A stretch of DNA of 64,000 bases from Streptomyces viridiviolaceus (GTDB lineage: Bacteria > Actinomycetota > Actinomycetes > Streptomycetales > Streptomycetaceae): contig NZ_BMWA01000007.1 of NCBI RefSeq assembly GCF_014650995.1, positions 237,479 to 301,478 on the forward strand. Reading direction: 5' to 3'. Within the stretch, counting starts at the first letter, position 1; each line of letters starts with the position of its first letter. The notes under the pieces were generated by a model that was given only the letters and a program-made list of their open reading frames with translations, was not told where the DNA came from and ran no database searches. The position numbers were made by a program, and so were the translations under genes. Below are positions 1 to 64,000 of the stretch, piece after piece.

Positions 1-271
1 CTGGGTCGGTCGGTGCCCGTGCACGCGTGCTGGCTGTGCCGTGCCCTGCGCCGGCGTGTCGCGCGCCCTGGGTCGGTCGGTGCCCGTGCACGCGTGCTGG
101 CTGTGCCGTGCCCTGCGCCGGCGTGTCGCGCGCCCTGGGTCGGTCCGTGCCCGGCCCTCGCCCCGGCCCGTGCCGCCCCGCGCCGGCGCGTGCCGCGCGC
201 CCCGGGTCGGTCCGTGGCCGGCCCTCGCCCCGGCCCATGCCGCGCCCTGCGTCGGCGGACCGCAGGCCCCC
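1..271. repeat. 67-bp tandem repeat, four copies, degenerating rightward
   Basis: A 67-bp unit beginning CTGGGTCGGT starts at 1, 68, 135 and 202. The first two copies are virtually identical and the later ones drift. A further weak copy begins near 272. The first copy starts at the window edge, so the array may extend to the left. All frames are open here only because the DNA is extremely GC rich, and I see no ribosome site or conserved protein in it. I treat it as non-coding repeat. Confidence 0.85.
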
Positions 272-337
272 CTGGGCCGGGCCCGTACCCGGGCCTCGCG
301 TCCGCCCGCATCCGCGTGCCCGCGTCGCCCCGTACCC

Positions 338-400
338 CCGCACGCCTCGCGGGTCGGTCCACTCCGCACGCCTCGCGGGTCGGCCCACCCCGGATACCTC
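338..400. repeat. 26-bp short tandem repeat within the GC-rich spacer
   Basis: The words CACGCCTCGCGGGTCGG at 341 and 367 are 26 bp apart, and a decayed third copy (ATACCTCGCGTCGG) follows. It continues the repeat-rich non-coding tract at the left edge. The rest of 400-637 shows no gene that I can support. Confidence 0.6.
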
Positions 401-637
401 GCGTCGGCCCACCCCCGCTCGTGCCCCGCCCCGGTCCCGTACCGCACCCTCCGCCGGCACTCACCCGCCCAGCCCGCACGCCGCCTCCCCGGCCCAGGCG
501 TCCCCCGGCGCCACAGGTTCACCTGAGCCACCTGGCCCCCGCCGTTTCATGCGGCGGAGTGAGTGCGGTGGCGGCCGTCGGGTAGGCGGGGGACAAGTCC
601 AGAGCCGACGTCGACCGACTGGCCGGAGGACACCGCC

Positions 638-931
638 ATGACCAACCCGTATCCGGACCCCGTTCCGCCGGGCCCCACCCCGGGTCCGGATCCCCAGCAT
701 CCGCAGCCGTACCCGGATCCGGTCCAGCCCCCCGAGCCGCCTCCGGGCCCGGCCCCGACACCTCCGCCGCCTCCCGGCCCGGGCCCCGAGCCGACCCCAC
801 AGCCGCCGGGCCCGGGTCCGGAGCCCACGCCGCCGCCTCCCCACCCGGGTCCCCCCGAGCCCCCACCGTCCCCGATCCCCCCGGGACCGGAGCCGGTGCC
901 GAATCCGGAACCCGGGCCGCCGCTGACCTGA
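638..931 (+). CDS. Proline-rich low-complexity small protein
   Basis: The product is 97 residues and is almost entirely Pro, Gly, Glu, Thr and Ser. It is built from degenerate PEPTPPPPGPGP-like units and starts MTNPYPDPVPP. The start is supported by GGAGGA at 625-630, seven bases before the ATG. There is no signal peptide, membrane segment or recognisable domain, so it is predicted to be disordered and cytoplasmic. It converges on gnd, and a short hairpin (980-1002) lies between the two genes. The function is unknown. The good ribosome site argues for a real gene, but the codon bias of a proline-rich reading frame is hard to tell from GC-rich noise. Confidence 0.6.
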   Translation: MTNPYPDPVPPGPTPGPDPQHPQPYPDPVQPPEPPPGPAPTPPPPPGPGPEPTPQPPGPGPEPTPPPPHPGPPEPPPSPIPPGPEPVPNPEPGPPLT

Positions 932-979
932 AACAGGGCGGTGGACGCCCGCACCGGCCGCCCACCGCCCGTACCGCCG

Positions 980-1002
980 CCGTCCCCTCGTTGCGAGGAC
1001 GG
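980..1002. terminator. Small hairpin between the convergent proline-rich gene and gnd
   Basis: CCGTCCCCTCG at 980-990 can pair with CGAGGACGG at 994-1002, leaving two bulged bases. It touches the gnd stop codon and could terminate both converging transcripts. Confidence 0.4.
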
Positions 1003-2442
1003 CTAGGCGGAGACCTCCGACCGGTCCCCGCCCCACAGCGTGTGGAACGACCCGTCCCGGTCCGTGCGCCGGTAGGTGTGCGCACCGAAGAAGTCCCGCT
1101 GCCCCTGCGTCAGCGCGGCCGGCAGCCGCTCGGCGCGCAGGGCGTCGTAGTAGGCGAGCGCCGCCGCGAAGCCCGGTGTCGGCACGCCCTGGCGGGTCGC
1201 CGCGACCAGCACCTCGCGCCAGTCGTCCTGCGCGTCGGCGATCTCCTGCGCGAACGTCTCGTCCGACAGCAGGCTCGGCAGGTCGGGCCGGGCGTCGTAG
1301 GCGGCGCGGATACGGTCCAGGAACGCCGCGCGGATGATGCAGCCGCCGCGCCAGATCGAGGCGACCGCACCCAGGTCGATGTCCCAGCCGTACTCCTCGC
1401 TGCCCGCCGCGATCTCGTGGAAGCCCTGCGTGTAGGACACGATCTTCGACGCGTAGAGGGCCTGCTCCACCCGGTCGGCGAAGGCCGCCGCCTCCGACTC
1501 GCCCAGGGGAGCCGCCTTCGGGCCCGCCAGCCCGCGTGAGGCGTCGCGCAGCGCCGCGTGACCGGAGAGGGAGCGGGCGAAGACCGCCTCCGCGATGCCC
1601 GACACCGGCACGCCCAGGTCGAGGGCGATCTGCACGGTCCAGCGGCCCGTGCCCTTCTGCTCCGCCTGGTCGACCACCACGTCCACGAACGGCTTGCCCG
1701 TCGCCGCGTCCACGTGCGACAGCACCTCCGCCGTGATCTCGATCAGGTACGAGTCGAGGCGGCCGGTGTTCCAGGTGCGGAAGATCTCGGCGATCTGTGC
1801 GGGGGAGTACCCGGCGACGTCGCGCAGCAGCTGGTACGCCTCGCCGATCAGCTGCATGTCGGCGTACTCGATGCCGTTGTGCACCATCTTCACGAAGTGC
1901 CCGGCGCCGTCCGGCCCCACGTGGGTGACGCAGGGCGCCCCGTCCGCCGCCTTCGCGGAGATCTTCTCCAGCATCGGGCCCAGGGAGTCGTACGACTCCG
2001 GGGAGCCGCCCGGCATGATGCTGGGCCCGTGCAGGGCGCCCTCCTCACCGCCGGAGATCCCGGTGCCCACGAAGTGGATGCCCTGCTCGCGCAGTTCGCG
2101 CTCCCGGCGCCGGGTGTCCGCGAAATGCGCGTTGCCCCCGTCGATGATCATGTCGCCGGGCTCCAGCAGCGGGGCGAACTCCTGGATCACCGCGTCGGTC
2201 GGGTCACCGGCCTTCACCATCACGACCAGGCGCCGCGGGCGCTCCAGCGCCGCCACGAAGTCCTTGGCGGTCTCGGCCGCGACGAAGTCGCCCTCGCCGC
2301 CGAACTCCTCCACCAGCGCGTGCGTGCGTGACACGGTCCGGTTGTGCACCGCGACCGTGTAGCCGTTGCGGGCGAAATTGCGGGCCAGATTGCGGCCCAT
2401 GACGGCGAGACCCGTGACGCCGATCTGCGCTGTAGTGCTCAT
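1003..2442 (-). CDS. gnd: 6-phosphogluconate dehydrogenase, decarboxylating
   Basis: The enzyme oxidatively decarboxylates 6-phosphogluconate to ribulose 5-phosphate with NADP in the cytoplasmic pentose phosphate pathway. The product is 479 residues, the usual length for the long, dimeric family. It has an N-terminal Rossmann motif (GLAVMGRNLARN, about residues 11-22), the catalytic SGGEEG stretch near 128, the signature KMVHNGIEYADMQ near 183 containing the catalytic Lys and Asn, and the family C-terminus ending in FHTLWGG. The start at MSTTAQIG is preceded by GGGAG and begins just before the nucleotide-binding strand. The reading frame is open further upstream, but that sequence does not resemble the family. 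The gene stands alone, diverging from the wall hydrolase gene at 2727. Confidence 0.96.
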   Translation of the reverse strand: MSTTAQIGVTGLAVMGRNLARNFARNGYTVAVHNRTVSRTHALVEEFGGEGDFVAAETAKDFVAALERPRRLVVMVKAGDPTDAVIQEFAPLLEPGDMIIDGGNAHFADTRRRERELREQGIHFVGTGISGGEEGALHGPSIMPGGSPESYDSLGPMLEKISAKAADGAPCVTHVGPDGAGHFVKMVHNGIEYADMQLIGEAYQLLRDVAGYSPAQIAEIFRTWNTGRLDSYLIEITAEVLSHVDAATGKPFVDVVVDQAEQKGTGRWTVQIALDLGVPVSGIAEAVFARSLSGHAALRDASRGLAGPKAAPLGESEAAAFADRVEQALYASKIVSYTQGFHEIAAGSEEYGWDIDLGAVASIWRGGCIIRAAFLDRIRAAYDARPDLPSLLSDETFAQEIADAQDDWREVLVAATRQGVPTPGFAAALAYYDALRAERLPAALTQGQRDFFGAHTYRRTDRDGSFHTLWGGDRSEVSA

Positions 2443-2516
2443 TGGGTTGGCTCCCTGCTGACCTTGGTGTCTGTGGTGCCGGTGATGCCCGCCAGTATGC
2501 CGCTCGACCATCCTGA

Positions 2517-5163
<2,647 letters not shown>

Positions 5164-5359
5164 CGGCAGCTCCTCTGCGTGAGGCGGGGGCCCCGGGCCC
5201 GGCGCGGCGAACGGTCGTCTTCCATGGACAACACGATGCCGTCCCGGGGCCTTCCCGTCGTCGTCCCTGAGCACGCATTGGGTCCTACTGCCGATGGAGT
5301 ACGGGAGGGGCCCCGTCATCCCCAAGGTGGGCCGCACGGGGTGGGGACCCTCTGGTGGC

Positions 5360-5391
5360 GGCCCCTAGGGGCCTTGGTACTACTGCTCTTC
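5360..5391 (+). promoter_or_regulatory. Perfect 14-bp palindrome inside a possible leaderless promoter
   Basis: GGCCCCTAGGGGCC at 5360-5373 is a perfect palindrome. TACTAC at 5378-5383 is a plausible -10 element, and the GTG start at 5392 lies eight bases further on, at the position expected for a leaderless transcript. The palindrome would then sit in the -35/-10 spacer of the 2Fe-2S gene and could be an operator. This is inference from spacing only. Confidence 0.35.
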
Positions 5392-6159
5392 GTGCACCTC
5401 GACCCGGCCTTCGACGACGGTCTCGCCGCGCTCCGCCCGCTCGGCGGCTTCTTCGTCCTCCCGCCGCCCGGACCGCCGCCCCGGCGGCTCCCCACGCTCT
5501 CACGGGTGTACGGGGACCGGGCCCCGGATGTTCACGACGATCCCCTGGGCTTCCTCGTCCGCAAGGTCGAAGCCGCCCTGCGCGCACCCGAGCCGCGGAT
5601 CGCCGCCTCCGTCGCCCACCAGGGTCTCGCGGCCCGCCTGTGGTCGGTGACGCTCGGCTGCGCCGCCGTGTACGGCGCCGTCCCGGACCTCGACCCGCGC
5701 CTGCTGCACTGGGACCCCGACGGCTCCGCCCCCGGCGACCTGTGGCTCGCCGAGGCCCGCGCACGGCCGGCGGACGCCGGGACGGTCGCGGACACCGTCC
5801 TGCACGCGCACCTCGTGCCGCTGACCGCGTCCCTGCGCGCACGGTACCGCGTCGCGGCCGGGCTGCTGTGGGGGAACGCGGCCTCCGCGCTGGCGGGTGC
5901 CGCCCGGGAACTGGACCGCCGGCCGGACCGCCACGGCGGTACGGAAGCCGCCGCCCGCGTCCGCGCCCTGACCGCGGACCTGCTCGCCCACCCGATGCTC
6001 GCCCGGGCCGGCACCCTCACCGGCACCGCCTTCCGGCGCCGCAGTTGCTGCCTCTACTACCGCGTGCCCGGCGGGGGTGTCTGCGGGGACTGCTGCTTCC
6101 GGCGCCCTCCGCGGTTTCCCACGCCCCCGCGCTCTTCCCCGCGCGCCCCGTCTGGGTGA
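5392..6159 (+). CDS. FhuF-like [2Fe-2S] cluster protein
   Basis: About 255 residues. The diagnostic feature is at the C-terminus: RRRSCCLYYRVPGGGVCGDC, a CC-x10-C-x2-C pattern that holds the 2Fe-2S cluster in FhuF-type ferric-siderophore reductases. The body (LAALRPLGGFFVL, WGNAASALAGAARELDR) also fits the actinobacterial siderophore-reductase-like family. The predicted role is reductive release of iron from ferric siderophore in the cytoplasm. There is no clear ribosome site. I chose GTG 5392 because family members begin with a similar LDPAxxxxLAALRxLGGFF segment, but GTG 5341 is also possible. It lies 38 bp upstream of the glycogen synthase start; no siderophore genes are nearby. Confidence 0.75.
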   Translation: MHLDPAFDDGLAALRPLGGFFVLPPPGPPPRRLPTLSRVYGDRAPDVHDDPLGFLVRKVEAALRAPEPRIAASVAHQGLAARLWSVTLGCAAVYGAVPDLDPRLLHWDPDGSAPGDLWLAEARARPADAGTVADTVLHAHLVPLTASLRARYRVAAGLLWGNAASALAGAARELDRRPDRHGGTEAAARVRALTADLLAHPMLARAGTLTGTAFRRRSCCLYYRVPGGGVCGDCCFRRPPRFPTPPRSSPRAPSG

Positions 6160-6197
6160 CCATGAGGGAACCAGCCGCCGAGACGGGGAGGTTCCGG

Positions 6198-7349
6198 GTG
6201 CGTGTGGGACTGCTGACCCGGGAGTTCCCGCCGGACGTGTACGGCGGCGCGGGCGTCCACGTGGAGTTCCTCGCCCGGGAACTCGCCCGGCTCGTCGACC
6301 TGGACGTGCACTGCTGGGGCGAGGGCCGCACCGACGGCGTGCTGCGCCACCGCTCCTGGCCGGCGCTCGACGGCACCAACGACGCCCTGCGCACCTTCTC
6401 CGTGGACCTGGCCATGGCCGCGGCCCTCCAGGGCCGCGAACTGGTCCACTCCCACACCTGGTACGCCAACCTCGGCGGTCACCTCGCCAAACTCCTCCAC
6501 GGCGTCCCGCACGTGATGACCGCCCACTCCCTGGAGCCGCTGCGCCCCTGGAAGGCCGAGCAGCTCGGCGGCGGTTACGCCCTGTCGAGCTGGGCCGAGC
6601 GCACCGCGATCGAGGCGGCCGACGCCGTGATCGCCGTCTCCGGCGCCATGCGCGAGGACATCCTCGGCTGCTACCCGGCGCTGGATCCGAGCCGGGTGCA
6701 CGTCGTGCACAACGGCATCGACACCGCGCTCTACCGGCCCGACCACGGCACCGACGCCCTGGACCGCATCGGCCTGGACCGCTCCCGCCCGTACGTCCTG
6801 TTCGTCGGCCGCATCACCCGCCAGAAGGGCGTGCCCCATCTGCTGCGCGCGGTGCGGGACATCGACCCGGCCGCGCAGGTCGTGCTGTGCGCGGGCGCGC
6901 CCGACACCCCCGAGGTCGACCGGGAGTTCCGCGACCTCTTCCAGGAGCTGAGCCGGGCTCGGGAGGGCGTGCACTGGATCCCGCGCATGCTGCCGCGCCC
7001 GGAGGTGATCCAGTTGCTGACCCACGCCGCCGTCTTCGTCTGCCCCTCGGTCTACGAGCCCCTCGGCATCGTCAACCTGGAGGCGATGGCCTGCGGCACG
7101 CCCGTCGTGGCCTCGCGGGTCGGCGGCATCCCGGAGGTCGTCGAGGACGGCCGGACCGGGCTGCTCGTGCCCGTGGACGACGATTTCGAGGCAGGTCTCG
7201 CGCGGGCGCTGGACACCGTCCTCGGCGATCCGGAAGCCGCCCGGCGGATGGGGGAGGCGGGGCGGGAGCGGGCGGTGGGCGAGTTCGGCTGGGACGCGGT
7301 CGCCCGCCGCACGGTCCGGCTCTACGAAGAGGTCCTCAAGCAGGCGTAG
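6198..7349 (+). CDS. glgA: GT4 glycogen synthase / alpha-maltose-1-phosphate synthase
   Basis: A 383-residue GT-B glycosyltransferase of the actinobacterial glycogen-synthase subfamily. The N-terminus MRVGLLTREFPPDVYGGAGVH is the acceptor-side loop of the family. The donor side carries the EX7E motif (EPLGIVNLE) in VYEPLGIVNLEAMACGTPVV. In Mycobacterium the orthologous enzyme GlgM joins ADP-glucose and glucose 1-phosphate to give maltose 1-phosphate, which feeds GlgE; the same is likely here because glgC follows directly. GTG 6198 is chosen for its GGGGAGG site six bases upstream. An in-frame ATG at 6162 would add 12 residues. It probably shares a transcript with glgC, whose start is 50 bp after this stop. 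Confidence 0.92.
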   Translation: MRVGLLTREFPPDVYGGAGVHVEFLARELARLVDLDVHCWGEGRTDGVLRHRSWPALDGTNDALRTFSVDLAMAAALQGRELVHSHTWYANLGGHLAKLLHGVPHVMTAHSLEPLRPWKAEQLGGGYALSSWAERTAIEAADAVIAVSGAMREDILGCYPALDPSRVHVVHNGIDTALYRPDHGTDALDRIGLDRSRPYVLFVGRITRQKGVPHLLRAVRDIDPAAQVVLCAGAPDTPEVDREFRDLFQELSRAREGVHWIPRMLPRPEVIQLLTHAAVFVCPSVYEPLGIVNLEAMACGTPVVASRVGGIPEVVEDGRTGLLVPVDDDFEAGLARALDTVLGDPEAARRMGEAGRERAVGEFGWDAVARRTVRLYEEVLKQA

Positions 7350-7399
7350 GCCGTCCCGTCCGGGACGGCCGAGGGTGAACGAGGGTGAGGGGAGCGGCC

Positions 7400-8620
7400 A
7401 TGCGTCGTGGTGGTCCTTCGGTGCTCGGGATCGTGCTGGCGGGCGGGGAGGGAAAGCGTCTGATGCCCCTGACCGCGGACCGCGCCAAACCCGCGGTCAC
7501 CTTCGGCGGCACCTACCGGCTCGTCGACTTCGTACTGTCCAACCTGGTCAACGCCGACATCCTGCGGATCTGCGTGCTGACCCAGTACAAGTCGCACTCG
7601 CTGGACCGGCACATCACCACCACGTGGCGGATGTCCAGCCTGCTCGGCAACTACGTCACGCCCGTCCCGGCCCAGCAGCGTCTGGGCCCGCGCTGGTACC
7701 TGGGCAGCGCCGACGCGATCCTGCAGTCCCTGAACCTGGTGTACGACGAGCAGCCCGAGTACGTGGCGGTGTTCGGCGCCGACCACGTCTACCGGATGGA
7801 CCCGCGCCAGATGCTCGCCCAGCACATCGAGTCCGGTGCCGGTGTGACCGTGGCCGGAATCCGCGTCCCCCGCGCCGAGTCGGCGTCGTTCGGCGTGATC
7901 AGCCCGGGGTCCGACGGCCAGACCGTCACGAGCTTCCTGGAGAAGCCGGCCGACCCGCCCGGACTGGCCGACGACCCCGAGTGCGTCTTCGCCTCGATGG
8001 GCAACTACGTCTTCAGCACCAAGGCCCTCGTCGAGGCCCTGCACCGCGACGCCGAGGACCCGAACTCCGTGCACGACATGGGGGGTTCCATCCTTCCGCA
8101 GCTCACCGACCGGCGCGAGGCCCACCTGTACGACTTCAGCGCCAACCACGTCCCCGGCGAGACCACCCGGGACCAGGGCTACTGGCGGGACGTCGGCACC
8201 CTCGACGCCTACTACGAGGCCCACATGGACCTCATCGCCGAGCGCCCCGCCTTCAACCTCTACAACCGCGACTGGCCGATCTACACCCACTCCAACCAGC
8301 TCTCGCCCGCCCGTTTCAACGCCGGCGGCATGGCGAGCGAGTCGATCATCAGCGCGGGGTGCCTCATCCGCGGTCAGGTCACCCGGTCCGTGCTGTCGCC
8401 GGGCGTGGTGGTCGACCCGGGGGCGGTCGTGCAGGGCTCGGTCCTGCACGACAACGTGCACGTCGGCCGGGGCGCGGTGGTGCGCGGGGCGGTGCTGGAC
8501 AAGAACGTCGAGGTGCCGCCGGGGGCGACCATCGGCGTCAACCCGGACCGGGACGCCGAGTTGTACACGGTGTCGAAGGGCGGCGTGATCGCGCTGGGCA
8601 AGGGGCAGCGGGTCCCGTAG
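7400..8620 (+). CDS. glgC: Glucose-1-phosphate adenylyltransferase
   Basis: ADP-glucose pyrophosphorylase makes ADP-glucose from ATP and glucose 1-phosphate, the first committed step for GlgA/GlgM. At 406 residues it has the expected length. The N-terminal nucleotidyltransferase core shows [19 protein letters not shown], the RLVDFVLSN stretch, YLGSADAI, and the catalytic DH in [10 protein letters not shown]. The C-terminal part is a left-handed beta-helix with hexapeptide repeats ([21 protein letters not shown]). A GAGGGGAG site lies about seven bases before ATG 7400. It is the second gene of the glgA-glgC pair and ends just before a strong hairpin. Confidence 0.96.
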
Positions 8621-8653
8621 CGCGGGTCCCGCGGCGCGGCACCCGCGCGGCGG

Positions 8654-8678
8654 CCCCGGGCAGGAGAGGCGCCCGGGG
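8654..8678 (+). terminator. Hairpin after glgC
   Basis: CCCCGGGC at 8654-8661 pairs perfectly with GCCCGGGG at 8671-8678 across a nine-base loop. It lies 34 bp after the glgC stop, so it is the likely end of the glgAC transcript. Confidence 0.65.
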
Positions 8679-8738
8679 TCGTTGTCATGTACCTGGACGG
8701 GAAGCGGAATTCGTGTTGTCATGCCAACTGCCGTTGTT

Positions 8739-8753
8739 TGACAACGTTGTACA
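8739..8753 (+). promoter_or_regulatory. Predicted LacI-family operator upstream of the GH2 gene
   Basis: ACAACGTTGT at 8741-8750 is a perfect palindrome with the central CG typical of LacI-family operators. It lies in a locally AT-rich stretch 47 bp before the glycosidase start. This suggests sugar-responsive repression, but no lacI-type gene is present in this window. Confidence 0.6.
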
Positions 8754-8796
8754 GACCTGAGCACGAGCCGCCACCCGTCCTCGAAGGAGAGGATCC

Positions 8797-11406
8797 GTGC
8801 GCACCAGAAGACTCAGAGACCGCCTCACACTGCTGCTCGCCGCCGCACTCGGCATCGCGGGCCTCACCGCCGTGCCCACCGCGAACGCGGCCGACGACGC
8901 CGTGGAGGTCCACGGCCTGAAGGGCGAGTACTACACCCACTCCGCCCCCGGCGCCTTCGACTTCCACGACCTCAAGGCCACCGGCTTCGACCCGCAGCTC
9001 GACTTCGACAACCTGGAGCCGCGCCTGGCCTTCGCCACCGGACAGCCGGACGACGTCAGCGTCCGCTGGACCGGCAAGCTGGTGCCGGAGAAGTCCGGCG
9101 CCCACACCTTCTCGGTCACCGCTGACAACGGGTTCCGCCTCTGGATCGGCGGAGAGCTCGCCATCGACCACTGGGTCGACGACTGGGACCGCGAACAGAC
9201 GGCCGAACCGATCGACCTGACGGCCGGTCAGCCGTACGACATCAAGCTGGAGTACTTCGAGCACTACGGGGGGTCCAACCTCCACCTGCGCTGGACCGAG
9301 CCCGGCGGGGCCAAGGAGCCCGTCCCGCAGTCGGCGTTCCGCCTGCCCGACGGCTTCGACTACGACGGGGCGACGGCGACCACCGTGCTCGCCACCGGCC
9401 GCACCCTCAGGCTCGACTTCGCCCAGCCCCTCGGCGCGGCCCCGGCCGGCCTCACCGACCACCTCGAAGCGGTGATCGGCGGCGCCAGGTGGCCCCTGGG
9501 AACGGCGAAGGTCGACCCCGCCGACCCCACGGCCCTCCTCGTCGCCCTCGACGAACCGGTCGTCGGCAACAGCACCGGCACCGCCCGGGGCGGCGCCGAC
9601 GTGCGCTACGACGGCGAGGGTGGCCTCACCGACGCCGACGGCAACGTTGTCAAGCCGTTCTGGAGCAGCGGACCGAACCGCTCCACGTACGAGCTGCGCA
9701 CCCAGTGGGCGGACGAGGTCGGGCCCGGCAACGCCCTCCCGGAGTACCCGCGCCCCCAGTTGACCCGTGAGGCCTGGCGGAACCTCAACGGCCGCTGGCA
9801 GTTCGCCGCCGCCGAGGCCGGCGAGCAGCCGCCGGTGGGCAGGACGCTCGAGGAGCGCATCCTCGTCCCGTACCCGGTCGAGTCCCAGCTCTCCGGCATC
9901 CAGCGGCACGAGGACCGCATGTGGTACCGCCGCACCTTCACCGTCCCCGCCGACTGGCGCATCGGCTCCGGCAAGCGGCTGCAGCTGAACTTCGGCGCCG
10001 TCGACTGGCAGAGCGAGGTGTACGTCAACGGCACCAAGGTCGCCGAGCACAAGGGCGGCTACGACAGGTTCGGCGCCGACATCACCGACGCGCTGAAGCC
10101 CGGCCGCACCCAGGAGCTGATCGTCGGCGTCTACGACCCGACCGACGCGGCGAACGGCGAGAACCCGCCGCTGGGCAAGCAGCGCCTGGACCCGAGCGGC
10201 ATCTGGTACACGCCCAGCTCCGGCATCTGGCAGACGGTCTGGATGGAGCCGGTCGCCCGCGACCACGTCGACTCCCTCAAGCTCACGCCGGACGTCGACG
10301 CCGGCACGCTGACCGTCGAGCCCAAGGGGGTGCGCGACGGCGAGCCCGTCACGGCGACGGCGTACGCGGGACACCGCAAGGTGGCCACGGCGAGCGGCCG
10401 CACCGGCGAGCCGCTGACCCTGCGGATCCGCGACCCGCGCCTGTGGTCGCCCGACGACCCGTTCCTGTACGACCTGAAGGTGAGCGTCGGCGACGACCGC
10501 GTCGAGAGCTACTTCGGCATGCGCTCCGTCACGGTCGGGAAGGTGAACGGCGTGCCGCGCACGCTCCTCAACGGGGAGCCCGTCTTCCTGATGGCCACCC
10601 TCGACCAGGGCTTCTGGCCCGACGGCCTGCACACCGCGCCCACCGACGAGGCCCTGGCACACGATCTGAAGCTGCACAAGAAGCTCGGCTTCAACTCCGT
10701 GCGCAAGCACATCAAGGTCGAACCGGACCGCTGGTTCTACTGGGCCGACCGACTGGGCCTGCTGGTGTGGCAGGACATGCCCGCGATGACCGCGGGGGTG
10801 AACCCGAGCGCCGCCGCCCGGGCGGAGTACGAGCGCGAGATGAAGGAGATGATCGACGAGCACATCAGCAGCCCGTCGGTCGTCATGTGGGTCACCTTCA
10901 ACGAGGGCTGGGGCCAGTACGACATCGGCCGGATCGCCGAGCAGGCCAAGGCCTGGGACCCGACCCGCCTGGTCAACAACCAGTCGGGCCTGAACCTCGG
11001 CGCCGACGGAGGCGCGGGCGACATCATGGACGAGCACGGCTACCCGAGCCCCGCCCTGCCGCCCCACCCGGACGGCGAACGCGCCCTGGTCAGCGGCGAG
11101 TACGGCGGCCTCGGCCTCGCGGTGCCCGGACACGCCTGGTCGGTGCAGCAGAGTTACGTCGACGTCGACCCGGCGACGTACACCGACGACTACCTCACCA
11201 AGCTGGACGAGGTCCGCGCGCTCGTCTGCCGGGGCGGCAACGGTGCCGTCTACACCCAGATATCCGATGTCGAGGGCGAGCTGAACGGGCTGACGACCTA
11301 CGACCGCAAGGTCCTCAAACCGGACGTCGCGCGGGTGAAGGCCGCCCACGAGGCCCTGATCCGCGACGCGTCCCGGCCCGCTCCGGCAGGCTGCCCGGCC
11401 GCCTGA
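8797..11406 (+). CDS. Secreted PA14-containing glycoside hydrolase family 2 enzyme
   Basis: An 869-residue exported beta-glycosidase. A signal peptide (RDRLTLLLAAALGIAGLT...ANA) is followed by a PA14 carbohydrate-binding domain (about 38-185, GEYYTHSAPGAFDF to LHLRWTEPGG). Then come GH2 sugar-binding and immunoglobulin-like domains (about 320-590) and a TIM barrel. The probable acid/base is the Glu in TFNEGWGQYD (about 703), and the probable nucleophile is the Glu in SGEYGGLG (about 768). Family 2 covers beta-galactosidase, glucuronidase and mannosidase, and I cannot assign the sugar. GTG 8797 follows AAGGAGA with six-base spacing. It is monocistronic, bounded by the glgC hairpin and a 12-bp-stem terminator, and probably controlled from the palindrome at 8741. 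Confidence 0.88.
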   Translation: MRTRRLRDRLTLLLAAALGIAGLTAVPTANAADDAVEVHGLKGEYYTHSAPGAFDFHDLKATGFDPQLDFDNLEPRLAFATGQPDDVSVRWTGKLVPEKSGAHTFSVTADNGFRLWIGGELAIDHWVDDWDREQTAEPIDLTAGQPYDIKLEYFEHYGGSNLHLRWTEPGGAKEPVPQSAFRLPDGFDYDGATATTVLATGRTLRLDFAQPLGAAPAGLTDHLEAVIGGARWPLGTAKVDPADPTALLVALDEPVVGNSTGTARGGADVRYDGEGGLTDADGNVVKPFWSSGPNRSTYELRTQWADEVGPGNALPEYPRPQLTREAWRNLNGRWQFAAAEAGEQPPVGRTLEERILVPYPVESQLSGIQRHEDRMWYRRTFTVPADWRIGSGKRLQLNFGAVDWQSEVYVNGTKVAEHKGGYDRFGADITDALKPGRTQELIVGVYDPTDAANGENPPLGKQRLDPSGIWYTPSSGIWQTVWMEPVARDHVDSLKLTPDVDAGTLTVEPKGVRDGEPVTATAYAGHRKVATASGRTGEPLTLRIRDPRLWSPDDPFLYDLKVSVGDDRVESYFGMRSVTVGKVNGVPRTLLNGEPVFLMATLDQGFWPDGLHTAPTDEALAHDLKLHKKLGFNSVRKHIKVEPDRWFYWADRLGLLVWQDMPAMTAGVNPSAAARAEYEREMKEMIDEHISSPSVVMWVTFNEGWGQYDIGRIAEQAKAWDPTRLVNNQSGLNLGADGGAGDIMDEHGYPSPALPPHPDGERALVSGEYGGLGLAVPGHAWSVQQSYVDVDPATYTDDYLTKLDEVRALVCRGGNGAVYTQISDVEGELNGLTTYDRKVLKPDVARVKAAHEALIRDASRPAPAGCPAA

Positions 11407-11535
11407 GCGTCCGGTCGCCACACCGGACCTGCTCCATCCGGTCGCCCGGGTTCACGGTCGGCCCGCACCCGTCCGGGTGGGGCACCCCGGCGCAGACGGC
11501 GCCGAAAGCCTTGACGTCACCACAGATGTCCCATG

Positions 11536-11569
11536 AGTCCCGCCCCTTTCAGAGGGGCGGGACTTTAAT
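11536..11569 (+). terminator. Strong rho-independent terminator after the GH2 gene
   Basis: AGTCCCGCCCCT (11536-11547) and AGGGGCGGGACT (11553-11564) form a perfect 12-bp stem with a five-base loop, followed by TTAAT. It is one of the clearest terminators in the window. It lies 130 bp after the glycosidase stop and before the acyltransferase promoter region. Confidence 0.85.
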
Positions 11570-11664
11570 CTGCTGTTAACTGTGCGTAGCTTGATCGTAC
11601 TTGACCGTAATCGGCGGAGGGCGATTGACTGCTTGTCCACCCGTCGTCCTTGCGAGGCACCCCC

Positions 11665-13005
11665 TTGACTTCCGATCTGCTCGCTCCTCTCGACCTGGCG
11701 TTCTGGAACATCGAGTCCGCCGAGCACCCCATGCACCTCGGCGCGCTCGGCATCTTCGCGGCCCACTCGCCCACCGCGGGCGCCCACGCGGCCGACCTCC
11801 TCGCGGCCCGCGCGCCCGCCGTGCCCGGACTGCGGATGCGGATCCGGGACGTGTGGCAGCCGCCGCTCGCCCTGCGGCAGCCGTTCTCCTTCGGCGGCGC
11901 GACCCGCGAGCCGGACCCCGGCTTCGACCCGCTCGACCACATCCGCCTGCACGCCCCGACGACAGACTTCCACGCACGGGCGGGCCGCCTCATGCAGCGC
12001 CCGCTGCAGCGCGGCCGGCCGCCGTGGGAAGCCCACGTGCTGCCGGGGGCCGACGGCGTGTCCTTCGCCGTGCTCTTCAAGTTCCACCACGCCCTGGCCG
12101 ACGGGCTGCGGGCGCTGACGCTCGCCGCGGGGATCCTCGACCCGCTGGACATGCCCGCGCCCCGGCCCCGCCCCGAGGAGCCCCGCCGTGGCCTCCTGCC
12201 GGACGTGCGCAGGCTGCCGGGGATGCTCCGCGGCGCCCTGTCCGACGCGGGCCGGGCCCTGGACATCGGCGCCTCGGTCGCCCTGTCCACCCTCGACGTG
12301 CGTTCCTCGCCCGCGCTCACCGCCGAGCCGTCCGGCACCCGCCGCACCGCCGGCGTGGTCGTCGATCTCGACGACGTCCACATCGTCCGCAAGACCGTCG
12401 GCGGCACCGTCAACGACGTGCTGATCGCGGTCGTCGCCGGTGCCCTGCGGCGCTGGCTGGACGAGCGCGGCGACGGCAGCGAGGGCGTGGCGCCCCGCGC
12501 CCTGATCCCCGTCTCCAAGCGCCGCCCGCGCACCGCCCAGCCACCGGGCAACCGGCTCTCCGGCTACCTGATACGGCTTCCGGTCGGTGACCCGGACCCG
12601 CTCTCCCGCCTCGGCTCGGTGCGCGCCGCCATGGACCGCAACAAGGACGCCGGGCCCGGCCGGGGCGCCGGAGCCGTCGCCCTGCTCGCCGACCACGTCC
12701 CGGCGCTGGGCCACCGGCTCGGCGGCCCGCTGGTCGGCCAGGCGGCCCGGCTCTGGTTCGACATCCTGGTCACCAGCGTGCCCCTGCCCAGCCTCGGCCT
12801 GCGGCTCGGCGGGCATCCGCTGACCGAGGTCTACCCGCTGGCGCCGCTGGCCCGCGGCCACTCCCTGGCGGTGGCGGTCTCGACGTACCGCGGACGGGTC
12901 CACTACGGCCTGGTCGCCGACGCGAAGGCGGTGCCGGATCTCGACCTGCTGGCCCGGGCCGTGTCCGAGGAGGTGGAGACGCTCATCACTGCCTGCGGTC
13001 CCTGA
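11665..13005 (+). CDS. WS/DGAT family wax ester synthase / diacylglycerol acyltransferase
   Basis: A 446-residue O-acyltransferase of the bifunctional wax synthase/DGAT family, which makes triacylglycerol storage lipid from diacylglycerol and acyl-CoA at the inner membrane. The catalytic HHxxxDG motif is intact as HHALADG near 141-147. The N-terminus (SDLLAPLDLAFWNIESAEHPMH) and the PLPSLGLRLGG segment also fit the family. The chosen start is TTG 11665, which has GAGG seven bases upstream and begins at the conserved N-terminus. TTG 11650 would add five residues. The product may compete with glycogen storage for carbon, but nothing in the sequence links their regulation. Confidence 0.9.
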   Translation: MTSDLLAPLDLAFWNIESAEHPMHLGALGIFAAHSPTAGAHAADLLAARAPAVPGLRMRIRDVWQPPLALRQPFSFGGATREPDPGFDPLDHIRLHAPTTDFHARAGRLMQRPLQRGRPPWEAHVLPGADGVSFAVLFKFHHALADGLRALTLAAGILDPLDMPAPRPRPEEPRRGLLPDVRRLPGMLRGALSDAGRALDIGASVALSTLDVRSSPALTAEPSGTRRTAGVVVDLDDVHIVRKTVGGTVNDVLIAVVAGALRRWLDERGDGSEGVAPRALIPVSKRRPRTAQPPGNRLSGYLIRLPVGDPDPLSRLGSVRAAMDRNKDAGPGRGAGAVALLADHVPALGHRLGGPLVGQAARLWFDILVTSVPLPSLGLRLGGHPLTEVYPLAPLARGHSLAVAVSTYRGRVHYGLVADAKAVPDLDLLARAVSEEVETLITACGP

Positions 13006-13086
13006 CCGTCGCGGGTTTGGCGGCACGGCCCGGCGCTCCGTAAAATCCCCCGTTCGAAAGCGGACGCGTCTCGGAGCGCCGCGACG

Positions 13087-14604
13087 GTGACCGAAGGAAC
13101 GGCTGCGGCGATGACGGTGACACAGGACGGCTCGGCGACCACGGACGAGGTGGTGTACGGCCCGGGCATCGACCCGGAGCGGCTCGCCGTCTGCCTCGGC
13201 GTGCTCGAGGAACTCGACAAGCTGGAGGTCGACCACCCCGACGCGATCCTGGTCCGCCGGGCCACCTCGCACATCTACCGGACGGTCAAGCAGCGCCGCC
13301 GGCAGGAGCGCCGGGCCGCCAAGACCGCCCACGACAAGGCCGTCACCGAGGCCACCGCCACCGGGTCCGCCCAGCGCATCGACGACGAGACGGAAGGCAT
13401 CCTGCCCTCGTCCCGTACGGAGGAGGGGACGATCGCCGGGATACTCCAGCGTCCCCGCTCCTGCTACGTCTGCAAGCAGCGCTACGTCGAGGTCGACTAC
13501 TTCTACCACCAGCTCTGCCAGAACTGCGCCGCCGAGAACCGGGCCCGCCGGGACGCCCGCGCCGACCTCACCGGCAAGCGCGCGCTGCTCACCGGCGGCC
13601 GGGCCAAGATCGGCATGTACATCGCGCTGCGGCTGCTCCGCGACGGTGCCCACACCACGATCACGACCCGTTTCCCCAAGGACGCCATCCGGCGCTTCAA
13701 GGCCATGGACGACTCCGCGGACTGGCTGCACCGCCTGGAGGTCGTCGGCATCGACCTGCGCGACCCCGCCCAGGCCGTCGCCCTGGCCGACCAGGTCGCC
13801 GAGCAGGGCCCGCTCGACATCCTGATCAACAACGCCACCCAGACCGTGCGCCGCCTGCCCTCCGCGTACGCCGCGCTCGTCGAGGGCGAGAGCGCCCCGC
13901 TGCCGGCCGGTGAGCTGCCCGCCCACCACGTCATCGGCGCCTACGGCTCCGGCGCGGTCGACGGACTGGCCGCGCTGCCCGTCGGTGTCAGCGGGCTCGA
14001 CGCGCAGGCCGTGGCCGATCTCGCCCTGGTCGCCGGCAACGCCAGCGTGGTCCGGCACCGGGAGGGCACCGCCATCGACGCGGGCGGCCTGGTCCCCGAC
14101 GTCGTCGACACCAACACCTGGGTGCAGACCATCGAGCAGATCTCCCCGGTGGAGCTGCTGGAGACCCAGCTGTGCAACTACACGGCGCCGTTCATCCTCA
14201 TCAGCAAGCTCCGCCCGGTGATGGCCGAGGCCGCGCGCCGGGCGTCCGCGGGACGCGCGTACGTCGTCAACGTCTCGGCGATGGAGGGCGTGTTCGCCCG
14301 CGGTTACAAGGGCGCGGGCCACCCGAACACCAACGCGGCCAAGGCGGCCATGAACATGGTGACGCGGACCAGCGCGCAGGAGATGTTCGACACCGACCGC
14401 ATCCTGATGACGTCGGTCGACACCGGCTGGATCACCGACGAGCGCCCCCACTACGACAAGCTGCGACTGGCCGACGAGGGCTTCCACGCCCCGCTCGACC
14501 TGGTCGACGGCGCGGCCCGCGTCTACGACCCGATCGTGCGCGGCGAGGCGGGCGAGGACCTGTACGGCGTCTTCCTCAAGGACTACGCGCCCGGCAAGTG
14601 GTGA
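13087..14604 (+). CDS. SDR-family oxidoreductase with N-terminal zinc ribbon
   Basis: About 505 residues. The N-terminal 120 residues are charged and helical (KQRRRQERRAAKTAHDKA). A four-cysteine zinc-ribbon-like element follows (C126-x2-C129, C144-x2-C147; CYVCKQRY and HQLCQNC). A Rossmann domain then starts at RALLTGGRAKIGMYIALRL, with ILINNATQT corresponding to the SDR NNAG motif. A long insertion (about 255-345) separates it from the C-terminal part, where YKGAGHPNTNAAKAAM supplies the YxxxK-like region. The substrate is unknown. Starts GTG 13087 (GGAG ten bases upstream) and ATG 13111 (GAAGGA twelve bases upstream) are equally defensible. It is monocistronic and converges on the HD-like gene. 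Confidence 0.82.
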   Translation: MTEGTAAAMTVTQDGSATTDEVVYGPGIDPERLAVCLGVLEELDKLEVDHPDAILVRRATSHIYRTVKQRRRQERRAAKTAHDKAVTEATATGSAQRIDDETEGILPSSRTEEGTIAGILQRPRSCYVCKQRYVEVDYFYHQLCQNCAAENRARRDARADLTGKRALLTGGRAKIGMYIALRLLRDGAHTTITTRFPKDAIRRFKAMDDSADWLHRLEVVGIDLRDPAQAVALADQVAEQGPLDILINNATQTVRRLPSAYAALVEGESAPLPAGELPAHHVIGAYGSGAVDGLAALPVGVSGLDAQAVADLALVAGNASVVRHREGTAIDAGGLVPDVVDTNTWVQTIEQISPVELLETQLCNYTAPFILISKLRPVMAEAARRASAGRAYVVNVSAMEGVFARGYKGAGHPNTNAAKAAMNMVTRTSAQEMFDTDRILMTSVDTGWITDERPHYDKLRLADEGFHAPLDLVDGAARVYDPIVRGEAGEDLYGVFLKDYAPGKW

Positions 14605-14726
14605 CGGCCGCGACGGGCCGACGCCGCTAATCCGTTGGCCCGTTCACCGGGCACCGTCCTACGGTGGGTCCGAGCGCCGGTGTGCCCGGTGCGCCGGTCA
14701 CGCGTACTTCGTGGTTCGACCCCATG

Positions 14727-14746
14727 CAGGCCCACCCACGGGCCTG
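14727..14746. terminator. Hairpin between the convergent SDR and HD-like genes
   Basis: CAGGCCC (14727-14733) pairs with GGGCCTG (14740-14746) across a six-base loop. It sits in the 197-bp space between two converging stops and can serve as a bidirectional terminator. Nothing else in 14605-14801 looks like a gene. Confidence 0.5.
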
Positions 14747-14801
14747 TCGCCCCGTCGGGGGGCACCGCGCGGCCACCTCGATCTCGGGCACACCGGGCGT
14801 C

Positions 14802-15242
14802 TCAGTCGACGGCGCCCAGCCGCGCGTTCCGCGCCGCCACCAGCTCCAGCACCGTGCGCCAGTCCTCCAGGACGCCGGCGTCGAACACGGCGGTGCGGGC
14901 CTCCTCGTCCGCCTGACGCAGCCTGAGCAGGTCGTCGTCGTGGAGGGCCGCTCCCGCCTGGGCGTGGCGGCGCAGCAGGCGGGCGACCCGAGCGCCGAGC
15001 AGGGGCCGCACCGCGTCGGCCGTGCGGTCCGCCGGGCCGCCGGGCCACAGCAGCCGGCCCACCGGACAGACCAGTCCCGCCACCTGGAGCTCCTTGTCGG
15101 CGGGCCGGCCCCGGCGCAGCAGCGCCGCGGTCCGCAGCGCGTGGCCGTGCAGGTCGACGGCTCCGCCGGAGGGGCCGGCGGGCCGTGCGCCCCGGCAGGC
15201 GTACAGCAGGTCCATGAGCTCCTCGACGCTGCGCAGTTCCAT
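14802..15242 (-). CDS. Degenerate HD-domain protein related to the PhnZ-like family
   Basis: A 146-residue protein. The pattern HGHALRTAALLRRGRPADKELQVAGLVCPVGRLL aligns by eye with small PhnZ-like HD proteins, whose consensus is H..QTAALARR....D.LV.AALLHDIGHLL. The C-terminal LRLRQADEEAR...LEDWRTVLELV matches their LRLRRWDDAAK...LDDYRPLLE ending. The metal-binding HD pair is replaced by Cys59-Pro60, so at least one metal site is lost and catalysis is unlikely. It may be a regulatory or ligand-binding derivative. The ATG at 15242 is preceded by GGGAGGACCGAGG, which supports this start. An upstream in-frame ATG at 15335 would add a basic 31-residue extension. Confidence 0.7.
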   Translation of the reverse strand: MELRSVEELMDLLYACRGARPAGPSGGAVDLHGHALRTAALLRRGRPADKELQVAGLVCPVGRLLWPGGPADRTADAVRPLLGARVARLLRRHAQAGAALHDDDLLRLRQADEEARTAVFDAGVLEDWRTVLELVAARNARLGAVD

Positions 15243-15714
15243 GCCTCGGTCCTCCCGTGAGACGGCCGTTGCCGACCGGCAGCAGACCATGACGAGCTTG
15301 CGACGCAGCCAACGCCAATTGAACTGCGCAACCATTCGTTTCCCGGATTCGGGGGTGTGGCCGACCGGATCCCCCTGACGGGTGAGTCACGCACGGTGCA
15401 CAAACCCACGAACAAGGGCAGAAAGGGGCCAACTGTGCACGGAGCGGAAGGCAATGGTTACCCCATGTTTTCAGCCCCATAGAGCGCACCCCCGCTCATT
15501 TGGTTAATCTGGACCGGACGGACAGCAGTACGGGGCCCAACCCACACCCACGGTCCGTCCTGGGACATGCCGATCCACCACGGCCTGCTCTCGCACGAGT
15601 TGCCGGCGCCACCGCGTCCGAACTGCATTCGAACCAGACCCGAGCGGACGCCGGGTGCCGGACAGCAGACCGGCCGGCGGGCCCGAGGGTGACCCGACAC
15701 ATAAGGAGTGCGCG
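15243..15714. other. 472-bp intergenic region with AT-rich core
   Basis: This region separates the divergent HD-like gene and the 57-residue orphan gene. The stretch 15290-15520 is clearly less GC rich than its surroundings (for example GCGCAACCATTCG and CATTTGGTTAATCTGG), as expected for promoters in both directions. I see no gene, tRNA or strong hairpin in it. Confidence 0.5.
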
Positions 15715-15888
15715 GTGACACCGGAGAAGACGAATCGCGATCAGCGCCCCAAGGAACGCACGGAGCGTGCGACCCGCCGGCCCGGAGAGATCGGCAGCCT
15801 CGACGTGTGGGCCCGGTCCGCCCCCATCCGCCTCGCGGGCTACGAGGACGACCTCGCCGAGCCCCACATCCTGCCCAGCGTCGACTGA
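15715..15888 (+). CDS. Small hydrophilic protein of unknown function, 57 aa
   Basis: The GTG at 15715 has an excellent ribosome site (AAGGAG at 15703-15708, six-base spacing), so I regard it as translated although it is short. The first half is strongly basic and charged (KTNRDQRPKERTERATRR). The second half is mixed and ends LAGYEDDLAEPHILPSVD. There is no signal peptide, membrane helix or cysteine. I do not recognise the family. The layout, a charged leader followed by a compact distinct tail, resembles small regulators or modified-peptide precursors, but no modification enzyme lies beside it. The downstream GNAT gene starts 56 bp after the stop and may be co-transcribed. Confidence 0.65.
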   Translation: MTPEKTNRDQRPKERTERATRRPGEIGSLDVWARSAPIRLAGYEDDLAEPHILPSVD

Positions 15889-15944
15889 GACGCCGAGCGG
15901 CCCCGCGGACGCGCCGACCGCATGGGCGTGCGAGACTCACGCCC

Positions 15945-16427
15945 ATGCTGATCAGGGAAGCGACGGCCGACGACTGGCCGCACATCTGGCCCTTCTGGCA
16001 CCGCATCGTCGCGGCCGGCGAGACCTACGCCTGGGACCCGGCCACCACCGAGGACGAGGCGCGCGCCCTGTGGATGAGCCCCGCGAAACGCGTCTACGTC
16101 GTCCAGGACGACACCGCTGCCGTCGTCGCCTCCGCCTACGTCACCCCCAACTACGGCGGCCCCGCCGCCCGCATCGCCAACGCGGGCTTCATGGTCGACC
16201 CCGACCAGGCCGGCCGCGGCATCGGCCGCGCCCTCGGCGAACACCTCCTGGCCGCGGCCAAGGCCGACGGATACCGCGGCATGGTCTTCAACGCCGTCGT
16301 CGAGACCAACCCCGCGGTGAAGCTCTGGACCTCCCTCGGATTCACGATCCTGGGCACCGTGCCGGACGCCTTCGAGCATCCCCGGCACGGGCTGGTCGGC
16401 CTGCACATCATGTACCGCGCCCTCTAG
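15945..16427 (+). CDS. GNAT family N-acetyltransferase
   Basis: A 160-residue single-domain GNAT enzyme that transfers an acetyl group from acetyl-CoA to an amine. It begins MLIREATADDWPHIW. It carries the acetyl-CoA loop in VDPDQAGRGIGRALGEHLL (about 85-103), then MVFNAVVETNPAVKLWTSLGF, the usual motif B region. That combination resembles the phosphinothricin-acetyltransferase-like subgroup, but the substrate cannot be stated. There is only a weak ribosome site before ATG 15945. It lies downstream of the 57-residue gene and converges on the amidase, with seven bases between the stops. Confidence 0.87.
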   Translation: MLIREATADDWPHIWPFWHRIVAAGETYAWDPATTEDEARALWMSPAKRVYVVQDDTAAVVASAYVTPNYGGPAARIANAGFMVDPDQAGRGIGRALGEHLLAAAKADGYRGMVFNAVVETNPAVKLWTSLGFTILGTVPDAFEHPRHGLVGLHIMYRAL

Positions 16428-16435
16428 GGGACCGT

Positions 16436-17788
16436 TCAGGCCGGATCGTCCAGGGGCGCTGTCCGCCGCCAAGGACGCAGCGCCTCGATCCGCTCCGCCA
16501 GCTCCAGCAGCGTCGCCTCCGCCCCCGGCCGCCCCACCAGCTGCACGGCGCACGGTGCGCCCGAGGGCAGGGTGCCGAAGGGGACCGCCATCGCGGGCCA
16601 GCCCGTCAGGTTCCACGGTGGTGTGAACGGCGAGCAGGCCGAGTTGGCCAGCAGATTGCGCAGCCAGCCCCGTTCGTGCCAGGGCCCCGCCTCGGGGGAG
16701 CGGCGGGCGAGCGCCGGGGTGAGCAGGACGTCGTACTCGGCGAAGAACGGCTCCAGGTGCGCGCGCAGCCGCTCCCGGCCCGCGCCACCGGCCACCCCGC
16801 GCACGAAGCGCCGCCCGACGGCCGCGTGCACCCGGGTGCGACGCGCCAGCCGCCGCGGGTCCAGGCCGCGCGCGTCCACGGACGTACCGGCCGTCCAGTG
16901 GGCCACGGCGGTGAGGCTCAGGGACGCCGGATACGGCGGGTCCGCCCGGCGCACCTGGTGCCCCGTCCTCATCAGCACCGCGGCCGCCTCGCGGACGGCC
17001 GTCCGGTACGGCCCCGCCACGGTGACGCCGGCGATCGGGCTGCGCAGGGAGGCGGCGACCCGGAGTGCGCCGGAGTCCGCGCGGCGGGGCGGCTCGCCGT
17101 CCGCGAGGACCGCGAGCATCAGGCGTGCGTCCTCGACCGTGGTGGCCAGCGGTCCGTTCTCGGACATGCCGAACCAGTCGCCCTGGCCGACCCCGGCCGG
17201 GACCACGCCGTGGCCCGGCTTGATGGTGACCACACCGCAGGTGGCCGCCGGTATGCGCAGCGAGCCCATGCCGTCGTTGCCCAGCGCGATCGGCACCATG
17301 CCGGCCGCGACCGCGGCGGCGCTGCCGCCCGACGAACCGCCCGCCGTGCGCGCCGGGTCCCACGGGTTGCGGGAGGTGCCGTACACGCCCTCCGTGGTGC
17401 CGAACACACACAGCTCGGGCACGTTCGTCAGCCCGACGACCACGGCGCCCGCCGCCCGCAGGCGGGCCACCGTGACGTGGTCGGCCTCGGCCGGGGTGTC
17501 CGGCGTCGCCGCGGAGCCGTTGCGGGTGGACTCGCCCCGCACCGCGAGGTTGTCCTTGACCGCCACCGGCACCCCGGCCAGCGGCAGCCGGCCCAGATCG
17601 CCGCGCGCGCCCACCTCCTCGGCCTCGGCGAGCGCCGCCTCGGCCCGCACCGTGCGGAAGGCGCCGACGCGGCCGTCGAGCTGCGCTATCCGGGCCAGAT
17701 GCTCGGCCACGACCTCACGGGGCGTGGCCCGCTTCTCGCGTACGGCGGCGGCTGTCTCGGCGGCGGTCCGGCCGGCCCAGCTGGTCAC
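16436..17788 (-). CDS. Amidase signature family hydrolase
   Basis: A 450-residue amidase of the Ser-cisSer-Lys type, which hydrolyses amide bonds. The catalytic Lys is in GVPVAVKDNLAV (about 78). The glycine/serine signature is AGGSSGGSAAAVAAGMVPIALG, holding the cis-Ser and the nucleophilic Ser. The C-terminal LPSGAPCAVQLVGRPGAEATLLELA is also typical. The substrate is not predictable. GTG 17788 is preceded by GAGGAG. It resembles the second amidase at 60441-61895, and both have a clear active site, so they look like functional paralogues. The gene borders the decayed region to its right. Confidence 0.9.
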   Translation of the reverse strand: MTSWAGRTAAETAAAVREKRATPREVVAEHLARIAQLDGRVGAFRTVRAEAALAEAEEVGARGDLGRLPLAGVPVAVKDNLAVRGESTRNGSAATPDTPAEADHVTVARLRAAGAVVVGLTNVPELCVFGTTEGVYGTSRNPWDPARTAGGSSGGSAAAVAAGMVPIALGNDGMGSLRIPAATCGVVTIKPGHGVVPAGVGQGDWFGMSENGPLATTVEDARLMLAVLADGEPPRRADSGALRVAASLRSPIAGVTVAGPYRTAVREAAAVLMRTGHQVRRADPPYPASLSLTAVAHWTAGTSVDARGLDPRRLARRTRVHAAVGRRFVRGVAGGAGRERLRAHLEPFFAEYDVLLTPALARRSPEAGPWHERGWLRNLLANSACSPFTPPWNLTGWPAMAVPFGTLPSGAPCAVQLVGRPGAEATLLELAERIEALRPWRRTAPLDDPA

Positions 17789-18179
17789 GGAGGGCTCCTC
17801 GGGGTGCGGTGGGGCGGGGTCACTGCGGGATTACTGACGAGTACGCACGGAGAACTGTGCCCGCTGGAGGGCCCCCGCGTCGAGATGCCGGCCGAGGCCG
17901 ATTCCGGCCCCATGCCGTTCGCGGCCGGCGCCGTCCGCCGGACGTGGCGGCCCCGGGCCGTGGGCGCGGCACCGCCACCAGCCGTTCGAGCGCCCGTGAA
18001 CCTCGACCCCTGGGGTGGAATCCCCCTCTTCCCGGAGGGGGAGGATGTCACCGCCGGCTCGCCCTCGCCCTCGACTCCGCCCCGCCCTCGGCGTCGACCA
18101 CTCCCGGGTCTTCCCGCCGTGGCCCGGCTTCCGTCACCATGACCCGCATCCCGGCAACCGTCACATCGGCAACCACCCG
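17789..18179. other. Spacer before a truncated GH38 gene; likely deletion junction
   Basis: The 391 bp contain no supported gene. The frame that runs into the mannosidase remnant is open from 18015, but its first 55 residues look like translated non-coding sequence rather than mannosidase. The homologous part begins only around 18200, so the junction that removed the catalytic domain is probably close to 18180. Confidence 0.5.
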
Positions 18180-18199
18180 CCCCCGACCACGGAGCGCCC

Positions 18200-19262
18200 C
18201 GGCGGGGGACACCTCCTGGACAACGGCCTGCTGCGGGTCGAGATCGACGCCCGGGGTCTGGTCGTGTCGGCGTACGACGTCGAAGCCGACCGCGAGACCG
18301 TCGCACCCGGCGCGGCGGCCAACCTCCTCCAGCTGCACCCCGACCTCCCGAACATGTGGGACGCCTGGGACGTCGACGAGTTCCACCGCAACTCGGTCAC
18401 CGACCTGACCGATGCCGACGAGGTCGCGCCCGGCGACGACGGCGCCTCGGTGCGGATCGTCAGGTGCTTCGGCTCCTCCCGCGTCACTCAGGTCCTCGCG
18501 CTGCCGCCCGGGGAGCGCCGGCTCGTGGTGGACACCGAGGTGGACTGGCAGGAGACGGAGAAGTTCCTCAAGCTCGCCTTCCCCCTGGACGTGCGCGCCG
18601 AGCGGTACGCGTCGCAGACCCAGTTCGGTCACTTCCACCGGCCCACGCACACCAACACCTCGTGGGAGGCCGCCAAGTTCGAGGCCTGCAACCACCGCTT
18701 CGTCCACCTGGAGGAACCCGGCTGGGGCGTGGCGATCGTCAACGACTCGACGTACGGCCACGACGTGACCCGTACCGTCCGCGCCGACGCCGGTACGACC
18801 ACCACCGTCACCACTGTTCGCGTATCCCTGCTGCGCGCCCCGCGCTTCCCCGACCCCGAGACCGACCAGGGCGTGCACCGCTTCCGGCACGCGCTGGTGC
18901 CCGGCGCGAGCATGGGCGACGCGGTGCGCGAGGGCTGGCGGATCAACGTGCCGGAGCGCAGGGTCACCGGCGCCGGGGAGGTCGCGGCGCTGGTGACGGT
19001 CGACCAGGACGCGGTCGTGATCACCGCCGTCAAACTGGCGGACGACGGCAGCGGCGACGTGGTCGTCCGCTTCCACGAGGCGCACGGCGGCCGGGTCCTG
19101 GCCACGCTCACCGCGGGCTTCGCGGTCGCCGGCGTGACGGTGACGGACCTGCTGGAACGCCCGCCGGCCGAGGAGGGGTCCGCGACCCGGACCGAGGGCG
19201 ACCGGATCACCGTACGGCTGCGGCCGTTCCAGCTGATGACCCTGCGGCTGAAGCGCGCCTAG
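18200..19262 (+). pseudogene. C-terminal remnant of a GH38 alpha-mannosidase
   Basis: The reading frame from LLDNGLLRVEIDARGLVVSAYD to RLRPFQLMTLRLKRA matches the mid and C-terminal beta domains of GH38 alpha-mannosidases, including HFHRPTHTNTSWEAAKFEACNHRFVHL and GWGVAIVNDSTYG. The N-terminal seven-stranded catalytic barrel with its zinc site and nucleophilic Asp (roughly 500 or more residues) is absent. The remnant frame is open from 18015, but no good ribosome site lies near a sensible start. It is therefore a fragment of a once roughly 1,000-residue enzyme, with its stop codon intact. The alternative, a free-standing carbohydrate-binding protein, is less likely because the aldo/keto reductase next to it is also broken. 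Confidence 0.75.
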
Positions 19263-19281
19263 CCCCGGGCCGGGGCCCGGT

Positions 19282-19357
19282 TCACTCCGCGAGCCGGGCC
19301 CGCAGCCATTCCTCCACCTCGCCCACGTGCGCTGCCGCCGCCCGGGCCGCCTCCGGA
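19282..19357 (-). pseudogene. Possible C-terminal fragment of an unidentified minus-strand gene
   Basis: In one minus-strand frame the sequence PEAARAAAAHVGEVEEWLRA runs to a stop at 19282-19284 and looks like an authentic amphipathic C-terminus. Upstream of it the frame turns into antisense of the aldo/keto reductase fragment. I could not identify the parent family. This is a weak call and could be chance. Confidence 0.25.
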
Positions 19358-19365
19358 TCCCGGGC

Positions 19366-19585
19366 GCCGCCGCGATCGCCGGGCTGTACACCGGGGTCGG
19401 CGAGAGCAGGCGCACGACGCCGTGCGGGCCGCGTGGCAGCGGGGCGTCCGCTGCTTCGACACCGCACCGCACTACGGGCCTCGGCGTGTCGGAACGCCGC
19501 CTCGGCGCGGCCCTGCGCGCGTGCCCCCGCGCCGCGTACACGGTCTCCACCAAAGTCGGCCGCCGTCTGTCCCCCCGTCTACGAC
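19366..19585 (+). pseudogene. Frameshifted fragment of an aldo/keto reductase
   Basis: Three stretches in two frames together spell the N-terminal part of a D-threo-aldose/L-fucose-dehydrogenase-type aldo/keto reductase: AAAIAGLYTGVGE, then EQAHDAVRAAWQRGVRCFDTAPHYG (given here as two joined pieces around VRAAW), then GLGVSERRLGAALRACPRAA and YTVSTKVGRRLSP. The first frame change is near 19403. The second is an extra G within 19476-19478. The catalytic Tyr (TAPHYG) is still visible, but the gene lacks its 5' end and everything after about residue 75, and it runs into the 3' end of the next gene. Confidence 0.7.
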
Positions 19586-21000
19586 CTCTGCGCCACCCCG
19601 GCCAGCCGTGTCGGCGGCAGGTACTCCCGTACATACGTCCGCTCCCAGCACGCGCCCGTCTCCCGCAGCTCGCTCCAGGTCGTGTACCGGTAGCGGAACA
19701 GGCGGGCACGGACGAAGCGGGGCGGCGCGTCCGGCGGGAACGGCGAACGGCGCAGCAGCCGGAGCGTGTCGCGGTCGTTCTCCAGCAGCCGCTCCACGAG
19801 GGTGCCGAACCACGAACCGGCGTACGCCGGCGAGAGCGCGGCGAACCACATCAGCCAGTCCAGCCGCAGATGGTACGGCGCGAACTGGCGCGGCCAGCGC
19901 CGAGGATCACCGGGCTTGCCCTTGAACTCGTACTCCCGCCAGTCGGAGTCCTCGCGCGGCACGTCGTCGGCGGTGCCCTCGATCACCACCTCGTAGCGGA
20001 CCCGGCTGACGGTCCCGAAGGCGCCGTAGGTGTTGACCAGGTGCAGCGGATCGAAGGAGCGGTTCATCACCTGACGCCGGGAGATCATGTTGCGGGCCGG
20101 CCGGTAGCTCAGCAGGACCAGCAGCGCCGCCACCGCCAGGACCACGACCTCGTACCACAGCGGGGCGGGGGCCGCGGACGGCGGCTCCACCGGGAACCGC
20201 ACCGCCGACAGGGCCAGCACGATGGTGACCCAGTTCAGCCAGGAGAAGTTGCCCGACAGCACCAGCCACAGCTGGGTGACGATCATCAGGGCCGCGGCGG
20301 CCGTCGCCACGGGCTGCGGGGTGAACAGCAGGAAGGGCACCACGAGCTGGGTGACATGGTTGGCGGCCACCTCGACGCGGTGCAGCGGCCGGGGCAGACG
20401 GTGGAAGAACCAGCTCAGCGGGCCGGGCATCGGCTGGGTCTCGTGGTGGTGGTCCAGGCAGGTCAGCTTCCGCCAGCACTCGTCACCGCGCAGCTTGATC
20501 AGCCCCGCCCCGAACTCGACCCGGAACAGCAGCCAGCGCAGCAGGAACAGGACGACGATCGGCGGGGCCACCTCGTCGTTGCCGAGGAGGACGGCGAGGA
20601 AGCCGGTCTCCAGCAGCAGCGACTCCCAGCCGAACGAGTACCAGGTCTGCCCGACGTTGACGATCGACAGGTACAGCGCCCACGGCACCAGCCACAGCAG
20701 CATGGCGCCCCACAGCGGCAGGAGTGAGTCCAGTCCCGCCACCAGTGCCGCCGACACGGCGCAGCCCGCCCAGGCACAGCCCGCGAACAGGCGGTCCGAG
20801 TAGCGCAGCTGGAACAGGCTCGGCGCCCGTTTGAACGGCACCCGCTCCACGAAGCGGGGCACGGGCAGCATGCCGCGCTCGCCGATCAGCGCGCGGAACT
20901 GCAGGGCCGCCGTCAGGAACGCGACCAGGTACAGCGCGGCCAGGGCCCGCTGGAAGACCAGCCGGGTCAGCCAGTAGTCGGGTGCGGTGAACCACTCCAC
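19579..21000 (-). CDS. Lipase maturation factor family membrane protein
   Basis: A 473-residue polytopic membrane protein of the LMF1/LMF2 family. In animals these are ER proteins needed to fold dimeric lipases; the bacterial role is not established. It has several predicted helices in the first 330 residues. Typical family segments are NVGQTWYSFGWESLLLETGF, FRVEFGAGLIKLRGDECWR, the hydrophilic QRPMP-like loop TQPMPGPLSWFFHRLP, and the C-terminal APYHLRLDWLMWFAALSP. GTG 21000 has GAGGAG about eight bases upstream. It diverges from the PP2C-type phosphatase gene, 116 bp between starts. Its 3' end has taken over the region beside the aldo/keto reductase fragment. Confidence 0.88.
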   Translation of the reverse strand: MEWFTAPDYWLTRLVFQRALAALYLVAFLTAALQFRALIGERGMLPVPRFVERVPFKRAPSLFQLRYSDRLFAGCAWAGCAVSAALVAGLDSLLPLWGAMLLWLVPWALYLSIVNVGQTWYSFGWESLLLETGFLAVLLGNDEVAPPIVVLFLLRWLLFRVEFGAGLIKLRGDECWRKLTCLDHHHETQPMPGPLSWFFHRLPRPLHRVEVAANHVTQLVVPFLLFTPQPVATAAAALMIVTQLWLVLSGNFSWLNWVTIVLALSAVRFPVEPPSAAPAPLWYEVVVLAVAALLVLLSYRPARNMISRRQVMNRSFDPLHLVNTYGAFGTVSRVRYEVVIEGTADDVPREDSDWREYEFKGKPGDPRRWPRQFAPYHLRLDWLMWFAALSPAYAGSWFGTLVERLLENDRDTLRLLRRSPFPPDAPPRFVRARLFRYRYTTWSELRETGACWERTYVREYLPPTRLAGVAQRS

Positions 21001-21116
21001 GGACGCGCTCCTCTCGTGTCACGCTTCGTGTACCCGGTCGGACGGTGGCCGTCCCGGCGGCCCAGGTCGTCAACCAGGAGTCGAAGAATCGGACATTTCC
21101 TGGCAAGGTGGGGCTC

Positions 21117-23207
21117 ATGGCTGATCGGGGAGCGAGCGCCCTGTCACTCCCGGACGACTGGCCCGCCCACCCGGAGCCGATCCTGGCGCTCAACCGCATG
21201 GGCAGTTTCGACTGGGACCTGGACTCCGGTCTGTTCCACATGGACGCCCAGGCGCACGAGGTCTTCGACCTGCGCCCCGAGGAGTACGACGGCCGCCCCG
21301 AGTCCCTGGCAACGCGCGTCCCGCGTGCGGAGAGCAGCCGCCTGGACGCCCTGGTCGCCCAGGCCATGAAGGACGGCAGCGAGAACTACGGCACGTACTT
21401 CCGCCTGCGACGCCGCGACGGCACCCTGCGCTGGACCCACACCCAGGGCTACATCCGGCGCGACGAGACCGGACGCCCCCGCCGGATCATCGGCATCCTC
21501 CGCGACGCCACCGACGAGATCGCCGAGATCGAGGCGCGCCGCGAGCAGGCCGCGCAGAACGAGGTGCGACGCCGGCAGACCAACGTGGTGCAGGTGGCCA
21601 CGGCCGCCCTCGCCCACGCCCGTACCGTGGACGACGTCATCCACGTCCTGAAGGACACCCACGGCATCACCCGCCTGGGCGCCACCAGCCTCGTCATGGG
21701 CCTCGTCGAGGCCGGCCGCATCCGGCTGGTCTCCGACGGCCCCGACAACAGCTTCGTCCCCGGCACCCGCATCACCCGGATCGACGAGCCCTACCCGATG
21801 AGCGAGGCCGTCCGGACCCTCAGTCCGCGCTTCATCGAGTCACCGGAGGAGTTCGCGGAGCGCTACCCCGTCCTGTGGCCGGACATCACCCATCTGCAGG
21901 TCACGTCGGCCGCCTATCTGCCGCTCATCGCCCAGGCCCGGCCGATCGGCGCGATGGGGCTGCTCTACAGCGACCGGCGCGGATTCTCGCCCGAGGACCG
22001 CGACCTCATCGTGGCGCTCGGCAGCAGCATCGCGCAGAGCCTGCAGCGGGCCATGCTGTACGAGCAGGAGATGGACCTCGCCGAGGGCCTGCAGCAGGCC
22101 ATGCTGCCGCGCACCATCCCCAGCGTGCCCGGCAGCGACGTCGCCGTCCGCTACCGGGCCGCCACCATCGGCGGCTCCCTCGGCCGTGACATCGGCGGTG
22201 ACTGGTACGACCTGATCCCGCTGCCCGGCGGACGCGTCGGAGCCGTCATCGGCGACGTCCAGGGCCACGACACGCACGCCGCCGCCGTCATGGGCCAGCT
22301 CCGCATCGTGCTGCGCGCCTACGCGGCCGAGGGCCACACCCCGGCCACCGTGATGGCGCGGGCCTCCGTCTTCCTGCACGAACTGGACACCGACCGCTTC
22401 GCCACCTGCCTGTACGCGGAGGCCGACATGGCGACCGGGGTCGTCCAGGTGGTCCGGGCCGGGCACATCGACCCGCTGGTGCGGCACGGCGACGGCACGT
22501 GCCGCCGCATCCCGGTCGAGGGCGGGCTGCCGCTCGGCCTGTCCGCCGAGTTCGGTCGCCTCGACTATCCGGTCGGCACCATCGAGCTCGACCCCGGCAA
22601 CACCCTGCTGCTGTGCACCGACGGCCTGGTCGAGCAGCCCGGTGCCGACCTCGACGACGGCATGCAGGCCCTCGCCGCGCATGTCGCCACCGGCCCCGAA
22701 GACGTACGGGAGCTGGCCGACCGGCTGATCCACGAGGCGGAGGAGCGCGGCGGTGACGACGACGTGGCGTTGCTGCTGCTGCGCCGGCGGGGCCTGGACA
22801 CCCCGCAGTCCGGTGGCCGGCTCCAGCAGCACGTGGCACCGGGCGACCCCGAGGCGCTGACCGAGGCCCGGCGCATGATCCGCGCCGCCGTCCGCGCCTG
22901 GGGCGCCGCGGACCACGCCGACGAGATCGAGCTGGTCGCCGACGAGCTGATCACCAACGCCCTGATGCACACCGAGGGCTCCGCGGTCGTCACCCTGCGG
23001 GTCCTCACCGGCACCGACCGCCGGTTGCGCGTGGAGGTCGAGGACTCCTCCAGCGCCCTGCCGCGCCGCCGCGAGGCGGGCGCGTCCGGGGTCTCCGGAC
23101 GGGGGCTGCTGCTGGTCGAGGTGCTCGGTGACGTGTGGGGCGTGGAGGCGCGCGGCGGCGGCAAGTGCGTGTGGTCCGAGTTCGTCGTCCCGCACCGCGA
23201 GCCGTAG
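21117..23207 (+). CDS. PAS-GAF-SpoIIE (PP2C) phosphatase with HATPase anti-sigma kinase domain
   Basis: A 696-residue cytoplasmic signalling protein. Domains in order are PAS (about 25-135, NRMGSFDWDLDSGLFHMDAQ), GAF (about 165-310), a SpoIIE/PP2C serine phosphatase (about 335-555) with metal Asp residues in IGGDWYDLIPLPGG, IGDVQGHD, LLCTDGLVE and GDDDVALLLL, and a C-terminal RsbW-like HATPase (about 575-690) with ELVADELITNALMHTEG and SGRGLLLVEVLGDVWGV. It is both phosphatase and kinase of STAS-type anti-sigma antagonists, as in Streptomyces SigB-type partner switching. ATG 21117 is preceded by AAGGTGGGG. A SigB-type sigma gene lies two genes downstream, which makes a functional link plausible but unproven. 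Confidence 0.92.
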   Translation: MADRGASALSLPDDWPAHPEPILALNRMGSFDWDLDSGLFHMDAQAHEVFDLRPEEYDGRPESLATRVPRAESSRLDALVAQAMKDGSENYGTYFRLRRRDGTLRWTHTQGYIRRDETGRPRRIIGILRDATDEIAEIEARREQAAQNEVRRRQTNVVQVATAALAHARTVDDVIHVLKDTHGITRLGATSLVMGLVEAGRIRLVSDGPDNSFVPGTRITRIDEPYPMSEAVRTLSPRFIESPEEFAERYPVLWPDITHLQVTSAAYLPLIAQARPIGAMGLLYSDRRGFSPEDRDLIVALGSSIAQSLQRAMLYEQEMDLAEGLQQAMLPRTIPSVPGSDVAVRYRAATIGGSLGRDIGGDWYDLIPLPGGRVGAVIGDVQGHDTHAAAVMGQLRIVLRAYAAEGHTPATVMARASVFLHELDTDRFATCLYAEADMATGVVQVVRAGHIDPLVRHGDGTCRRIPVEGGLPLGLSAEFGRLDYPVGTIELDPGNTLLLCTDGLVEQPGADLDDGMQALAAHVATGPEDVRELADRLIHEAEERGGDDDVALLLLRRRGLDTPQSGGRLQQHVAPGDPEALTEARRMIRAAVRAWGAADHADEIELVADELITNALMHTEGSAVVTLRVLTGTDRRLRVEVEDSSSALPRRREAGASGVSGRGLLLVEVLGDVWGVEARGGGKCVWSEFVVPHREP

Positions 23208-23262
23208 CCCCGTCGTGCCGGTCCCGGATGGCGGCCCCGGTGCCGGGTGGCACCCTTGACCT

Positions 23263-24126
23263 ATGCCCGAACTGCCCGAGGTCGAGGCGCTCAGGGACTT
23301 CCTGACCGAGCACCTCGTCGGCCACGAGATCGTACGGGTGCTGCCCGTGGCGATCAGCGTGCTGAAGACGTACGACCCGCCGCTCGCGGCCCTGGAGGGC
23401 CATCAGGTCGCCGCCGTGCACCGGTACGGCAAGTTCCTCGACGTCGAGACCGCGGACGGCCCGCATCTGGTGACCCATCTGGCGCGCGCGGGCTGGCTGC
23501 AGTGGAGGGACAGCCTGCCCGACGGCGCGCCCCGCCCCGGCAAGGGCCCGCTGGCCCTACGCGTCGCGCTGGAGACCGGCGCCGGCTTCGACCTCACGGA
23601 GGCGGGCACGCAGAAGCGGCTCGCGGTGTACGTGGTGCGCGACCCGCTGGAGGTGCCGGGCGTCGCCCGGCTCGGCCCGGACCCGCTCGCCGACGACTTC
23701 GACGAGGCGTGCTTCACCGCGCTCCTGGCCGGCGAGCGGCGGCAGCTCAAGGGAGCCCTGCGGGACCAGTCCCTGATCGCTGGGGTGGGGAACGCCTACA
23801 GCGACGAGATCCTGCACGCGGCGAAGATGTCCCCGTTCAAACTGGCCTCGTCGCTCACCCCGGAGGAGACCGCTCGGCTGTACGCGGCCCTGCGCGTCAC
23901 GCTCACCGAGGCGGTCGAGCGGTCCCGGGGCCTGGCCGCGGGCCGGCTGAAGGCGGAGAAGAAGAGCGGGCTGCGCGTGCACGGCCGCACCGGCGAGCCG
24001 TGCCCGGTGTGCGGTGACACCATCCGCGAGGTCTCCTTCAGCGACTCCTCGCTCCAGTACTGCCCGACCTGCCAGACGGGCGGCAAGCCGCTGGCGGACC
24101 GGAGGATGTCGCGGTTGCTCAAGTAG
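23263..24126 (+). CDS. Fpg/Nei family DNA glycosylase
   Basis: A 287-residue bifunctional DNA glycosylase/AP lyase that removes oxidised bases. The N-terminus MPELPEVE gives the catalytic Pro2 and Glu3 after Met removal. The helix-two-turn-helix is QSLIAGVGNAYSDEILHAAK (about 169-188). The C-terminal zinc finger has Cys at about 247, 250, 267 and 270 (CPVCGD and CPTCQTGG). The mid part differs from classical MutM, which suggests one of the several Fpg-like paralogues of actinomycetes. The start is fixed because Pro must be residue 2. It follows the phosphatase by 55 bp and may share a transcript. Confidence 0.93.
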   Translation: MPELPEVEALRDFLTEHLVGHEIVRVLPVAISVLKTYDPPLAALEGHQVAAVHRYGKFLDVETADGPHLVTHLARAGWLQWRDSLPDGAPRPGKGPLALRVALETGAGFDLTEAGTQKRLAVYVVRDPLEVPGVARLGPDPLADDFDEACFTALLAGERRQLKGALRDQSLIAGVGNAYSDEILHAAKMSPFKLASSLTPEETARLYAALRVTLTEAVERSRGLAAGRLKAEKKSGLRVHGRTGEPCPVCGDTIREVSFSDSSLQYCPTCQTGGKPLADRRMSRLLK

Positions 24127-24260
24127 GAATCCCGCACGAACCACTCAAGTGGCCACCCTGCGAATAAAAGGGACAAAGGTCCCGAATGGTCGCGGGGGTC
24201 GGATGGGCACAGAAGGTCGGAGAAGCTACGTGACCGAGCCCACAGCGAGGATCCAGCAGT
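24127..24260 (+). promoter_or_regulatory. Upstream region of the SigB-type sigma gene with CGAACCACTCAAGT motif
   Basis: CGAACCACTCAAGT at 24137-24150 differs by one base from CGAATCACTCAAGT at 25803-25816, upstream of the anti-sigma gene. CCACT and AGTGG at 24141-24152 form a small inverted repeat, and GGGAC/GTCCC brackets a short hairpin near 24169-24182. A common regulator or promoter class for the locus is a reasonable inference. Confidence 0.4.
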
Positions 24261-25079
24261 ATGCCGACCGATGTCGTCGCCCGCCCGTGCCCCTCCGCCG
24301 ACCAGGCGCCCCACCCGGCCGCGCCGGTTGCCGTCACCGCGGCCTTCCACCGCTTCGCCGCCCTGGACGACGGGCCCGTGAAGGAACGGCTGCAGGAGGA
24401 GCTGATGCGGGCCTGGCTGCCGATGGCCCACCGGCTCGCCGCGCGCTTCCGCGACCGGGGCGAGAGCCCCGAGGACCTGCGCCAGGTCGCCGCCCTGGGG
24501 CTGCTCAAGGCGATCCGCCGGTTCGATCCCGACCGGGGGCCGTTCGAACCCTTCGCGATACCCACCATCAGGGGCGAGATACGACGGCACTTCCGCGACC
24601 GCACCTGGGGCGTGCGGGTGCCGCGCCGGGTCCAGGAACTGCGCAACCGGGTCCGAGCGGCCTACGTGGAACTGACCCTCGTCCCCGGCAGCCCCCGTCC
24701 CACCGCCGCCGACCTGGCCCGGCACACCGGACTCTCCGAGGAGGAGGTCCGCGACGGCATGGAGGCCCTGGAAAGCTACCGCGCCCTGTCCCTCGACGCG
24801 GCGGGAGGGGACGGCGGCGCGGAGGCCGAGGGGCCGCCTCTGGCGGACGTACTGGGGGAGACGGACCACTCCTTCGAGCTCGTGGTCGACCGGGAGAGCG
24901 TCAAGGAGTCGGTGCGCCGGCTGCCCTCCCGCGAACGGGCCATCCTCTACCTGCGCTTCTTCGAGGACTGGTCGCAGAGCCGCATCGCGGAACGCATGGG
25001 CATCTCCCAGATGCACGTGTCCCGGCTGCTCAGCCAGACCTGCGCCCGGATCCGCCGGGAGACGCTCGACCCGCGGTGA
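24261..25079 (+). CDS. RNA polymerase sigma factor, SigB/SigF/SigG subfamily
   Basis: A 272-residue alternative sigma factor. Region 2 contains RAWLPMAHRLAARFRDRGES, DLRQVAALGLLKAIRRFDPD and PFAIPTIRGEIRRHFRDRTW, which is diagnostic of the SigB/SigF group. VRVPRRVQELRNRV continues into region 3. Region 4 has LPSRERAILYLRFFEDWSQ and the helix-turn-helix SRIAERMGISQMHVSRLLSQ. Such factors in Streptomyces govern stress and sporulation and are usually held by RsbW-like kinases, consistent with the HATPase protein at 21117. ATG 24261 has GCGAGG ten bases upstream. It converges on an anti-sigma gene with only four bases between stops. Confidence 0.94.
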   Translation: MPTDVVARPCPSADQAPHPAAPVAVTAAFHRFAALDDGPVKERLQEELMRAWLPMAHRLAARFRDRGESPEDLRQVAALGLLKAIRRFDPDRGPFEPFAIPTIRGEIRRHFRDRTWGVRVPRRVQELRNRVRAAYVELTLVPGSPRPTAADLARHTGLSEEEVRDGMEALESYRALSLDAAGGDGGAEAEGPPLADVLGETDHSFELVVDRESVKESVRRLPSRERAILYLRFFEDWSQSRIAERMGISQMHVSRLLSQTCARIRRETLDPR

Positions 25080-25083
25080 CCGC

Positions 25084-25734
25084 TCAGCCGGCGGGGAGCG
25101 TCACCAGGCGCTCCCCGTCCGTCGTGCGCACCTCGTAGCGGGCGATCTCCTCCGGGTGCAGGGCGGCGCCGCCGCGCATGGTGTTCGGCCGCGCGTCGCG
25201 CCGGGGCACGCTCCAGCTGGTGACCGTCTGCTCCGTCCCGTCGTGGCCGACGGCGATCAGCCGGCAGGGGCGCGGACCCGCCCCGTCCTTGACCCTGAGC
25301 TCGACCTCGCTTCCCCAGGCCTCGTCCTCGGCCGTGACCTGCGCCCACACCCCCGACCGCTCGTCGGTCGCGGTGATCGGCGCCGTCGGGTCGCCCTGCA
25401 CGGCGAGGAGCGCGGCACCGGGCCCGGCCACGGCGAGGACGACCGCGGCGGCCACGGCGTACAGCAGGCGCCTGCGCCCGGCCCGGTGCCGGGACGCGAC
25501 CTCGGACAGCAGGCGGTCCAGCAGCCTCGGTCCGGGCGCGGCCAGGGGATGCACCGGACGCGGGGTCGCCCGCCGGTACAGCATCAGCTGCCGGGTGGTG
25601 GGGCCGAACTCGGTCACCTGTGCCGCACAGCGGGGGCACTCCATGAGGTGGTCCTCGAAGCGGAAGGCATCCGCCTCGTCCAGCACGCCGAGCGCGTAGG
25701 CGCCGACGTCGCGATGCCTCTCCAGGGACCTCAT
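25084..25734 (-). CDS. Zinc-finger anti-sigma factor (RskA/zf-HC2 type), membrane-bound
   Basis: A 216-residue predicted anti-sigma factor. The N-terminal ZAS domain has His7 and the H-x3-C-x2-C motif HLMECPRC (29-36). One transmembrane helix spans about 90-112. The remaining 100 residues form an extracytoplasmic RskA-like domain (SGVWAQVTAEDEAWGSEVEL, and NTMRGGAALHPEEIARYEV near the end). It should sequester an ECF sigma factor and release it on an extracellular signal. The natural partner is the ECF factor at 26598-27143, two genes upstream on the same strand; the convergent SigB-type factor is not the usual target of this class. It is probably the last gene of the sigma-DUF-anti-sigma unit, with its own upstream region at 25735-25930. 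Confidence 0.88.
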   Translation of the reverse strand: MRSLERHRDVGAYALGVLDEADAFRFEDHLMECPRCAAQVTEFGPTTRQLMLYRRATPRPVHPLAAPGPRLLDRLLSEVASRHRAGRRRLLYAVAAAVVLAVAGPGAALLAVQGDPTAPITATDERSGVWAQVTAEDEAWGSEVELRVKDGAGPRPCRLIAVGHDGTEQTVTSWSVPRRDARPNTMRGGAALHPEEIARYEVRTTDGERLVTLPAG

Positions 25735-25802
25735 GCCGAATCCTCGTGCCGTTGGGTGGGTGCGGGGTCACTCCTTGCTCCCACCCGTACGCACCGGAGA
25801 GT

Positions 25803-25816
25803 CGAATCACTCAAGT
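25803..25816. promoter_or_regulatory. Copy of the CGAATCACTCAAGT motif upstream of the anti-sigma gene
   Basis: This word is 13/14 identical to 24137-24150. It lies 69 bp upstream of the anti-sigma start, read in the opposite orientation to that gene. A shorter relative, CGATTACTCAA, occurs at 26538-26548 before the unknown gene. Nothing else in 25735-25930 looks like a gene. Confidence 0.4.
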
Positions 25817-25930
25817 CACGCGCAGAATCGCAACCAAGGGATTCGGAGCGGCCCGGCCCGCGGATTGGTCCGTGCGGAAGAAAGTTCTCCCGCCCCGGTC
25901 GAACCCCCGGTGTCCCGCCGAAGGCCGTGG

Positions 25931-26455
25931 CTAGAAGAGGTGGATGGCGAGGTGGCCCAGTGGCAGGCCGAGCTGCCAGGCCGGCGTCCACACCTTCGGC
26001 CCCTCGTCCTCGTCGGCCCCGGACGTGCCGCCCGGCACCGCGTCGAGGTCGGGGGCGAGCAGTTCGGTCTCCTGGAGCCACCGCCAGGCCGCCCGGGCCA
26101 GCTCCAGGTCGGGCGATCGCAGGGCGTCGGCAGGATCAGCGGCGGCCAGGGCGTCGATCTCGGCGAAGCGCTCGCGCACCCACTCGTGCCACGGCTGGTC
26201 GTAGGCCGTCAGGGACAGCCAGGTCTCCAGCCGGGTGACGACCCGGATGCCGCAGAGCTCGCCCTCGGTGTCGGACAGGAACACGGTCAGCGCCAGCGCG
26301 TCCCGTCCGGCGCGGAACTCGAACGACGTCGGCGGCATCAGATCGCCGGTGCGCAGCAGTTCGTCGGCGATGTACTCGGCGTAGAACCACGCCATGGGGA
26401 CGGTCAGTTCACCGCCACCGGTGCCGTCCGTGCTCTCTTGACCTCTGTGCAGCAT
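25931..26455 (-). CDS. Conserved hypothetical protein in the ECF sigma locus
   Basis: Up to 174 residues, or 154 if translation starts at Met21 (26395). It is acidic and globular, with no signal peptide or membrane helix: MAWFYAEYIADELLRTGDLM, FEFRAGRDALALTVFLSD, then LELARAAWRWLQETELLAPD and a final LGLPLGHLAIHLF. I do not recognise a family or active site. It is flanked on the same strand by an ECF sigma gene 143 bp upstream and an anti-sigma gene 197 bp downstream, so it may be a target or modulator of that pair. GGAAGGG sits very close to the first ATG, which makes the exact start uncertain. Confidence 0.7.
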   Translation of the reverse strand: MLHRGQESTDGTGGGELTVPMAWFYAEYIADELLRTGDLMPPTSFEFRAGRDALALTVFLSDTEGELCGIRVVTRLETWLSLTAYDQPWHEWVRERFAEIDALAAADPADALRSPDLELARAAWRWLQETELLAPDLDAVPGGTSGADEDEGPKVWTPAWQLGLPLGHLAIHLF

Positions 26456-26597
26456 CCCTTCCTGCCTTCCTCCGGTGCGTGCGCGTCGCCCGACCCGGGT
26501 TCGTGGGCCCCCGTCCGGAACACGGATGAGGACAGCCGATTACTCAACCGGGGTCCACGGCAAGGCGCTTTACGGAGGTTTGACTCGGCCGTCGGTT

Positions 26598-27143
26598 TCA
26601 CCGCAGGTCGGCGGCGTAACCCGGCAGAACCCGGCGCAGGGCGCGCAGCGCGTAGTACGCGCGGGACTTCACCGTACCGGGCGGGATTCCCAGGGTCGCC
26701 GCCGCTTCCGCCACACTCGCCCCCTGGAAGTACACGAGCACCAGTACTTCACGGTGTTCCGGAGTGAGTGTCTTCACAGCCTCGCGCACGTCGAGGGTCG
26801 CGGCCGCCCGTTCGGCGTGGTCCGCGCAGACGCGCGCGTTCTCCAGCACCGCGTCGCCGACCTCCGCGGGCCGTGCCTGCCGGGCCCGGCGCGCGTCGAT
26901 CGCGAGCCGTCTGCCGACCGTGAGCAGCCAGGGCCGTACGGAGTCGAAGTCGTCGGCGCGCAGGGCCTCGGGGTGCTGCCAGGCGCGCACCAGGGTCTCC
27001 TGCACCAGGTCCTCGGCGCGCTGCCGGTCGCCGTCGCTCAGCCGCAGCAGCAGCGCGAAGAGCGGCCGGCCGTGCTCGCGCTGCAGGGCGGCGAGCTCGT
27101 GCTCGGCGGTCGTCCCGTGGGGAAGGGTGGTTCCGGCCGTCAT
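26598..27143 (-). CDS. ECF-type RNA polymerase sigma factor
   Basis: A 181-residue group IV sigma factor. Region 2 spans about 20-90 (HGRPLFALLLRLSDGDRQRA, EDLVQETLVRAWQHPEALRA, RPWLLTVGRRLAIDARRARQ). Region 4 spans about 115-172 (REAVKTLTPEHREVLVLVYF, SVAEAAATLGIPPGTVKSRA). A SigL/SigK-type relationship fits its pairing with an RskA-like anti-sigma factor encoded downstream on the same strand. The start at 27143 is chosen at the usual N-terminus. No ribosome site is visible, so it may be leaderless, and the frame is open to a TTG at 27308. It diverges from the CapA-like gene at 27372. Confidence 0.9.
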   Translation of the reverse strand: MTAGTTLPHGTTAEHELAALQREHGRPLFALLLRLSDGDRQRAEDLVQETLVRAWQHPEALRADDFDSVRPWLLTVGRRLAIDARRARQARPAEVGDAVLENARVCADHAERAAATLDVREAVKTLTPEHREVLVLVYFQGASVAEAAATLGIPPGTVKSRAYYALRALRRVLPGYAADLR

Positions 27144-27371
27144 GGCCGTATGGCATCGCAGGGCGCCGCTCGCGGACAGGGCGCGCGCACGGATGTGCGA
27201 CGGACGGTCGATCGCGTCGACGAACGGTTCGACGAACGGTCGCCGCGGCCGTTGCGGGACGCCGGACGGGCTAATGGGCGTGTCGGAGTCGGCCTTGGCC
27301 GGGTGCAACTCCTTTCCTGTTCATGTGTAAATGCGACTTTCCCGTGTGTGCGACCACAGCGGAGTGAACGG

Positions 27372-28523
27372 ATGATCACACGCAGTCGGCAAGTGGCCCT
27401 GGCCCTGACCGTCCTTCTCACCGCGGGCGCGGCCTGCCAGGCCCGCGACCACGAGCCGTCGGCGCGCCCGGCCCCGGCCCCGGCGGGCACCGGCGCCTTC
27501 ACGCTGGTCGCCTCCGGGGGCGTGCTGCCGCACGCCTCGGTCCTCGACCGGGCGCTCTTCGACGGGGGAGGCACGGGCTACGACTTCCGCCCCATGCTCG
27601 CCGGGGCCGAGCCCGTCGTCTCGCGCGCCGACCTCGCCCTGTGCCACCTGGAGACGGTGATCGGCGCGGACGGGGACTACGCCGGCGACCCCCTCTTCAA
27701 GTCCCCGCCGGAGGTGGCCCACGGGCTGGCCGTCACCGGCTACGACGGCTGCTCCACCGCCTCCGACCACAGCCTCGACGACGGCGTCGACGGTATCCAC
27801 CGCACCCTGGACACCCTCGACCGGTCCGGGATGCGGCACGCCGGAACGGCGCGGGTCGCGGCCGAGGGGCGCACGGCCGCCATCCTGAACGCGGCCCCCG
27901 CCGTCCAGGTCGCCCACCTCTCCTACACCCACGGCACCAACGGCAACCCCCTGCCGCTGGGGCAGCCCTGGGCGGTGGACCTCATCGACGAGAAGAAGAT
28001 CCTCGCGGACGCCCGGGCCGCCCGGAAGGCCGGTGCGGAGGTCGTCGTCGTGTCGCTGCACTGGGGCACGGAAGGGCAGGAGAAGCCCGACAAGATGCAA
28101 CTGGCGCTGGCCGGCCGGCTCACCGCCGCGGCCACCGGCGACCGGCCGGACATCGATCTGATCCTCGGCACCCACGCCCATGTGCCGCAGGCGTACGAGA
28201 AGGTCAACGGCACCTGGGTGGTCTACGGGCTGGGCGACCAGATCGCGGGCGAGAGGACCGACGCCCGGGGCGCCCGCGATCCGCGCGGCAACCAGTCGAC
28301 GATCGGCCGCTTCACCTTCGCCCCGCCCGAGCGGTCCGGCGGACGCTGGCGCGTGACGAGGGCCGAATTCGTCCCCCAGCTGTACGACCTGGACGCGGGC
28401 CGGGTGGTGAACCTCGGCCGGGCGCTCGACCAGGGTGCCGATGTGCTCGGTGTGCGCGACCGCATCCGGGCCGTGGTGCTGAGTCGGGGCGCGGCTCAGG
28501 ACGGCCTGGTGATGGGGAAGTAG
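27372..28523 (+). CDS. CapA-family metallophosphatase-like protein, probable lipoprotein
   Basis: A 383-residue exported protein of the CapA/PgsA family. These proteins share a calcineurin-like fold and are associated with capsule or poly-gamma-glutamate synthesis. ATG 27372 has GGAG seven bases upstream. A hydrophobic signal ends in LLTAGAAC with Cys22; Gly at -3 makes the lipobox weak. The domain carries LVASGGVLPHASVLDR, LCHLETVIG, YDGCSTASDHSLDDGVDGI, VVVVSLHWGTE and LILGTHAHVPQAYEKVNGTW, the conserved His/Asp blocks of the family. No other capsule gene is nearby, so the role here is open; cell-envelope phosphatase is the safest statement. Confidence 0.85.
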   Translation: MITRSRQVALALTVLLTAGAACQARDHEPSARPAPAPAGTGAFTLVASGGVLPHASVLDRALFDGGGTGYDFRPMLAGAEPVVSRADLALCHLETVIGADGDYAGDPLFKSPPEVAHGLAVTGYDGCSTASDHSLDDGVDGIHRTLDTLDRSGMRHAGTARVAAEGRTAAILNAAPAVQVAHLSYTHGTNGNPLPLGQPWAVDLIDEKKILADARAARKAGAEVVVVSLHWGTEGQEKPDKMQLALAGRLTAAATGDRPDIDLILGTHAHVPQAYEKVNGTWVVYGLGDQIAGERTDARGARDPRGNQSTIGRFTFAPPERSGGRWRVTRAEFVPQLYDLDAGRVVNLGRALDQGADVLGVRDRIRAVVLSRGAAQDGLVMGK

Positions 28524-28524
28524 G

Positions 28525-28998
28525 TCAGGCGACGTCCACGTGGTCGAGGGCCGTCAGCATGGCCCCGAGCACCCGCAGGCACGTCGTCACGTCGGCGTCC
28601 GTGAGATCCCCGGCGACCTCTCGGAGCAGCAGGTGCTCCCGCTCCAGGACGGCGCTGATCGTCGCCCGGCCCGCTGCGGTGAGCCGGATCAGCGACGAGC
28701 GCCGGTGCGCGGGGTTCGCCGTGCTCTCGACCAGGCCGTCGGCCGCGGCGTCGTTGACCATGCGCTGCACGAACTGGCGGCTGATGGCCTGTGCGCGGCC
28801 CATCTGCGGCACGGTCATCGGCCCGTTGCGGTGCAGCAGGGTCAGCACGGCGCGCACGCCGACGGACAGGCTGTCGCCGGTCAGGCCCTGCTCCACGCTG
28901 CGCTGGGCGCGCCGGTAGAGGGGGCCGACCAGGTCGTAGACCTCGGTGAGGCGCCGGCCGAGCTCGTCCGGCGAGAGGGGTGCGTCGGTAGTGGTCAC
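28525..28998 (-). CDS. MarR family transcriptional regulator
   Basis: A 157-residue winged-helix regulator. Helices RAVLTLLHRNGPMTVPQMGR and AISRQFVQRMVNDAAADGLV make up the DNA-binding motif, followed by the wing ENPAHRRSS-like sequence TANPAHRRSSLIRLTAAGRA. GTG 28998 is chosen because it begins the family-like N-terminus and lies 58 bp from the divergent hydrolase start. The upstream GATGGGTGG stretch is the only ribosome-site candidate. Two near-identical inverted repeats in the shared 58-bp region (29008 and 29040) are the likely binding sites, so the protein probably represses both itself and the hydrolase. Confidence 0.92.
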   Translation of the reverse strand: MTTTDAPLSPDELGRRLTEVYDLVGPLYRRAQRSVEQGLTGDSLSVGVRAVLTLLHRNGPMTVPQMGRAQAISRQFVQRMVNDAAADGLVESTANPAHRRSSLIRLTAAGRATISAVLEREHLLLREVAGDLTDADVTTCLRVLGAMLTALDHVDVA

Positions 28999-29007
28999 CC
29001 ACCCATC

Positions 29008-29057
29008 ATGACACCTGGGTTGCCAAGCCTGGGAACAAGATGACACCTTGGTTGTCA
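29008..29057. promoter_or_regulatory. Two MarR operator candidates 32 bp apart
   Basis: ATGACACCTGGGTTGCCA at 29008-29025 and ATGACACCTTGGTTGTCA at 29040-29057 agree at 16 of 18 positions. The second is nearly palindromic (ATGACA/TGTCAT). Their spacing is about three helical turns, which places both on one DNA face. The second site overlaps the hydrolase start codon. Confidence 0.75.
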
Positions 29058-29872
29058 TGACTGCTTCTCCGGATCTGCGTTTCTTCGCCTCGTCCGACGG
29101 GGACCTCGCCTATCGCGACACCGGGGCCGGTGACCTCGTGGTGCTGCTCCACTCCGGGTTCGTCGACCACCGCCTGTACGACGCCCAGATCCCGGCCCTG
29201 GCCGCCCACCACCGCGTGATCGCCCCGGACGTGCGCGGCCACGGCTTCTCTGCCAACGCCACCGAGCCGTTCCGCTGGGCGGACGACCTCGCCGGGCTGC
29301 TGCGGCACCTCGACGCCGGCCCCGCCGTGCTCGTCGGTCTGTCGATGGGCGGCGCGATCGCCACCGACACGGCCCTGGAGTACCCGGAACTGGTCCGGGC
29401 GGTGGTCGCCTGCGGCGCGGCGGCCAGCGACTTCGAGTACACCGATCCCTGGTACCGGGACATCCGGGCCGAGTACGCCCGCACCCTGGCGGCCGGCGAC
29501 CTCGACGGCTGGCTCGCCGCGTTCCTCCGCGTGGTGCCCGGCCCCGGCCGCACGGAGGCCGACATCGACCCCCGCATCCTGCGCCGCCTGCGCGAGATGG
29601 CCCTCCACACCATGTCCAAGCACAGCCCCGGCGAGCCCCAGCTGCACGTGCCGATGACCGACACGTGGTCCCGGGTCCCGGAGATCGACGTGCCGGTCCT
29701 CGCCGTCAACGGATCGCTCGAACCGGACGACCTGACCGGCGCGGCCGAACTGCTCGTCCGCACCGTGCGCGACGGCCGGTCCGTGACCGTCGACGGCGTC
29801 GGTCACTACACGAACCTGGAGAGGCCGGAGGAGTTCAACAAGATCGTGCTCGACTTCCTCCGTACCCTGTGA
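29057..29872 (+). CDS. Alpha/beta hydrolase
   Basis: A 271-residue alpha/beta-hydrolase-fold enzyme. It has the oxyanion HSGFVDHRLYD region, APDVRGHGFSAN, the nucleophile elbow GLSMGGA (Ser near 98), the acid in NGSLEPDD and the catalytic His in VDGVGHYTNLERPEEFN. It is monomeric and cytoplasmic by sequence; the substrate is unknown and could be an ester or lactone. It starts at ATG 29057, or TTG 29048. No ribosome site is visible, and the MarR operator overlaps the start, so a leaderless transcript under direct MarR repression is likely. The MarR effector may be the hydrolase substrate. Confidence 0.9.
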   Translation: MTASPDLRFFASSDGDLAYRDTGAGDLVVLLHSGFVDHRLYDAQIPALAAHHRVIAPDVRGHGFSANATEPFRWADDLAGLLRHLDAGPAVLVGLSMGGAIATDTALEYPELVRAVVACGAAASDFEYTDPWYRDIRAEYARTLAAGDLDGWLAAFLRVVPGPGRTEADIDPRILRRLREMALHTMSKHSPGEPQLHVPMTDTWSRVPEIDVPVLAVNGSLEPDDLTGAAELLVRTVRDGRSVTVDGVGHYTNLERPEEFNKIVLDFLRTL

Positions 29873-29878
29873 CGGCCC

Positions 29879-31294
29879 CTACCGGCCCCGGGCCAGCGCC
29901 GAACGCCGGTAGGAGTAGCCGAAGTAGACGACCAGGCCGACCGCGAACCACACGGCGAACCGCGCCCACGTCTGCCACTGCAGGAACGTGATCAGCCAGA
30001 TCGAGAAGACGATCCCCAGCGCCGGCACGAACGGCATCCACGGCGTGCGGAAGGTGCGCGGCAGGTCCGGCTGCCGGTAGCGCAGCACGATCACCGCCGC
30101 GCACACCACCACGAACGCGAGCAGGATGCCGATGTTGGTCAGTTCGGCCGCCTCGCCGATCGGCAGGAACCCGGCGATGGCGGCCGACGCGAACCCGACG
30201 ATCCAGGTGACCCGGGTCGGCACGTGCCGCGTCGGGTGCGTCTTGGCGAACCACCTGGGCAGCAGCCCGTCCCGGCTCATGCTGAACCACACCCGCGTGA
30301 CACCCAGCATGAACGTGAACATCACGGTGAGGATGCCGATGATGGCGCCCACCGCGATGACGTCGGCCAGGCCGCTGAGCCCCACCGACTTGAACGCCGT
30401 CGAGAAGCCGCTCTCCGGGTCGATGTCCTTGTAGTTCTGCATGCCGGTCAGGACCAGGCAGGCCAGCACGTACAGCACCATCGAGATCGCCAGCGAGTAG
30501 ATGATCGCCTTCGGCATGTGCCGCTGGGCGTCCTTGGACTCCTCGGCCGCCGTCGACATGGCGTCGTAGCCGAAGACCGCGAAGAACACCGTGGCCGCGC
30601 CGGTGAACGCCCCGCCGATCCCGTACGGGAAGAACGGGTTGTAGTTCGCGGTGTCGATGTGGAAGAAACCGACGGCGATCACCAACAGCACCACCAGCAC
30701 CTTCAGTACGACGACCACCATCTCGAAGCGGGCCGCGTTCTTGATGCCGAGGTTCAGCAGGTACGCGATGAGCAGGCACAGCACCGCCGCGAACAGGTCG
30801 ACCCGGTGCCCGTCGCCGGTGCCGGGCGCGCCCAGCATCCAGGCCGGCAGTTCGGCACCCGTCTCGCCGAGCAGGAAGCTGAAGTAGCCCGAGATGCCGA
30901 TGGCGACCACCGCCACGATCGCCGTGTACTCCAGCAGCAGGTCCCAGCCGATGAACCAGCCCGCCAGCTCGCCGAGCACCGCGTAGCCGTAGGTGTACGC
31001 GGAGCCCGCCTTGGGGATCAGCCCGGCGAACTCGGCGTACGACAGCGCCGCCGCCGCGCTCGCCAAACCGGCGATCAGGAAGGACACCAGGACCGCGGGA
31101 CCGGCCGTGCCGTTGGCGACCGTGCCCGCCAGGGTGAAGATGCCCGCCCCGATGATGCCGCCCACGCCGATCGCGGTCAGCTGCCACAGGCCCAGCGACC
31201 GTTCCAGCCGGGGGCCCTCACCGACCTCCGTCTCCTCGATGTGCTCGATGGGTTTGCGACGGAGAATGCCCTCGCCCATGCGGAGCCCGGCCAT
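29879..31294 (-). CDS. APC family amino-acid permease (cationic amino-acid transporter type)
   Basis: A 471-residue membrane transporter with about 12 predicted helices. IGVGGIIGAGIFTLAGTVA in helix 1 and FFAVFGYDAMSTAAEESKDA in helix 6 are hallmarks of the APC superfamily CAT group, and KAGSAYTYGYAVLGELAGWF is also typical. It most likely imports lysine, arginine or a related amino acid by proton coupling. ATG 31294 is preceded by GAGGTGAGG. It is a single gene; the converging hydrolase stop is six bases away, and the universal stress protein gene follows upstream on the same strand after a 102-bp gap. Confidence 0.92.
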   Translation of the reverse strand: MAGLRMGEGILRRKPIEHIEETEVGEGPRLERSLGLWQLTAIGVGGIIGAGIFTLAGTVANGTAGPAVLVSFLIAGLASAAAALSYAEFAGLIPKAGSAYTYGYAVLGELAGWFIGWDLLLEYTAIVAVVAIGISGYFSFLLGETGAELPAWMLGAPGTGDGHRVDLFAAVLCLLIAYLLNLGIKNAARFEMVVVVLKVLVVLLVIAVGFFHIDTANYNPFFPYGIGGAFTGAATVFFAVFGYDAMSTAAEESKDAQRHMPKAIIYSLAISMVLYVLACLVLTGMQNYKDIDPESGFSTAFKSVGLSGLADVIAVGAIIGILTVMFTFMLGVTRVWFSMSRDGLLPRWFAKTHPTRHVPTRVTWIVGFASAAIAGFLPIGEAAELTNIGILLAFVVVCAAVIVLRYRQPDLPRTFRTPWMPFVPALGIVFSIWLITFLQWQTWARFAVWFAVGLVVYFGYSYRRSALARGR

Positions 31295-31396
31295 GCGCCT
31301 CACCTCTTTGTGATCGGCAAACGGCTGACGGTGGATCATGATGGCTCACGCGCGTCCCCGACGGAAGGCACGACGCACACACCGCGCCGACGGGCG

Positions 31397-31867
31397 TTAC
31401 GGCACCACCGTCACAGGCCAGCGCCCCGCCTTCACCAGCCGGACCGCGACGGAACCCACGATCCGGTGCCCGGCCTGCTCGGAGGCGCCCACGACCACCG
31501 CGTCCGCCTTCAGCTGGTCGGCCGCCGTCACCAGGCCGTTGTAGGGATCGCCGCGGAACGTGTGGAACTCCCAGCGCACCTCGAATATCCCCTTCGCCCG
31601 CTCGGCCGCGGCACGGATCTGCGCCACCAGGTCCTCGGCGATCTCGTCGGTCGTCTCCACCACCGGCGCGCCGAGAGCAGCCCCCGCCGCCATCACGGGC
31701 TGCACGTACACCACGGCGAGCAGGGCCCGCTGCCGCCTGGCCAGCCCACCGGCGTAGGCCGCCGCGCGGAGCGAGGAGTCGGAGCCGTCCACCCCGACCA
31801 CGATGACCTTCGGCCCGTCCGTGCCCCGCTCGAACCGATGGGGGTGCGAGTGCTGCTGTTCCGTCAC
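31397..31867 (-). CDS. Universal stress protein UspA family
   Basis: A single-domain 156-residue Usp. It has VIVVGVDGSDSSLRAAAYAG at the N-terminus (VDGS nucleotide loop) and the C-terminal VVVGASEQAGHRIVGSVAVR with ...GRWPVTVVP. The C-terminal ATP loop deviates slightly from G-2x-G-9x-G(S/T), so ATP binding is uncertain. A His-rich start (MTEQQHSHPHRFERG) precedes the domain. GTG 31867 is the start. It lies upstream of the amino-acid permease on the same strand, and an Usp beside an APC transporter is a common pairing in which the Usp may regulate transport. Confidence 0.9.
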   Translation of the reverse strand: MTEQQHSHPHRFERGTDGPKVIVVGVDGSDSSLRAAAYAGGLARRQRALLAVVYVQPVMAAGAALGAPVVETTDEIAEDLVAQIRAAAERAKGIFEVRWEFHTFRGDPYNGLVTAADQLKADAVVVGASEQAGHRIVGSVAVRLVKAGRWPVTVVP

Positions 31868-32021
31868 GCCGGTGAGGCTATCGGAACCCGCGCGTCCGGC
31901 CCTCCCGCGTCCCTCCGGTCACACCCCCGGCGAAGTGATCACTGGGCCGCGCGAGTGGATTCGTACCGCCGCCCCGGTGTTGCTCAGGAGCGCCGGTCCC
32001 ACGCCGGGCGACTGATGAGTC

Positions 32022-32858
32022 ATGAAGACGGATCAGTTGCTCACGCGGCGCCGCGCCCTGATCGCCGGTGCCGTCGCTGTGGGGGCGGCGGGCACCGCCG
32101 GAGTGCTCGCGGCGGGCCAGGGGGAGGGGCCGGTCCGTCCAGCCGCCCCCGGCCCGGGCGCCCAGGCGCACCGCCCGCTCAAGCCCTCCGCCTACCGCCT
32201 CCAGCCCCTGACCGGCCACGGCGCGCCGCGTACCGGGCCCGGCCGGACCCCGGTACGCCGCGAGCCGCTGCTGCGCCTGACGGGACGAGGCCGCGTCATG
32301 GTGCTGACCTTCGACGACGGACCCGACCCCCGCTACACCCCGGACATCCTGGACACGCTGGCGAAGTACGAGGTCCGCGCGATGTTCTTCGTGTGCGGGG
32401 AGATGACCGTCGGCAACCAGGACCTGCTGGCCCGGATGGCCGACGAGGGCCACGAGGTCGGCAACCACACCTGGTCCCACCCCCTGCTGACCCGGCTCAC
32501 CCGGCGCCGGATCCGCTCCGAGATGGAACGCACCAGCGATGTCATCGAGGAGGGCTGGGGAGAGCGGCCCAGGTGGTTCCGCGCGCCGTACGGAGCGTGG
32601 AACCGCGCGGCCTTCCAGGTGGGCGCGGAACTCGGCATGGAGCCGCTCGCCTGGACCGTCGACACCCTCGACTGGACCACGCCCGGCACCGGCACCATCG
32701 TCGAGCGGGTCGACGACGGAGCCGGTCCCGGCGTCGTGGTGCTCTCCCACGACGCCGGGGGCAACCGCTCCCAGAGCGTCCGCGCCCTGCGCTCCTACCT
32801 GCCGCAGCTGCTGGACGCCGGCTACCACATCACCGTCCCCCGGCGGTGGCACGCCTGA
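32022..32858 (+). CDS. Polysaccharide deacetylase (NodB/CE4), Tat-type signal
   Basis: A 278-residue exported deacetylase. The N-terminus TRRRALIAGAVAVGAAGTAG is a twin-arginine-like signal. The NodB domain is complete: motif 1 TFDDGPDPRY (metal Asp), motif 2 HEVGNHTWSHP (two metal His), motif 3 RAPYGAWN, then TVDTLDWT and the motif 5 VVLSHDAGG (catalytic His). It is predicted to remove N-acetyl groups from peptidoglycan, chitin-like or surface glycan outside the membrane. It has only a GATGAG sequence before the ATG. It converges on the class F sortase gene, so it is the first gene of a small cell-surface cluster. Confidence 0.93.
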   Translation: MKTDQLLTRRRALIAGAVAVGAAGTAGVLAAGQGEGPVRPAAPGPGAQAHRPLKPSAYRLQPLTGHGAPRTGPGRTPVRREPLLRLTGRGRVMVLTFDDGPDPRYTPDILDTLAKYEVRAMFFVCGEMTVGNQDLLARMADEGHEVGNHTWSHPLLTRLTRRRIRSEMERTSDVIEEGWGERPRWFRAPYGAWNRAAFQVGAELGMEPLAWTVDTLDWTTPGTGTIVERVDDGAGPGVVVLSHDAGGNRSQSVRALRSYLPQLLDAGYHITVPRRWHA

Positions 32859-32898
32859 CCGACGCCCGCCCGGCCCGGGCCCGCCAGGCTCGGAACGC

Positions 32899-33567
32899 TC
32901 AGCGGGTTCCGGCCAGGCGGGCGAACGCGACGACGTTGCCCTCGTAGCCGTTCTCCTCGGTGAAGCCGCCGCCGCAGGTGATGACCCGCAGTTCGGGGCT
33001 GCCCTTGGAGGCGTAGACCCGGTCGCCGGGGAAGCCGTCCTTCTCGAACACCTCGACGCCGTAGATCTCGAACACCGCGGTCCTCCCGTCCTGGCGGGTG
33101 ATCTCGACCTTGTCGCCCTTCTTCAGGGCTCCGAGTCCGTAGAACACGGCGGGGCCCTGGTCGTTGTCGACGTGACCGACCACGACCGCGGTGCCCTTCT
33201 CGCCCGGCGTGACGCCGCCGGTGAACCAGCCCGCCAGATTCGCGTCCTCGGGCGGCGGCGCGTCGACCCAGCCGTCGGCGTCCAGACCGACCGCCGTGAC
33301 CGGCGCGTCGACCTGGATCGCGGGGATCCTGACCCGGTCGGGGACCGAGTAGGGCAGAGGCGCGAGACCCCCGGCGGGAGGCGTGGCGCCGGGCGCACGA
33401 GTGTCGGAGGCGGCGGCCGCCGACGCGGGCTGCGGCGGGCCCACGTCGAACTCCCCCGAACCGTTGCGGATCAGCGCGAGGCCGGTCAGCAGGACCAGCG
33501 CTATCACGCCCCAGGGCGCGCGCCTCCTCCGCGGCTCCTCCTCTTCCGCCAGCCCGGACGCAGACAT
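32899..33567 (-). CDS. Class F sortase
   Basis: A 222-residue transpeptidase with one N-terminal membrane anchor (about 18-33) and an extracytoplasmic sortase barrel. The catalytic triad is visible: His132 in VVVGHVDN, Cys198 in VITCGG and Arg217 in VVAFARL. The short N-terminus and lack of the class E insertion put it in class F, the actinobacterial group. Sortases join LPxTG-type proteins to the wall. The ATG at 33567 is preceded by GAGAGGGGATGG. It diverges from the gene for the repeat-rich surface protein at 33902, the obvious neighbour to test as substrate, although that protein lacks an LPxTG motif. Confidence 0.93.
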   Translation of the reverse strand: MSASGLAEEEEPRRRRAPWGVIALVLLTGLALIRNGSGEFDVGPPQPASAAAASDTRAPGATPPAGGLAPLPYSVPDRVRIPAIQVDAPVTAVGLDADGWVDAPPPEDANLAGWFTGGVTPGEKGTAVVVGHVDNDQGPAVFYGLGALKKGDKVEITRQDGRTAVFEIYGVEVFEKDGFPGDRVYASKGSPELRVITCGGGFTEENGYEGNVVAFARLAGTR

Positions 33568-33838
33568 CCACCATCCCCTCTCGGCACGGCCGTCGCCGTG
33601 TCACTCGCGCATACGGGCACGCTAAGCGCCGCGCGACCGCACCGCGACGGGAGAGAGGCGAACGGGTGGTCCCCCGGACCTTCGGTACGCCATTCGGGAA
33701 TCCCTGTGCGGGAACCTTATCGACAGTGTGTGACCTGCGGTGATCCGTGCTCGCGCGGTCCGGCCGGGCAGGTGCGCTCACCAGGACGGACCATTCCCGA
33801 CATGCGGCCCCGGGCAAGGCGACTGAGGGTCTTGTATG

Positions 33839-33888
33839 GAAGACGCTTTCTCGCCGATCGACCGGGCATTGGGTCCCGGGGCGTCTTC
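33839..33888 (+). promoter_or_regulatory. Stem-loop in the leader of the surface-protein gene
   Basis: GAAGACGC at 33839-33846 pairs with GCGTCTTC at 33881-33888, enclosing an inner CCGGGC...GTCCCGG element. The structure ends three bases before the GGAGGA ribosome site, so it could control translation or mRNA stability. Confidence 0.4.
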
Positions 33889-33901
33889 AGCGGAGGATCA
33901 C

Positions 33902-34651
33902 ATGCGTAACTCTCGTGCCCTGGCGGCCGCATGCGCTGCGGTCGCCGTTCTCGGGCTCGCCGCCCCCACGGCCTTCGCGGGGGATGTGCCGAGCGGCACC
34001 GTCGCCCTGCCGGGGACCGACGGCGGTGCCGGGGGCGGAGTCGGCGGAGTCGGTGCCAACGACGGCTTCGGGGGCAACGACAACGACGGCTTCGGCGGCG
34101 ACGACGGTGGCTTCGGAGGAGACGGGAACGACGACGGTTTCGGAGGCGACGGCGGCGACAACGGCTTCGGAGGGAACGGCGACGGCGGCGACAACGGCTT
34201 CGGAGGCGACGACGGCGGCAACGGCATCGGAGGCAACGGCGGTCACGGGATCCCGAGCAACATCGTCGCCCTGCCCAGCGTGATCGCCGCCGGCGGTCGG
34301 CTGACCGTCACGGTCGACGGTTGCCCGGAGGGCGGCACGATGACCTCGCGGGCCTTCGGGACCGCCCGCCTGACCCCGGTCAGCAGCGCCAACCAGACAT
34401 CGAGGGGCACCGCCACCGTCAACAGCACCGCCCGGCCGGGTTCGTACGACATCACGGTCGGCTGCTCGGGCAGAAGGCTGACCCGCCCGGCTGCCTTCAC
34501 CGTCCTCGGCGGTGTCCGCGGCGGTGTCGGCGGAAGCAGAACCGGCGGTGCGACCGCGGCCGACATCGCCATCGGCGGCGGACTCGTCGCCTCGGCCGTC
34601 GGCGGCGGCGGGCTGTTCTGGATGCGCCGCCGGGCCGAACGGCGGACGTGA
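33902..34651 (+). CDS. Secreted Gly/Asn/Asp repeat protein with C-terminal membrane anchor
   Basis: 249 residues. A signal peptide (ALAAACAAVAVLGLAAPTAFA) is followed by a repeat segment (about 45-118) made of GFGGxDxxD-like units. An Ig-like beta domain (about 120-205, LPSVIAAGGRLTVTVDGCPE) comes next, and the C-terminus has a helix (IGGGLVASAVGGGGLFWM) and a RRRAERR tail. That tail resembles a sorting signal, but no LPxTG precedes it. GGAGGA stands seven bases before the ATG. The Asp/Asn-rich repeats could bind calcium, by inference only. The head-to-head neighbour encodes a class F sortase. Two 26-bp identical repeats lie within the gene (34148 and 34181). Confidence 0.85.
   Translation: MRNSRALAAACAAVAVLGLAAPTAFAGDVPSGTVALPGTDGGAGGGVGGVGANDGFGGNDNDGFGGDDGGFGGDGNDDGFGGDGGDNGFGGNGDGGDNGFGGDDGGNGIGGNGGHGIPSNIVALPSVIAAGGRLTVTVDGCPEGGTMTSRAFGTARLTPVSSANQTSRGTATVNSTARPGSYDITVGCSGRRLTRPAAFTVLGGVRGGVGGSRTGGATAADIAIGGGLVASAVGGGGLFWMRRRAERRT
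34148..34206 (+). repeat. 33-bp internal tandem repeat in the surface-protein gene
   Basis: The 26-bp block starting GACGGCGGCGACAACGGC recurs at 34148 and 34181. It encodes two GDGGDNGFGG units. Slippage here would change the repeat number in frame, so the length may vary between strains. Confidence 0.75.
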
Positions 34652-34691
34652 CCTCCGTCCCAACGACCCCGCAGCACATGCCGAAGGGGCT

Positions 34692-34717
34692 CCCCCGGAC
34701 CTTCGAAGGTCCGGGGG
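34692..34717. terminator. 26-bp perfect palindrome between convergent genes
   Basis: CCCCCGGACCTT (34692-34703) and AAGGTCCGGGGG (34706-34717) form a perfect 12-bp stem around CG. It lies between the surface-protein stop (34651) and the DUF4239 gene stop (34774), so it can act as a bidirectional terminator. Its left arm recurs at about 33669-33682 (TCCCCCGGACCTTCG). Confidence 0.75.
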
Positions 34718-34773
34718 AACCCCGTCGAGCAACTCCGGTGCCGGGCGCCGCGGTGGGCGACCGAGGACGCGTG

Positions 34774-35538
34774 TCAGCCCTGGACGCCCGGGAAGAGGCT
34801 CAGGAACGGCCCCGTCGACGCCGCGACGCCGCGGCTGTAGGGCGCGTCGAAGTCCCAGATCAGGAAGAGCAGGAAGGCGATCAGCGCGGAGAACATCCCG
34901 GCGAGCACCAGTTCACGCGCCGTGCGGCGGATCTGCAGCGCGAAGACCATGCCGACGGTGACGACGCCTCCGGCGATGAGCCCGAACCACACCACCCCCG
35001 GCATCGTCGCCCCGGTCGACTCCGCCCGGGCACTGCGGGCCTGGTCCGCCGCCGTCACCTGGTCGACGAGCGGCTGGTAGGCCTGCGCCTCGAAGTCCGT
35101 CCTCGGTTCGTAGTCGGTGACGTCGGCACGGACGCGGTCGAGCAGCTCGGTGCCGCGTTCGGTGACCCGGCCGTGGTCGGCCATGGCCTTCCATTCGGTG
35201 GTCACGACGTGTCCGACATAGGCGTTGACATCGTCCCGGATCCGGTCACGCACCTCGGGCGGATAGACCCGGACGCGTTCCGAGATCTCGTGCAGGGCCA
35301 CCGCCTCCGCCTGCACGTGGTCCTGGGCGGCGCTGCGCGCCTCCCAGACTCCCGCGATGGCCAGACCCAGGACGATGGCGTACACCACGCCGATCCACAT
35401 CGTCATGTACTCGATGACGTCCGGGGTCTCGGTGATGTCCTCGTCGTCGGACGCCGTCCGGTGCCGTACGACGGTGACGACGACCACCACGGCGCAGGCG
35501 GCGAGCATCGCGAGGGTGAGAACAAGCCATTCCGGCAA
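34774..35538 (-). CDS. DUF4239-type membrane protein
   Basis: 254 residues with two N-terminal helices (MPEWLVLTLAMLAACAVVVV, MTMWIGVVYAIVLGLAIAGV), a soluble helical domain (about 75-185), and two C-terminal helices (VVWFGLIAGGVVTVGMVFAL, LVLAGMFSALIAFLLFLIWD). This layout matches the bestrophin-like DUF4239 family, whose function is not known. TTG 35538 is chosen because GGAGG stands six bases upstream and the protein then starts at the first helix. It follows the proline-rich protein gene (35555-36163) by 16 bp on the same strand and is very probably in one transcript with it. Confidence 0.8.
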   Translation of the reverse strand: MPEWLVLTLAMLAACAVVVVVTVVRHRTASDDEDITETPDVIEYMTMWIGVVYAIVLGLAIAGVWEARSAAQDHVQAEAVALHEISERVRVYPPEVRDRIRDDVNAYVGHVVTTEWKAMADHGRVTERGTELLDRVRADVTDYEPRTDFEAQAYQPLVDQVTAADQARSARAESTGATMPGVVWFGLIAGGVVTVGMVFALQIRRTARELVLAGMFSALIAFLLFLIWDFDAPYSRGVAASTGPFLSLFPGVQG

Positions 35539-35554
35539 GAGGAGCCTCCAGGAA

Positions 35555-36163
35555 TCAGCGCGGGCGGAGCGCGGCGACGGCGACCACCGCGGGTGCCGTG
35601 ATGAGCAGGACGAAGACGAGCGGCGACGGGGCGCCGCGGGTGGGCCGCCGGTGCGGCCGGTCGGCGCGGTACCGGGGGTAGTGCACCGGGGTCAGCGACG
35701 GACGGGGCGTGGGGGTGGCCGACGGCGCGGGCGCGGGAGCCGGGGGCCGGACCGATGCCGGCGTGGGCCTCGGCGTGGGTGTCGGTGTGGGTGTCGGCGT
35801 CGGCGTCGGTGTCGGTGTGGGCCGGGCCGGTGCGGGCCGCGAGGGCGGGGGAGGCGGCGGCTCGGGTTTCGGGGTGGGCGTGGGCTCGGGCGGTGGAGGC
35901 GTGGGCTCGGGCGGAGGGGGCGTCGGAGTCGGTGTCGGCGTGGGCGTGGGCTTCGGGCACGGCGGGAAGGTCGGCCAGGAGTCACTCCCGGCGACCGCCA
36001 CGGCCTCGGTCCCGCCCGGGCCGGTCGAGGCGTACGCACAGGCGTCGGCCCGTGCCGCGCCGGCCGGTGCGCCGACGAGCGTCAACGCCAGCGTCACCAG
36101 GGCCAACACCCGCCCGGCGAAGGCGGATCGGGTCGGTTCGGGTGCATGCACGACGGAGATCAT
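35555..36163 (-). CDS. Secreted Pro/Thr-rich surface protein with C-terminal membrane helix
   Basis: 202 residues: a signal peptide (AGRVLALVTLALTLVGAPAGAARA), a short cysteine-containing segment (ACAYASTG and PPCPKP), about 90 residues of (PT)n and PEPTPPPP repeats that probably span the wall, then a C-terminal hydrophobic helix (SPLVFVLLITAPAVVAVAAL) and RPR. It is likely a wall-spanning protein tethered in the membrane. The start at ATG 36163 is placed at the signal peptide because no good ribosome site was seen. It is the first gene of a pair with the DUF4239 protein and part of the 32-37.4 kb surface cluster. The function is unknown. Confidence 0.7.
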   Translation of the reverse strand: MISVVHAPEPTRSAFAGRVLALVTLALTLVGAPAGAARADACAYASTGPGGTEAVAVAGSDSWPTFPPCPKPTPTPTPTPTPPPPEPTPPPPEPTPTPKPEPPPPPPSRPAPARPTPTPTPTPTPTPTPTPRPTPASVRPPAPAPAPSATPTPRPSLTPVHYPRYRADRPHRRPTRGAPSPLVFVLLITAPAVVAVAALRPR

Positions 36164-36274
36164 GAAGCCTGGCACGCCGGGCCACACCCGAGTGCCGGGG
36201 GATTGCCCCGAAGGAGGGACAGTCGTCGACCGGCGGTTTGATCGGCCGGCACGTTCCTCTCCGCGATCCCGCAC

Positions 36275-36473
36275 TCGCGTACGAGGAGCAGGCGTACGAG
36301 GACATGGCGCGCCGGATCCCGCGCCGCGCCGCGACGGCCCCCGCCGCGCCCGACCGGCTCCGGAAAGAAATCCGGTCCCCGGTTGAACACAACCCGCGCC
36401 CCGCTGCGTACCCAGTGTCGTGCGGCGGCGCAGCAGGGCGCCGCAACACCTTGTGACGATCGGGGAATCGACG
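36275..36473. other. Intergenic region upstream of the lipoprotein gene
   Basis: About 200 bp (excluding the upstream extension of the proline-rich frame) with no supported gene. GGTTGAACACAACC near 36382-36395 is a short inverted repeat (GGTTG/CAACC) that lies 79 bp before the start at 36474 and could be an operator or part of a promoter. Confidence 0.35.
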
Positions 36474-37421
36474 ATGAAGACCTCCTGGCGGAGCGCCTCA
36501 CTCGTGGCGAGCGCTGCGGCGGTGCTGGCGCTGACGACGGCGTGCGGTCAGGACGGCGGCAGCGCCGCGAACAGCCAGAACGTGGGTGCGACGGCCGCGC
36601 CCGGCGACGTCGGCAGCATCGGTGCCGGGGCCGGTGACGGGCTCGGTACCGGCACGAACGACGGGCAGCAGGCGGCGAGTCCGCCCGCCTCCGCGGGCAA
36701 GCTGTCCGTCTCCGAGGACGCCGAACTCGGCGAGCTGGTGACCGACGGCTCGGGCCGCACCCTGTACCGCTTCGACCAGGACACGGCCCAGCCGCCCAAG
36801 ACGACGTGCGACGGGGACTGCGCCACCGCCTGGCCGCCCGTGGCCGCGGACGACGCCATCGCCGGCGAGGGCATCGACAAGGCCCTGCTCGGAGAGGTCA
36901 CCCGGGCCGACGGCACCAAGCAGCTGACCATCGGCGGCTGGCCGGCGTACCGCTACGCCAAGGACACCGCCGCCGGGGACGTCAAGGGCCAGGGTGTGGG
37001 CGGCAAGTGGTATGCGCTCGCCCCGGACGGCAAGAAGGCGAAGGCCGCCGACCTGCCCGGTCTGTCCACGCGCGACGACCCGGAGCTCGGCGAGATCGTC
37101 GTCGACAAGAACGGCATGACCGTCTACCGCTTCATGAAGGACGAGGCGTGGCCCGAGCCGGTGTCGGCGTGCAACGGCGCCTGCCTGGAGAAGTGGCCGG
37201 CCGTGGCCCCCGTCGCCGCGGCCGACACCAAGGGCGTGGAGAAGAAGGGCCTGATGAGCTTCACCCGCTCCGACGGCGCCAAGCAGCAGACGGTCGACTG
37301 CTGGCCCATCTACACCTTCGCCGGTGACAAGAAGCCCGGCGACACCAACGGTCAGGGCGTCGGCGGCACCTGGTACGCCGTCGCACCCGACGGAAAGCCG
37401 GTCGGCGCGCCGGAGAAGTAG
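36474..37421 (+). CDS. Two-repeat lipoprotein of the PF03640 (Lipoprotein_15) family
   Basis: 315 residues. The signal and lipobox-like end is VLALTTAC with Cys24, so the protein is probably anchored on the outer face of the membrane. Two homologous repeats follow. In the first, ELGELVTDGSGRTLYRFDQD, CDGDCATAWPPV and GVGGKWYALAPDG. In the second, ELGEIVVDKNGMTVYRFMKD, CNGACLEKWPAV and GVGGTWYAVAPDG. Each has a C-x3-C pair. I recall the S. coelicolor counterpart as SCO0930; the role is not known, though this repeat family is sometimes found near redox or cuproprotein genes. A GGGGA site precedes the ATG. Strong terminators follow at 37421 and 37529. Confidence 0.85.
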   Translation: MKTSWRSASLVASAAAVLALTTACGQDGGSAANSQNVGATAAPGDVGSIGAGAGDGLGTGTNDGQQAASPPASAGKLSVSEDAELGELVTDGSGRTLYRFDQDTAQPPKTTCDGDCATAWPPVAADDAIAGEGIDKALLGEVTRADGTKQLTIGGWPAYRYAKDTAAGDVKGQGVGGKWYALAPDGKKAKAADLPGLSTRDDPELGEIVVDKNGMTVYRFMKDEAWPEPVSACNGACLEKWPAVAPVAAADTKGVEKKGLMSFTRSDGAKQQTVDCWPIYTFAGDKKPGDTNGQGVGGTWYAVAPDGKPVGAPEK

Positions 37422-37442
37422 AAACCCCCTCCCCAGGGTTTC
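37421..37442 (+). terminator. Hairpin at the lipoprotein stop codon
   Basis: GAAACCC (37421-37427) pairs with GGGTTTC (37436-37442). It begins at the last base of the stop codon. Confidence 0.55.
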
Positions 37443-37528
37443 GCCTCGCCCGGACGGGCACCACCGCACGCGAAGGGAGGGACGAGGGCGAGCGAGAGTG
37501 CCGTACGAACCCCGCGGCGCGCGACCAC

Positions 37529-37568
37529 GGGTCCGTCCCCTCCGCACCCAGGCGGAGGGGACGGACCC
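37529..37568 (+). terminator. 17-bp-stem hairpin, strongest terminator in the window
   Basis: The arm at 37529-37545 (GGGTCCGTCCCCTCCGC) pairs perfectly with 37552-37568 around a six-base loop, followed by GTTTCGGG. It isolates the lipoprotein gene from the methyltransferase-rmdA unit. The rest of 37443-37720 has no supported gene. Confidence 0.85.
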
Positions 37569-37720
37569 GTTTCGGGTGCTTCGTCGCCGCCTGGGCGAGC
37601 GGCACGTGCCGCAGGCAGTGACCGGGAACGGATGGTCAATTTCCGTTTGGGCTCGCTCCATTGGCGGGCGATCAGTAGCCTCGGCTCGAACACCGGATCG
37701 CCTATGCCATGGAGAGATAG

Positions 37721-38533
37721 ATGGAGCGTCCCGCCTGGGCTCCACGGAGCATCGACATCTCGGTGCCGAGCGTGTCCCGGATCTACGACTTCTACCTGGG
37801 CGGTTCGCACAACTTCGAGGTCGACCGGGAAGCGGCCCGCAAGGCCCTGGAGTTCATGCCGGGGCTGCCGAAGATCATGCAGGCGAACCGGGCCTTCATG
37901 CGCCGCGCGGTGCGCTTCGCGGCCGGTGAGGGCATCACCCAGTTCCTGGACATCGGCTCCGGCATCCCCACCTTCGGCAACGTCCACGAGGTGGCCCAGG
38001 CGGTCCGGCCCGGCGCACGCGTGGTGTACGTCGACCACGACCCGGTGGCGGTCGCGCACAGCCAGGCGGTCCTGGAGGACAACGCCGACGCGGACGTCGT
38101 GAACGCGGACCTCCTCAAGCCCCGGGAGATCCTCTCCAGCCCCCAGGTGGAGCGGCTGATCGACGTGAATCGGCCGGTTGCCCTCCTTCTCGTTGCCATA
38201 CTGCACTTCGTGGAAGACGCGGACGACCCGTACGGGGCGGTGGCCGAACTGCGCGACGCGCTCGCGCCCGGCAGCCTGATCGTCCTCACGCATGCCTCGT
38301 ACGAGGGAATCCCGCTGCCCGCCGAACGGGCCGGGGGTGCGGTGGACGTGTACAAGGACATTCGCAATCCGCTGATCATGCGCTCGCGCGACGAGATCGC
38401 GCGGTTCTTCGAGGGGTACGACATGGTGGAACCCGGCTTGGTGCCGATGCCGCGCTGGCGGCCCGAGACGGCGCCGGAGGACGAGGACCCCTACGCGTTC
38501 TCCGGTTTCGCGGGCGTGGGGCGTACCGCGTGA
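37721..38533 (+). CDS. SAM-dependent methyltransferase of the actinobacterial PF04672 (DUF574) family
   Basis: A 270-residue cytoplasmic protein starting at ATG 37721, with GAGAGATAG about six bases upstream. Family landmarks are SVSRIYDFYLGGSHNFEVDR near the N-terminus, the SAM-binding QFLDIGSGIPTFGNVHEVAQ (about 83-102), the acidic VYVDHDPVAVAHSQ loop and LLLVAILHFVEDADDPYG. This family is very abundant in Streptomyces, and its substrates are largely unknown. Its TGA overlaps the ATG of rmdA (TGATG at 38531), so the two proteins are translationally coupled, which suggests a functional link between methylation and c-di-GMP signalling. Confidence 0.9.
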   Translation: MERPAWAPRSIDISVPSVSRIYDFYLGGSHNFEVDREAARKALEFMPGLPKIMQANRAFMRRAVRFAAGEGITQFLDIGSGIPTFGNVHEVAQAVRPGARVVYVDHDPVAVAHSQAVLEDNADADVVNADLLKPREILSSPQVERLIDVNRPVALLLVAILHFVEDADDPYGAVAELRDALAPGSLIVLTHASYEGIPLPAERAGGAVDVYKDIRNPLIMRSRDEIARFFEGYDMVEPGLVPMPRWRPETAPEDEDPYAFSGFAGVGRTA

Positions 38534-40674
38534 TGGCTGAGCCGGACGGGCCGGAGGACAGACTGCGTCGGTTCGCCACGATCTGGAGCCGGGCGGTGTT
38601 CCCGGTGACCTCGACGTCGTCGACCCGGCCCGAGTTCGAGGGGCAACTGCTGCCGCTGGCCCGGCGGCTGAGCGAGGCGCTGCGGGCCCGGGCCTTCGAC
38701 CAGGAGGAGGCCAAGGCGGTCGGCGCCGCGCTCGTCGGCGCCCACTGCACCGACCCCGAGGCGCTCAGCCGGACGCTGGACTGCGTCGACGCCTACCTGG
38801 TGCTCTACTGCGGCCACGACGGCGACCCGGAGCACCTGCGGGCGCGCTCGGCACGGCTGCAGCACGCCATGGCGGCCGGGTTCGCGCAGGCGCTGCGGGA
38901 GCGCACCCTGGCCGAGCAGGAGGCCATCGCCCAGGCCGCCCTGAAGGCGCAGGGCGTGGTCGCCCAGGCGCTGCACGCCAGCGAGGCGCGCTTCCGCGCG
39001 GTCTTCGAAGGCGCCGCCATAGGCATCGGCATCGCCGACCTGGACGGCAACGTGCTGCAGGTCAACGGGGCACTGACACGCATGTTCGGCCTGACCGACC
39101 AGAAACTGCGCAGCCGCAACGCCAAGGAGTGGACCCACCCCGACGACGCGCCGCAGACCTGGCGGCTCTACGAGGAGCTGGTGCGCGGCCAGCGCGAGCA
39201 CTACCACGTGGAGAAGGCCTTCTACCGGCCCGACGGCACGGTCCTGTGGACCAATCTGACGGTCTCTCTGCTGCGCGACGCCGACGGCGCCCCGCGCTAC
39301 CAGCTGGCCCTCATGGAGGACACCACCGAGCGCCGCCTGCTCAATCTGCGGCTGCGCTACGAGGCCACGCACGACGCCCTGACCGGCCTGCCCAACCGCA
39401 GCTTCTTCTTCGAACGCCTGGAGAAGGCACTGAGCGCGGGTCCGGGCCAGCGCTTCGGCCTGTGCTACCTCGACCTCGACGGTTTCAAGACCGTCAACGA
39501 CAGCCTCGGTCACGCGGCCGGCGACCGGCTGCTCGTCGAGGTCGCCGACAGGCTGCAGGCGTGCGCCACCGCGCCCGGCGAGATGGTCGCCCGGCTCGGC
39601 GGCGACGAGTTCGTGGCGCTCACCACCGGCCCGGACACCGCGCACGAGGTCGACGAGCTGGCCGGGCGCATCATGAACGCCCTGCTCGCCCCGATCAGCA
39701 TCGACGGCCGGGAGCTGACCGTCCGGGGCAGCATCGGGATCGTGGAGGGCCCGGCGGGGGAGCGCAGCCCGGCGGAGGTGCTGCGCAGCGCCGACATCAC
39801 CATGTACCGGGCCAAGTCGGCGGGCGGCAACCGGTTCGAGCTGGCCGACCCGGAGGCCGACGCCCGCGTCATCACCCGGCACGGGCTGACGACCGCGCTG
39901 CCGGCCGCCCTGGAGAGGGGCGAGTTCTTCATCGAGTACCAGCCGCTGGTCCGGCTCGGCGACGGCACCGTGCGCGGAGCCGAGGCACTGGTGCGGTGGC
40001 TGCACCCGCAGCACGGGGTGCTCGGACCGGACCGGTTCATCCCGCTCGCCGAGCACACGGGGCTCATCGTGCCGCTGGGCCGCTGGGTGCTGGAGCAGTC
40101 GGTGCGCCAGGCCCGCGAGTGGCGGGAGCGCCACGGCGGCGCGGACGCCGCGGGGCCGCTGCGCATCAACGTCAATCTCTCGCCCTGCCAGCTCAACCAC
40201 CCCGGCCTGGTGCAGGACACCGTCGACATCCTGGAGCGGGCGGGTGTCGCCCCCGACGCGCTGTGCCTGGAGGTGACGGAGTCGGCGCTGATCGGCGCCG
40301 ACGACGATCTGCTGAAGCCGTTGCGCCGCCTGGCCGAGATGGGTGTCGACATCGCCCTGGACGATTTCGGCACCGGCTACTCCAACCTGGCAAACCTGCG
40401 CCGGCTGCCGGTGAGCGTCCTGAAGCTGGACCGCTCCTTCACCCAGAGCATGCAGCAGTTCCCGGCCGACCCTGTGGACCTCAAGATCGTCGAGGGCATC
40501 GTCTCCCTGGCCCACAGCCTGGATCTCGCGGTCACGGTGGAGGGCGTGGAGACCGGAGCCCAGGCCGAGCAGCTGCGCATACTGGGCTGCGACACCGCCC
40601 AGGGCTGGTACTACGCCCGTCCCGGCCCGCCGGACCGGCTGCACGAGCTGGCGCTGGTGGACGCCTCGGGCTGA
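38533..40674 (+). CDS. rmdA: RmdA-type PAS-GGDEF-EAL c-di-GMP enzyme
   Basis: A 713-residue signalling enzyme. An N-terminal helical region (1-145) is followed by PAS (about 150-265, RFRAVFEGAAIGIGIADLDG), a GGDEF cyclase domain with the intact GGDEF at about 356-360, and an EAL phosphodiesterase domain with EALVRW near 484. LDDFGTGYSNLANLRRLPVS and GVETGAQAEQLRILGC show the remaining metal and catalytic blocks. Both active sites look complete. No RxxD inhibitory site precedes GGDEF. In S. coelicolor RmdA (SCO0928, as I recall) degrades c-di-GMP and affects development. It has no terminal membrane helices. ATG 38533 overlaps the previous stop. Confidence 0.93.
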   Translation: MAEPDGPEDRLRRFATIWSRAVFPVTSTSSTRPEFEGQLLPLARRLSEALRARAFDQEEAKAVGAALVGAHCTDPEALSRTLDCVDAYLVLYCGHDGDPEHLRARSARLQHAMAAGFAQALRERTLAEQEAIAQAALKAQGVVAQALHASEARFRAVFEGAAIGIGIADLDGNVLQVNGALTRMFGLTDQKLRSRNAKEWTHPDDAPQTWRLYEELVRGQREHYHVEKAFYRPDGTVLWTNLTVSLLRDADGAPRYQLALMEDTTERRLLNLRLRYEATHDALTGLPNRSFFFERLEKALSAGPGQRFGLCYLDLDGFKTVNDSLGHAAGDRLLVEVADRLQACATAPGEMVARLGGDEFVALTTGPDTAHEVDELAGRIMNALLAPISIDGRELTVRGSIGIVEGPAGERSPAEVLRSADITMYRAKSAGGNRFELADPEADARVITRHGLTTALPAALERGEFFIEYQPLVRLGDGTVRGAEALVRWLHPQHGVLGPDRFIPLAEHTGLIVPLGRWVLEQSVRQAREWRERHGGADAAGPLRINVNLSPCQLNHPGLVQDTVDILERAGVAPDALCLEVTESALIGADDDLLKPLRRLAEMGVDIALDDFGTGYSNLANLRRLPVSVLKLDRSFTQSMQQFPADPVDLKIVEGIVSLAHSLDLAVTVEGVETGAQAEQLRILGCDTAQGWYYARPGPPDRLHELALVDASG

Positions 40675-40702
40675 CCCGGCCGGCCCGGCGGCGACCGGCG
40701 GA

Positions 40703-41023
40703 CTACTCCGCGGCGCGCACGGCGGCACCGGCGGAGGCGACATCGAGGTCGACCACGACCTCCTCGCCCTCCCGGCGGCCGCGCTCCGTGATCGCCAGTC
40801 CGATGAGCGCCAGTTCCGCGGCAGCGTCACGCAGCGCGTACCGCCCGGGGCTCTCCGGGCCGGGCTCGACGTTCTCGTCGCGCTGCCACGCGGCCACGGC
40901 GGCCTCCGCCAGGGCCCCGGGCAGACGGACGGTGACCCGGTCGGTCTGTGCCGCGACCCGGGCGCCGATCGCCGCCAGCACCTTCACGTCGTCCTCGTAC
41001 CGCAGATACTGCTCGTCGCTCAC
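40703..41023 (-). CDS. Conserved hypothetical protein, 106 aa
   Basis: A small acidic protein that starts MSDEQYLRYEDDVKVLAAIG and contains AQTDRVTVRLPGALAEAAVA. It ends with ITERGRREGEEVVVDLDV. There is no signal or membrane helix. The helical central region could be a dimer interface. I do not recognise a family. The GTG at 41023 is chosen because the sequence upstream in the same frame looks non-coding. It converges on rmdA with 28 bp between stops. Confidence 0.65.
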   Translation of the reverse strand: MSDEQYLRYEDDVKVLAAIGARVAAQTDRVTVRLPGALAEAAVAAWQRDENVEPGPESPGRYALRDAAAELALIGLAITERGRREGEEVVVDLDVASAGAAVRAAE

Positions 41024-41192
41024 AGCGCGAGGGTACGCGGGAAGAGCCCGCCGAACGCGGTGCATTTCCGGGTCGTGTCGCGGCGCCGGCGGTTCGTTCC
41101 CGTCCCCTCGGCCCTGCCGGCACATTCCCGCCCGCCCCGCGACGCCTGGCACGCACTTCCCCCGCTGCCTCGACGGCGCGGGGACCCCCAGC

Positions 41193-41230
41193 CGCGTTCG
41201 CCGGATCGCTTCGCGTTCGCCGGATCGCTT
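41193..41230. repeat. Tandem 19-bp direct repeat
   Basis: CGCGTTCGCCGGATCGCTT occurs twice without a gap at 41193 and 41212. The surrounding 41024-41353 is non-coding and has several short GGGGACCCCC-like palindromic pieces, but no gene that I can support. Confidence 0.8.
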
Positions 41231-41353
41231 ACGGAGCCACCCCACTCCCGAACGGCTTCGCGCGGGGGACCCGATCACGCTGCAGGACGCCGCAGGGGCG
41301 CGCTCCTCCGGCGGACGACGGGGATGCGCGGGCAGCCCCGGCACGGCGGCCGC

Positions 41354-42238
41354 TCACCGCTCCAGCAGCATCCGCTGCAGCTCCCGGGCCGCCCGCGGCG
41401 GAGCCACGTCGCTGCGGTGGGCGAGCGCGATGGTGCGGTGCAGTCCGGGCCGGGCCAGCGGTGTCACCCGCAGGCCGCGGCCCGACCGCGCGGCCACCAT
41501 GCGGGGCACGACCGCCATGCCCAGCCCCGCCCGCACGAACCCCAGCACCGCGTCCATCTCCCCGCCCTCCACGGCGAGATCCGGTTCGAAGCCCTCCGCG
41601 CGGCACGCCGCCACGGTCAGCTCACGCAGGTCGTAGCCGTGCCGGAACATCACCAGCCGCTCGCCCTCCAGGTCGGCGATGCGTACCGCCCGCCGCCCGC
41701 CGCCCGGCCGGGGCGCCTCCGGGGACGACACCACCACCAGGTCCTCGCGCAGCAGCTCCACGGTGGTCAGCGCCGGAGACGCGGTCGGCAGAGGGAGCAC
41801 GACCAGGGCGAGGTCGAGCGCACCGCGCGCGAGTCCCCGCACGAGGTCGTGGGAGCCGCCCTCCTCGATCAGCAGCTGGATGCCGGGGTAGCGGTCGTGG
41901 AAGGCGCGCAGCACGTCGGGCAGCAGGCCGGTGCACAGACTCGGGGTGGCGCCCAGCCGGACCCGGCCGCGCCGCAGCTGCACCAGCTCCAGCACCTCGT
42001 GCCGCGCGGTGTCCGCGTCGGCCAGGATGCGCCGGGCCAGCGGCAGCAGGGCCTCCCCGGCGTCCGTCAGCGTGATGTTGCCGCGGGCCCGCAGGAACAG
42101 GTCCGCGCCGAGCTCCCGCTCCAGAGCCTTGATCTGCTGGGACAGGGACGGCTGCGCCACGTGGACGGCCTCCGCGGCCCGGGTGAAGTGCCTGGTCTCG
42201 GCGACCGCCACGAAGTACTGGAGCTGCTGGAACTGCAT
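41354..42238 (-). CDS. LysR family transcriptional regulator, divergent from sdhC
   Basis: A 294-residue LysR protein. The N-terminal helix-turn-helix is RHFTRAAEAVHVAQPSLSQQIKALE (read as two pieces around VAQPS), and the C-terminal substrate-binding domain runs from about 90 to 290. The initiating ATG is at 42238. It diverges from the succinate dehydrogenase genes, and a T-N11-A box lies between the two start codons, so it is the probable regulator of sdhCAB and of itself. The inducer is not known. I recall the S. coelicolor counterpart as SCO0925. Confidence 0.92.
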   Translation of the reverse strand: MQFQQLQYFVAVAETRHFTRAAEAVHVAQPSLSQQIKALERELGADLFLRARGNITLTDAGEALLPLARRILADADTARHEVLELVQLRRGRVRLGATPSLCTGLLPDVLRAFHDRYPGIQLLIEEGGSHDLVRGLARGALDLALVVLPLPTASPALTTVELLREDLVVVSSPEAPRPGGGRRAVRIADLEGERLVMFRHGYDLRELTVAACRAEGFEPDLAVEGGEMDAVLGFVRAGLGMAVVPRMVAARSGRGLRVTPLARPGLHRTIALAHRSDVAPPRAARELQRMLLER

Positions 42239-42258
42239 CCTGCAAGCATACGCCGTCG

Positions 42259-42273
42259 ATAGTCAGCTCCTAT
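42259..42273. promoter_or_regulatory. LysR-type T-N11-A box in the LysR/sdhC intergenic region
   Basis: ATAGTCAGCTCCTAT has ATAG-N7-CTAT symmetry and the T-N11-A spacing of LysR sites (T 42260, A 42272). It lies 21 bp from the LysR start and 61 bp from the sdhC start. Confidence 0.65.
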
Positions 42274-42333
42274 GGAAACAAGGCAGACCATGTCTTGGAC
42301 CGATGGGCTCTTCCCCCCGTAACGTCCTGTGAC

Positions 42334-43041
42334 ATGGCTCTGGCAACGCGGACGGACCGACGGCCGTCCATGGCGCGCACCGTGTGGGACTCGACCGTCG
42401 GCAAGAAGACAGTGATGGCGGTCAGCGGTCTCGTCATGCTGCTCTACCTGGTCGCCCACATGATCGGGAACCTGAAGATCTTCTTCGGCGCGGGCGAGTT
42501 CAACCACTACGCCCATTGGCTGCGCACCGTCGGCGAACCCTTCATGCACTACGAGTGGACGCTCTGGGTGATCCGCGTCGTGCTGGTCGTCGCCGTCGTC
42601 GCGCACGCCACGTCCGCGTACCAGCTCAGCCGCCGCGACATCAAGGCCCGGCCCAGCAAGTACGTCCACAAGAAGCCCCGGGCGAGCTACGCGACGCGCA
42701 CCATGCGGTGGGGCGGGATCATCCTCGGTCTCTTCATCGTCTGGCACATCCTGGACCTGACCACCGGCACCGTGCACCCGGGCGGCTTCGAGACGGGCAA
42801 GCCCTACCAGAACATCCTGGACACCTTCTCCACCTGGTACGGCAACGTCATCTACATCGTCGCGATGCTCGCCCTCGGCCTGCACATCCGGCACGGCTTC
42901 TGGAGCGCCGCCCAGACCCTCGGCGCCGGCAGCCGCACCCGCGACCGCGCCCTGAAGACCGTCGCCAACGTCCTCGCGCTGCTGCTCACGGTGGGCTTCA
43001 TCGCCGTACCCGTGGGCGTCATGACCGGAGTGGTGAGCTGA
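42334..43041 (+). CDS. sdhC: Succinate dehydrogenase/fumarate reductase cytochrome b subunit
   Basis: A 235-residue five-helix membrane anchor of the SdhC type found in actinobacteria, in the menaquinone-linked three-subunit complex. Helices and candidate haem-ligand histidines are visible: [42 protein letters not shown], and [15 protein letters not shown]. The chosen start is ATG 42334. No good ribosome site is seen, and ATG 42370 ([13 protein letters not shown]) is possible. The stop is one base before the sdhA start, so the complex is translated as a unit. Confidence 0.9.
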
Positions 43042-43042
43042 C

Positions 43043-44988
<1,946 letters not shown>

Positions 44989-44992
<4 letters not shown>

Positions 44993-45738
44993 AGCTCACC
45001 CTGCGCGTCTGGCGGCAGAAGAACGCCGACGCCGACGGCGCCATGTCCACGTACGAGGTGGACGGCATCTCGCCCGACATGTCCTTCCTGGAAATGCTCG
45101 ACACCCTCAACGAGGGGCTCATCCTCAAGGGCGAGGACCCGGTCGCCTTCGACCACGACTGCCGCGAGGGCATCTGCGGCGCCTGCTCGCTGGTCATCAA
45201 CGGCGACGCCCACGGCCCCGAGCGCACCACCACCTGCCAGCTCCACATGCGGTCCTTCAAGGACGGCGACACGATCGACATCGAGCCGTGGCGGGCCTCC
45301 GCCTTCCCGGTCGTGAAGGACCTGGTCGTCGACCGCTCCGCCTTCGACCGGATCATCCAGGCCGGCGGTTACATCACCGCGCCCACGGGTGCCGCGCCGG
45401 AGGCGCACGCCACCCCGGTGCCGAAGCCGGACGCCGACTTCGCCTTCGAGCACGCCGAGTGCATCGGCTGCGGCGCCTGCGTGGCGGCCTGCCCGAACGG
45501 TGCGGCGATGCTGTTCACCTCCGCCAAGGTCAACCACCTCAACGTCCTGCCGCAGGGCGCGCCCGAGCGCGAGTCGCGGGTGCTGGACATGGTGGCGCAG
45601 ATGGACGAGGAGGGCTTCGGCGGCTGCACCCTCACCGGCGAGTGCGCGACGGCGTGCCCCAAGGGCATTCCGCTCATGTCCATCACCAGCATGAACAAGG
45701 AGTGGCTGCGGGCCACCCGCAAGGTGTCCAAGCGGTAG
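44989..45738 (+). CDS. sdhB: Succinate dehydrogenase/fumarate reductase iron-sulfur subunit
   Basis: A 249-residue electron-transfer subunit. The N-terminal [2Fe-2S] site is [17 protein letters not shown] with a later Cys in TTTCQLHM. The C-terminal ferredoxin part holds [14 protein letters not shown] and [17 protein letters not shown] for the [4Fe-4S] and [3Fe-4S] clusters. It passes electrons from SdhA FAD to the haem/quinone site in SdhC. ATG 44989 overlaps the sdhA stop. A 14-bp-stem terminator begins 51 bp after the stop. Confidence 0.97.
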
Positions 45739-45789
45739 CGCCGTCTCGCGCAGGGCGCTGCACTGAACGTTCGCCGACAGGTGCGGACG

Positions 45790-45825
45790 GACGGGGCCGG
45801 GAGAGGTGCTCCTCCCGGCCCCGTC
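45790..45825 (+). terminator. 14-bp-stem terminator after sdhCAB
   Basis: GACGGGGCCGGGAG (45790-45803) pairs perfectly with CTCCCGGCCCCGTC (45812-45825), and TCGCCTTCG follows. Confidence 0.85.
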
Positions 45826-45912
45826 TCGCCTTCGCCCCCTGGCATTCAACCGGCCCACATCCGCTCTCCCGGCCCAGGTCACACGCCGGCCAACCGGCGG
45901 CGGAAGAACAGG

Positions 45913-45944
45913 GACGGCGGACCGCACACCGTCGGTCCGCCGTC
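45913..45944 (+). promoter_or_regulatory. 11-bp-stem hairpin in the olsB leader
   Basis: GACGGCGGACC (45913-45923) and GGTCCGCCGTC (45934-45944) are perfect arms around a ten-base loop, 30 bp before the olsB start. It could be a second terminator, an attenuator or a leader structure. I cannot decide from sequence. Confidence 0.45.
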
Positions 45945-45974
45945 GCCGCCCCGGCCCGTGACCAGGAGAGTGCC

Positions 45975-46748
45975 ATGACCGGCGTACTGACCGCAGACCG
46001 TCCCCCGCAGCCGACCGCACCCGCCCGCTACACCGTCACCCTCGCCCGCGACGAGGAGGACGTGCGTGCCGCGCAGCGACTGCGGCACGACGTCTTCGCC
46101 GGCGAGATGGGTGCCCTGCTGTCGAGCCCGCAGCCCGGGTACGACATCGACCCCTTCGACGCCTACTGCGACCACCTGCTCGTGCGCGAGGAGACGACCG
46201 GGCAGGTCGTCGGCACCTACCGGCTGCTGCCGCCGGAGCGCGCGGCGATCGCCGGCCGCCTCTACGCGGAGGGCGAGTTCGACCTCGCGGCGCTGGACGG
46301 GATCCGGCCCGGGCTGGTCGAGGTCGGCCGCTCCTGCGTGCACCCCGACCACCGCGACGGCGCCGTCATCGGGCTCGTCTGGGCCGGCATAGCCCGCTAC
46401 ATGACCGAACGCGGTCACGAGTGGCTGGCGGGCTGCTGCTCGATCCCGCTCGCCGACGGCGGGGCCCTCGCGACCGCCACCTGGGACCGGGTGCGGGCCA
46501 AGCACCTGGCGCCCGAGGAGTACCGCGTACGGCCCCTGCTGCCGTGGGCCCCGAACGCCGAACCGCCGGCCGGCCGCACCGAACTGCCGGCCCTGCTGCG
46601 CGGCTACCTCCGCCTCGGGGCCTGGGTCTGCGGGGAACCCGCGCACGACGTGGACTTCGGGGTCGCCGACCTGTACGTGCTGCTGCCGATGAGCCGGGTC
46701 GACCCGCGCTATCTGCGGCACTTCCTCTCGCTCCTCCCGACCCGATGA
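45975..46748 (+). CDS. olsB: Ornithine-acyl-ACP N-acyltransferase (lyso-ornithine lipid synthase)
   Basis: A 257-residue GNAT-like enzyme of the OlsB family. It transfers a 3-hydroxyacyl chain from acyl-ACP to the alpha-amine of ornithine, the first step of phosphorus-free ornithine lipid synthesis. Family blocks are AAQRLRHDVFAGEMGALLSS, PFDAYCDHLLVREETTGQVV, the VEVGRSCVHPDHRDGAVIGL region and EWLAGCCSIPLADGG. AGGAG precedes ATG 45975 with six-base spacing. The stop overlaps the olsA ATG, so olsB and olsA form a coupled pair, as in other ornithine-lipid producers. I recall this locus being described in S. coelicolor. Confidence 0.92.
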   Translation: MTGVLTADRPPQPTAPARYTVTLARDEEDVRAAQRLRHDVFAGEMGALLSSPQPGYDIDPFDAYCDHLLVREETTGQVVGTYRLLPPERAAIAGRLYAEGEFDLAALDGIRPGLVEVGRSCVHPDHRDGAVIGLVWAGIARYMTERGHEWLAGCCSIPLADGGALATATWDRVRAKHLAPEEYRVRPLLPWAPNAEPPAGRTELPALLRGYLRLGAWVCGEPAHDVDFGVADLYVLLPMSRVDPRYLRHFLSLLPTR

Positions 46749-47623
46749 GCGTCTGGCTGCCCGCCGCGCCCTGCACTCCCGGGGCCTGCGTGGAGCCGAC
46801 GCGGACCCCGCGGGCCGTACCGCGCGCCGTACTGCGGCTCACGGCCGTCGCCGTGCTGCTCCTCGCCGGGATCGCGCTGTCGCCGCTCGGCTGGGGGTCC
46901 CCCCGCTTGCGGGGGAGCATCCCCGCGGGTGCGGTGCGGTGGTGGTGCCGGTGGATCGTGCGGGCCGCCGGCGTGCGGGTCCGCATCACGGGCGCCGCCG
47001 CGCCCACCGGCGGGCTGCTGCTCGTCGCCAACCACGTCTCCTGGCTGGACGTCCCGCTGCTCGCCGCCGTGCGCCCGGCGCGGATGCTGGCGAAGAGCGA
47101 CATCCGGCGGTGGCCGGTGGCGGGCGCCCTGGCCGCGCGCGGGGGCGCCCTGTTCATCGAGCGGGACCGGCTGCGGGCCCTGCCGGACACGGTGGCCGCC
47201 ATCGCGGCTGTGCTGCGCGAGGGCGCCGCGGTCGCGGCCTTCCCCGAGGGCAGCACCTGGTGCGGACGCGCCCAGGGCCGCTTCCACCGGGCCGTCTTCC
47301 AGGCGGCGCTCGACGCCGGGGTGCCGGTCCAGCCGGTCCGCATCCGCTACCGGACCGGTGGTCGGTCGCTGAGCACGGCGCCCGCGTTCGTCGGCGACGA
47401 CACCCTGCTGGCCTCCCTGTGGCGGGTCGCCTCGGCCCGTGGGCTGACGGCCGAGCTGGACGTGCGCCCGGTCATCGCGCCGGGCGGCCACGCCGACCGG
47501 CGCTCCCTGGCCGAGGCGGCGCAGACGGTGAGCCCCGCGCTGCGGCACGGCGCCGGGCAGGCCCGGCTGCCCGGACAGAACCGACCGGGCCGACCCGCAC
47601 CCGCGGCGGCGACGACACCCTGA
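46745..47623 (+). CDS. olsA: Lyso-ornithine lipid O-acyltransferase (PlsC family)
   Basis: A 292-residue 1-acylglycerol-3-phosphate acyltransferase-like protein. The NH-x4-D motif is in ANHVSWLDVP (about residues 97-106), and the acceptor motif is FPEGSTW (about 163). A membrane helix at about 30-50 (AVLRLTAVAVLLLAGIALSP) precedes the domain. It esterifies lyso-ornithine lipid, completing the ornithine lipid pathway. ATG 46745 overlaps the olsB stop. A palindromic GC-rich unit (46891-46923) inserts an in-frame GSPRLRGSIP stretch just after the first membrane helix, before the catalytic domain. Confidence 0.9.
   Translation: MSVWLPAAPCTPGACVEPTRTPRAVPRAVLRLTAVAVLLLAGIALSPLGWGSPRLRGSIPAGAVRWWCRWIVRAAGVRVRITGAAAPTGGLLLVANHVSWLDVPLLAAVRPARMLAKSDIRRWPVAGALAARGGALFIERDRLRALPDTVAAIAAVLREGAAVAAFPEGSTWCGRAQGRFHRAVFQAALDAGVPVQPVRIRYRTGGRSLSTAPAFVGDDTLLASLWRVASARGLTAELDVRPVIAPGGHADRRSLAEAAQTVSPALRHGAGQARLPGQNRPGRPAPAAATTP
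46891..46923. repeat. Palindromic GC-rich unit inserted in frame in olsA
   Basis: The stretch beginning TGGGGGTCCC and ending AGCATCCCC contains CCCCGC-TT-GCGGGG. It resembles the short palindromic repeats often found between Streptomyces genes, but here it lies inside a coding sequence and adds about 11 residues (GWGSPRLRGSI). Confidence 0.5.
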
Positions 47624-47966
47624 CCGCTCCGGGGCGGAACGCGCCGGGGCTTGCCGGCGCGGGTGCGGCCGGGCTGGCCCGGAGGGACGAGGCGGTCCGT
47701 TGGTGATGTACCGGGCGCGGTGGTGTGCTGGGGCCGCGCGGCGGAGAGCGGCGGGGCCGGTGCGCGGGCAGGGGGCGGTGGGTGCCGTGGGTCCTTGCCG
47801 GTGGGGGTGGTGGGTGCTGTGGGTCGTTGCTGGTGGGGGTGGTGGGCGAGCGGGGGCCGCAACCGGTGTGGGGGCGGAGGCGCCGCAAGCCACAGCCGGT
47901 GCGGATGGTGGGCGTCGAGGACCACACCCGGTGGGGTCCTGGGCGACCGCACAGCCGAAGCACCGC
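47624..47966. repeat. G-rich non-coding spacer with 32-bp direct repeat
   Basis: Between the converging olsA and UvrA-like stops lie 343 bp without a supported gene. A 28-bp block (GTGGGTCSTTGCYGGTGGGGGTGGTGGG, given with two variable bases; it is read as GTGGGTCSTTGCY plus GGTGGGGGTGGTGGG) occurs at 47787-47814 and 47819-47846 with a 32-bp period. The runs of G on the plus strand could fold as a G-quadruplex and could slow polymerase from either side. Confidence 0.6.
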
Positions 47967-50312
47967 TCAGTGCGGTGAGCCGCCGGTGAGGGCCTCCGCC
48001 AGATACGGTGCCGTGGCGCTGCCCGTCGCCCGTGCCACCTGGGCCGGCGTACCCGTGGCGACGATCCGTCCGCCCGCGTCACCGCCGCCCGGCCCCAGGT
48101 CGATCACCCGGTCGGCGCCCGCCACCACGGTCATGTCGTGCTCGACCACGACCACCGTGTGCCCGGCGTCGACCAGCCCGTGCAACTGCCGCATCAGCAC
48201 CTCGACATCGGCCGGGTGCAGACCGGTCGTCGGTTCGTCGAGCAGGTACAGCGTGTGACCGCGTCGGCCGCGCTGCAGCTCGCTCGCCAGCTTGATGCGC
48301 TGCGCCTCCCCACCCGACAGCTCCGTCGCGGGCTGGCCGAGGCGCAGATAGCCCAGGCCGACGTCGAGCAGCGTGCCGAGGCTCCGGGCGGCCGCAGGGA
48401 CGTCGGCGAAGAAGTCCGCCGCGTCCTCCACGGTCAGGTCCAGCACCTGGGCGATGTCCCGCCCGCGGTACGCCACTTCCCGCGTCTCGGGGTTGTAGCG
48501 GGCCCCGCCGCAGTCCGGGCACGGCGCGTACGTGCTGGGCAGGAACAGCAGCTCGACGCTGACGAAGCCCTCGCCCTGGCAGGTCTCGCACCGCCCCCCG
48601 GGCACGTTGAAGGAGAAGCGGCCCACGCCGTACCCGCGCTCCCGAGCCTCGTCGGTGGCCGCGAAGACCTTCCGTACGACGTCGAAGAGGCCCGTGTAGG
48701 TGGCCAGATTGGAGCGCGGGGTGCGCCCGATCGGCTTCTGGTCGACGGACACCAGCCGGCCCACGCCCGGCAGTTCCTCGGTGATCTCACCGATGAGCGT
48801 GGACTTGCCGGACCCGGAGACGCCGGTCACCGCGGTGAAGGCGCCGAGCGGGAACTCGGCGGTCACCCCGCGCAGGTTGTGCCGGGTGACCGGGCCGACC
48901 GTCAGCGTGCCGCGGGGTGAGCGGACGACACGGGCGGGGGCGGGGGAGCGGTCGAAGAGGTGGCGGGCCGTCGCCGACTCCTCGACCCCGGCCAGTTCCG
49001 CCACCGGACCGCTGTGCAGCACCCGCCCGCCGTGCTCGCCCGCCCCGGGCCCCACGTCCACGATCCAGTCCGCGTCACGCACCACACCGAGGTGGTGTTC
49101 GACCACGAACACCGAGTTGCCCGCGGCCTTCAGCCGCTCCAGCACCGTCAGCAGGGCCTCGGTGTCCGCCGGGTGCAGTCCCGCGGACGGTTCGTCGAGC
49201 ACGTACACGACCCCGAACAGCCCGGACCGCAGCTGGGTCGCCAGCCGCAGCCGCTGCAGTTCCCCCGCCGACAGGGTGGGCGTCGCCCGGTCGAGGCTCA
49301 GGTAGCCGAGGCCCAGCTCGACGACGGGCGCGATGCGGGAGGTGAGGTCTGCGGAGAGCACCCGGGCCGTCTCGTCGCCCGTCGGCAGCGATCCGGCGAG
49401 TTCCGAGAGCGGCAGCGCGGCCAGTTCGGCGATGGTCCGGCCGCCGACGGTCACCGCCAGCGCCTCGGGCCGCAGCCGGCTGCCGTGGCACACGGGGCAG
49501 GGCTCGCTGGTGAGGAAGCGTTCCGCCTTCGCGCGCAGCGTCGGGCTCTTGGAATCGGAGAACGTCTTCATCACGTACCGCCGGGCGCTCATGTACGTGC
49601 CCTGATACGGCCGCTGGATGCGGCCGGCCTCCCGCACCGGGTGCACGGTGACCACCGGCTGCTCGTCCGTGAACAGGATCCACTCCCGCTGCTCGGCGGG
49701 CAGCTCGCGCCAGGGCCGGTCCACGTCGTACCCGAGCGCGTCCAGGACGTCCCGCAGGTTCTTGCCCTGCCAGGCTCCCGGCCACGCGGCGATCGCGCCG
49801 TCGCGGACGGACAGCGACGGGTCGGGGACCAGCAACTCCTCGGTCGTACGGTGCACCCGTCCGAGCCCGTGGCACTGCGGGCAGGCCCCGGCCGCCGTGT
49901 TGGGCGAGAACGCGTCGGAGTCCAGCCGTGCGGCGCCCGGCGGGTAGTCGCCGGCACGGGAGAACAGCATCCGCAGGGAGTTGGAGAGGTTGGTGACGGT
50001 GCCCACGGAGGAGCGGGACGTCGGCGTCGCGCGGCGCTGCTGGAGCGACACCGCCGGCGGCAGGCCGGAGATCTCGCCGACCTTCGGGGCGCCGACCTGG
50101 TGGATCAGCCGCCGGGCGTACGGCGCGACCGACTCGAAGTAGCGCCGCTGGGCCTCCGCGTAGATCGTGCCGAAGGCGAGCGAGGACTTCCCCGAGCCGG
50201 ACACGCCGGTGAACACCGCGACCACGTCCCGCGGGATGTCGACGTCCACGCCCCTGAGGTTGTGCTCACGGGCGCCGCGGACCCGGACGTACGGGTCGTG
50301 GGGGCTGTGCAT
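47967..50312 (-). CDS. UvrA-like ABC excinuclease paralogue (short form)
   Basis: A 781-residue tandem-ABC ATPase of the UvrA family. Both Walker A motifs are present ([13 protein letters not shown] and [13 protein letters not shown]). ABC signatures are [15 protein letters not shown] in the first half and [15 protein letters not shown] in the second. Zinc-type cysteines occur at CPQCHG, CPVCHG and CETCQG...CPDCGG. Canonical UvrA has about 950 residues; this one lacks most of the insertion that binds UvrB, so it is a UvrA2/DrrC-like paralogue associated in other species with resistance to DNA-binding drugs. The ATG at 50312 opens [20 protein letters not shown]. It is monocistronic. Confidence 0.92.
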
Positions 50313-50445
50313 GACGGGGAACTCCGTACGGTCTGCGGCCGGGGCCAGGCTGGACAAACCCCGCGATTCTACGCCGGAGGAGCGGGGCGCACCGATGGAG
50401 CCGGCCGCAGGACGGCGCGTTCGCGCATGGGAGGCGTGGCGCTGC

Positions 50446-51483
50446 CTAGCGGGTGAGTCCTGCGGTCTCCCGTTCGGGGGACGAGCCGGCACCGACGACG
50501 TGGGCGAGCCGCCGGTAGGAGTCGAGCAGGGCGTCACGGTCGTAGGTGCTCGTGGTCACGAGGACCTCCTGCGCACCGGTGTCCTTCAGCAGCGACTCCA
50601 GCTCGTCGGCGACCTGTTCCTCGGTGCCGGCGATGTGACCGGCGAGACCGGCCTCGTACAGGTCGCGTTCCTTCACGGTCATCGCCCGGGCCTCGACGTC
50701 CTCCGCCGGGGGCAGCGGAGGGAAGGAGCCGCGGGTGCGTGCCTGCGCCATGGACCACGCCTCCGGGACCAGCAGCCTCCGGGCCGCCTCGGGCGTGCCG
50801 GCCACGGCGACGGTGCCGGAGACGACGACGTACGGCTCCGCCGCCCAGGCGGAGGGCCGGAAGCCGGCGCGGTACCGGTCGACGGCGCGCCGCAGCCGCT
50901 CCCGGTCGCGCAGGTCCCCGACGACCATCGGCAGACCCGCGCGGGCGGCGACGGCCGCGCCCTCGCCCATGGCCAGCACGAACGGCGGGACGCTCAGCCC
51001 CTCGGCGGGCCGGGCGTGCACTCCCGTGGGGGAGGTGCCCCGGAACCAGCCGAGCAGCTCCGCCAGTTGCGCCTCGAAGTCCTCGGCGTCCTCCTTGTCG
51101 CGGCCCAGCGCCCGGCGTACGCCGTCGGTGAATCCCACCGAGCGGCCGAGCCCCATGTCGATCCGCCCGGGGAAGAGCGACTCCAGCACACCGAACTGCT
51201 CGGCCACGACCAGGGGCCGGTGGTTGGGCAGCATCACGCCTCCCGTGCCGACCCGGATGGTCCGTGTGGCACCGGCGACGGCCGCGGCCAGCACGGTCGG
51301 CGCCGAGCCGGCCACCCCGGGCACACCGTGGTGCTCGGCGACCCAGAAGCGGTGGTAGCCGAGCCGTTCCGCCTCCCGCGCCAGCCGCACGGTGTCGCGC
51401 AGCGCCTGCGCATCGGTGCCGCCCTCGCGGATGCGGGAGCGGTCGAGGACGGAGAAGCGGGTCGCCGCGATCACAGAGCTCAC
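50446..51483 (-). CDS. LLM-class flavin-dependent oxidoreductase
   Basis: A 345-residue bacterial-luciferase-like monooxygenase. It starts from GTG 51483 and contains FWVAEHHGVPGVAGSAPTVL, RTIRVGTGGVMLPNHRPLVV, EQFGVLESLFPGRIDMGLGR and MVVGDLRDRERLRRAV. HIAGTEEQVADELESLLKDT near the C-terminus is also typical. The cofactor is FMN (or F420 in some relatives). The substrate is unknown. It diverges from the HAD phosphatase gene with 77 bp between starts. Confidence 0.9.
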   Translation of the reverse strand: MSSVIAATRFSVLDRSRIREGGTDAQALRDTVRLAREAERLGYHRFWVAEHHGVPGVAGSAPTVLAAAVAGATRTIRVGTGGVMLPNHRPLVVAEQFGVLESLFPGRIDMGLGRSVGFTDGVRRALGRDKEDAEDFEAQLAELLGWFRGTSPTGVHARPAEGLSVPPFVLAMGEGAAVAARAGLPMVVGDLRDRERLRRAVDRYRAGFRPSAWAAEPYVVVSGTVAVAGTPEAARRLLVPEAWSMAQARTRGSFPPLPPAEDVEARAMTVKERDLYEAGLAGHIAGTEEQVADELESLLKDTGAQEVLVTTSTYDRDALLDSYRRLAHVVGAGSSPERETAGLTR

Positions 51484-51560
51484 ATGGAGTTCAACGCAGG
51501 GGCGCCGCGGGGATTCCCGGAGACCGCGGGCGGCGGACGCCGTCGTTCTAGGGTGAGGGG

Positions 51561-52052
51561 GTGACCGACAGCAGCAGGCCCCCGCTGGCCGTGTTCGACC
51601 TGGACAACACGCTCGCCGACACCGCGCACCGGCAGCGGTTCCTGGAGCGCCGGCCGCGCGACTGGGACGCCTTCTTCGCCGCCGCGCCGCAGGACCCGCC
51701 CCTTCCCGAGGGGATCGCGCTGGTGCGCGACAGCTCCGACGAGTGCGAGATCGTCTATCTGACCGGGCGGCCCGAGCGCTGCCGGCGCGACACGCTCGAC
51801 TGGCTGGCCGCCCAGGGGCTGCCCGACGGGCGCGTCTACATGCGGCGGAACAGCGACCGCCGGCCCGCCCGGCGCACCAAGCTGGAGATCCTGCGCCGGC
51901 TCGCCACGACCCGGGAGATCCGCGTCCTGGTGGACGACGACGAGCTGGTGTGCGAGGACGCCGAACGGGCGGGGTTCACCGTCGTCCGCGCGGGGTGGGC
52001 GGCCCGGTCGGCGGAGCTGAGGATCGCGCAGGAGCGGGAGGGCCGGACCTGA
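51561..52052 (+). CDS. HAD-superfamily phosphatase, polynucleotide-kinase 3'-phosphatase-like
   Basis: A 163-residue HAD hydrolase. Motif I is FDLDNTLADT (Asp13 nucleophile, Asp15), motif II is YLTGRPERCR, and the C-terminal acidic motif is LVDDDELVCEDAE. This short form resembles the phosphatase domain of polynucleotide kinases, so a nucleic-acid or small phosphate ester substrate is possible. GTG 51561 follows TAGGGT (51550-51555) by five bases; this could be a -10 box of a leaderless transcript, although GAGGGG lies directly before the GTG. Confidence 0.85.
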   Translation: MTDSSRPPLAVFDLDNTLADTAHRQRFLERRPRDWDAFFAAAPQDPPLPEGIALVRDSSDECEIVYLTGRPERCRRDTLDWLAAQGLPDGRVYMRRNSDRRPARRTKLEILRRLATTREIRVLVDDDELVCEDAERAGFTVVRAGWAARSAELRIAQEREGRT

Positions 52053-52098
52053 CGTCAGGCGGCGGCGGGCCCGGTGGCCGGGTCCGTGTGCCGGAGGG

Positions 52099-52314
52099 TC
52101 ACTCCGTGTCCTCCAGGCGGAAGCCGACCTTCAGACAGACCTGCCAGTGCGCGATCTGCCCCTCCTCGATCTGGCCGCGCACCTGTGTCACCTCGAACCA
52201 GTCCAGGTGGCGCAGGGTCTGCGAGGCCCGGGCGATGCCGTTGCGGACGGCCTGGTCGACGCCTTCGTGCGAGCTGCCGACGATCTCGGTGACCCGGTAG
52301 GTGTGGTGCGACAT
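52099..52314 (-). CDS. Dodecin family flavin-binding protein
   Basis: A complete 71-residue dodecin. These proteins form hollow dodecamers that store flavin (FMN or riboflavin) stacked between Trp residues. Trp39 in LDWFEVTQVRGQI and the Gln/His stretch QIAHWQVCLKVGFRLE match the family. The gene converges on the HAD phosphatase gene and is monocistronic. The ATG at 52314 is clear. Flavin storage is consistent with the neighbouring flavoenzyme (50446), but no operon links them. Confidence 0.93.
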   Translation of the reverse strand: MSHHTYRVTEIVGSSHEGVDQAVRNGIARASQTLRHLDWFEVTQVRGQIEEGQIAHWQVCLKVGFRLEDTE

Positions 52315-52436
52315 GCGGGTGCTCCCTTCCGCGGCGCGGCGTTGCCGCGTGTGTCACGCGTCACTCCACCGTGCCCCAAGTCGCGGTGGAGCGCGAGGCA
52401 GCGCGGTGCCGGCCGGGCCGGGCCCTTGACCTTCGC

Positions 52437-52454
52437 ATTGGTCCATACCAAAAT
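52437..52454 (+). promoter_or_regulatory. DasR-like (dre) operator before the sugar-binding lipoprotein gene
   Basis: ATTGGTCCATACCAAAAT carries the inverted repeat TTGGT-N4-ACCAA (52438-52451). TGGTCCATACCA matches 10 of 12 positions of the published dre core TGGTCTAGACCA. TTGACC at 52426-52431 lies just upstream as a possible -35. It lies about 110 bp before the GTG start. Confidence 0.65.
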
Positions 52455-52561
52455 CCCAGACACCCGTACGAGCCCCCCGCTCGTCCCCCCACGTCGGGTC
52501 TTCCTTCGCGTGCGCCGGACACCTGTCCGCCACCCCCTCGTCCGAGTCAGAAGGACCCCTC

Positions 52562-53824
52562 GTGAGACATCGCCTCCTTGCCCTTGTCTGTGTGTCCGCC
52601 TCCCTGCTCAGCGGCTGCGGTCTGGTGTCGCAGGACGGCGGGACCGAGCGGCGCACCCTCACGGTCTGGCTGATGAAGGACAGCGCCTCGCAGGAGTTCC
52701 TGCGCAGGTTCACCGAGGACTTCGAGCGCGCCCATCCCGGCCTCGACCTCGACATCCGCATCCAGCAGTGGACCGGCATCGGCGAGAAGGTGCAGACCGC
52801 GCTGGAGGCCGACGGCGGGGACGGGCCCGACGTCATCGAGGTGGGCAACACGCAGGTCCCGCAGTACGCGGAAGGCGGCCGGCTGCTCGACCTCACGCTG
52901 GAGTCCATGCGGGACTGGGGGATCCGCGACTGGCTGCCCGGCCTCGCCGAACCGGGGCAGTGGATGTCCCAGCAGTTCGGCATCCCCTGGTACGCCGCCA
53001 ACCGCGTGGTCATCTACCGCAAGGACCTGTTCCGACAGGCGGGCATCACCGAGCCGCCCCGCACCCGTGACGAGTGGCTCGACGCCACCGAGCGGCTCGA
53101 CTCGGGCGGCGACCAGGGCATCTACCTGGCCGGACAGGACTGGTACACGCTCTCCGGCTTCATCTGGGACGAGGGCGGGGACCTGGCCAAGCAGAGCGGT
53201 GGCGTCTGGGCGGGCGCCCTGCACTCCGAGGCGGCCCTGCGCGGCATGGACTTCTACCGCCGGCTGCAGGCCCTGGGCGACGGTCCGGTCGACGCCGACG
53301 AGGAACACCCGCCGCAGGCCGGCGTGTTCGCGCAGGAGGACGTCGCACAGATCGTGGCGGTGCCAGGACTCGCGCAGGCCATCGTGCGGCAGAACCCCGA
53401 ACTCAAGGGCAAGCTGGGCTTCTTCCCCGTGCCGGGCAAGAGCGCCGACAAGCCCGGGGCGGTCTTCACCGGCGGCTCCGACCTCGTCGTCCCGAAGAAC
53501 ACCGACGACCGGGAGGGCGCCCTCGCCGTGGTCGAGGCGCTCACGGGCGCCGAGTGGAACACCGAACTGGCCAGGACCATGAACTACGTCCCGAACAAGA
53601 AGTCGCTCGCCAAGGCCGTCGCGGACGAGGAGGGCGTCGCGGCCATGGCGGCCGGCGCCGCCCAGGGCAGGGCGACCCCCGGTACGCCGCGGTGGGGCGC
53701 GGTCGAGGCGGACAACCCGATCAAGGAGTACATGACGAGGGTGCTCAGCGGCGCGGACGCGCGGTCGGAGGCCCGCCGGGCCTCCGACCGCATCACCGAA
53801 CTCCTGGACCTCGACGCGCGGTGA
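52562..53824 (+). CDS. ABC sugar transporter substrate-binding lipoprotein (orphan)
   Basis: A 420-residue extracellular solute-binding protein. Lipobox LLSGC (Cys19) follows a short signal (LLALVCVSASLLSG). The mature part is typical of sugar-binding proteins of the MalE class: LTVWLMKDSASQEFLRRFTE, PDVIEVGNTQVPQYAEGGRL, QQFGIPWYAANRVVIYRKDL and FTGGSDLVVPKNT. There are no permease or ATPase genes beside it, so it must use subunits encoded elsewhere, perhaps with the shared ATPase MsiK. AAGGA precedes GTG 52562. The upstream DasR-like site suggests induction by N-acetylglucosamine or related sugars. It converges on egtD with 18 bp between stops. Confidence 0.9.
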   Translation: MRHRLLALVCVSASLLSGCGLVSQDGGTERRTLTVWLMKDSASQEFLRRFTEDFERAHPGLDLDIRIQQWTGIGEKVQTALEADGGDGPDVIEVGNTQVPQYAEGGRLLDLTLESMRDWGIRDWLPGLAEPGQWMSQQFGIPWYAANRVVIYRKDLFRQAGITEPPRTRDEWLDATERLDSGGDQGIYLAGQDWYTLSGFIWDEGGDLAKQSGGVWAGALHSEAALRGMDFYRRLQALGDGPVDADEEHPPQAGVFAQEDVAQIVAVPGLAQAIVRQNPELKGKLGFFPVPGKSADKPGAVFTGGSDLVVPKNTDDREGALAVVEALTGAEWNTELARTMNYVPNKKSLAKAVADEEGVAAMAAGAAQGRATPGTPRWGAVEADNPIKEYMTRVLSGADARSEARRASDRITELLDLDAR

Positions 53825-53842
53825 CGCCGACGCCTCGGCACC

Positions 53843-54811
53843 TCACGCCCGGCGCACCATGCTCAGCGACAGCGCGAAGCGTCCCTCGCCGTCCGTCCAC
53901 CAGTGGGTCAGGTCCAGGCCGGCCGCGGACAACTCGGCGCGGACTCCGTCCTTCCGGAACTTCGCCGACACCTCGGTGCGCAGTTCCTCGCCCGCCGCGA
54001 AGTCGACGGCCAGGTCGAGGCCCTGGACCTTCACGGTCTGCGCCGCGCGGGCGCGCAGCCGCATCTCGATCCACTCCCGCTCGGCGTTCCACAGGGCCAC
54101 GTGGTCGAAGGCCGCGGGATCGAAGTCGGCGTCGAGCTCGCGGTTGATCACCGACAGGACGTTCTTGTTGAAGGCGGCCGTGACTCCGGCCGCGTCGTCG
54201 TAGGCCCGGACCAGCACACGCTCGTCCTTGACCAGGTCCGTGCCCAGCAGCAGGGCGTCCCCGGGCGAGAGCAGTTCGCGGACGGAGGACAGGAACGCGG
54301 CGCGTTCGGCGGGCAGCAGGTTGCCGACCGTGCCGCCGAGGAACGCCACCAGCCGGGGGCCGGCCGTGCGGGGCAGCGTGAGGCCCTCGGTGAAGTCGGC
54401 GATCAGCGCGTGCACGTCCAGCCCGGGCCGCTGGGCGACCAGCGCCCGCCCGGCCTGGGTGAGGGCGCTCTCGCTGACGTCGACCGGCACGTAGCAGCGC
54501 AGTTCCGTCAGGGCGTCGAGCAGGTACCGCGTCTTCTCCGACGAACCGGAGCCCAGTTCGACCAGGGTGCGGGCACCGGTCGCGGCGGCGATCTCACCGG
54601 CCCGGCCGACGAGGATCTCCCGCTCGGCGCGTGTGGGGTAGTACTCGTCCAGGTCGGTGATCCGCTCGAACAGCTCGCTGCCGCGCGCGTCGTAGAACCA
54701 CTTCGGCGGCAGTGTCTTGGGCATGCCGGTCAGGCCCGCCAGGACGTCGGCGCGCAGGGCGGCGTCCGTGGCGTCCTCGGGCAGCGTGCGGGTCAGGTGG
54801 AACGGGCTCAC
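53843..54811 (-). CDS. egtD: L-histidine N-alpha-methyltransferase
   Basis: A 322-residue SAM-dependent enzyme that trimethylates histidine to hercynine, the committed step of ergothioneine synthesis. Its N-terminus includes LPPKWFYDARGSELFERITD and LDEYYPTRAE. The SAM site contains TLVELGSGSSEKTRYLLDAL, and GGTVGNLLPAERAAFLSSVR is also typical. VAFLGGTVGN and the histidine-binding ALWNAEREWIEMRLRA region show the family. GTG 54811 overlaps the egtC stop (GTGA). It is the last gene of egtABCD. Confidence 0.96.
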   Translation of the reverse strand: MSPFHLTRTLPEDATDAALRADVLAGLTGMPKTLPPKWFYDARGSELFERITDLDEYYPTRAEREILVGRAGEIAAATGARTLVELGSGSSEKTRYLLDALTELRCYVPVDVSESALTQAGRALVAQRPGLDVHALIADFTEGLTLPRTAGPRLVAFLGGTVGNLLPAERAAFLSSVRELLSPGDALLLGTDLVKDERVLVRAYDDAAGVTAAFNKNVLSVINRELDADFDPAAFDHVALWNAEREWIEMRLRARAAQTVKVQGLDLAVDFAAGEELRTEVSAKFRKDGVRAELSAAGLDLTHWWTDGEGRFALSLSMVRRA

Positions 54812-55602
54812 GTGCGGGGCTCCTTCGCGGATGCGGGTGCGAGGGCGGTGTCGCCGGGTTCCTTCAGCGGGGTGAGCAGCACGTCCGTGCGGCTCGCCAC
54901 GAGCAGGGTGCGGTCGGGCACCTCCTGCCAGTGCGGGTCGTCGTCGTACGGCTCCGAGGCGACGGCCGTGCCGCCGCCCGGCAGGGCCAGGTACCACAGG
55001 GTGTCGCCCCAGGCGTCGGCGGCGATCGTCTCGCCGTCGGTGAGCAGCAGGTTGAGCCGGGAGCCGGGAGCCGCCTCGGCCACCTCCAGCACCGTGTCGG
55101 CCAGCGCCTGCCCTGCCTCGTCCCCCGCGCGCAGCCGGTTCAGGACCAGCGCCCACACGAGCGCCGAGTCGTTGCGGGCCTCCAGCGACAGCACGTCCTC
55201 GGGCGGCAGCGTCCGGGCCGCCGGCGCCAGCGATCCCGGCCAGCCCGTCACGGCACCGTTGTGACTGAACAGCCAGGTCCCGGCGGCGAACGGTGCCGCG
55301 GCGGCCTCCGCGTCGGCGCCCGCCAGGGTCGCGTCCCGTACGGCGGCGAGCAGCGCGCCGCTGGACACCACCCGGGCCAGGTCGGCGAAGGACTGGTCCG
55401 CCCAGATCGGCCCGGCCCGCCGGTACCGCGCCGGCACCGGGTCGCCCTCGGCGTACCAGCCGACCCCGAACCCGTCGGCGTTGACCGTCCCGTACCGCTG
55501 CCGCCTGGGCGCCCAGGACTGGCGGTACAGCCCGTGCGGGGGCTCCACGAGGAGCCGGCCGAGCGGCTCCGCGGGGCCCACGTAGGCGAGGTGGCGGCAC
55601 AT
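54808..55602 (-). CDS. egtC: Gamma-glutamyl hercynylcysteine sulfoxide hydrolase
   Basis: A 264-residue N-terminal nucleophile (class II glutamine amidotransferase) enzyme that removes the gamma-glutamyl group from the EgtB product. The nucleophile is Cys2 in MCRHLAYVG. NADGFGVGWYAEGD, FSHNGAVTGWPGSL and NDSALVWALVLNRL follow the family. The ATG at 55602 overlaps the egtB stop (ATGA), and its own stop overlaps the egtD start, so the whole set is translationally coupled. Confidence 0.96.
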   Translation of the reverse strand: MCRHLAYVGPAEPLGRLLVEPPHGLYRQSWAPRRQRYGTVNADGFGVGWYAEGDPVPARYRRAGPIWADQSFADLARVVSSGALLAAVRDATLAGADAEAAAAPFAAGTWLFSHNGAVTGWPGSLAPAARTLPPEDVLSLEARNDSALVWALVLNRLRAGDEAGQALADTVLEVAEAAPGSRLNLLLTDGETIAADAWGDTLWYLALPGGGTAVASEPYDDDPHWQEVPDRTLLVASRTDVLLTPLKEPGDTALAPASAKEPRT

Positions 55603-56930
55603 CAGACGGTCTCCGAGCGAGCCGTGCGGAACCCGGAGAAGATCTGCCGCCGGATCGGAAGGTCCCAGTTGCGGAACGTGCCCCGGCAGGCCACCGCGTC
55701 CACGGCGAACGAACCTCCGCGCAGCACCTTGTACCCGGGGCCGAAGAACACCTCCGAGTACTCCTTGTACGGGAACGCCGCGAACCCCGGGTACGGCGCG
55801 AAGTCGCTCGACGTCCACTCCCACACGTCGCCGATCAACTGCCGTACCCCGAGCGGCGACTCACCGGCCGGGTAGCTGCCCGCGGGCGCCGGCCGCAGAT
55901 GCCGCTGGCCGAGGTTGGCGTGCTCCGGGCCCGGGTCGGCGTCGCCCCACGGGTAGCGCATCGAACGGTCACCGGCCGGGTCGTACCGGGCGGCCTTCTC
56001 CCACTCGGCCTCCGTGGGCAGCCGCCGCCCCGCCCAGCGGGCGTAGGCGTCGGCCTCGTACCAGCACACGTGCAGCACCGGCTCGTCCGGCGGCACCACC
56101 TCGGTGACGCCGAAGCGGCGCCGCAGCCACTGCCGGCCGTCCCGGCGCCAGAACAGCGGGGCGGTGACGGAGTGCCGGCGGATGTGGTCCCAGCCGTCCG
56201 GCGTCCACCAGCGCCGGTCGTCGTAGCCGCCGTCGTCGACGAACGCCTGGTACGCGGCGTTCGTCACCGGTGTGGTGTCGATGAAGAACGGCGCCACCTC
56301 GCGCCGGTGCGCGGGCCGCTCGTTGTCCAGCGCCCACGGCTCGGTGGAGGTGCCCATCGTGAACGGGCCGCCGGGCACCAGGACCTCCGCCGGTCCCGTG
56401 AACGGCGGTCCGGGGTCCGGGTCCGGGGCGGTCAGGACCTGGGGGCCCTTGCGCAGCTGATGGGTGATGAGCATCGTCTCGTCGTGCTGCTGTTCGTGCT
56501 GGGCGATCATGCCGAAGGCGAAGCCCGCCTCCGTCAGCCGCGTCCCGTGCAGCGCGGTGTTCTCCAGCACGTCCAGGGCCCGGCCGCGCACCTCGGCCGC
56601 GTACCGGCGGGCCTCGTCGGGCGGCAGCAGCGGCAGGCGGGGGCGTTCGGAGCGCGGGTGCTCGAAGGCGTCGTACAGGCTGTCGATCTCGGGCCGTATC
56701 GCCTCCTGCCCGGCGACGGCCCGCAGCAGCCACTGCTCCTCCTGGTTGCCGATGTGCGCCAGGTCCCACACCAGCGGGGACATCAGCGGCGAGTGCTGGG
56801 CGGTGAGATCGGGTTCCTCCACGCAGTCGGTCAGCAGCGTGGTGCGGTCGCGGGCGGTGACGAGCGTGGTCAGGGCCCGCTCACGCAGGGTCTCGGGGTC
56901 GACGAGGTGATCGGTGGCGGGGTCGGTCAT
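55602..56930 (-). CDS. egtB: Iron(II)-dependent ergothioneine sulfoxide synthase
   Basis: A 442-residue non-haem iron enzyme that couples hercynine to gamma-glutamylcysteine with oxygen. The N-terminal DinB-like domain supplies His59 (DLAHIGNQEEQWLL) and His145/His149 (MIAQHEQQHDETML), the three iron ligands. The C-terminal formylglycine-generating-enzyme-like domain includes VPGGPFTMGTSTEPWALDNE, RRLPTEAEWEKAARYD, GDVWEWTSSDFAPYPG and VLRGGSFAVDAVACRGTFRN. The ATG at 56930 overlaps the egtA stop. Confidence 0.96.
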   Translation of the reverse strand: MTDPATDHLVDPETLRERALTTLVTARDRTTLLTDCVEEPDLTAQHSPLMSPLVWDLAHIGNQEEQWLLRAVAGQEAIRPEIDSLYDAFEHPRSERPRLPLLPPDEARRYAAEVRGRALDVLENTALHGTRLTEAGFAFGMIAQHEQQHDETMLITHQLRKGPQVLTAPDPDPGPPFTGPAEVLVPGGPFTMGTSTEPWALDNERPAHRREVAPFFIDTTPVTNAAYQAFVDDGGYDDRRWWTPDGWDHIRRHSVTAPLFWRRDGRQWLRRRFGVTEVVPPDEPVLHVCWYEADAYARWAGRRLPTEAEWEKAARYDPAGDRSMRYPWGDADPGPEHANLGQRHLRPAPAGSYPAGESPLGVRQLIGDVWEWTSSDFAPYPGFAAFPYKEYSEVFFGPGYKVLRGGSFAVDAVACRGTFRNWDLPIRRQIFSGFRTARSETV

Positions 56931-58228
56931 GGGCGGATGTCCCTCCCGTGCGGGCCACGGCTCGCGCCGTCCGGCCGGTCCAGCAGATCGTCGGCGGGGC
57001 AGCGGCCCTGGACGACGTAGCGGTCCAGGTACGCCGAGACGGCGGTCGTCACCCCGGCGGTGGCGCCGAGCCGGGGCAGGGCGTCGAGCGCCGCGGTGAA
57101 GCACGTGACGGCCGCCTCGCGCAGCTCGGTGTCGGCGAGCCCGTGCCGGGCGGCGTCCCGCCACAGGGGGTTGTGCGGGGCGGGAAGGCCGAGGGTGCGC
57201 TCGGCGAGCGGCTTCACGGCCCGGTAGGCGGTCTCGGCGGCCTCCGGGTCGTCGAACAGCGCCGCCGTCACGGCGAGCGGCACGATCCAGCCGTCGTCAC
57301 CGGGCTGCGCGTCGATCATGCGCAGCTCCAGGTGACCGCGCGGTCTGACCGGCGGGAACAGCGTGGTGAGGTGGTAGTCGAGATCCTCCCAGGTCGGCGG
57401 CCTCGGCGCCCGCGACCTGGTCCACTCCCGGAAGGTCAGCCCCTCGGGCACGGCCCAGGGCCCGCCGTCGCGCCGCACGCACATCACCTGGGCATCCAGG
57501 ACGTGCCGCGCCCAGGTGCCGCGCGGGTCGCTGTCCAGCGGGGGGCCACCCGCGCGTCCGGGGCCGATCTGCGTCCAACGCAGCTGGCGGGTGGACAGCC
57601 AGCCGGTGGGCCGGCCACCGGCCAGCGGGGAGTTGGCGAAGGCGGCCACCAGCACCGGGCCGACTTGGTGGGCCAGCCACCAGCGCCGCACATGGCCGAG
57701 GGGGCCGGGCTCCTCGTGCCCGGCGTCCAGGCAGACCTGCACGGAGGCCGAGGTGCACATCATGGCGCGGCCCGCCGGGCCGGTGCGGTCGAGGCATGCC
57801 TCCATCGCGTCGTAGCGCGGCTGGCGCAGGAAGCGGCGGGGGGAGTGCCAGGGGTCGTGGCCGAGGCCGACGAGGGTCAGCCCCTGCTCGCGCAGGACCG
57901 CGCGAACGGCGTCGAGGTCGGCGGAGACGGTTCCGACGCACTCCATCAGCGAGGTCGCCGGCGGTGAGCTGAGTTCCAGCTGACCGCCGGGCTCGACGGT
58001 GAGCGCCGACGAGAGGGGAACGGTGCGCAGGGCGGCGTAGGCCGCGTCGAGTCGTCGGGTGGTCACGGGGAGCCGCGGGGAGCGCAGCTCGTGGACGAGC
58101 CATTCCACTTCGACGCCGAGGCGCCGGGGTGGGCCGGTCTTGAAGCAGATGCCGCGGACCAGGGCCTCGACCTCGGCTTCGGTGACCGCGGTGCGTGGCC
58201 GGGTACAGCCACTTACCGAATCGGACAT
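56927..58228 (-). CDS. egtA: Glutamate-cysteine ligase of the EgtA type
   Basis: A 433-residue ATP-dependent ligase that makes gamma-glutamylcysteine for EgtB, first gene of the ergothioneine operon. GLEVEWLV-like GVEVEWLVHELRSPRLPV (about 38-55), LEPGGQLELSSPP-like VEPGGQLELSSPPATS, ASVQVCLDAGHEE and FPPVRPRGHLELRMIDAQPG are its ATP and substrate blocks. The ATG at 58228 has a strong AGGAGG site upstream. The four egt genes overlap by four bases each, and no egtE follows. The final C-S lyase is presumably encoded elsewhere. Confidence 0.94.
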   Translation of the reverse strand: MSDSVSGCTRPRTAVTEAEVEALVRGICFKTGPPRRLGVEVEWLVHELRSPRLPVTTRRLDAAYAALRTVPLSSALTVEPGGQLELSSPPATSLMECVGTVSADLDAVRAVLREQGLTLVGLGHDPWHSPRRFLRQPRYDAMEACLDRTGPAGRAMMCTSASVQVCLDAGHEEPGPLGHVRRWWLAHQVGPVLVAAFANSPLAGGRPTGWLSTRQLRWTQIGPGRAGGPPLDSDPRGTWARHVLDAQVMCVRRDGGPWAVPEGLTFREWTRSRAPRPPTWEDLDYHLTTLFPPVRPRGHLELRMIDAQPGDDGWIVPLAVTAALFDDPEAAETAYRAVKPLAERTLGLPAPHNPLWRDAARHGLADTELREAAVTCFTAALDALPRLGATAGVTTAVSAYLDRYVVQGRCPADDLLDRPDGASRGPHGRDIRP

Positions 58229-58516
58229 GTCGGGATCCTCCTGAGATTCCACCATGCCGCCGGCCCGCTCGTTGGGGGGCCGGCTCGGCACACTCGTCCC
58301 ACCCAAGTCCCTCGTGCCGCTCCGCACAAGGGTGCATACCTGGGCGTTCCGGCCCCGCAATCTCCATGTCCCAAGGGTTCCCGGGGCCTTTCCCGGGCGT
58401 TTCCGGGACCGGGAAACTCCGTTGCGCGGCATCACCAGCATCGCTCAGGATCTCTGTATGAGCACGACGGGGGAGGCCGCGCGGCGCGCGGTCGTGGCGC
58501 GCACGGGGGTGGCGCC
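58229..58516. other. Shared egtA/PARG upstream region
   Basis: These 288 bp separate the divergent egtA and PARG-like genes. GTTTCC at 58399-58404 and GGAAAC at 58412-58417 form an inverted repeat in a run of CCCGGG-like words. The region should contain both promoters, but I cannot assign -10/-35 elements confidently. No gene is supported. Confidence 0.45.
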
Positions 58517-59341
58517 ATGAGCGCGCGCCTGCGCGGAATCGCACAGCAGACCGAGCAGATCGTGACGGCGGGCGCCTACCGCACGCCCGGCGGGTGCGAG
58601 GTGTCGATCGCCGCGGCGGTCGAGGCCGCACGCGAGGGCACCCGGATGCGGGGACCCGGGCCCGTCGAGGTGCCGCCGTTCGCCCCGGCGCGGACGGTCC
58701 TCGAGGTCACGGGCGAGAGCAGCCTGGAGGCCGCCCGCCGACTCGGCGGCCGGGTCGCCGTGCTGAACTTCGCCTCCGCCCGCAACCCCGGCGGCGGCTA
58801 CCTCAACGGCGCCCAGGCCCAGGAGGAGGCCCTGTGCCGGGCCTCCGCCCTGTACACGTGCCTGCTGCGGGCCCGCGAGTTCTACGACCACCACCGAGCC
58901 CACCGCGACCCGTTCTACACGGACCGCGTCATCCACTCGCCCGCCGTGCCCGTCTTCCGCGACGACCGGGGCCGTCTGCTGGAGGAGCCGTACACCGCCG
59001 GCTTCCTCACGGCCGCCGCGCCGAACGCGGGCGTGGTGCTGCGCACGGCTCCGGACCGCGCCCCCGAACTGCCCGACGCGCTCGCCGCGCGCGCCGAGCG
59101 GGTGCTGGAGACGGCCGCGGCCCACGGCTACCGGCGACTGGTGCTCGGCGCCTGGGGCTGCGGGGTGTTCCGCAACGACCCCGCCCAGGTCGCGGGCGCG
59201 TTCCGGGTACTGCTCGGGCCGGGCGGCCGGTTCGCGACGGCCTTCGAGCAGGTGGCGTTCGGCATTCTGGACCGTACGCCGGGCAGTACGGTCCGGGCGG
59301 CGTTCGCGCGGGTGTTCGAGGTGGGTCAGCTCCAGCCGTAA
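58517..59341 (+). CDS. Bacterial-type poly(ADP-ribose) glycohydrolase (TIGR02452/PARG-like)
   Basis: A 274-residue macrodomain-type protein. VAVLNFASARNPGGGYLNGA with AQEEALCRAS gives the PARG signature GGG-x7-QEE (Gly92-94, Gln102-Glu103-Glu104). LGAWGCGVFRNDPAQVAGAF and the final ILDRTPGST region also match. The family removes poly- or mono-ADP-ribose from proteins or nucleic acids. ATG 58517 has a G-rich (GGGGGT) site upstream. It diverges from the ergothioneine operon. Its stop overlaps the 3' end of the convergent PemK-like toxin gene by 16 bp. Confidence 0.9.
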   Translation: MSARLRGIAQQTEQIVTAGAYRTPGGCEVSIAAAVEAAREGTRMRGPGPVEVPPFAPARTVLEVTGESSLEAARRLGGRVAVLNFASARNPGGGYLNGAQAQEEALCRASALYTCLLRAREFYDHHRAHRDPFYTDRVIHSPAVPVFRDDRGRLLEEPYTAGFLTAAAPNAGVVLRTAPDRAPELPDALAARAERVLETAAAHGYRRLVLGAWGCGVFRNDPAQVAGAFRVLLGPGGRFATAFEQVAFGILDRTPGSTVRAAFARVFEVGQLQP

Positions 59342-59772
59342 CGCTCCCGCAGCCGTTGCCGTACGAGGTTGAACCGCATCCGGTCCAGGGCGCACGCCTC
59401 CCGGCGCATGCCGGCCTCGTGCAGCCGCAGCACCCGGTCCACGTCCACCCACGAGTCGCGCCCCGACCGGTCCCACGGCCCGCTCCCGATCGGCACCCAC
59501 TCCCGGTCCCCGTCATGCCGCTTGCTGGACAACTGCACGGCGAGCAGCGTGCCGGCCGCCTCACGGGCGACGACGAGCACCGGGCGGTCCTTGCCCCGCC
59601 CGTCGTTCTCCTCGTAGGGCACCCAGGTCCACACGATCTCGCCCGGGTCGGGATCGCCGTCGTGCGCGGGGGAGTACTCGGTGCGCACCCGGCCCACGTC
59701 TCGCGGGTCGGCCTCCACGGTGGCGGAGGGGCCGTGACGGCCGGGGGCGTTCTCATCGGTAAACGCGGTCAC
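59326..59772 (-). CDS. PemK/MazF-family toxin-like protein
   Basis: A 148-residue protein with a PemK/MazF fold signature: GEIVWTWVPYEENDGRGKDR, PVLVVAREAAGTLLAVQLSS and the C-terminal VDVDRVLRLHEAG. It is predicted to be an mRNA endoribonuclease, or a domesticated relative. The GTG at 59772 is chosen because the longer frame upstream is repeat-derived. There is no antitoxin gene on either side, which is unusual for a type II system. The 3' end overlaps the PARG gene (59326-59341). Confidence 0.8.
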   Translation of the reverse strand: MTAFTDENAPGRHGPSATVEADPRDVGRVRTEYSPAHDGDPDPGEIVWTWVPYEENDGRGKDRPVLVVAREAAGTLLAVQLSSKRHDGDREWVPIGSGPWDRSGRDSWVDVDRVLRLHEAGMRREACALDRMRFNLVRQRLRERYGWS

Positions 59773-59886
59773 GGCCGTACCGTACGGGACGCGACCGAGG
59801 CGGCCGTGCCCGGATCGGGGTCGTCGGCCGGGAGCCGACGTGGACACCCGCCGCCCGGCCTGCCCGCGCGCCGGGCCGAGTACGGG

Positions 59887-60365
59887 GCCGACCGCCACCG
59901 GTTTCCGTGCCGGGGGCCGGGGTTGCCGGGTCGCGTCCGACCGGACGTGCGCCGCTGCGCCGCGCTCGTCGACGGGGTTGCGTGTCTGCGCTTGGTGAGG
60001 CGGCCCGCGGGGTGGCGTCCGTGTCGGCGTGGTGGGTCTCTCGAGCGGGCCCACCACCGGGTCGGTCTGGTGCCGGGGCTGGCGGGCATGTCCGGCCAGT
60101 TGTCCGCTGCTGCGCCGTGCTCGTCGAGGAGGCCCGCGTGTCTGGGTCTGGTGAGGCGGGGCGCGGGGTGGCGTCCGTGTCGGCGCGGTGGGTCTCCCGG
60201 CCGGGCCTACCTCCGGGCGGGCTGCCGTGCCGGGGGCTGGGGGTGGCGGGGCGTGTCCGGCCAGTCGTCGGCTTTTGCGCCGCGCCCGTCGAGGAGGTCC
60301 GCGTGTCTGGGTCTGGTGAGGCGGGGCGCGGGGTGGTGGGTTTCTCGAGCGGGCCCGCCACCGGG
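59887..60365. repeat. Degenerate tandem repeat, three units of about 156-165 bp
   Basis: The landmark TGGTGAGGCGG occurs at 59993, 60149 and 60314, each time preceded by CGTGTCTG-like and GCGCCG-rich words. The first two are also followed by GGTGGCGTCC, and units one and three by TCTCGAGCGGGCCC. The tract encodes only low-complexity Pro/Arg-rich frames on either strand, so I regard it as non-coding. It separates the PemK-like and amidase genes, and the remaining 59773-59886 and 60366-60440 hold nothing I can support. Confidence 0.7.
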
Positions 60366-60440
60366 TCGGTTTTCGGCGCTCCTGGTCTGGGGGCCGGCGG
60401 ACATGGAGTTGTGGCGTCGGCGGGTCCGTCGTCGGCGCGG

Positions 60441-61895
60441 TCAGGCGCCGTCGGACGGGGCGGGGCTGCGGTGCGGGGTGTTCGGCCGGCGCGGCGGCCA
60501 CGCCTCGTGCCAGCGGAGTTCTGCCTCCATCTGGGCGGCCAGCCCGATCAGCAGCGGCTCGCTGCCCGCCGGCCCCAGCAACTGGGCCCCGACGGGCAGT
60601 CCGCCGGTCACGAAGCCGGCCGGGACGTTGACGCCGGGCCAGCCCAGCACGTTCCACGGCCAGGCGTAGGGACAGGCGGCGATCATCGCCCGGTCGGTGG
60701 CCAGACCGCTCAGCTCCAGCATCGCGCCGATGCGCGGCGGGGGAGCGGCGGTGGTCGGCGCGAGGATCACGTCGTACGTCGTGAAGAACGCGCCGATACG
60801 ACGGTGCAGCGCGGCCTCGGCCCGGCGTGCCGCCCGCAGCGGTGCCCCGGCGAGCAGCCGGCCCAGCCGGGCCGCCTCCCGGGTACGCCGGTCGAGCAGT
60901 TGGGGGAACGGCGCCTCGCGGACCTGCTCGGCGACACCGGCCGCCGCCCGCGGGACGAAGGCCAGCCCGATCTGCCCGTAGGGCGGATCGGCCTCCTCCA
61001 CATCGTGCCCCAGCGTGGCGACGCGGTCGGCGAGTTCGACGACCCGGGCGCGCACCTCCGGTGACAGCCGGGCGGGCAGGGCGGTGAACGGCGGCTTCAG
61101 GGAGAGCGCCACGCGCAGCCGGCCCGGGTCCCGGCCCGCCGCGGCCAGCGCCTCGACGGCCGGCGGCCGGTGCGGGTCCCGCGCGTGATTGCCGGCCGCC
61201 GCGTCCAGCAGCAGTGCCGCGTCGGCGACCGTCCGGGCCAGGGTGCCGTTGACCGTGATGCCGTTGAAGGACTCGGCTCGCGGCCAGGTGGATATGCGGC
61301 CCCGCTGCGGCTTGATGCCGATCAGGTGCGTCCAGGCGGCCGGGATCCGCACCGACCCGGCACCGTCCGAGCCGAGCGCGGCGGGCACGAGACCGGCCGC
61401 GACGGCGGCGGCGGACCCGCCGGAGGAGCCGCCCGGCGTGTGCTCGGGGTTCCACGGATTGCGCGTCGCCCCGAACGCGGGTCCTTCGGTGAACGGCCAC
61501 TGCCCGAACTCGCAGGTGTTGGTCTTGCCGACGATCACGGCCCCGGCCGCGCGCAGCCGCCGTACCGCCTCCCCGTCCTCGGCGACCGGCGGGTGCTCCC
61601 CGGCACAGCCGAAGGCGGTCGGCTCGCCGGCCACGTCCATGTCGTCCTTCACCGCCACGGGCACCCCGAGCAGCGGCTTCCGTACGCCCGCGGCCAGTTC
61701 GAGGTCCGCGGCCCCGGCCTCGGCGAGCGCGGCCTCGGCCCGCACGATCCGGAAGGCGTTGAGCGAGGACCCCGTCGCCCCCTGCGTCGCCTCGATCCGT
61801 GCCAGGGCCTCCTCCACCAGCGCCCGGGACGTCACCTCACCGGCGGCCAGCGCACGGGCGGACTCCGCCAGACCTGCGACACGGTCGAACGACAT
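60441..61895 (-). CDS. Amidase signature family hydrolase (second paralogue)
   Basis: A 484-residue amidase. The catalytic Lys is in LGVPVAVKDDMDVAGEPTAF, and the glycine-serine motif HTPGGSSGGSAAAVAAGLVP carries the cis-Ser and nucleophilic Ser. The C-terminal PVGAQLLGPAGSEPLLIGLA fits the GatA/amidase class. The substrate is unknown. The start at 61895 has GGAGGTG upstream. It is the only gene in its transcript direction here; a broken LysR gene lies upstream on the same strand. Confidence 0.9.
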   Translation of the reverse strand: MSFDRVAGLAESARALAAGEVTSRALVEEALARIEATQGATGSSLNAFRIVRAEAALAEAGAADLELAAGVRKPLLGVPVAVKDDMDVAGEPTAFGCAGEHPPVAEDGEAVRRLRAAGAVIVGKTNTCEFGQWPFTEGPAFGATRNPWNPEHTPGGSSGGSAAAVAAGLVPAALGSDGAGSVRIPAAWTHLIGIKPQRGRISTWPRAESFNGITVNGTLARTVADAALLLDAAAGNHARDPHRPPAVEALAAAGRDPGRLRVALSLKPPFTALPARLSPEVRARVVELADRVATLGHDVEEADPPYGQIGLAFVPRAAAGVAEQVREAPFPQLLDRRTREAARLGRLLAGAPLRAARRAEAALHRRIGAFFTTYDVILAPTTAAPPPRIGAMLELSGLATDRAMIAACPYAWPWNVLGWPGVNVPAGFVTGGLPVGAQLLGPAGSEPLLIGLAAQMEAELRWHEAWPPRRPNTPHRSPAPSDGA

Positions 61896-61977
61896 GCGGG
61901 CACCTCCGTCGAGCGCGATGTCTACCGCACAGTAACCCCGAGAGGGCGGCGGTGGAACCGGCGACGGGAAGCGGCAG

Positions 61978-62809
61978 TCACCAACCGCGAGCAGCGGTGC
62001 GGAGACAGTCACGGACGCGGACGACGTCGGGGTTGGTCTCGGCGCCCGGCCGCTGGGTGAGGAAGAGCGTGTTGAGCGGCGGCTCCTCGGGCTCCCACAG
62101 CAGGACGAGACGCCCGGAGCCGAGGTGCTCCTCGCACAGCGAGCGGGGCAGCACGCTGTAACCGGCGCCCGAGGCGACCGCCGCCAGCACGGCGTACAGG
62201 TTCGGCACGGTGACCGCGGCGCGCGCGGTGAGCTGCTTGCCGAAGACCGTGCGCCAGTAGCGGCGCACGATCGGCAGATCCTCCGCGTAGGTGACCAGCG
62301 GGACGTCCCGCAGCGTGGCGCAGGGATCGTCGGCCTCGGGGTGTTCGGCGACCTTCCGGGCCCAGGCGGGGGCGGCGACGAGCGCGTACTCCTCGTCGGC
62401 CAGCGGTACCGAGGCCAGCGCCCGGCCCCGGGGCCGCCGGGTGGCGATGACCAGATCGTGCCGGCCGGCCCGCATCTCCCCCAGCAGGGGCTCGGTCAGT
62501 CCCTGGGCGACGCGCAGCTGGACCCCGTCCGCGACGAGCGGGGCGAGCGCCGGCAGCACCCGGACGCACAGCAGCTCCGAGGGGCCGGCCAGATGCACCG
62601 GGGAGACGTGCCCGGCCAGGGCGCCACCGCGGCCCTCCAGGGCGGCGAGCGCATCCAGCGGGCCGGCGATCTCGGCCGCCCAGTTCGTGGGCGAGCGGGG
62701 TCGGCTCCACGCCCCGCGGCAGCCGGGTGAACAGCGCCCGGCCCGTCTGCTGCTCCAGCGCGCGGGTCCGCGCAGCCTGCGGCGAGGTGGCAGGCTGATC
62801 CCCGGTCAC
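61978..62809 (-). pseudogene. Frameshifted, 5'-truncated LysR family regulator
   Basis: The effector-binding domain is intact in one frame from VSPVHLAGPSELLCVRVLPA to the stop at 61978. The residues before it (RALEQQTGRALFTRLPRGVE, then PTPLAHEL) read in another frame, and the two join if one G is removed from the GGGCGG run near 62676-62682, giving LAAEIAGPLDALAALEGRGG. In addition about 35 residues of the N-terminal helix-turn-helix are missing; the reading frame begins with TGDQPATSPQAARTRALEQQ. It probably once regulated the divergent oxidoreductase at 62839. A sequencing error could explain the frameshift but not the missing helix. Confidence 0.75.
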
Positions 62810-62838
62810 CCACCGTACGAGCGCAGAAAGCTGACGTC

Positions 62839-63729
62839 ATGACCGACAAGCTCACCGTGAGCGTCCTGGGCACCGGCATCATGGGTGCCGCGATGGCCCG
62901 CAACCTCGCCCGCGCCGGACACACCGTCCGCGCCTGGAACCGCAGCCGGGACAAGGCCGAGCCGCTCGCCACCGACGGCGCGCACATCGCCGACACCCCT
63001 CAGGACGCGGTGCGGGGCGCCGACGTCGTCCTCACCATGCTGTACGACGGCCCGGCCGCCCTCGACGTCATGCGGCAGGCCGCCCCCGGCCTGCGCCCCG
63101 GCGCCTCCTGGGTGCAGTCGACCACCGCGGGCATCGACGCCGTCGGTGAGCTGGCCGCCTTCGCCCGCGAACACGACCTCGTCTTCTTCGACGCCCCCGT
63201 GCTCGGCACCCGCCAGCCCGCCGAGGCAGGTCAGCTCCTCGTCCTGGCCGCCGGTCCGGCGGACGCGCGCAACGCGGTGACGCCCGTGTTCGACGCCGTC
63301 GGCTCCCGCACGGTGTGGACCGGCGAGGACGGCGCGGCCGGCACCGCCACCCGGTTGAAGCTGGTGGCCAACAGCTGGGTCATCGCCGCCACCAACGCCG
63401 TCGGTGAGGTCCTGGCCCTGTCCGAGGCACTGGGCGTGGACCCGGACGGCTTCTTCGACGCCATCGCCGGCGGTCCGCTCGACATGGGCTACCTGCGGGT
63501 CAAGGCGGACCTGATCCGCGACGGCCGACTGACCCCGCCCCAGTTCGCGGTCACCACGGCCGCCAAGGACGCCCGGCTGATCGTCGAGGCCGGTGAACGG
63601 GGCGGCGTCCGCCTCGACGTCGCCGCCGCGGGCGCGGAGCGTCTGGCACGCGCCGCCGCGCAGGGGCACGGCGACGAGGACATGGCCGCGGCGTATTACG
63701 CCAGCTTCGACGGGCAGCCGTCCGACTGA
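62839..63729 (+). CDS. 3-hydroxyisobutyrate dehydrogenase-like oxidoreductase
   Basis: A 296-residue NAD(P)-dependent beta-hydroxyacid dehydrogenase. The N-terminal Rossmann motif is VLGTGIMGAAMARNLARAGH. The substrate loop is WVQSTTAGID (TTxG), FFDAPVLGTRQPAEAGQLLV is the conserved SG-type region, and the catalytic Lys is in TRLKLVANSW (about 174). The substrate is not known; relatives act on 3-hydroxyisobutyrate, tartronate semialdehyde or imines. GAAAG lies upstream of the ATG. It diverges from the broken LysR gene. The PPOX-type gene follows after 52 bp. Confidence 0.93.
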   Translation: MTDKLTVSVLGTGIMGAAMARNLARAGHTVRAWNRSRDKAEPLATDGAHIADTPQDAVRGADVVLTMLYDGPAALDVMRQAAPGLRPGASWVQSTTAGIDAVGELAAFAREHDLVFFDAPVLGTRQPAEAGQLLVLAAGPADARNAVTPVFDAVGSRTVWTGEDGAAGTATRLKLVANSWVIAATNAVGEVLALSEALGVDPDGFFDAIAGGPLDMGYLRVKADLIRDGRLTPPQFAVTTAAKDARLIVEAGERGGVRLDVAAAGAERLARAAAQGHGDEDMAAAYYASFDGQPSD

Positions 63730-63781
63730 GAACCAGAACGCCGAACCAGCCTCGGCACCCACCGAGAACAGAGGAGTCCGC

Positions 63782-64000
63782 ATGTCCAAGCCGCCGCTGC
63801 CGACCGAGGCCGTCGGCCTGCTGCGCCGCCCCAACCCCTGTGTCATGGCCACCCTCCGCTCGGACGGGGCACCCGTGTCCACGCCCACCTGGTACCTGTG
63901 GGAGGACGACGGACGGGTCCTGATCAGCCTCGACGAGGGCCGCGTCCGCCTCAGGCACCTGCGCCGCGACCCGCGCGTCACCCTCACCGTCCTCGACGGC
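63782..64000 (+). CDS. PPOX-class FMN/F420-binding protein, partial at window end
   Basis: The first 73 codons only; the gene runs off the right edge. LRRPNPCVMATLRSDGAPVS, TPTWYLWEDDGRVLISLDEG and VRLRHLRRDPRVTLTVLDG are typical of the split-barrel pyridoxamine-phosphate-oxidase-like family that binds FMN or F420 in actinomycetes. GAGGAG precedes the ATG at 63782. It is probably co-transcribed with the dehydrogenase upstream. Confidence 0.85.
   Translation, partial: MSKPPLPTEAVGLLRRPNPCVMATLRSDGAPVSTPTWYLWEDDGRVLISLDEGRVRLRHLRRDPRVTLTVLDG

Follow-up and report, generated by a model that had tools for sequence, protein, structure and literature searches.

Ordered Remnants of a Probable N-Glycan and L-Fucose Catabolic Island in Streptomyces viridiviolaceus

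Introduction

PMC10154615 reviews what the GH38 and GH5_18 glycoside hydrolases do in the breakdown of N-glycans. An operon for the N-glycan core that combines the two is described for Cutibacterium acnes in PMC6160142, which also names Streptomyces as one of the three dominant genera for GH5_18 sequences. In the C. acnes and Bifidobacterium operons, as presented in that source, GH38 stands beside GH5_18 and the mannose core is broken down in the cytoplasm. The Streptomyces island considered here is similar in this respect. It differs from these operons, however, in that some genomes add GH85 to it and a fucose operon lies next to it, and the version of it in the window (the whole analysed stretch of 64,000 nucleotides of the S. 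viridiviolaceus genome) has been destroyed. Among the titles and abstract openings listed by a literature search, none deals with this locus.

Results and Discussion

The Interval and Its Counterparts in Relatives

The S. viridiviolaceus genome (G000) is a draft of 9,134,388 bases in 153 contigs, and the window corresponds to C7:237479-301478 in it. In the window, an amidase gene and an LMF1-family gene, both intact, are separated by 1,790 bases (Table 1). Between them lie remnants of GH5_18, the GH38 leader, the GH38 C-terminal domains, the tail of an FCD regulator and a piece of an aldo/keto reductase (AKR), which keep the ancestral order. The interval is thus very probably the remainder of an island of N-glycan and L-fucose operons, from which serial internal deletions, at least two of them at short direct repeats, have left ordered crumbs. 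A second LMF1-family gene, 67% identical to the first, is present in the same genome (G000:C34:1250-2671).

Table 1. Features of the amidase–LMF1 interval (positions in the window)
Feature	Position	Strand	Evidence
Amidase gene, intact, left flank	16436–17788	-	PF01425, E 8.1e-83; relatives share flank
Amidase–LacI intergenic remnant	17791–17887		nhmmer, profile of ten relatives, E 8.3e-05, score 2.1 bits
GH5_18 β-mannosidase remnant, ~codons 11–50, 22-base internal gap	18036–18133	+	blastn, nhmmer
GH38 5′ leader, ribosome-binding-site-like GGAG at 18191–18194	18167–18201	+	93.9% over 33 bases to leaders of L197 and L154
Junction repeat CGCCCCG (7 bp), GH38 leader to codon ~654	18195–18201		Leader alignment
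GH38 α-mannosidase C-terminal domains, codon ~654 to stop	18195–19262	+	PF07748, PF17677; solved GH38 structures
GntR/FCD regulator, last 27 codons and stop	19282–19366	-	Sequence matches to relatives
Junction repeat GGCG (4 bp), FCD to AKR overlap	19363–19366		Probe search
Aldo/keto reductase, ~codons 19–87, two single-base indels	19363–19569	+	blastn
Possible last fuconolactonase codons, overlapping LMF1 3′ end	19576–19590	+	Same string in L198
LMF1-family gene, intact, right flank	19579–21000	-	PF06762 and PF25179; adjoins island in relatives

Alignment with the same interval in relatives located both the intact genes and the deletion breakpoints. The 120 loci from relatives, which were annotated with reference proteins, differ in what lies between the amidase and LMF1 flanks: some have one of two modules, for N-glycans or for fucose, some have both, and some are empty. 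The N-glycan module comprises a LacI regulator, a solute-binding protein, two permeases, GH5_18, sometimes GH85, and GH38. The fucose module comprises a GntR/FCD regulator, sometimes a second ABC transporter, an enolase-family dehydratase (FucD), an SDR and an AKR, to which many loci add mutarotase-like and L-fucono-1,5-lactonase-like proteins. Because the NCBIfam matches of the latter two fall below the curated cut-offs, the substrate of the fucose module is taken from the gene set.

A full set of intact GH38, FCD, FucD, SDR and AKR genes occurs in 16 of the 120 loci, and two of these (L146 and L207) have the amidase too; the exact ancestor occurs in no single relative examined. The span from LacI to LMF1 is ~17.8 kb in L194. 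For a span without the second transporter we estimate about 14 kb, combining the LacI-to-GH38 lengths of relatives with the FCD-to-lactonase length in L146. In a further relative (L226, G146:C1:106000-125900), just the final portion of LMF1 (residues 380–473) comes after the island, most of that gene lying ~60 kb off on the same contig, which represents a rearrangement inside LMF1.

The first-pass annotation had described the interval as a decayed sugar-catabolism locus, formerly a mannose/fucose-type island, with three gene fragments. The relatives bear out this description: they hold intact genes in the same order and between the same flanks, with L-fucose oxidation genes adjoining the GH38, GH5_18 and GH85 genes of the N-glycan module, where the window has partial copies joined at breakpoints. 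All three fragments are real, but the remnants and deletions are more numerous than three, the GH5_18 piece, the GH38 leader and the amidase–LacI DNA having been overlooked. Two marks of pseudogene remnants are present, namely intact orthologues at the same place in relatives and disabling lesions (truncation, frameshift). The combination of GH38, GH5_18 and transport genes, by which we recognize an N-glycan utilisation operon, is found in relatives and on contig C55 of the same genome, whereas the window has remnants only. The remnant locus is real and well resolved, and it is ordinary in kind.

Minor Remnants

The GH5_18 family name was taken from solved structures, ScGH5_18 (PDB 7lr7, 7lr8) matching the relatives' intact GH5_18 with an E of 2.7e-207; compared with this protein, the window retains ~40 codons. 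The nhmmer match covers the whole piece (E 8.6e-06), and blastn aligns 18066–18132 with a best identity of 85% (E 2.6e-14). The weakest matches among the remnants are those of the 5′ half of this piece and of the amidase–LacI intergenic DNA. For the latter, the best blastn E is 1.1e-12, at 73% over 129 columns, and another relative gives 82.6% over 69 columns.

The origin of positions 17918–18035 was sought with blastn and nhmmer, which gave no profile match and one weak match of 48 columns (E 3.2e-04) in L211, inside c18-like sequence there. Positions 18134–18166, between the GH5_18 and GH38-leader remnants, have no blastn or nhmmer match. The GH38 leader was aligned by eye to the leaders of 15 relatives; the start codon that follows it in relatives is deleted in the window. 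In L198, the 3′ ends of the lactonase and LMF1 genes overlap. The possible lactonase remnant of the window was dropped as separate evidence, as it is too short and its bases also encode the 3′ end of LMF1.

At the other end of the interval, what had been noted as a possible minus-strand C-terminal tail proved to be the end of the GntR/FCD regulator, with its stop codon at 19282–19284. The aldo/keto reductase fragment, described as having two frameshifts, indeed carries two lesions, one 1-base deletion and one 1-base insertion, and its best nucleotide identity is 85.6% over 208 columns. In a draft assembly, these single-base indels could be sequencing errors.

The GH38 Fragment

The open frame that contains the GH38 fragment (18015–19262) matches PF07748 (E 2.5e-56, full profile) and PF17677 (E 6.1e-13), and a search of this frame for PF01074 (catalytic N-terminal domain) and PF09261 (middle domain) found neither. 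A relative's full-length GH38 protein matches all four profiles. The fragment is therefore an α-mannosidase without its catalytic domain, as first annotated: it is a GH38 member by descent, through homology of the C-terminal domain, and lacks the PF01074 and PF09261 domains required of a functional enzyme. The solved GH38 α-mannosidases (PDB 7ufs, 7uft, 7ufu, 7ufr) match with an E of 7.8e-62 and align to residues 2–354 of the 355-residue fragment, which has no counterpart of their catalytic and middle domains. Among the homologues listed from other genomes, the best shows 87% identity to residues 3–356 of the 357-residue query, within an open frame of 1029 amino acids.

All but four of the listed GH38 matches are in open frames longer than 900 amino acids. 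Besides the window, the short frames are due to a contig end (G116), a frameshifted full-length gene (G145) and, judging by its coordinates, a frame that runs off the contig start (G112). A free-standing GH38 C-domain family was rejected on these grounds, and the listed matches give no sign that relatives all carry such a short gene. One open frame happens to run through the GH5_18 remnant, the old GH38 leader and the C-terminal domains.

Deletion Junctions

The deletion at the CGCCCCG repeat took the GH38 start codon and about 653 codons. The first-pass annotation had placed this breakpoint near 18180, the true join being 15–20 bases further on, and the one that it gave at 19366 is exact. The exact CGCCCCG form of the leader occurs in two of the 15 relatives' leaders shown (L071 and L198); most others have A in place of G, so that the repeat shrinks to 4–5 bp.

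For the FCD/AKR junction, a probe of 113 bases was used, with two candidates scored per genome. It matched in 99 of 392 genomes, our own counted, and among the matches listed from the 391 other genomes of the genus none crosses the junction, all of them ending at or before base 62 or starting at base 54. A search of 223 loci for the exact 27-base string across the junction found it in five, all from this genome. Random deletion ends, drawn 200,000 times in each of four relatives, overlap by at least 4 bp in 3.2–3.5% of cases and by at least 7 bp in 0.15–0.19%. With a sample of two junctions, the overlaps favour deletion at short repeats, which would have proceeded by end joining or slippage. 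End joining in Streptomyces is reported in PMC5869714, and its scars resemble the window in that deletions occur at non-homologous ends. The breaks in that report are induced ones, however, whereas the mechanism in the window is read from the junctions only.

We have also considered whether the breakpoints and frameshifts are artefacts of assembly or sequencing and the genes are in fact intact, as single-base indels are a common type of error and the assembly is a draft in many contigs. The junctions, however, lie inside a 357-kb contig, and no second copy from this lineage was found to carry the missing parts: apart from the fragment, the genome's sole GH38 is an 83% homologue, the best fuconate dehydratase is at 78% and the best AKR at 66%. 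An artefact is thus extremely improbable, and we continue with genuine deletions.

Selection and Age of the Truncation

The tip of the GH38 C-domain tree that leads to the window has a dN/dS of 0.294 (bootstrap 90% interval 0.209–0.401), compared to 0.208 (0.176–0.239) for the other tips pooled. The window is above the other tips in 97% of 60 bootstraps, and values as high are found in 3 of the 33 comparable tips (dS >0.08). An earlier tree gave 0.280 vs 0.201. The control values for the same tip are 0.132 vs 0.183 for LMF1 and 0.242 vs 0.203 for the amidase. Arithmetically, if constrained and neutral time were combined, the neutral share would have to be ~11%. The first and second GH38 trees place the window fragment differently with modest support, and no sister species is claimed for it.

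The ratio of first/second- to third-position changes in the AKR remnant is 0.63, vs 0.36 among the 15 nearest relatives, i.e., it is shifted toward neutrality. The corresponding values are 0.34 vs 0.25 for the GH38 C-domain and 0.09 vs 0.20 for the FCD tail (76 columns), which shows no decay. The AKR remnant has 2 indels in 207 bp, a rate at which about ten would be expected arithmetically in the GH38 C-domain, but no frame-shifting indel is seen there in 1065 columns, in line with the first annotation of this domain as in frame. Either GH38 was truncated after the AKR damage arose or its C-domain has been maintained, and the former is preferred. A recent truncation is the best fit to the combination of no frameshift and a mildly raised dN/dS, which residual function could also explain. 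A dN/dS far below 1, the lack of a frameshift and the undecayed FCD tail were all counted against a reading as decay.

These same observations raise the question of whether the C-domain is still used, the frame 18045–19262, which starts in the GH5_18 remnant, then yielding a free-standing β-sandwich such as a sugar-binding module. The frame is open through the crumb, the leader and the C-domain, its ATG at 18045 is preceded by GGAGGG (18034–18039), and the C-domain has both the low dN/dS of 0.29 and no frameshift, where the AKR crumb has two in one fifth of the length. We nevertheless consider continued use very unlikely: 0.29 is raised over the pooled 0.21 while the neighbouring LMF1 gene is not raised (0.13 vs 0.18), the native GH38 start codon is deleted, and a free-standing C-domain is absent from the matches listed. 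That the frame encodes a new protein, composed of the GH5_18 piece, the GH38 leader and the C-domain, whose free-standing β-sandwich binds, e.g., mannose-rich glycans, is highly improbable as well. A recent truncation is therefore retained as the preferred reading.

Intact Copies and Proposed History

Intact copies of both pathways are present elsewhere in the genome, which adds to the first-pass annotation. Contig C55 carries LacI, transporter genes, GH5_18, GH85 and GH38. This GH38, the only other one in the genome, has 1014 amino acids, is 83% identical to the fragment and belongs to a clade of 13 sequences (99% bootstrap) that leaves the window fragment outside. The dehydratase, SDR, AKR, mutarotase-like and lactonase genes stand in a row on contig C20 and are 65–78% identical to those of relatives.

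An LMF1 piece (residues 419–471) adjoins the C55 GH38 gene. The best nucleotide matches of this LMF1 tail come mostly, not only, from members of the C55 GH38 group or from species that have no GH38 at this locus, and the window's own LMF1 is absent from the best 25 rows. From such sequence relationships, the C55 operon appears to have come from another lineage, although it could instead be an old duplication. The presence of an LMF1 3′ piece beside the spare N-glycan operon (L082, G000:C55, 7932-8090) is a scar that suggests an LMF1-linked source locus.

We propose that the ancestor had a two-module island for sugar catabolism, an N-glycan operon and an L-fucose operon. Most of it was then very probably removed by several internal deletions, two or more of which are joined at short direct repeats. 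The largest deletion in GH38 runs from the start codon to ~codon 653, leaving the C-terminal β domains in frame without a catalytic domain or native start. The loss was probably tolerated thanks to the intact copies of both pathways. The order of events could also be the reverse, with decay first and the spare N-glycan operon acquired later, in which case redundancy would not be the cause. The events are undated, and several relatives have lost the island, the space between the flanks being empty of island genes in 8 of the 26 named loci that an amidase or GNAT gene anchors, but the mild rise in dN/dS of the GH38 C-domain suggests a young truncation. Decay before acquisition is thus possible but rather unlikely, and we favour loss in the presence of the spare copies.

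Recurrence at the Same Position

Ranked by their LMF1-family gene, the best 80 named relatives comprise 79 records titled Streptomyces and one titled Kitasatospora. A set of 80 named loci, two of which (L164 and L165) belong to one genome, was also inspected for damage to the island. By a coverage criterion, 16 of the 80 loci have a fragmented or split island gene. Six of them (L116, L125, L126, L129, L135, L154) show frame splits only, which may be sequencing errors and were left uncounted. The fragments look true in the other ten (L128, L131, L143, L148, L152, L157, L162, L171, L173, L176), which were called from tblastn coverage, a measure that a strongly diverged gene could also lower; L131 and L173 are the two inspected in detail. 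L131 (Streptomyces sp. TRM70350, 11380–13260) is a second graveyard, in which a different set of pieces has survived in order, from LacI, GH38, FCD, dehydratase, SDR and lactonase. In L173 (S. bungoensis, 18300–20450), GH38 lacks ~codons 239–655 and shows frame changes, the catalytic domain being lost and the C-domain kept.

Conclusions

The 1.8-kb stretch between the amidase and LMF1-family genes is a gene graveyard of an ordinary kind, whose history can be read unusually well. On its own, the locus alters no view of any gene family. It offers a readable snapshot of a catabolic island in the course of disappearing, with ordered crumbs, junctions at short repeats and intact spares in the same genome. 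Since Streptomyces genomes range from an intact island through partial decay to an empty interval at this place, the locus could be used to test whether the gain of a spare copy precedes loss, and also how such deletions form.
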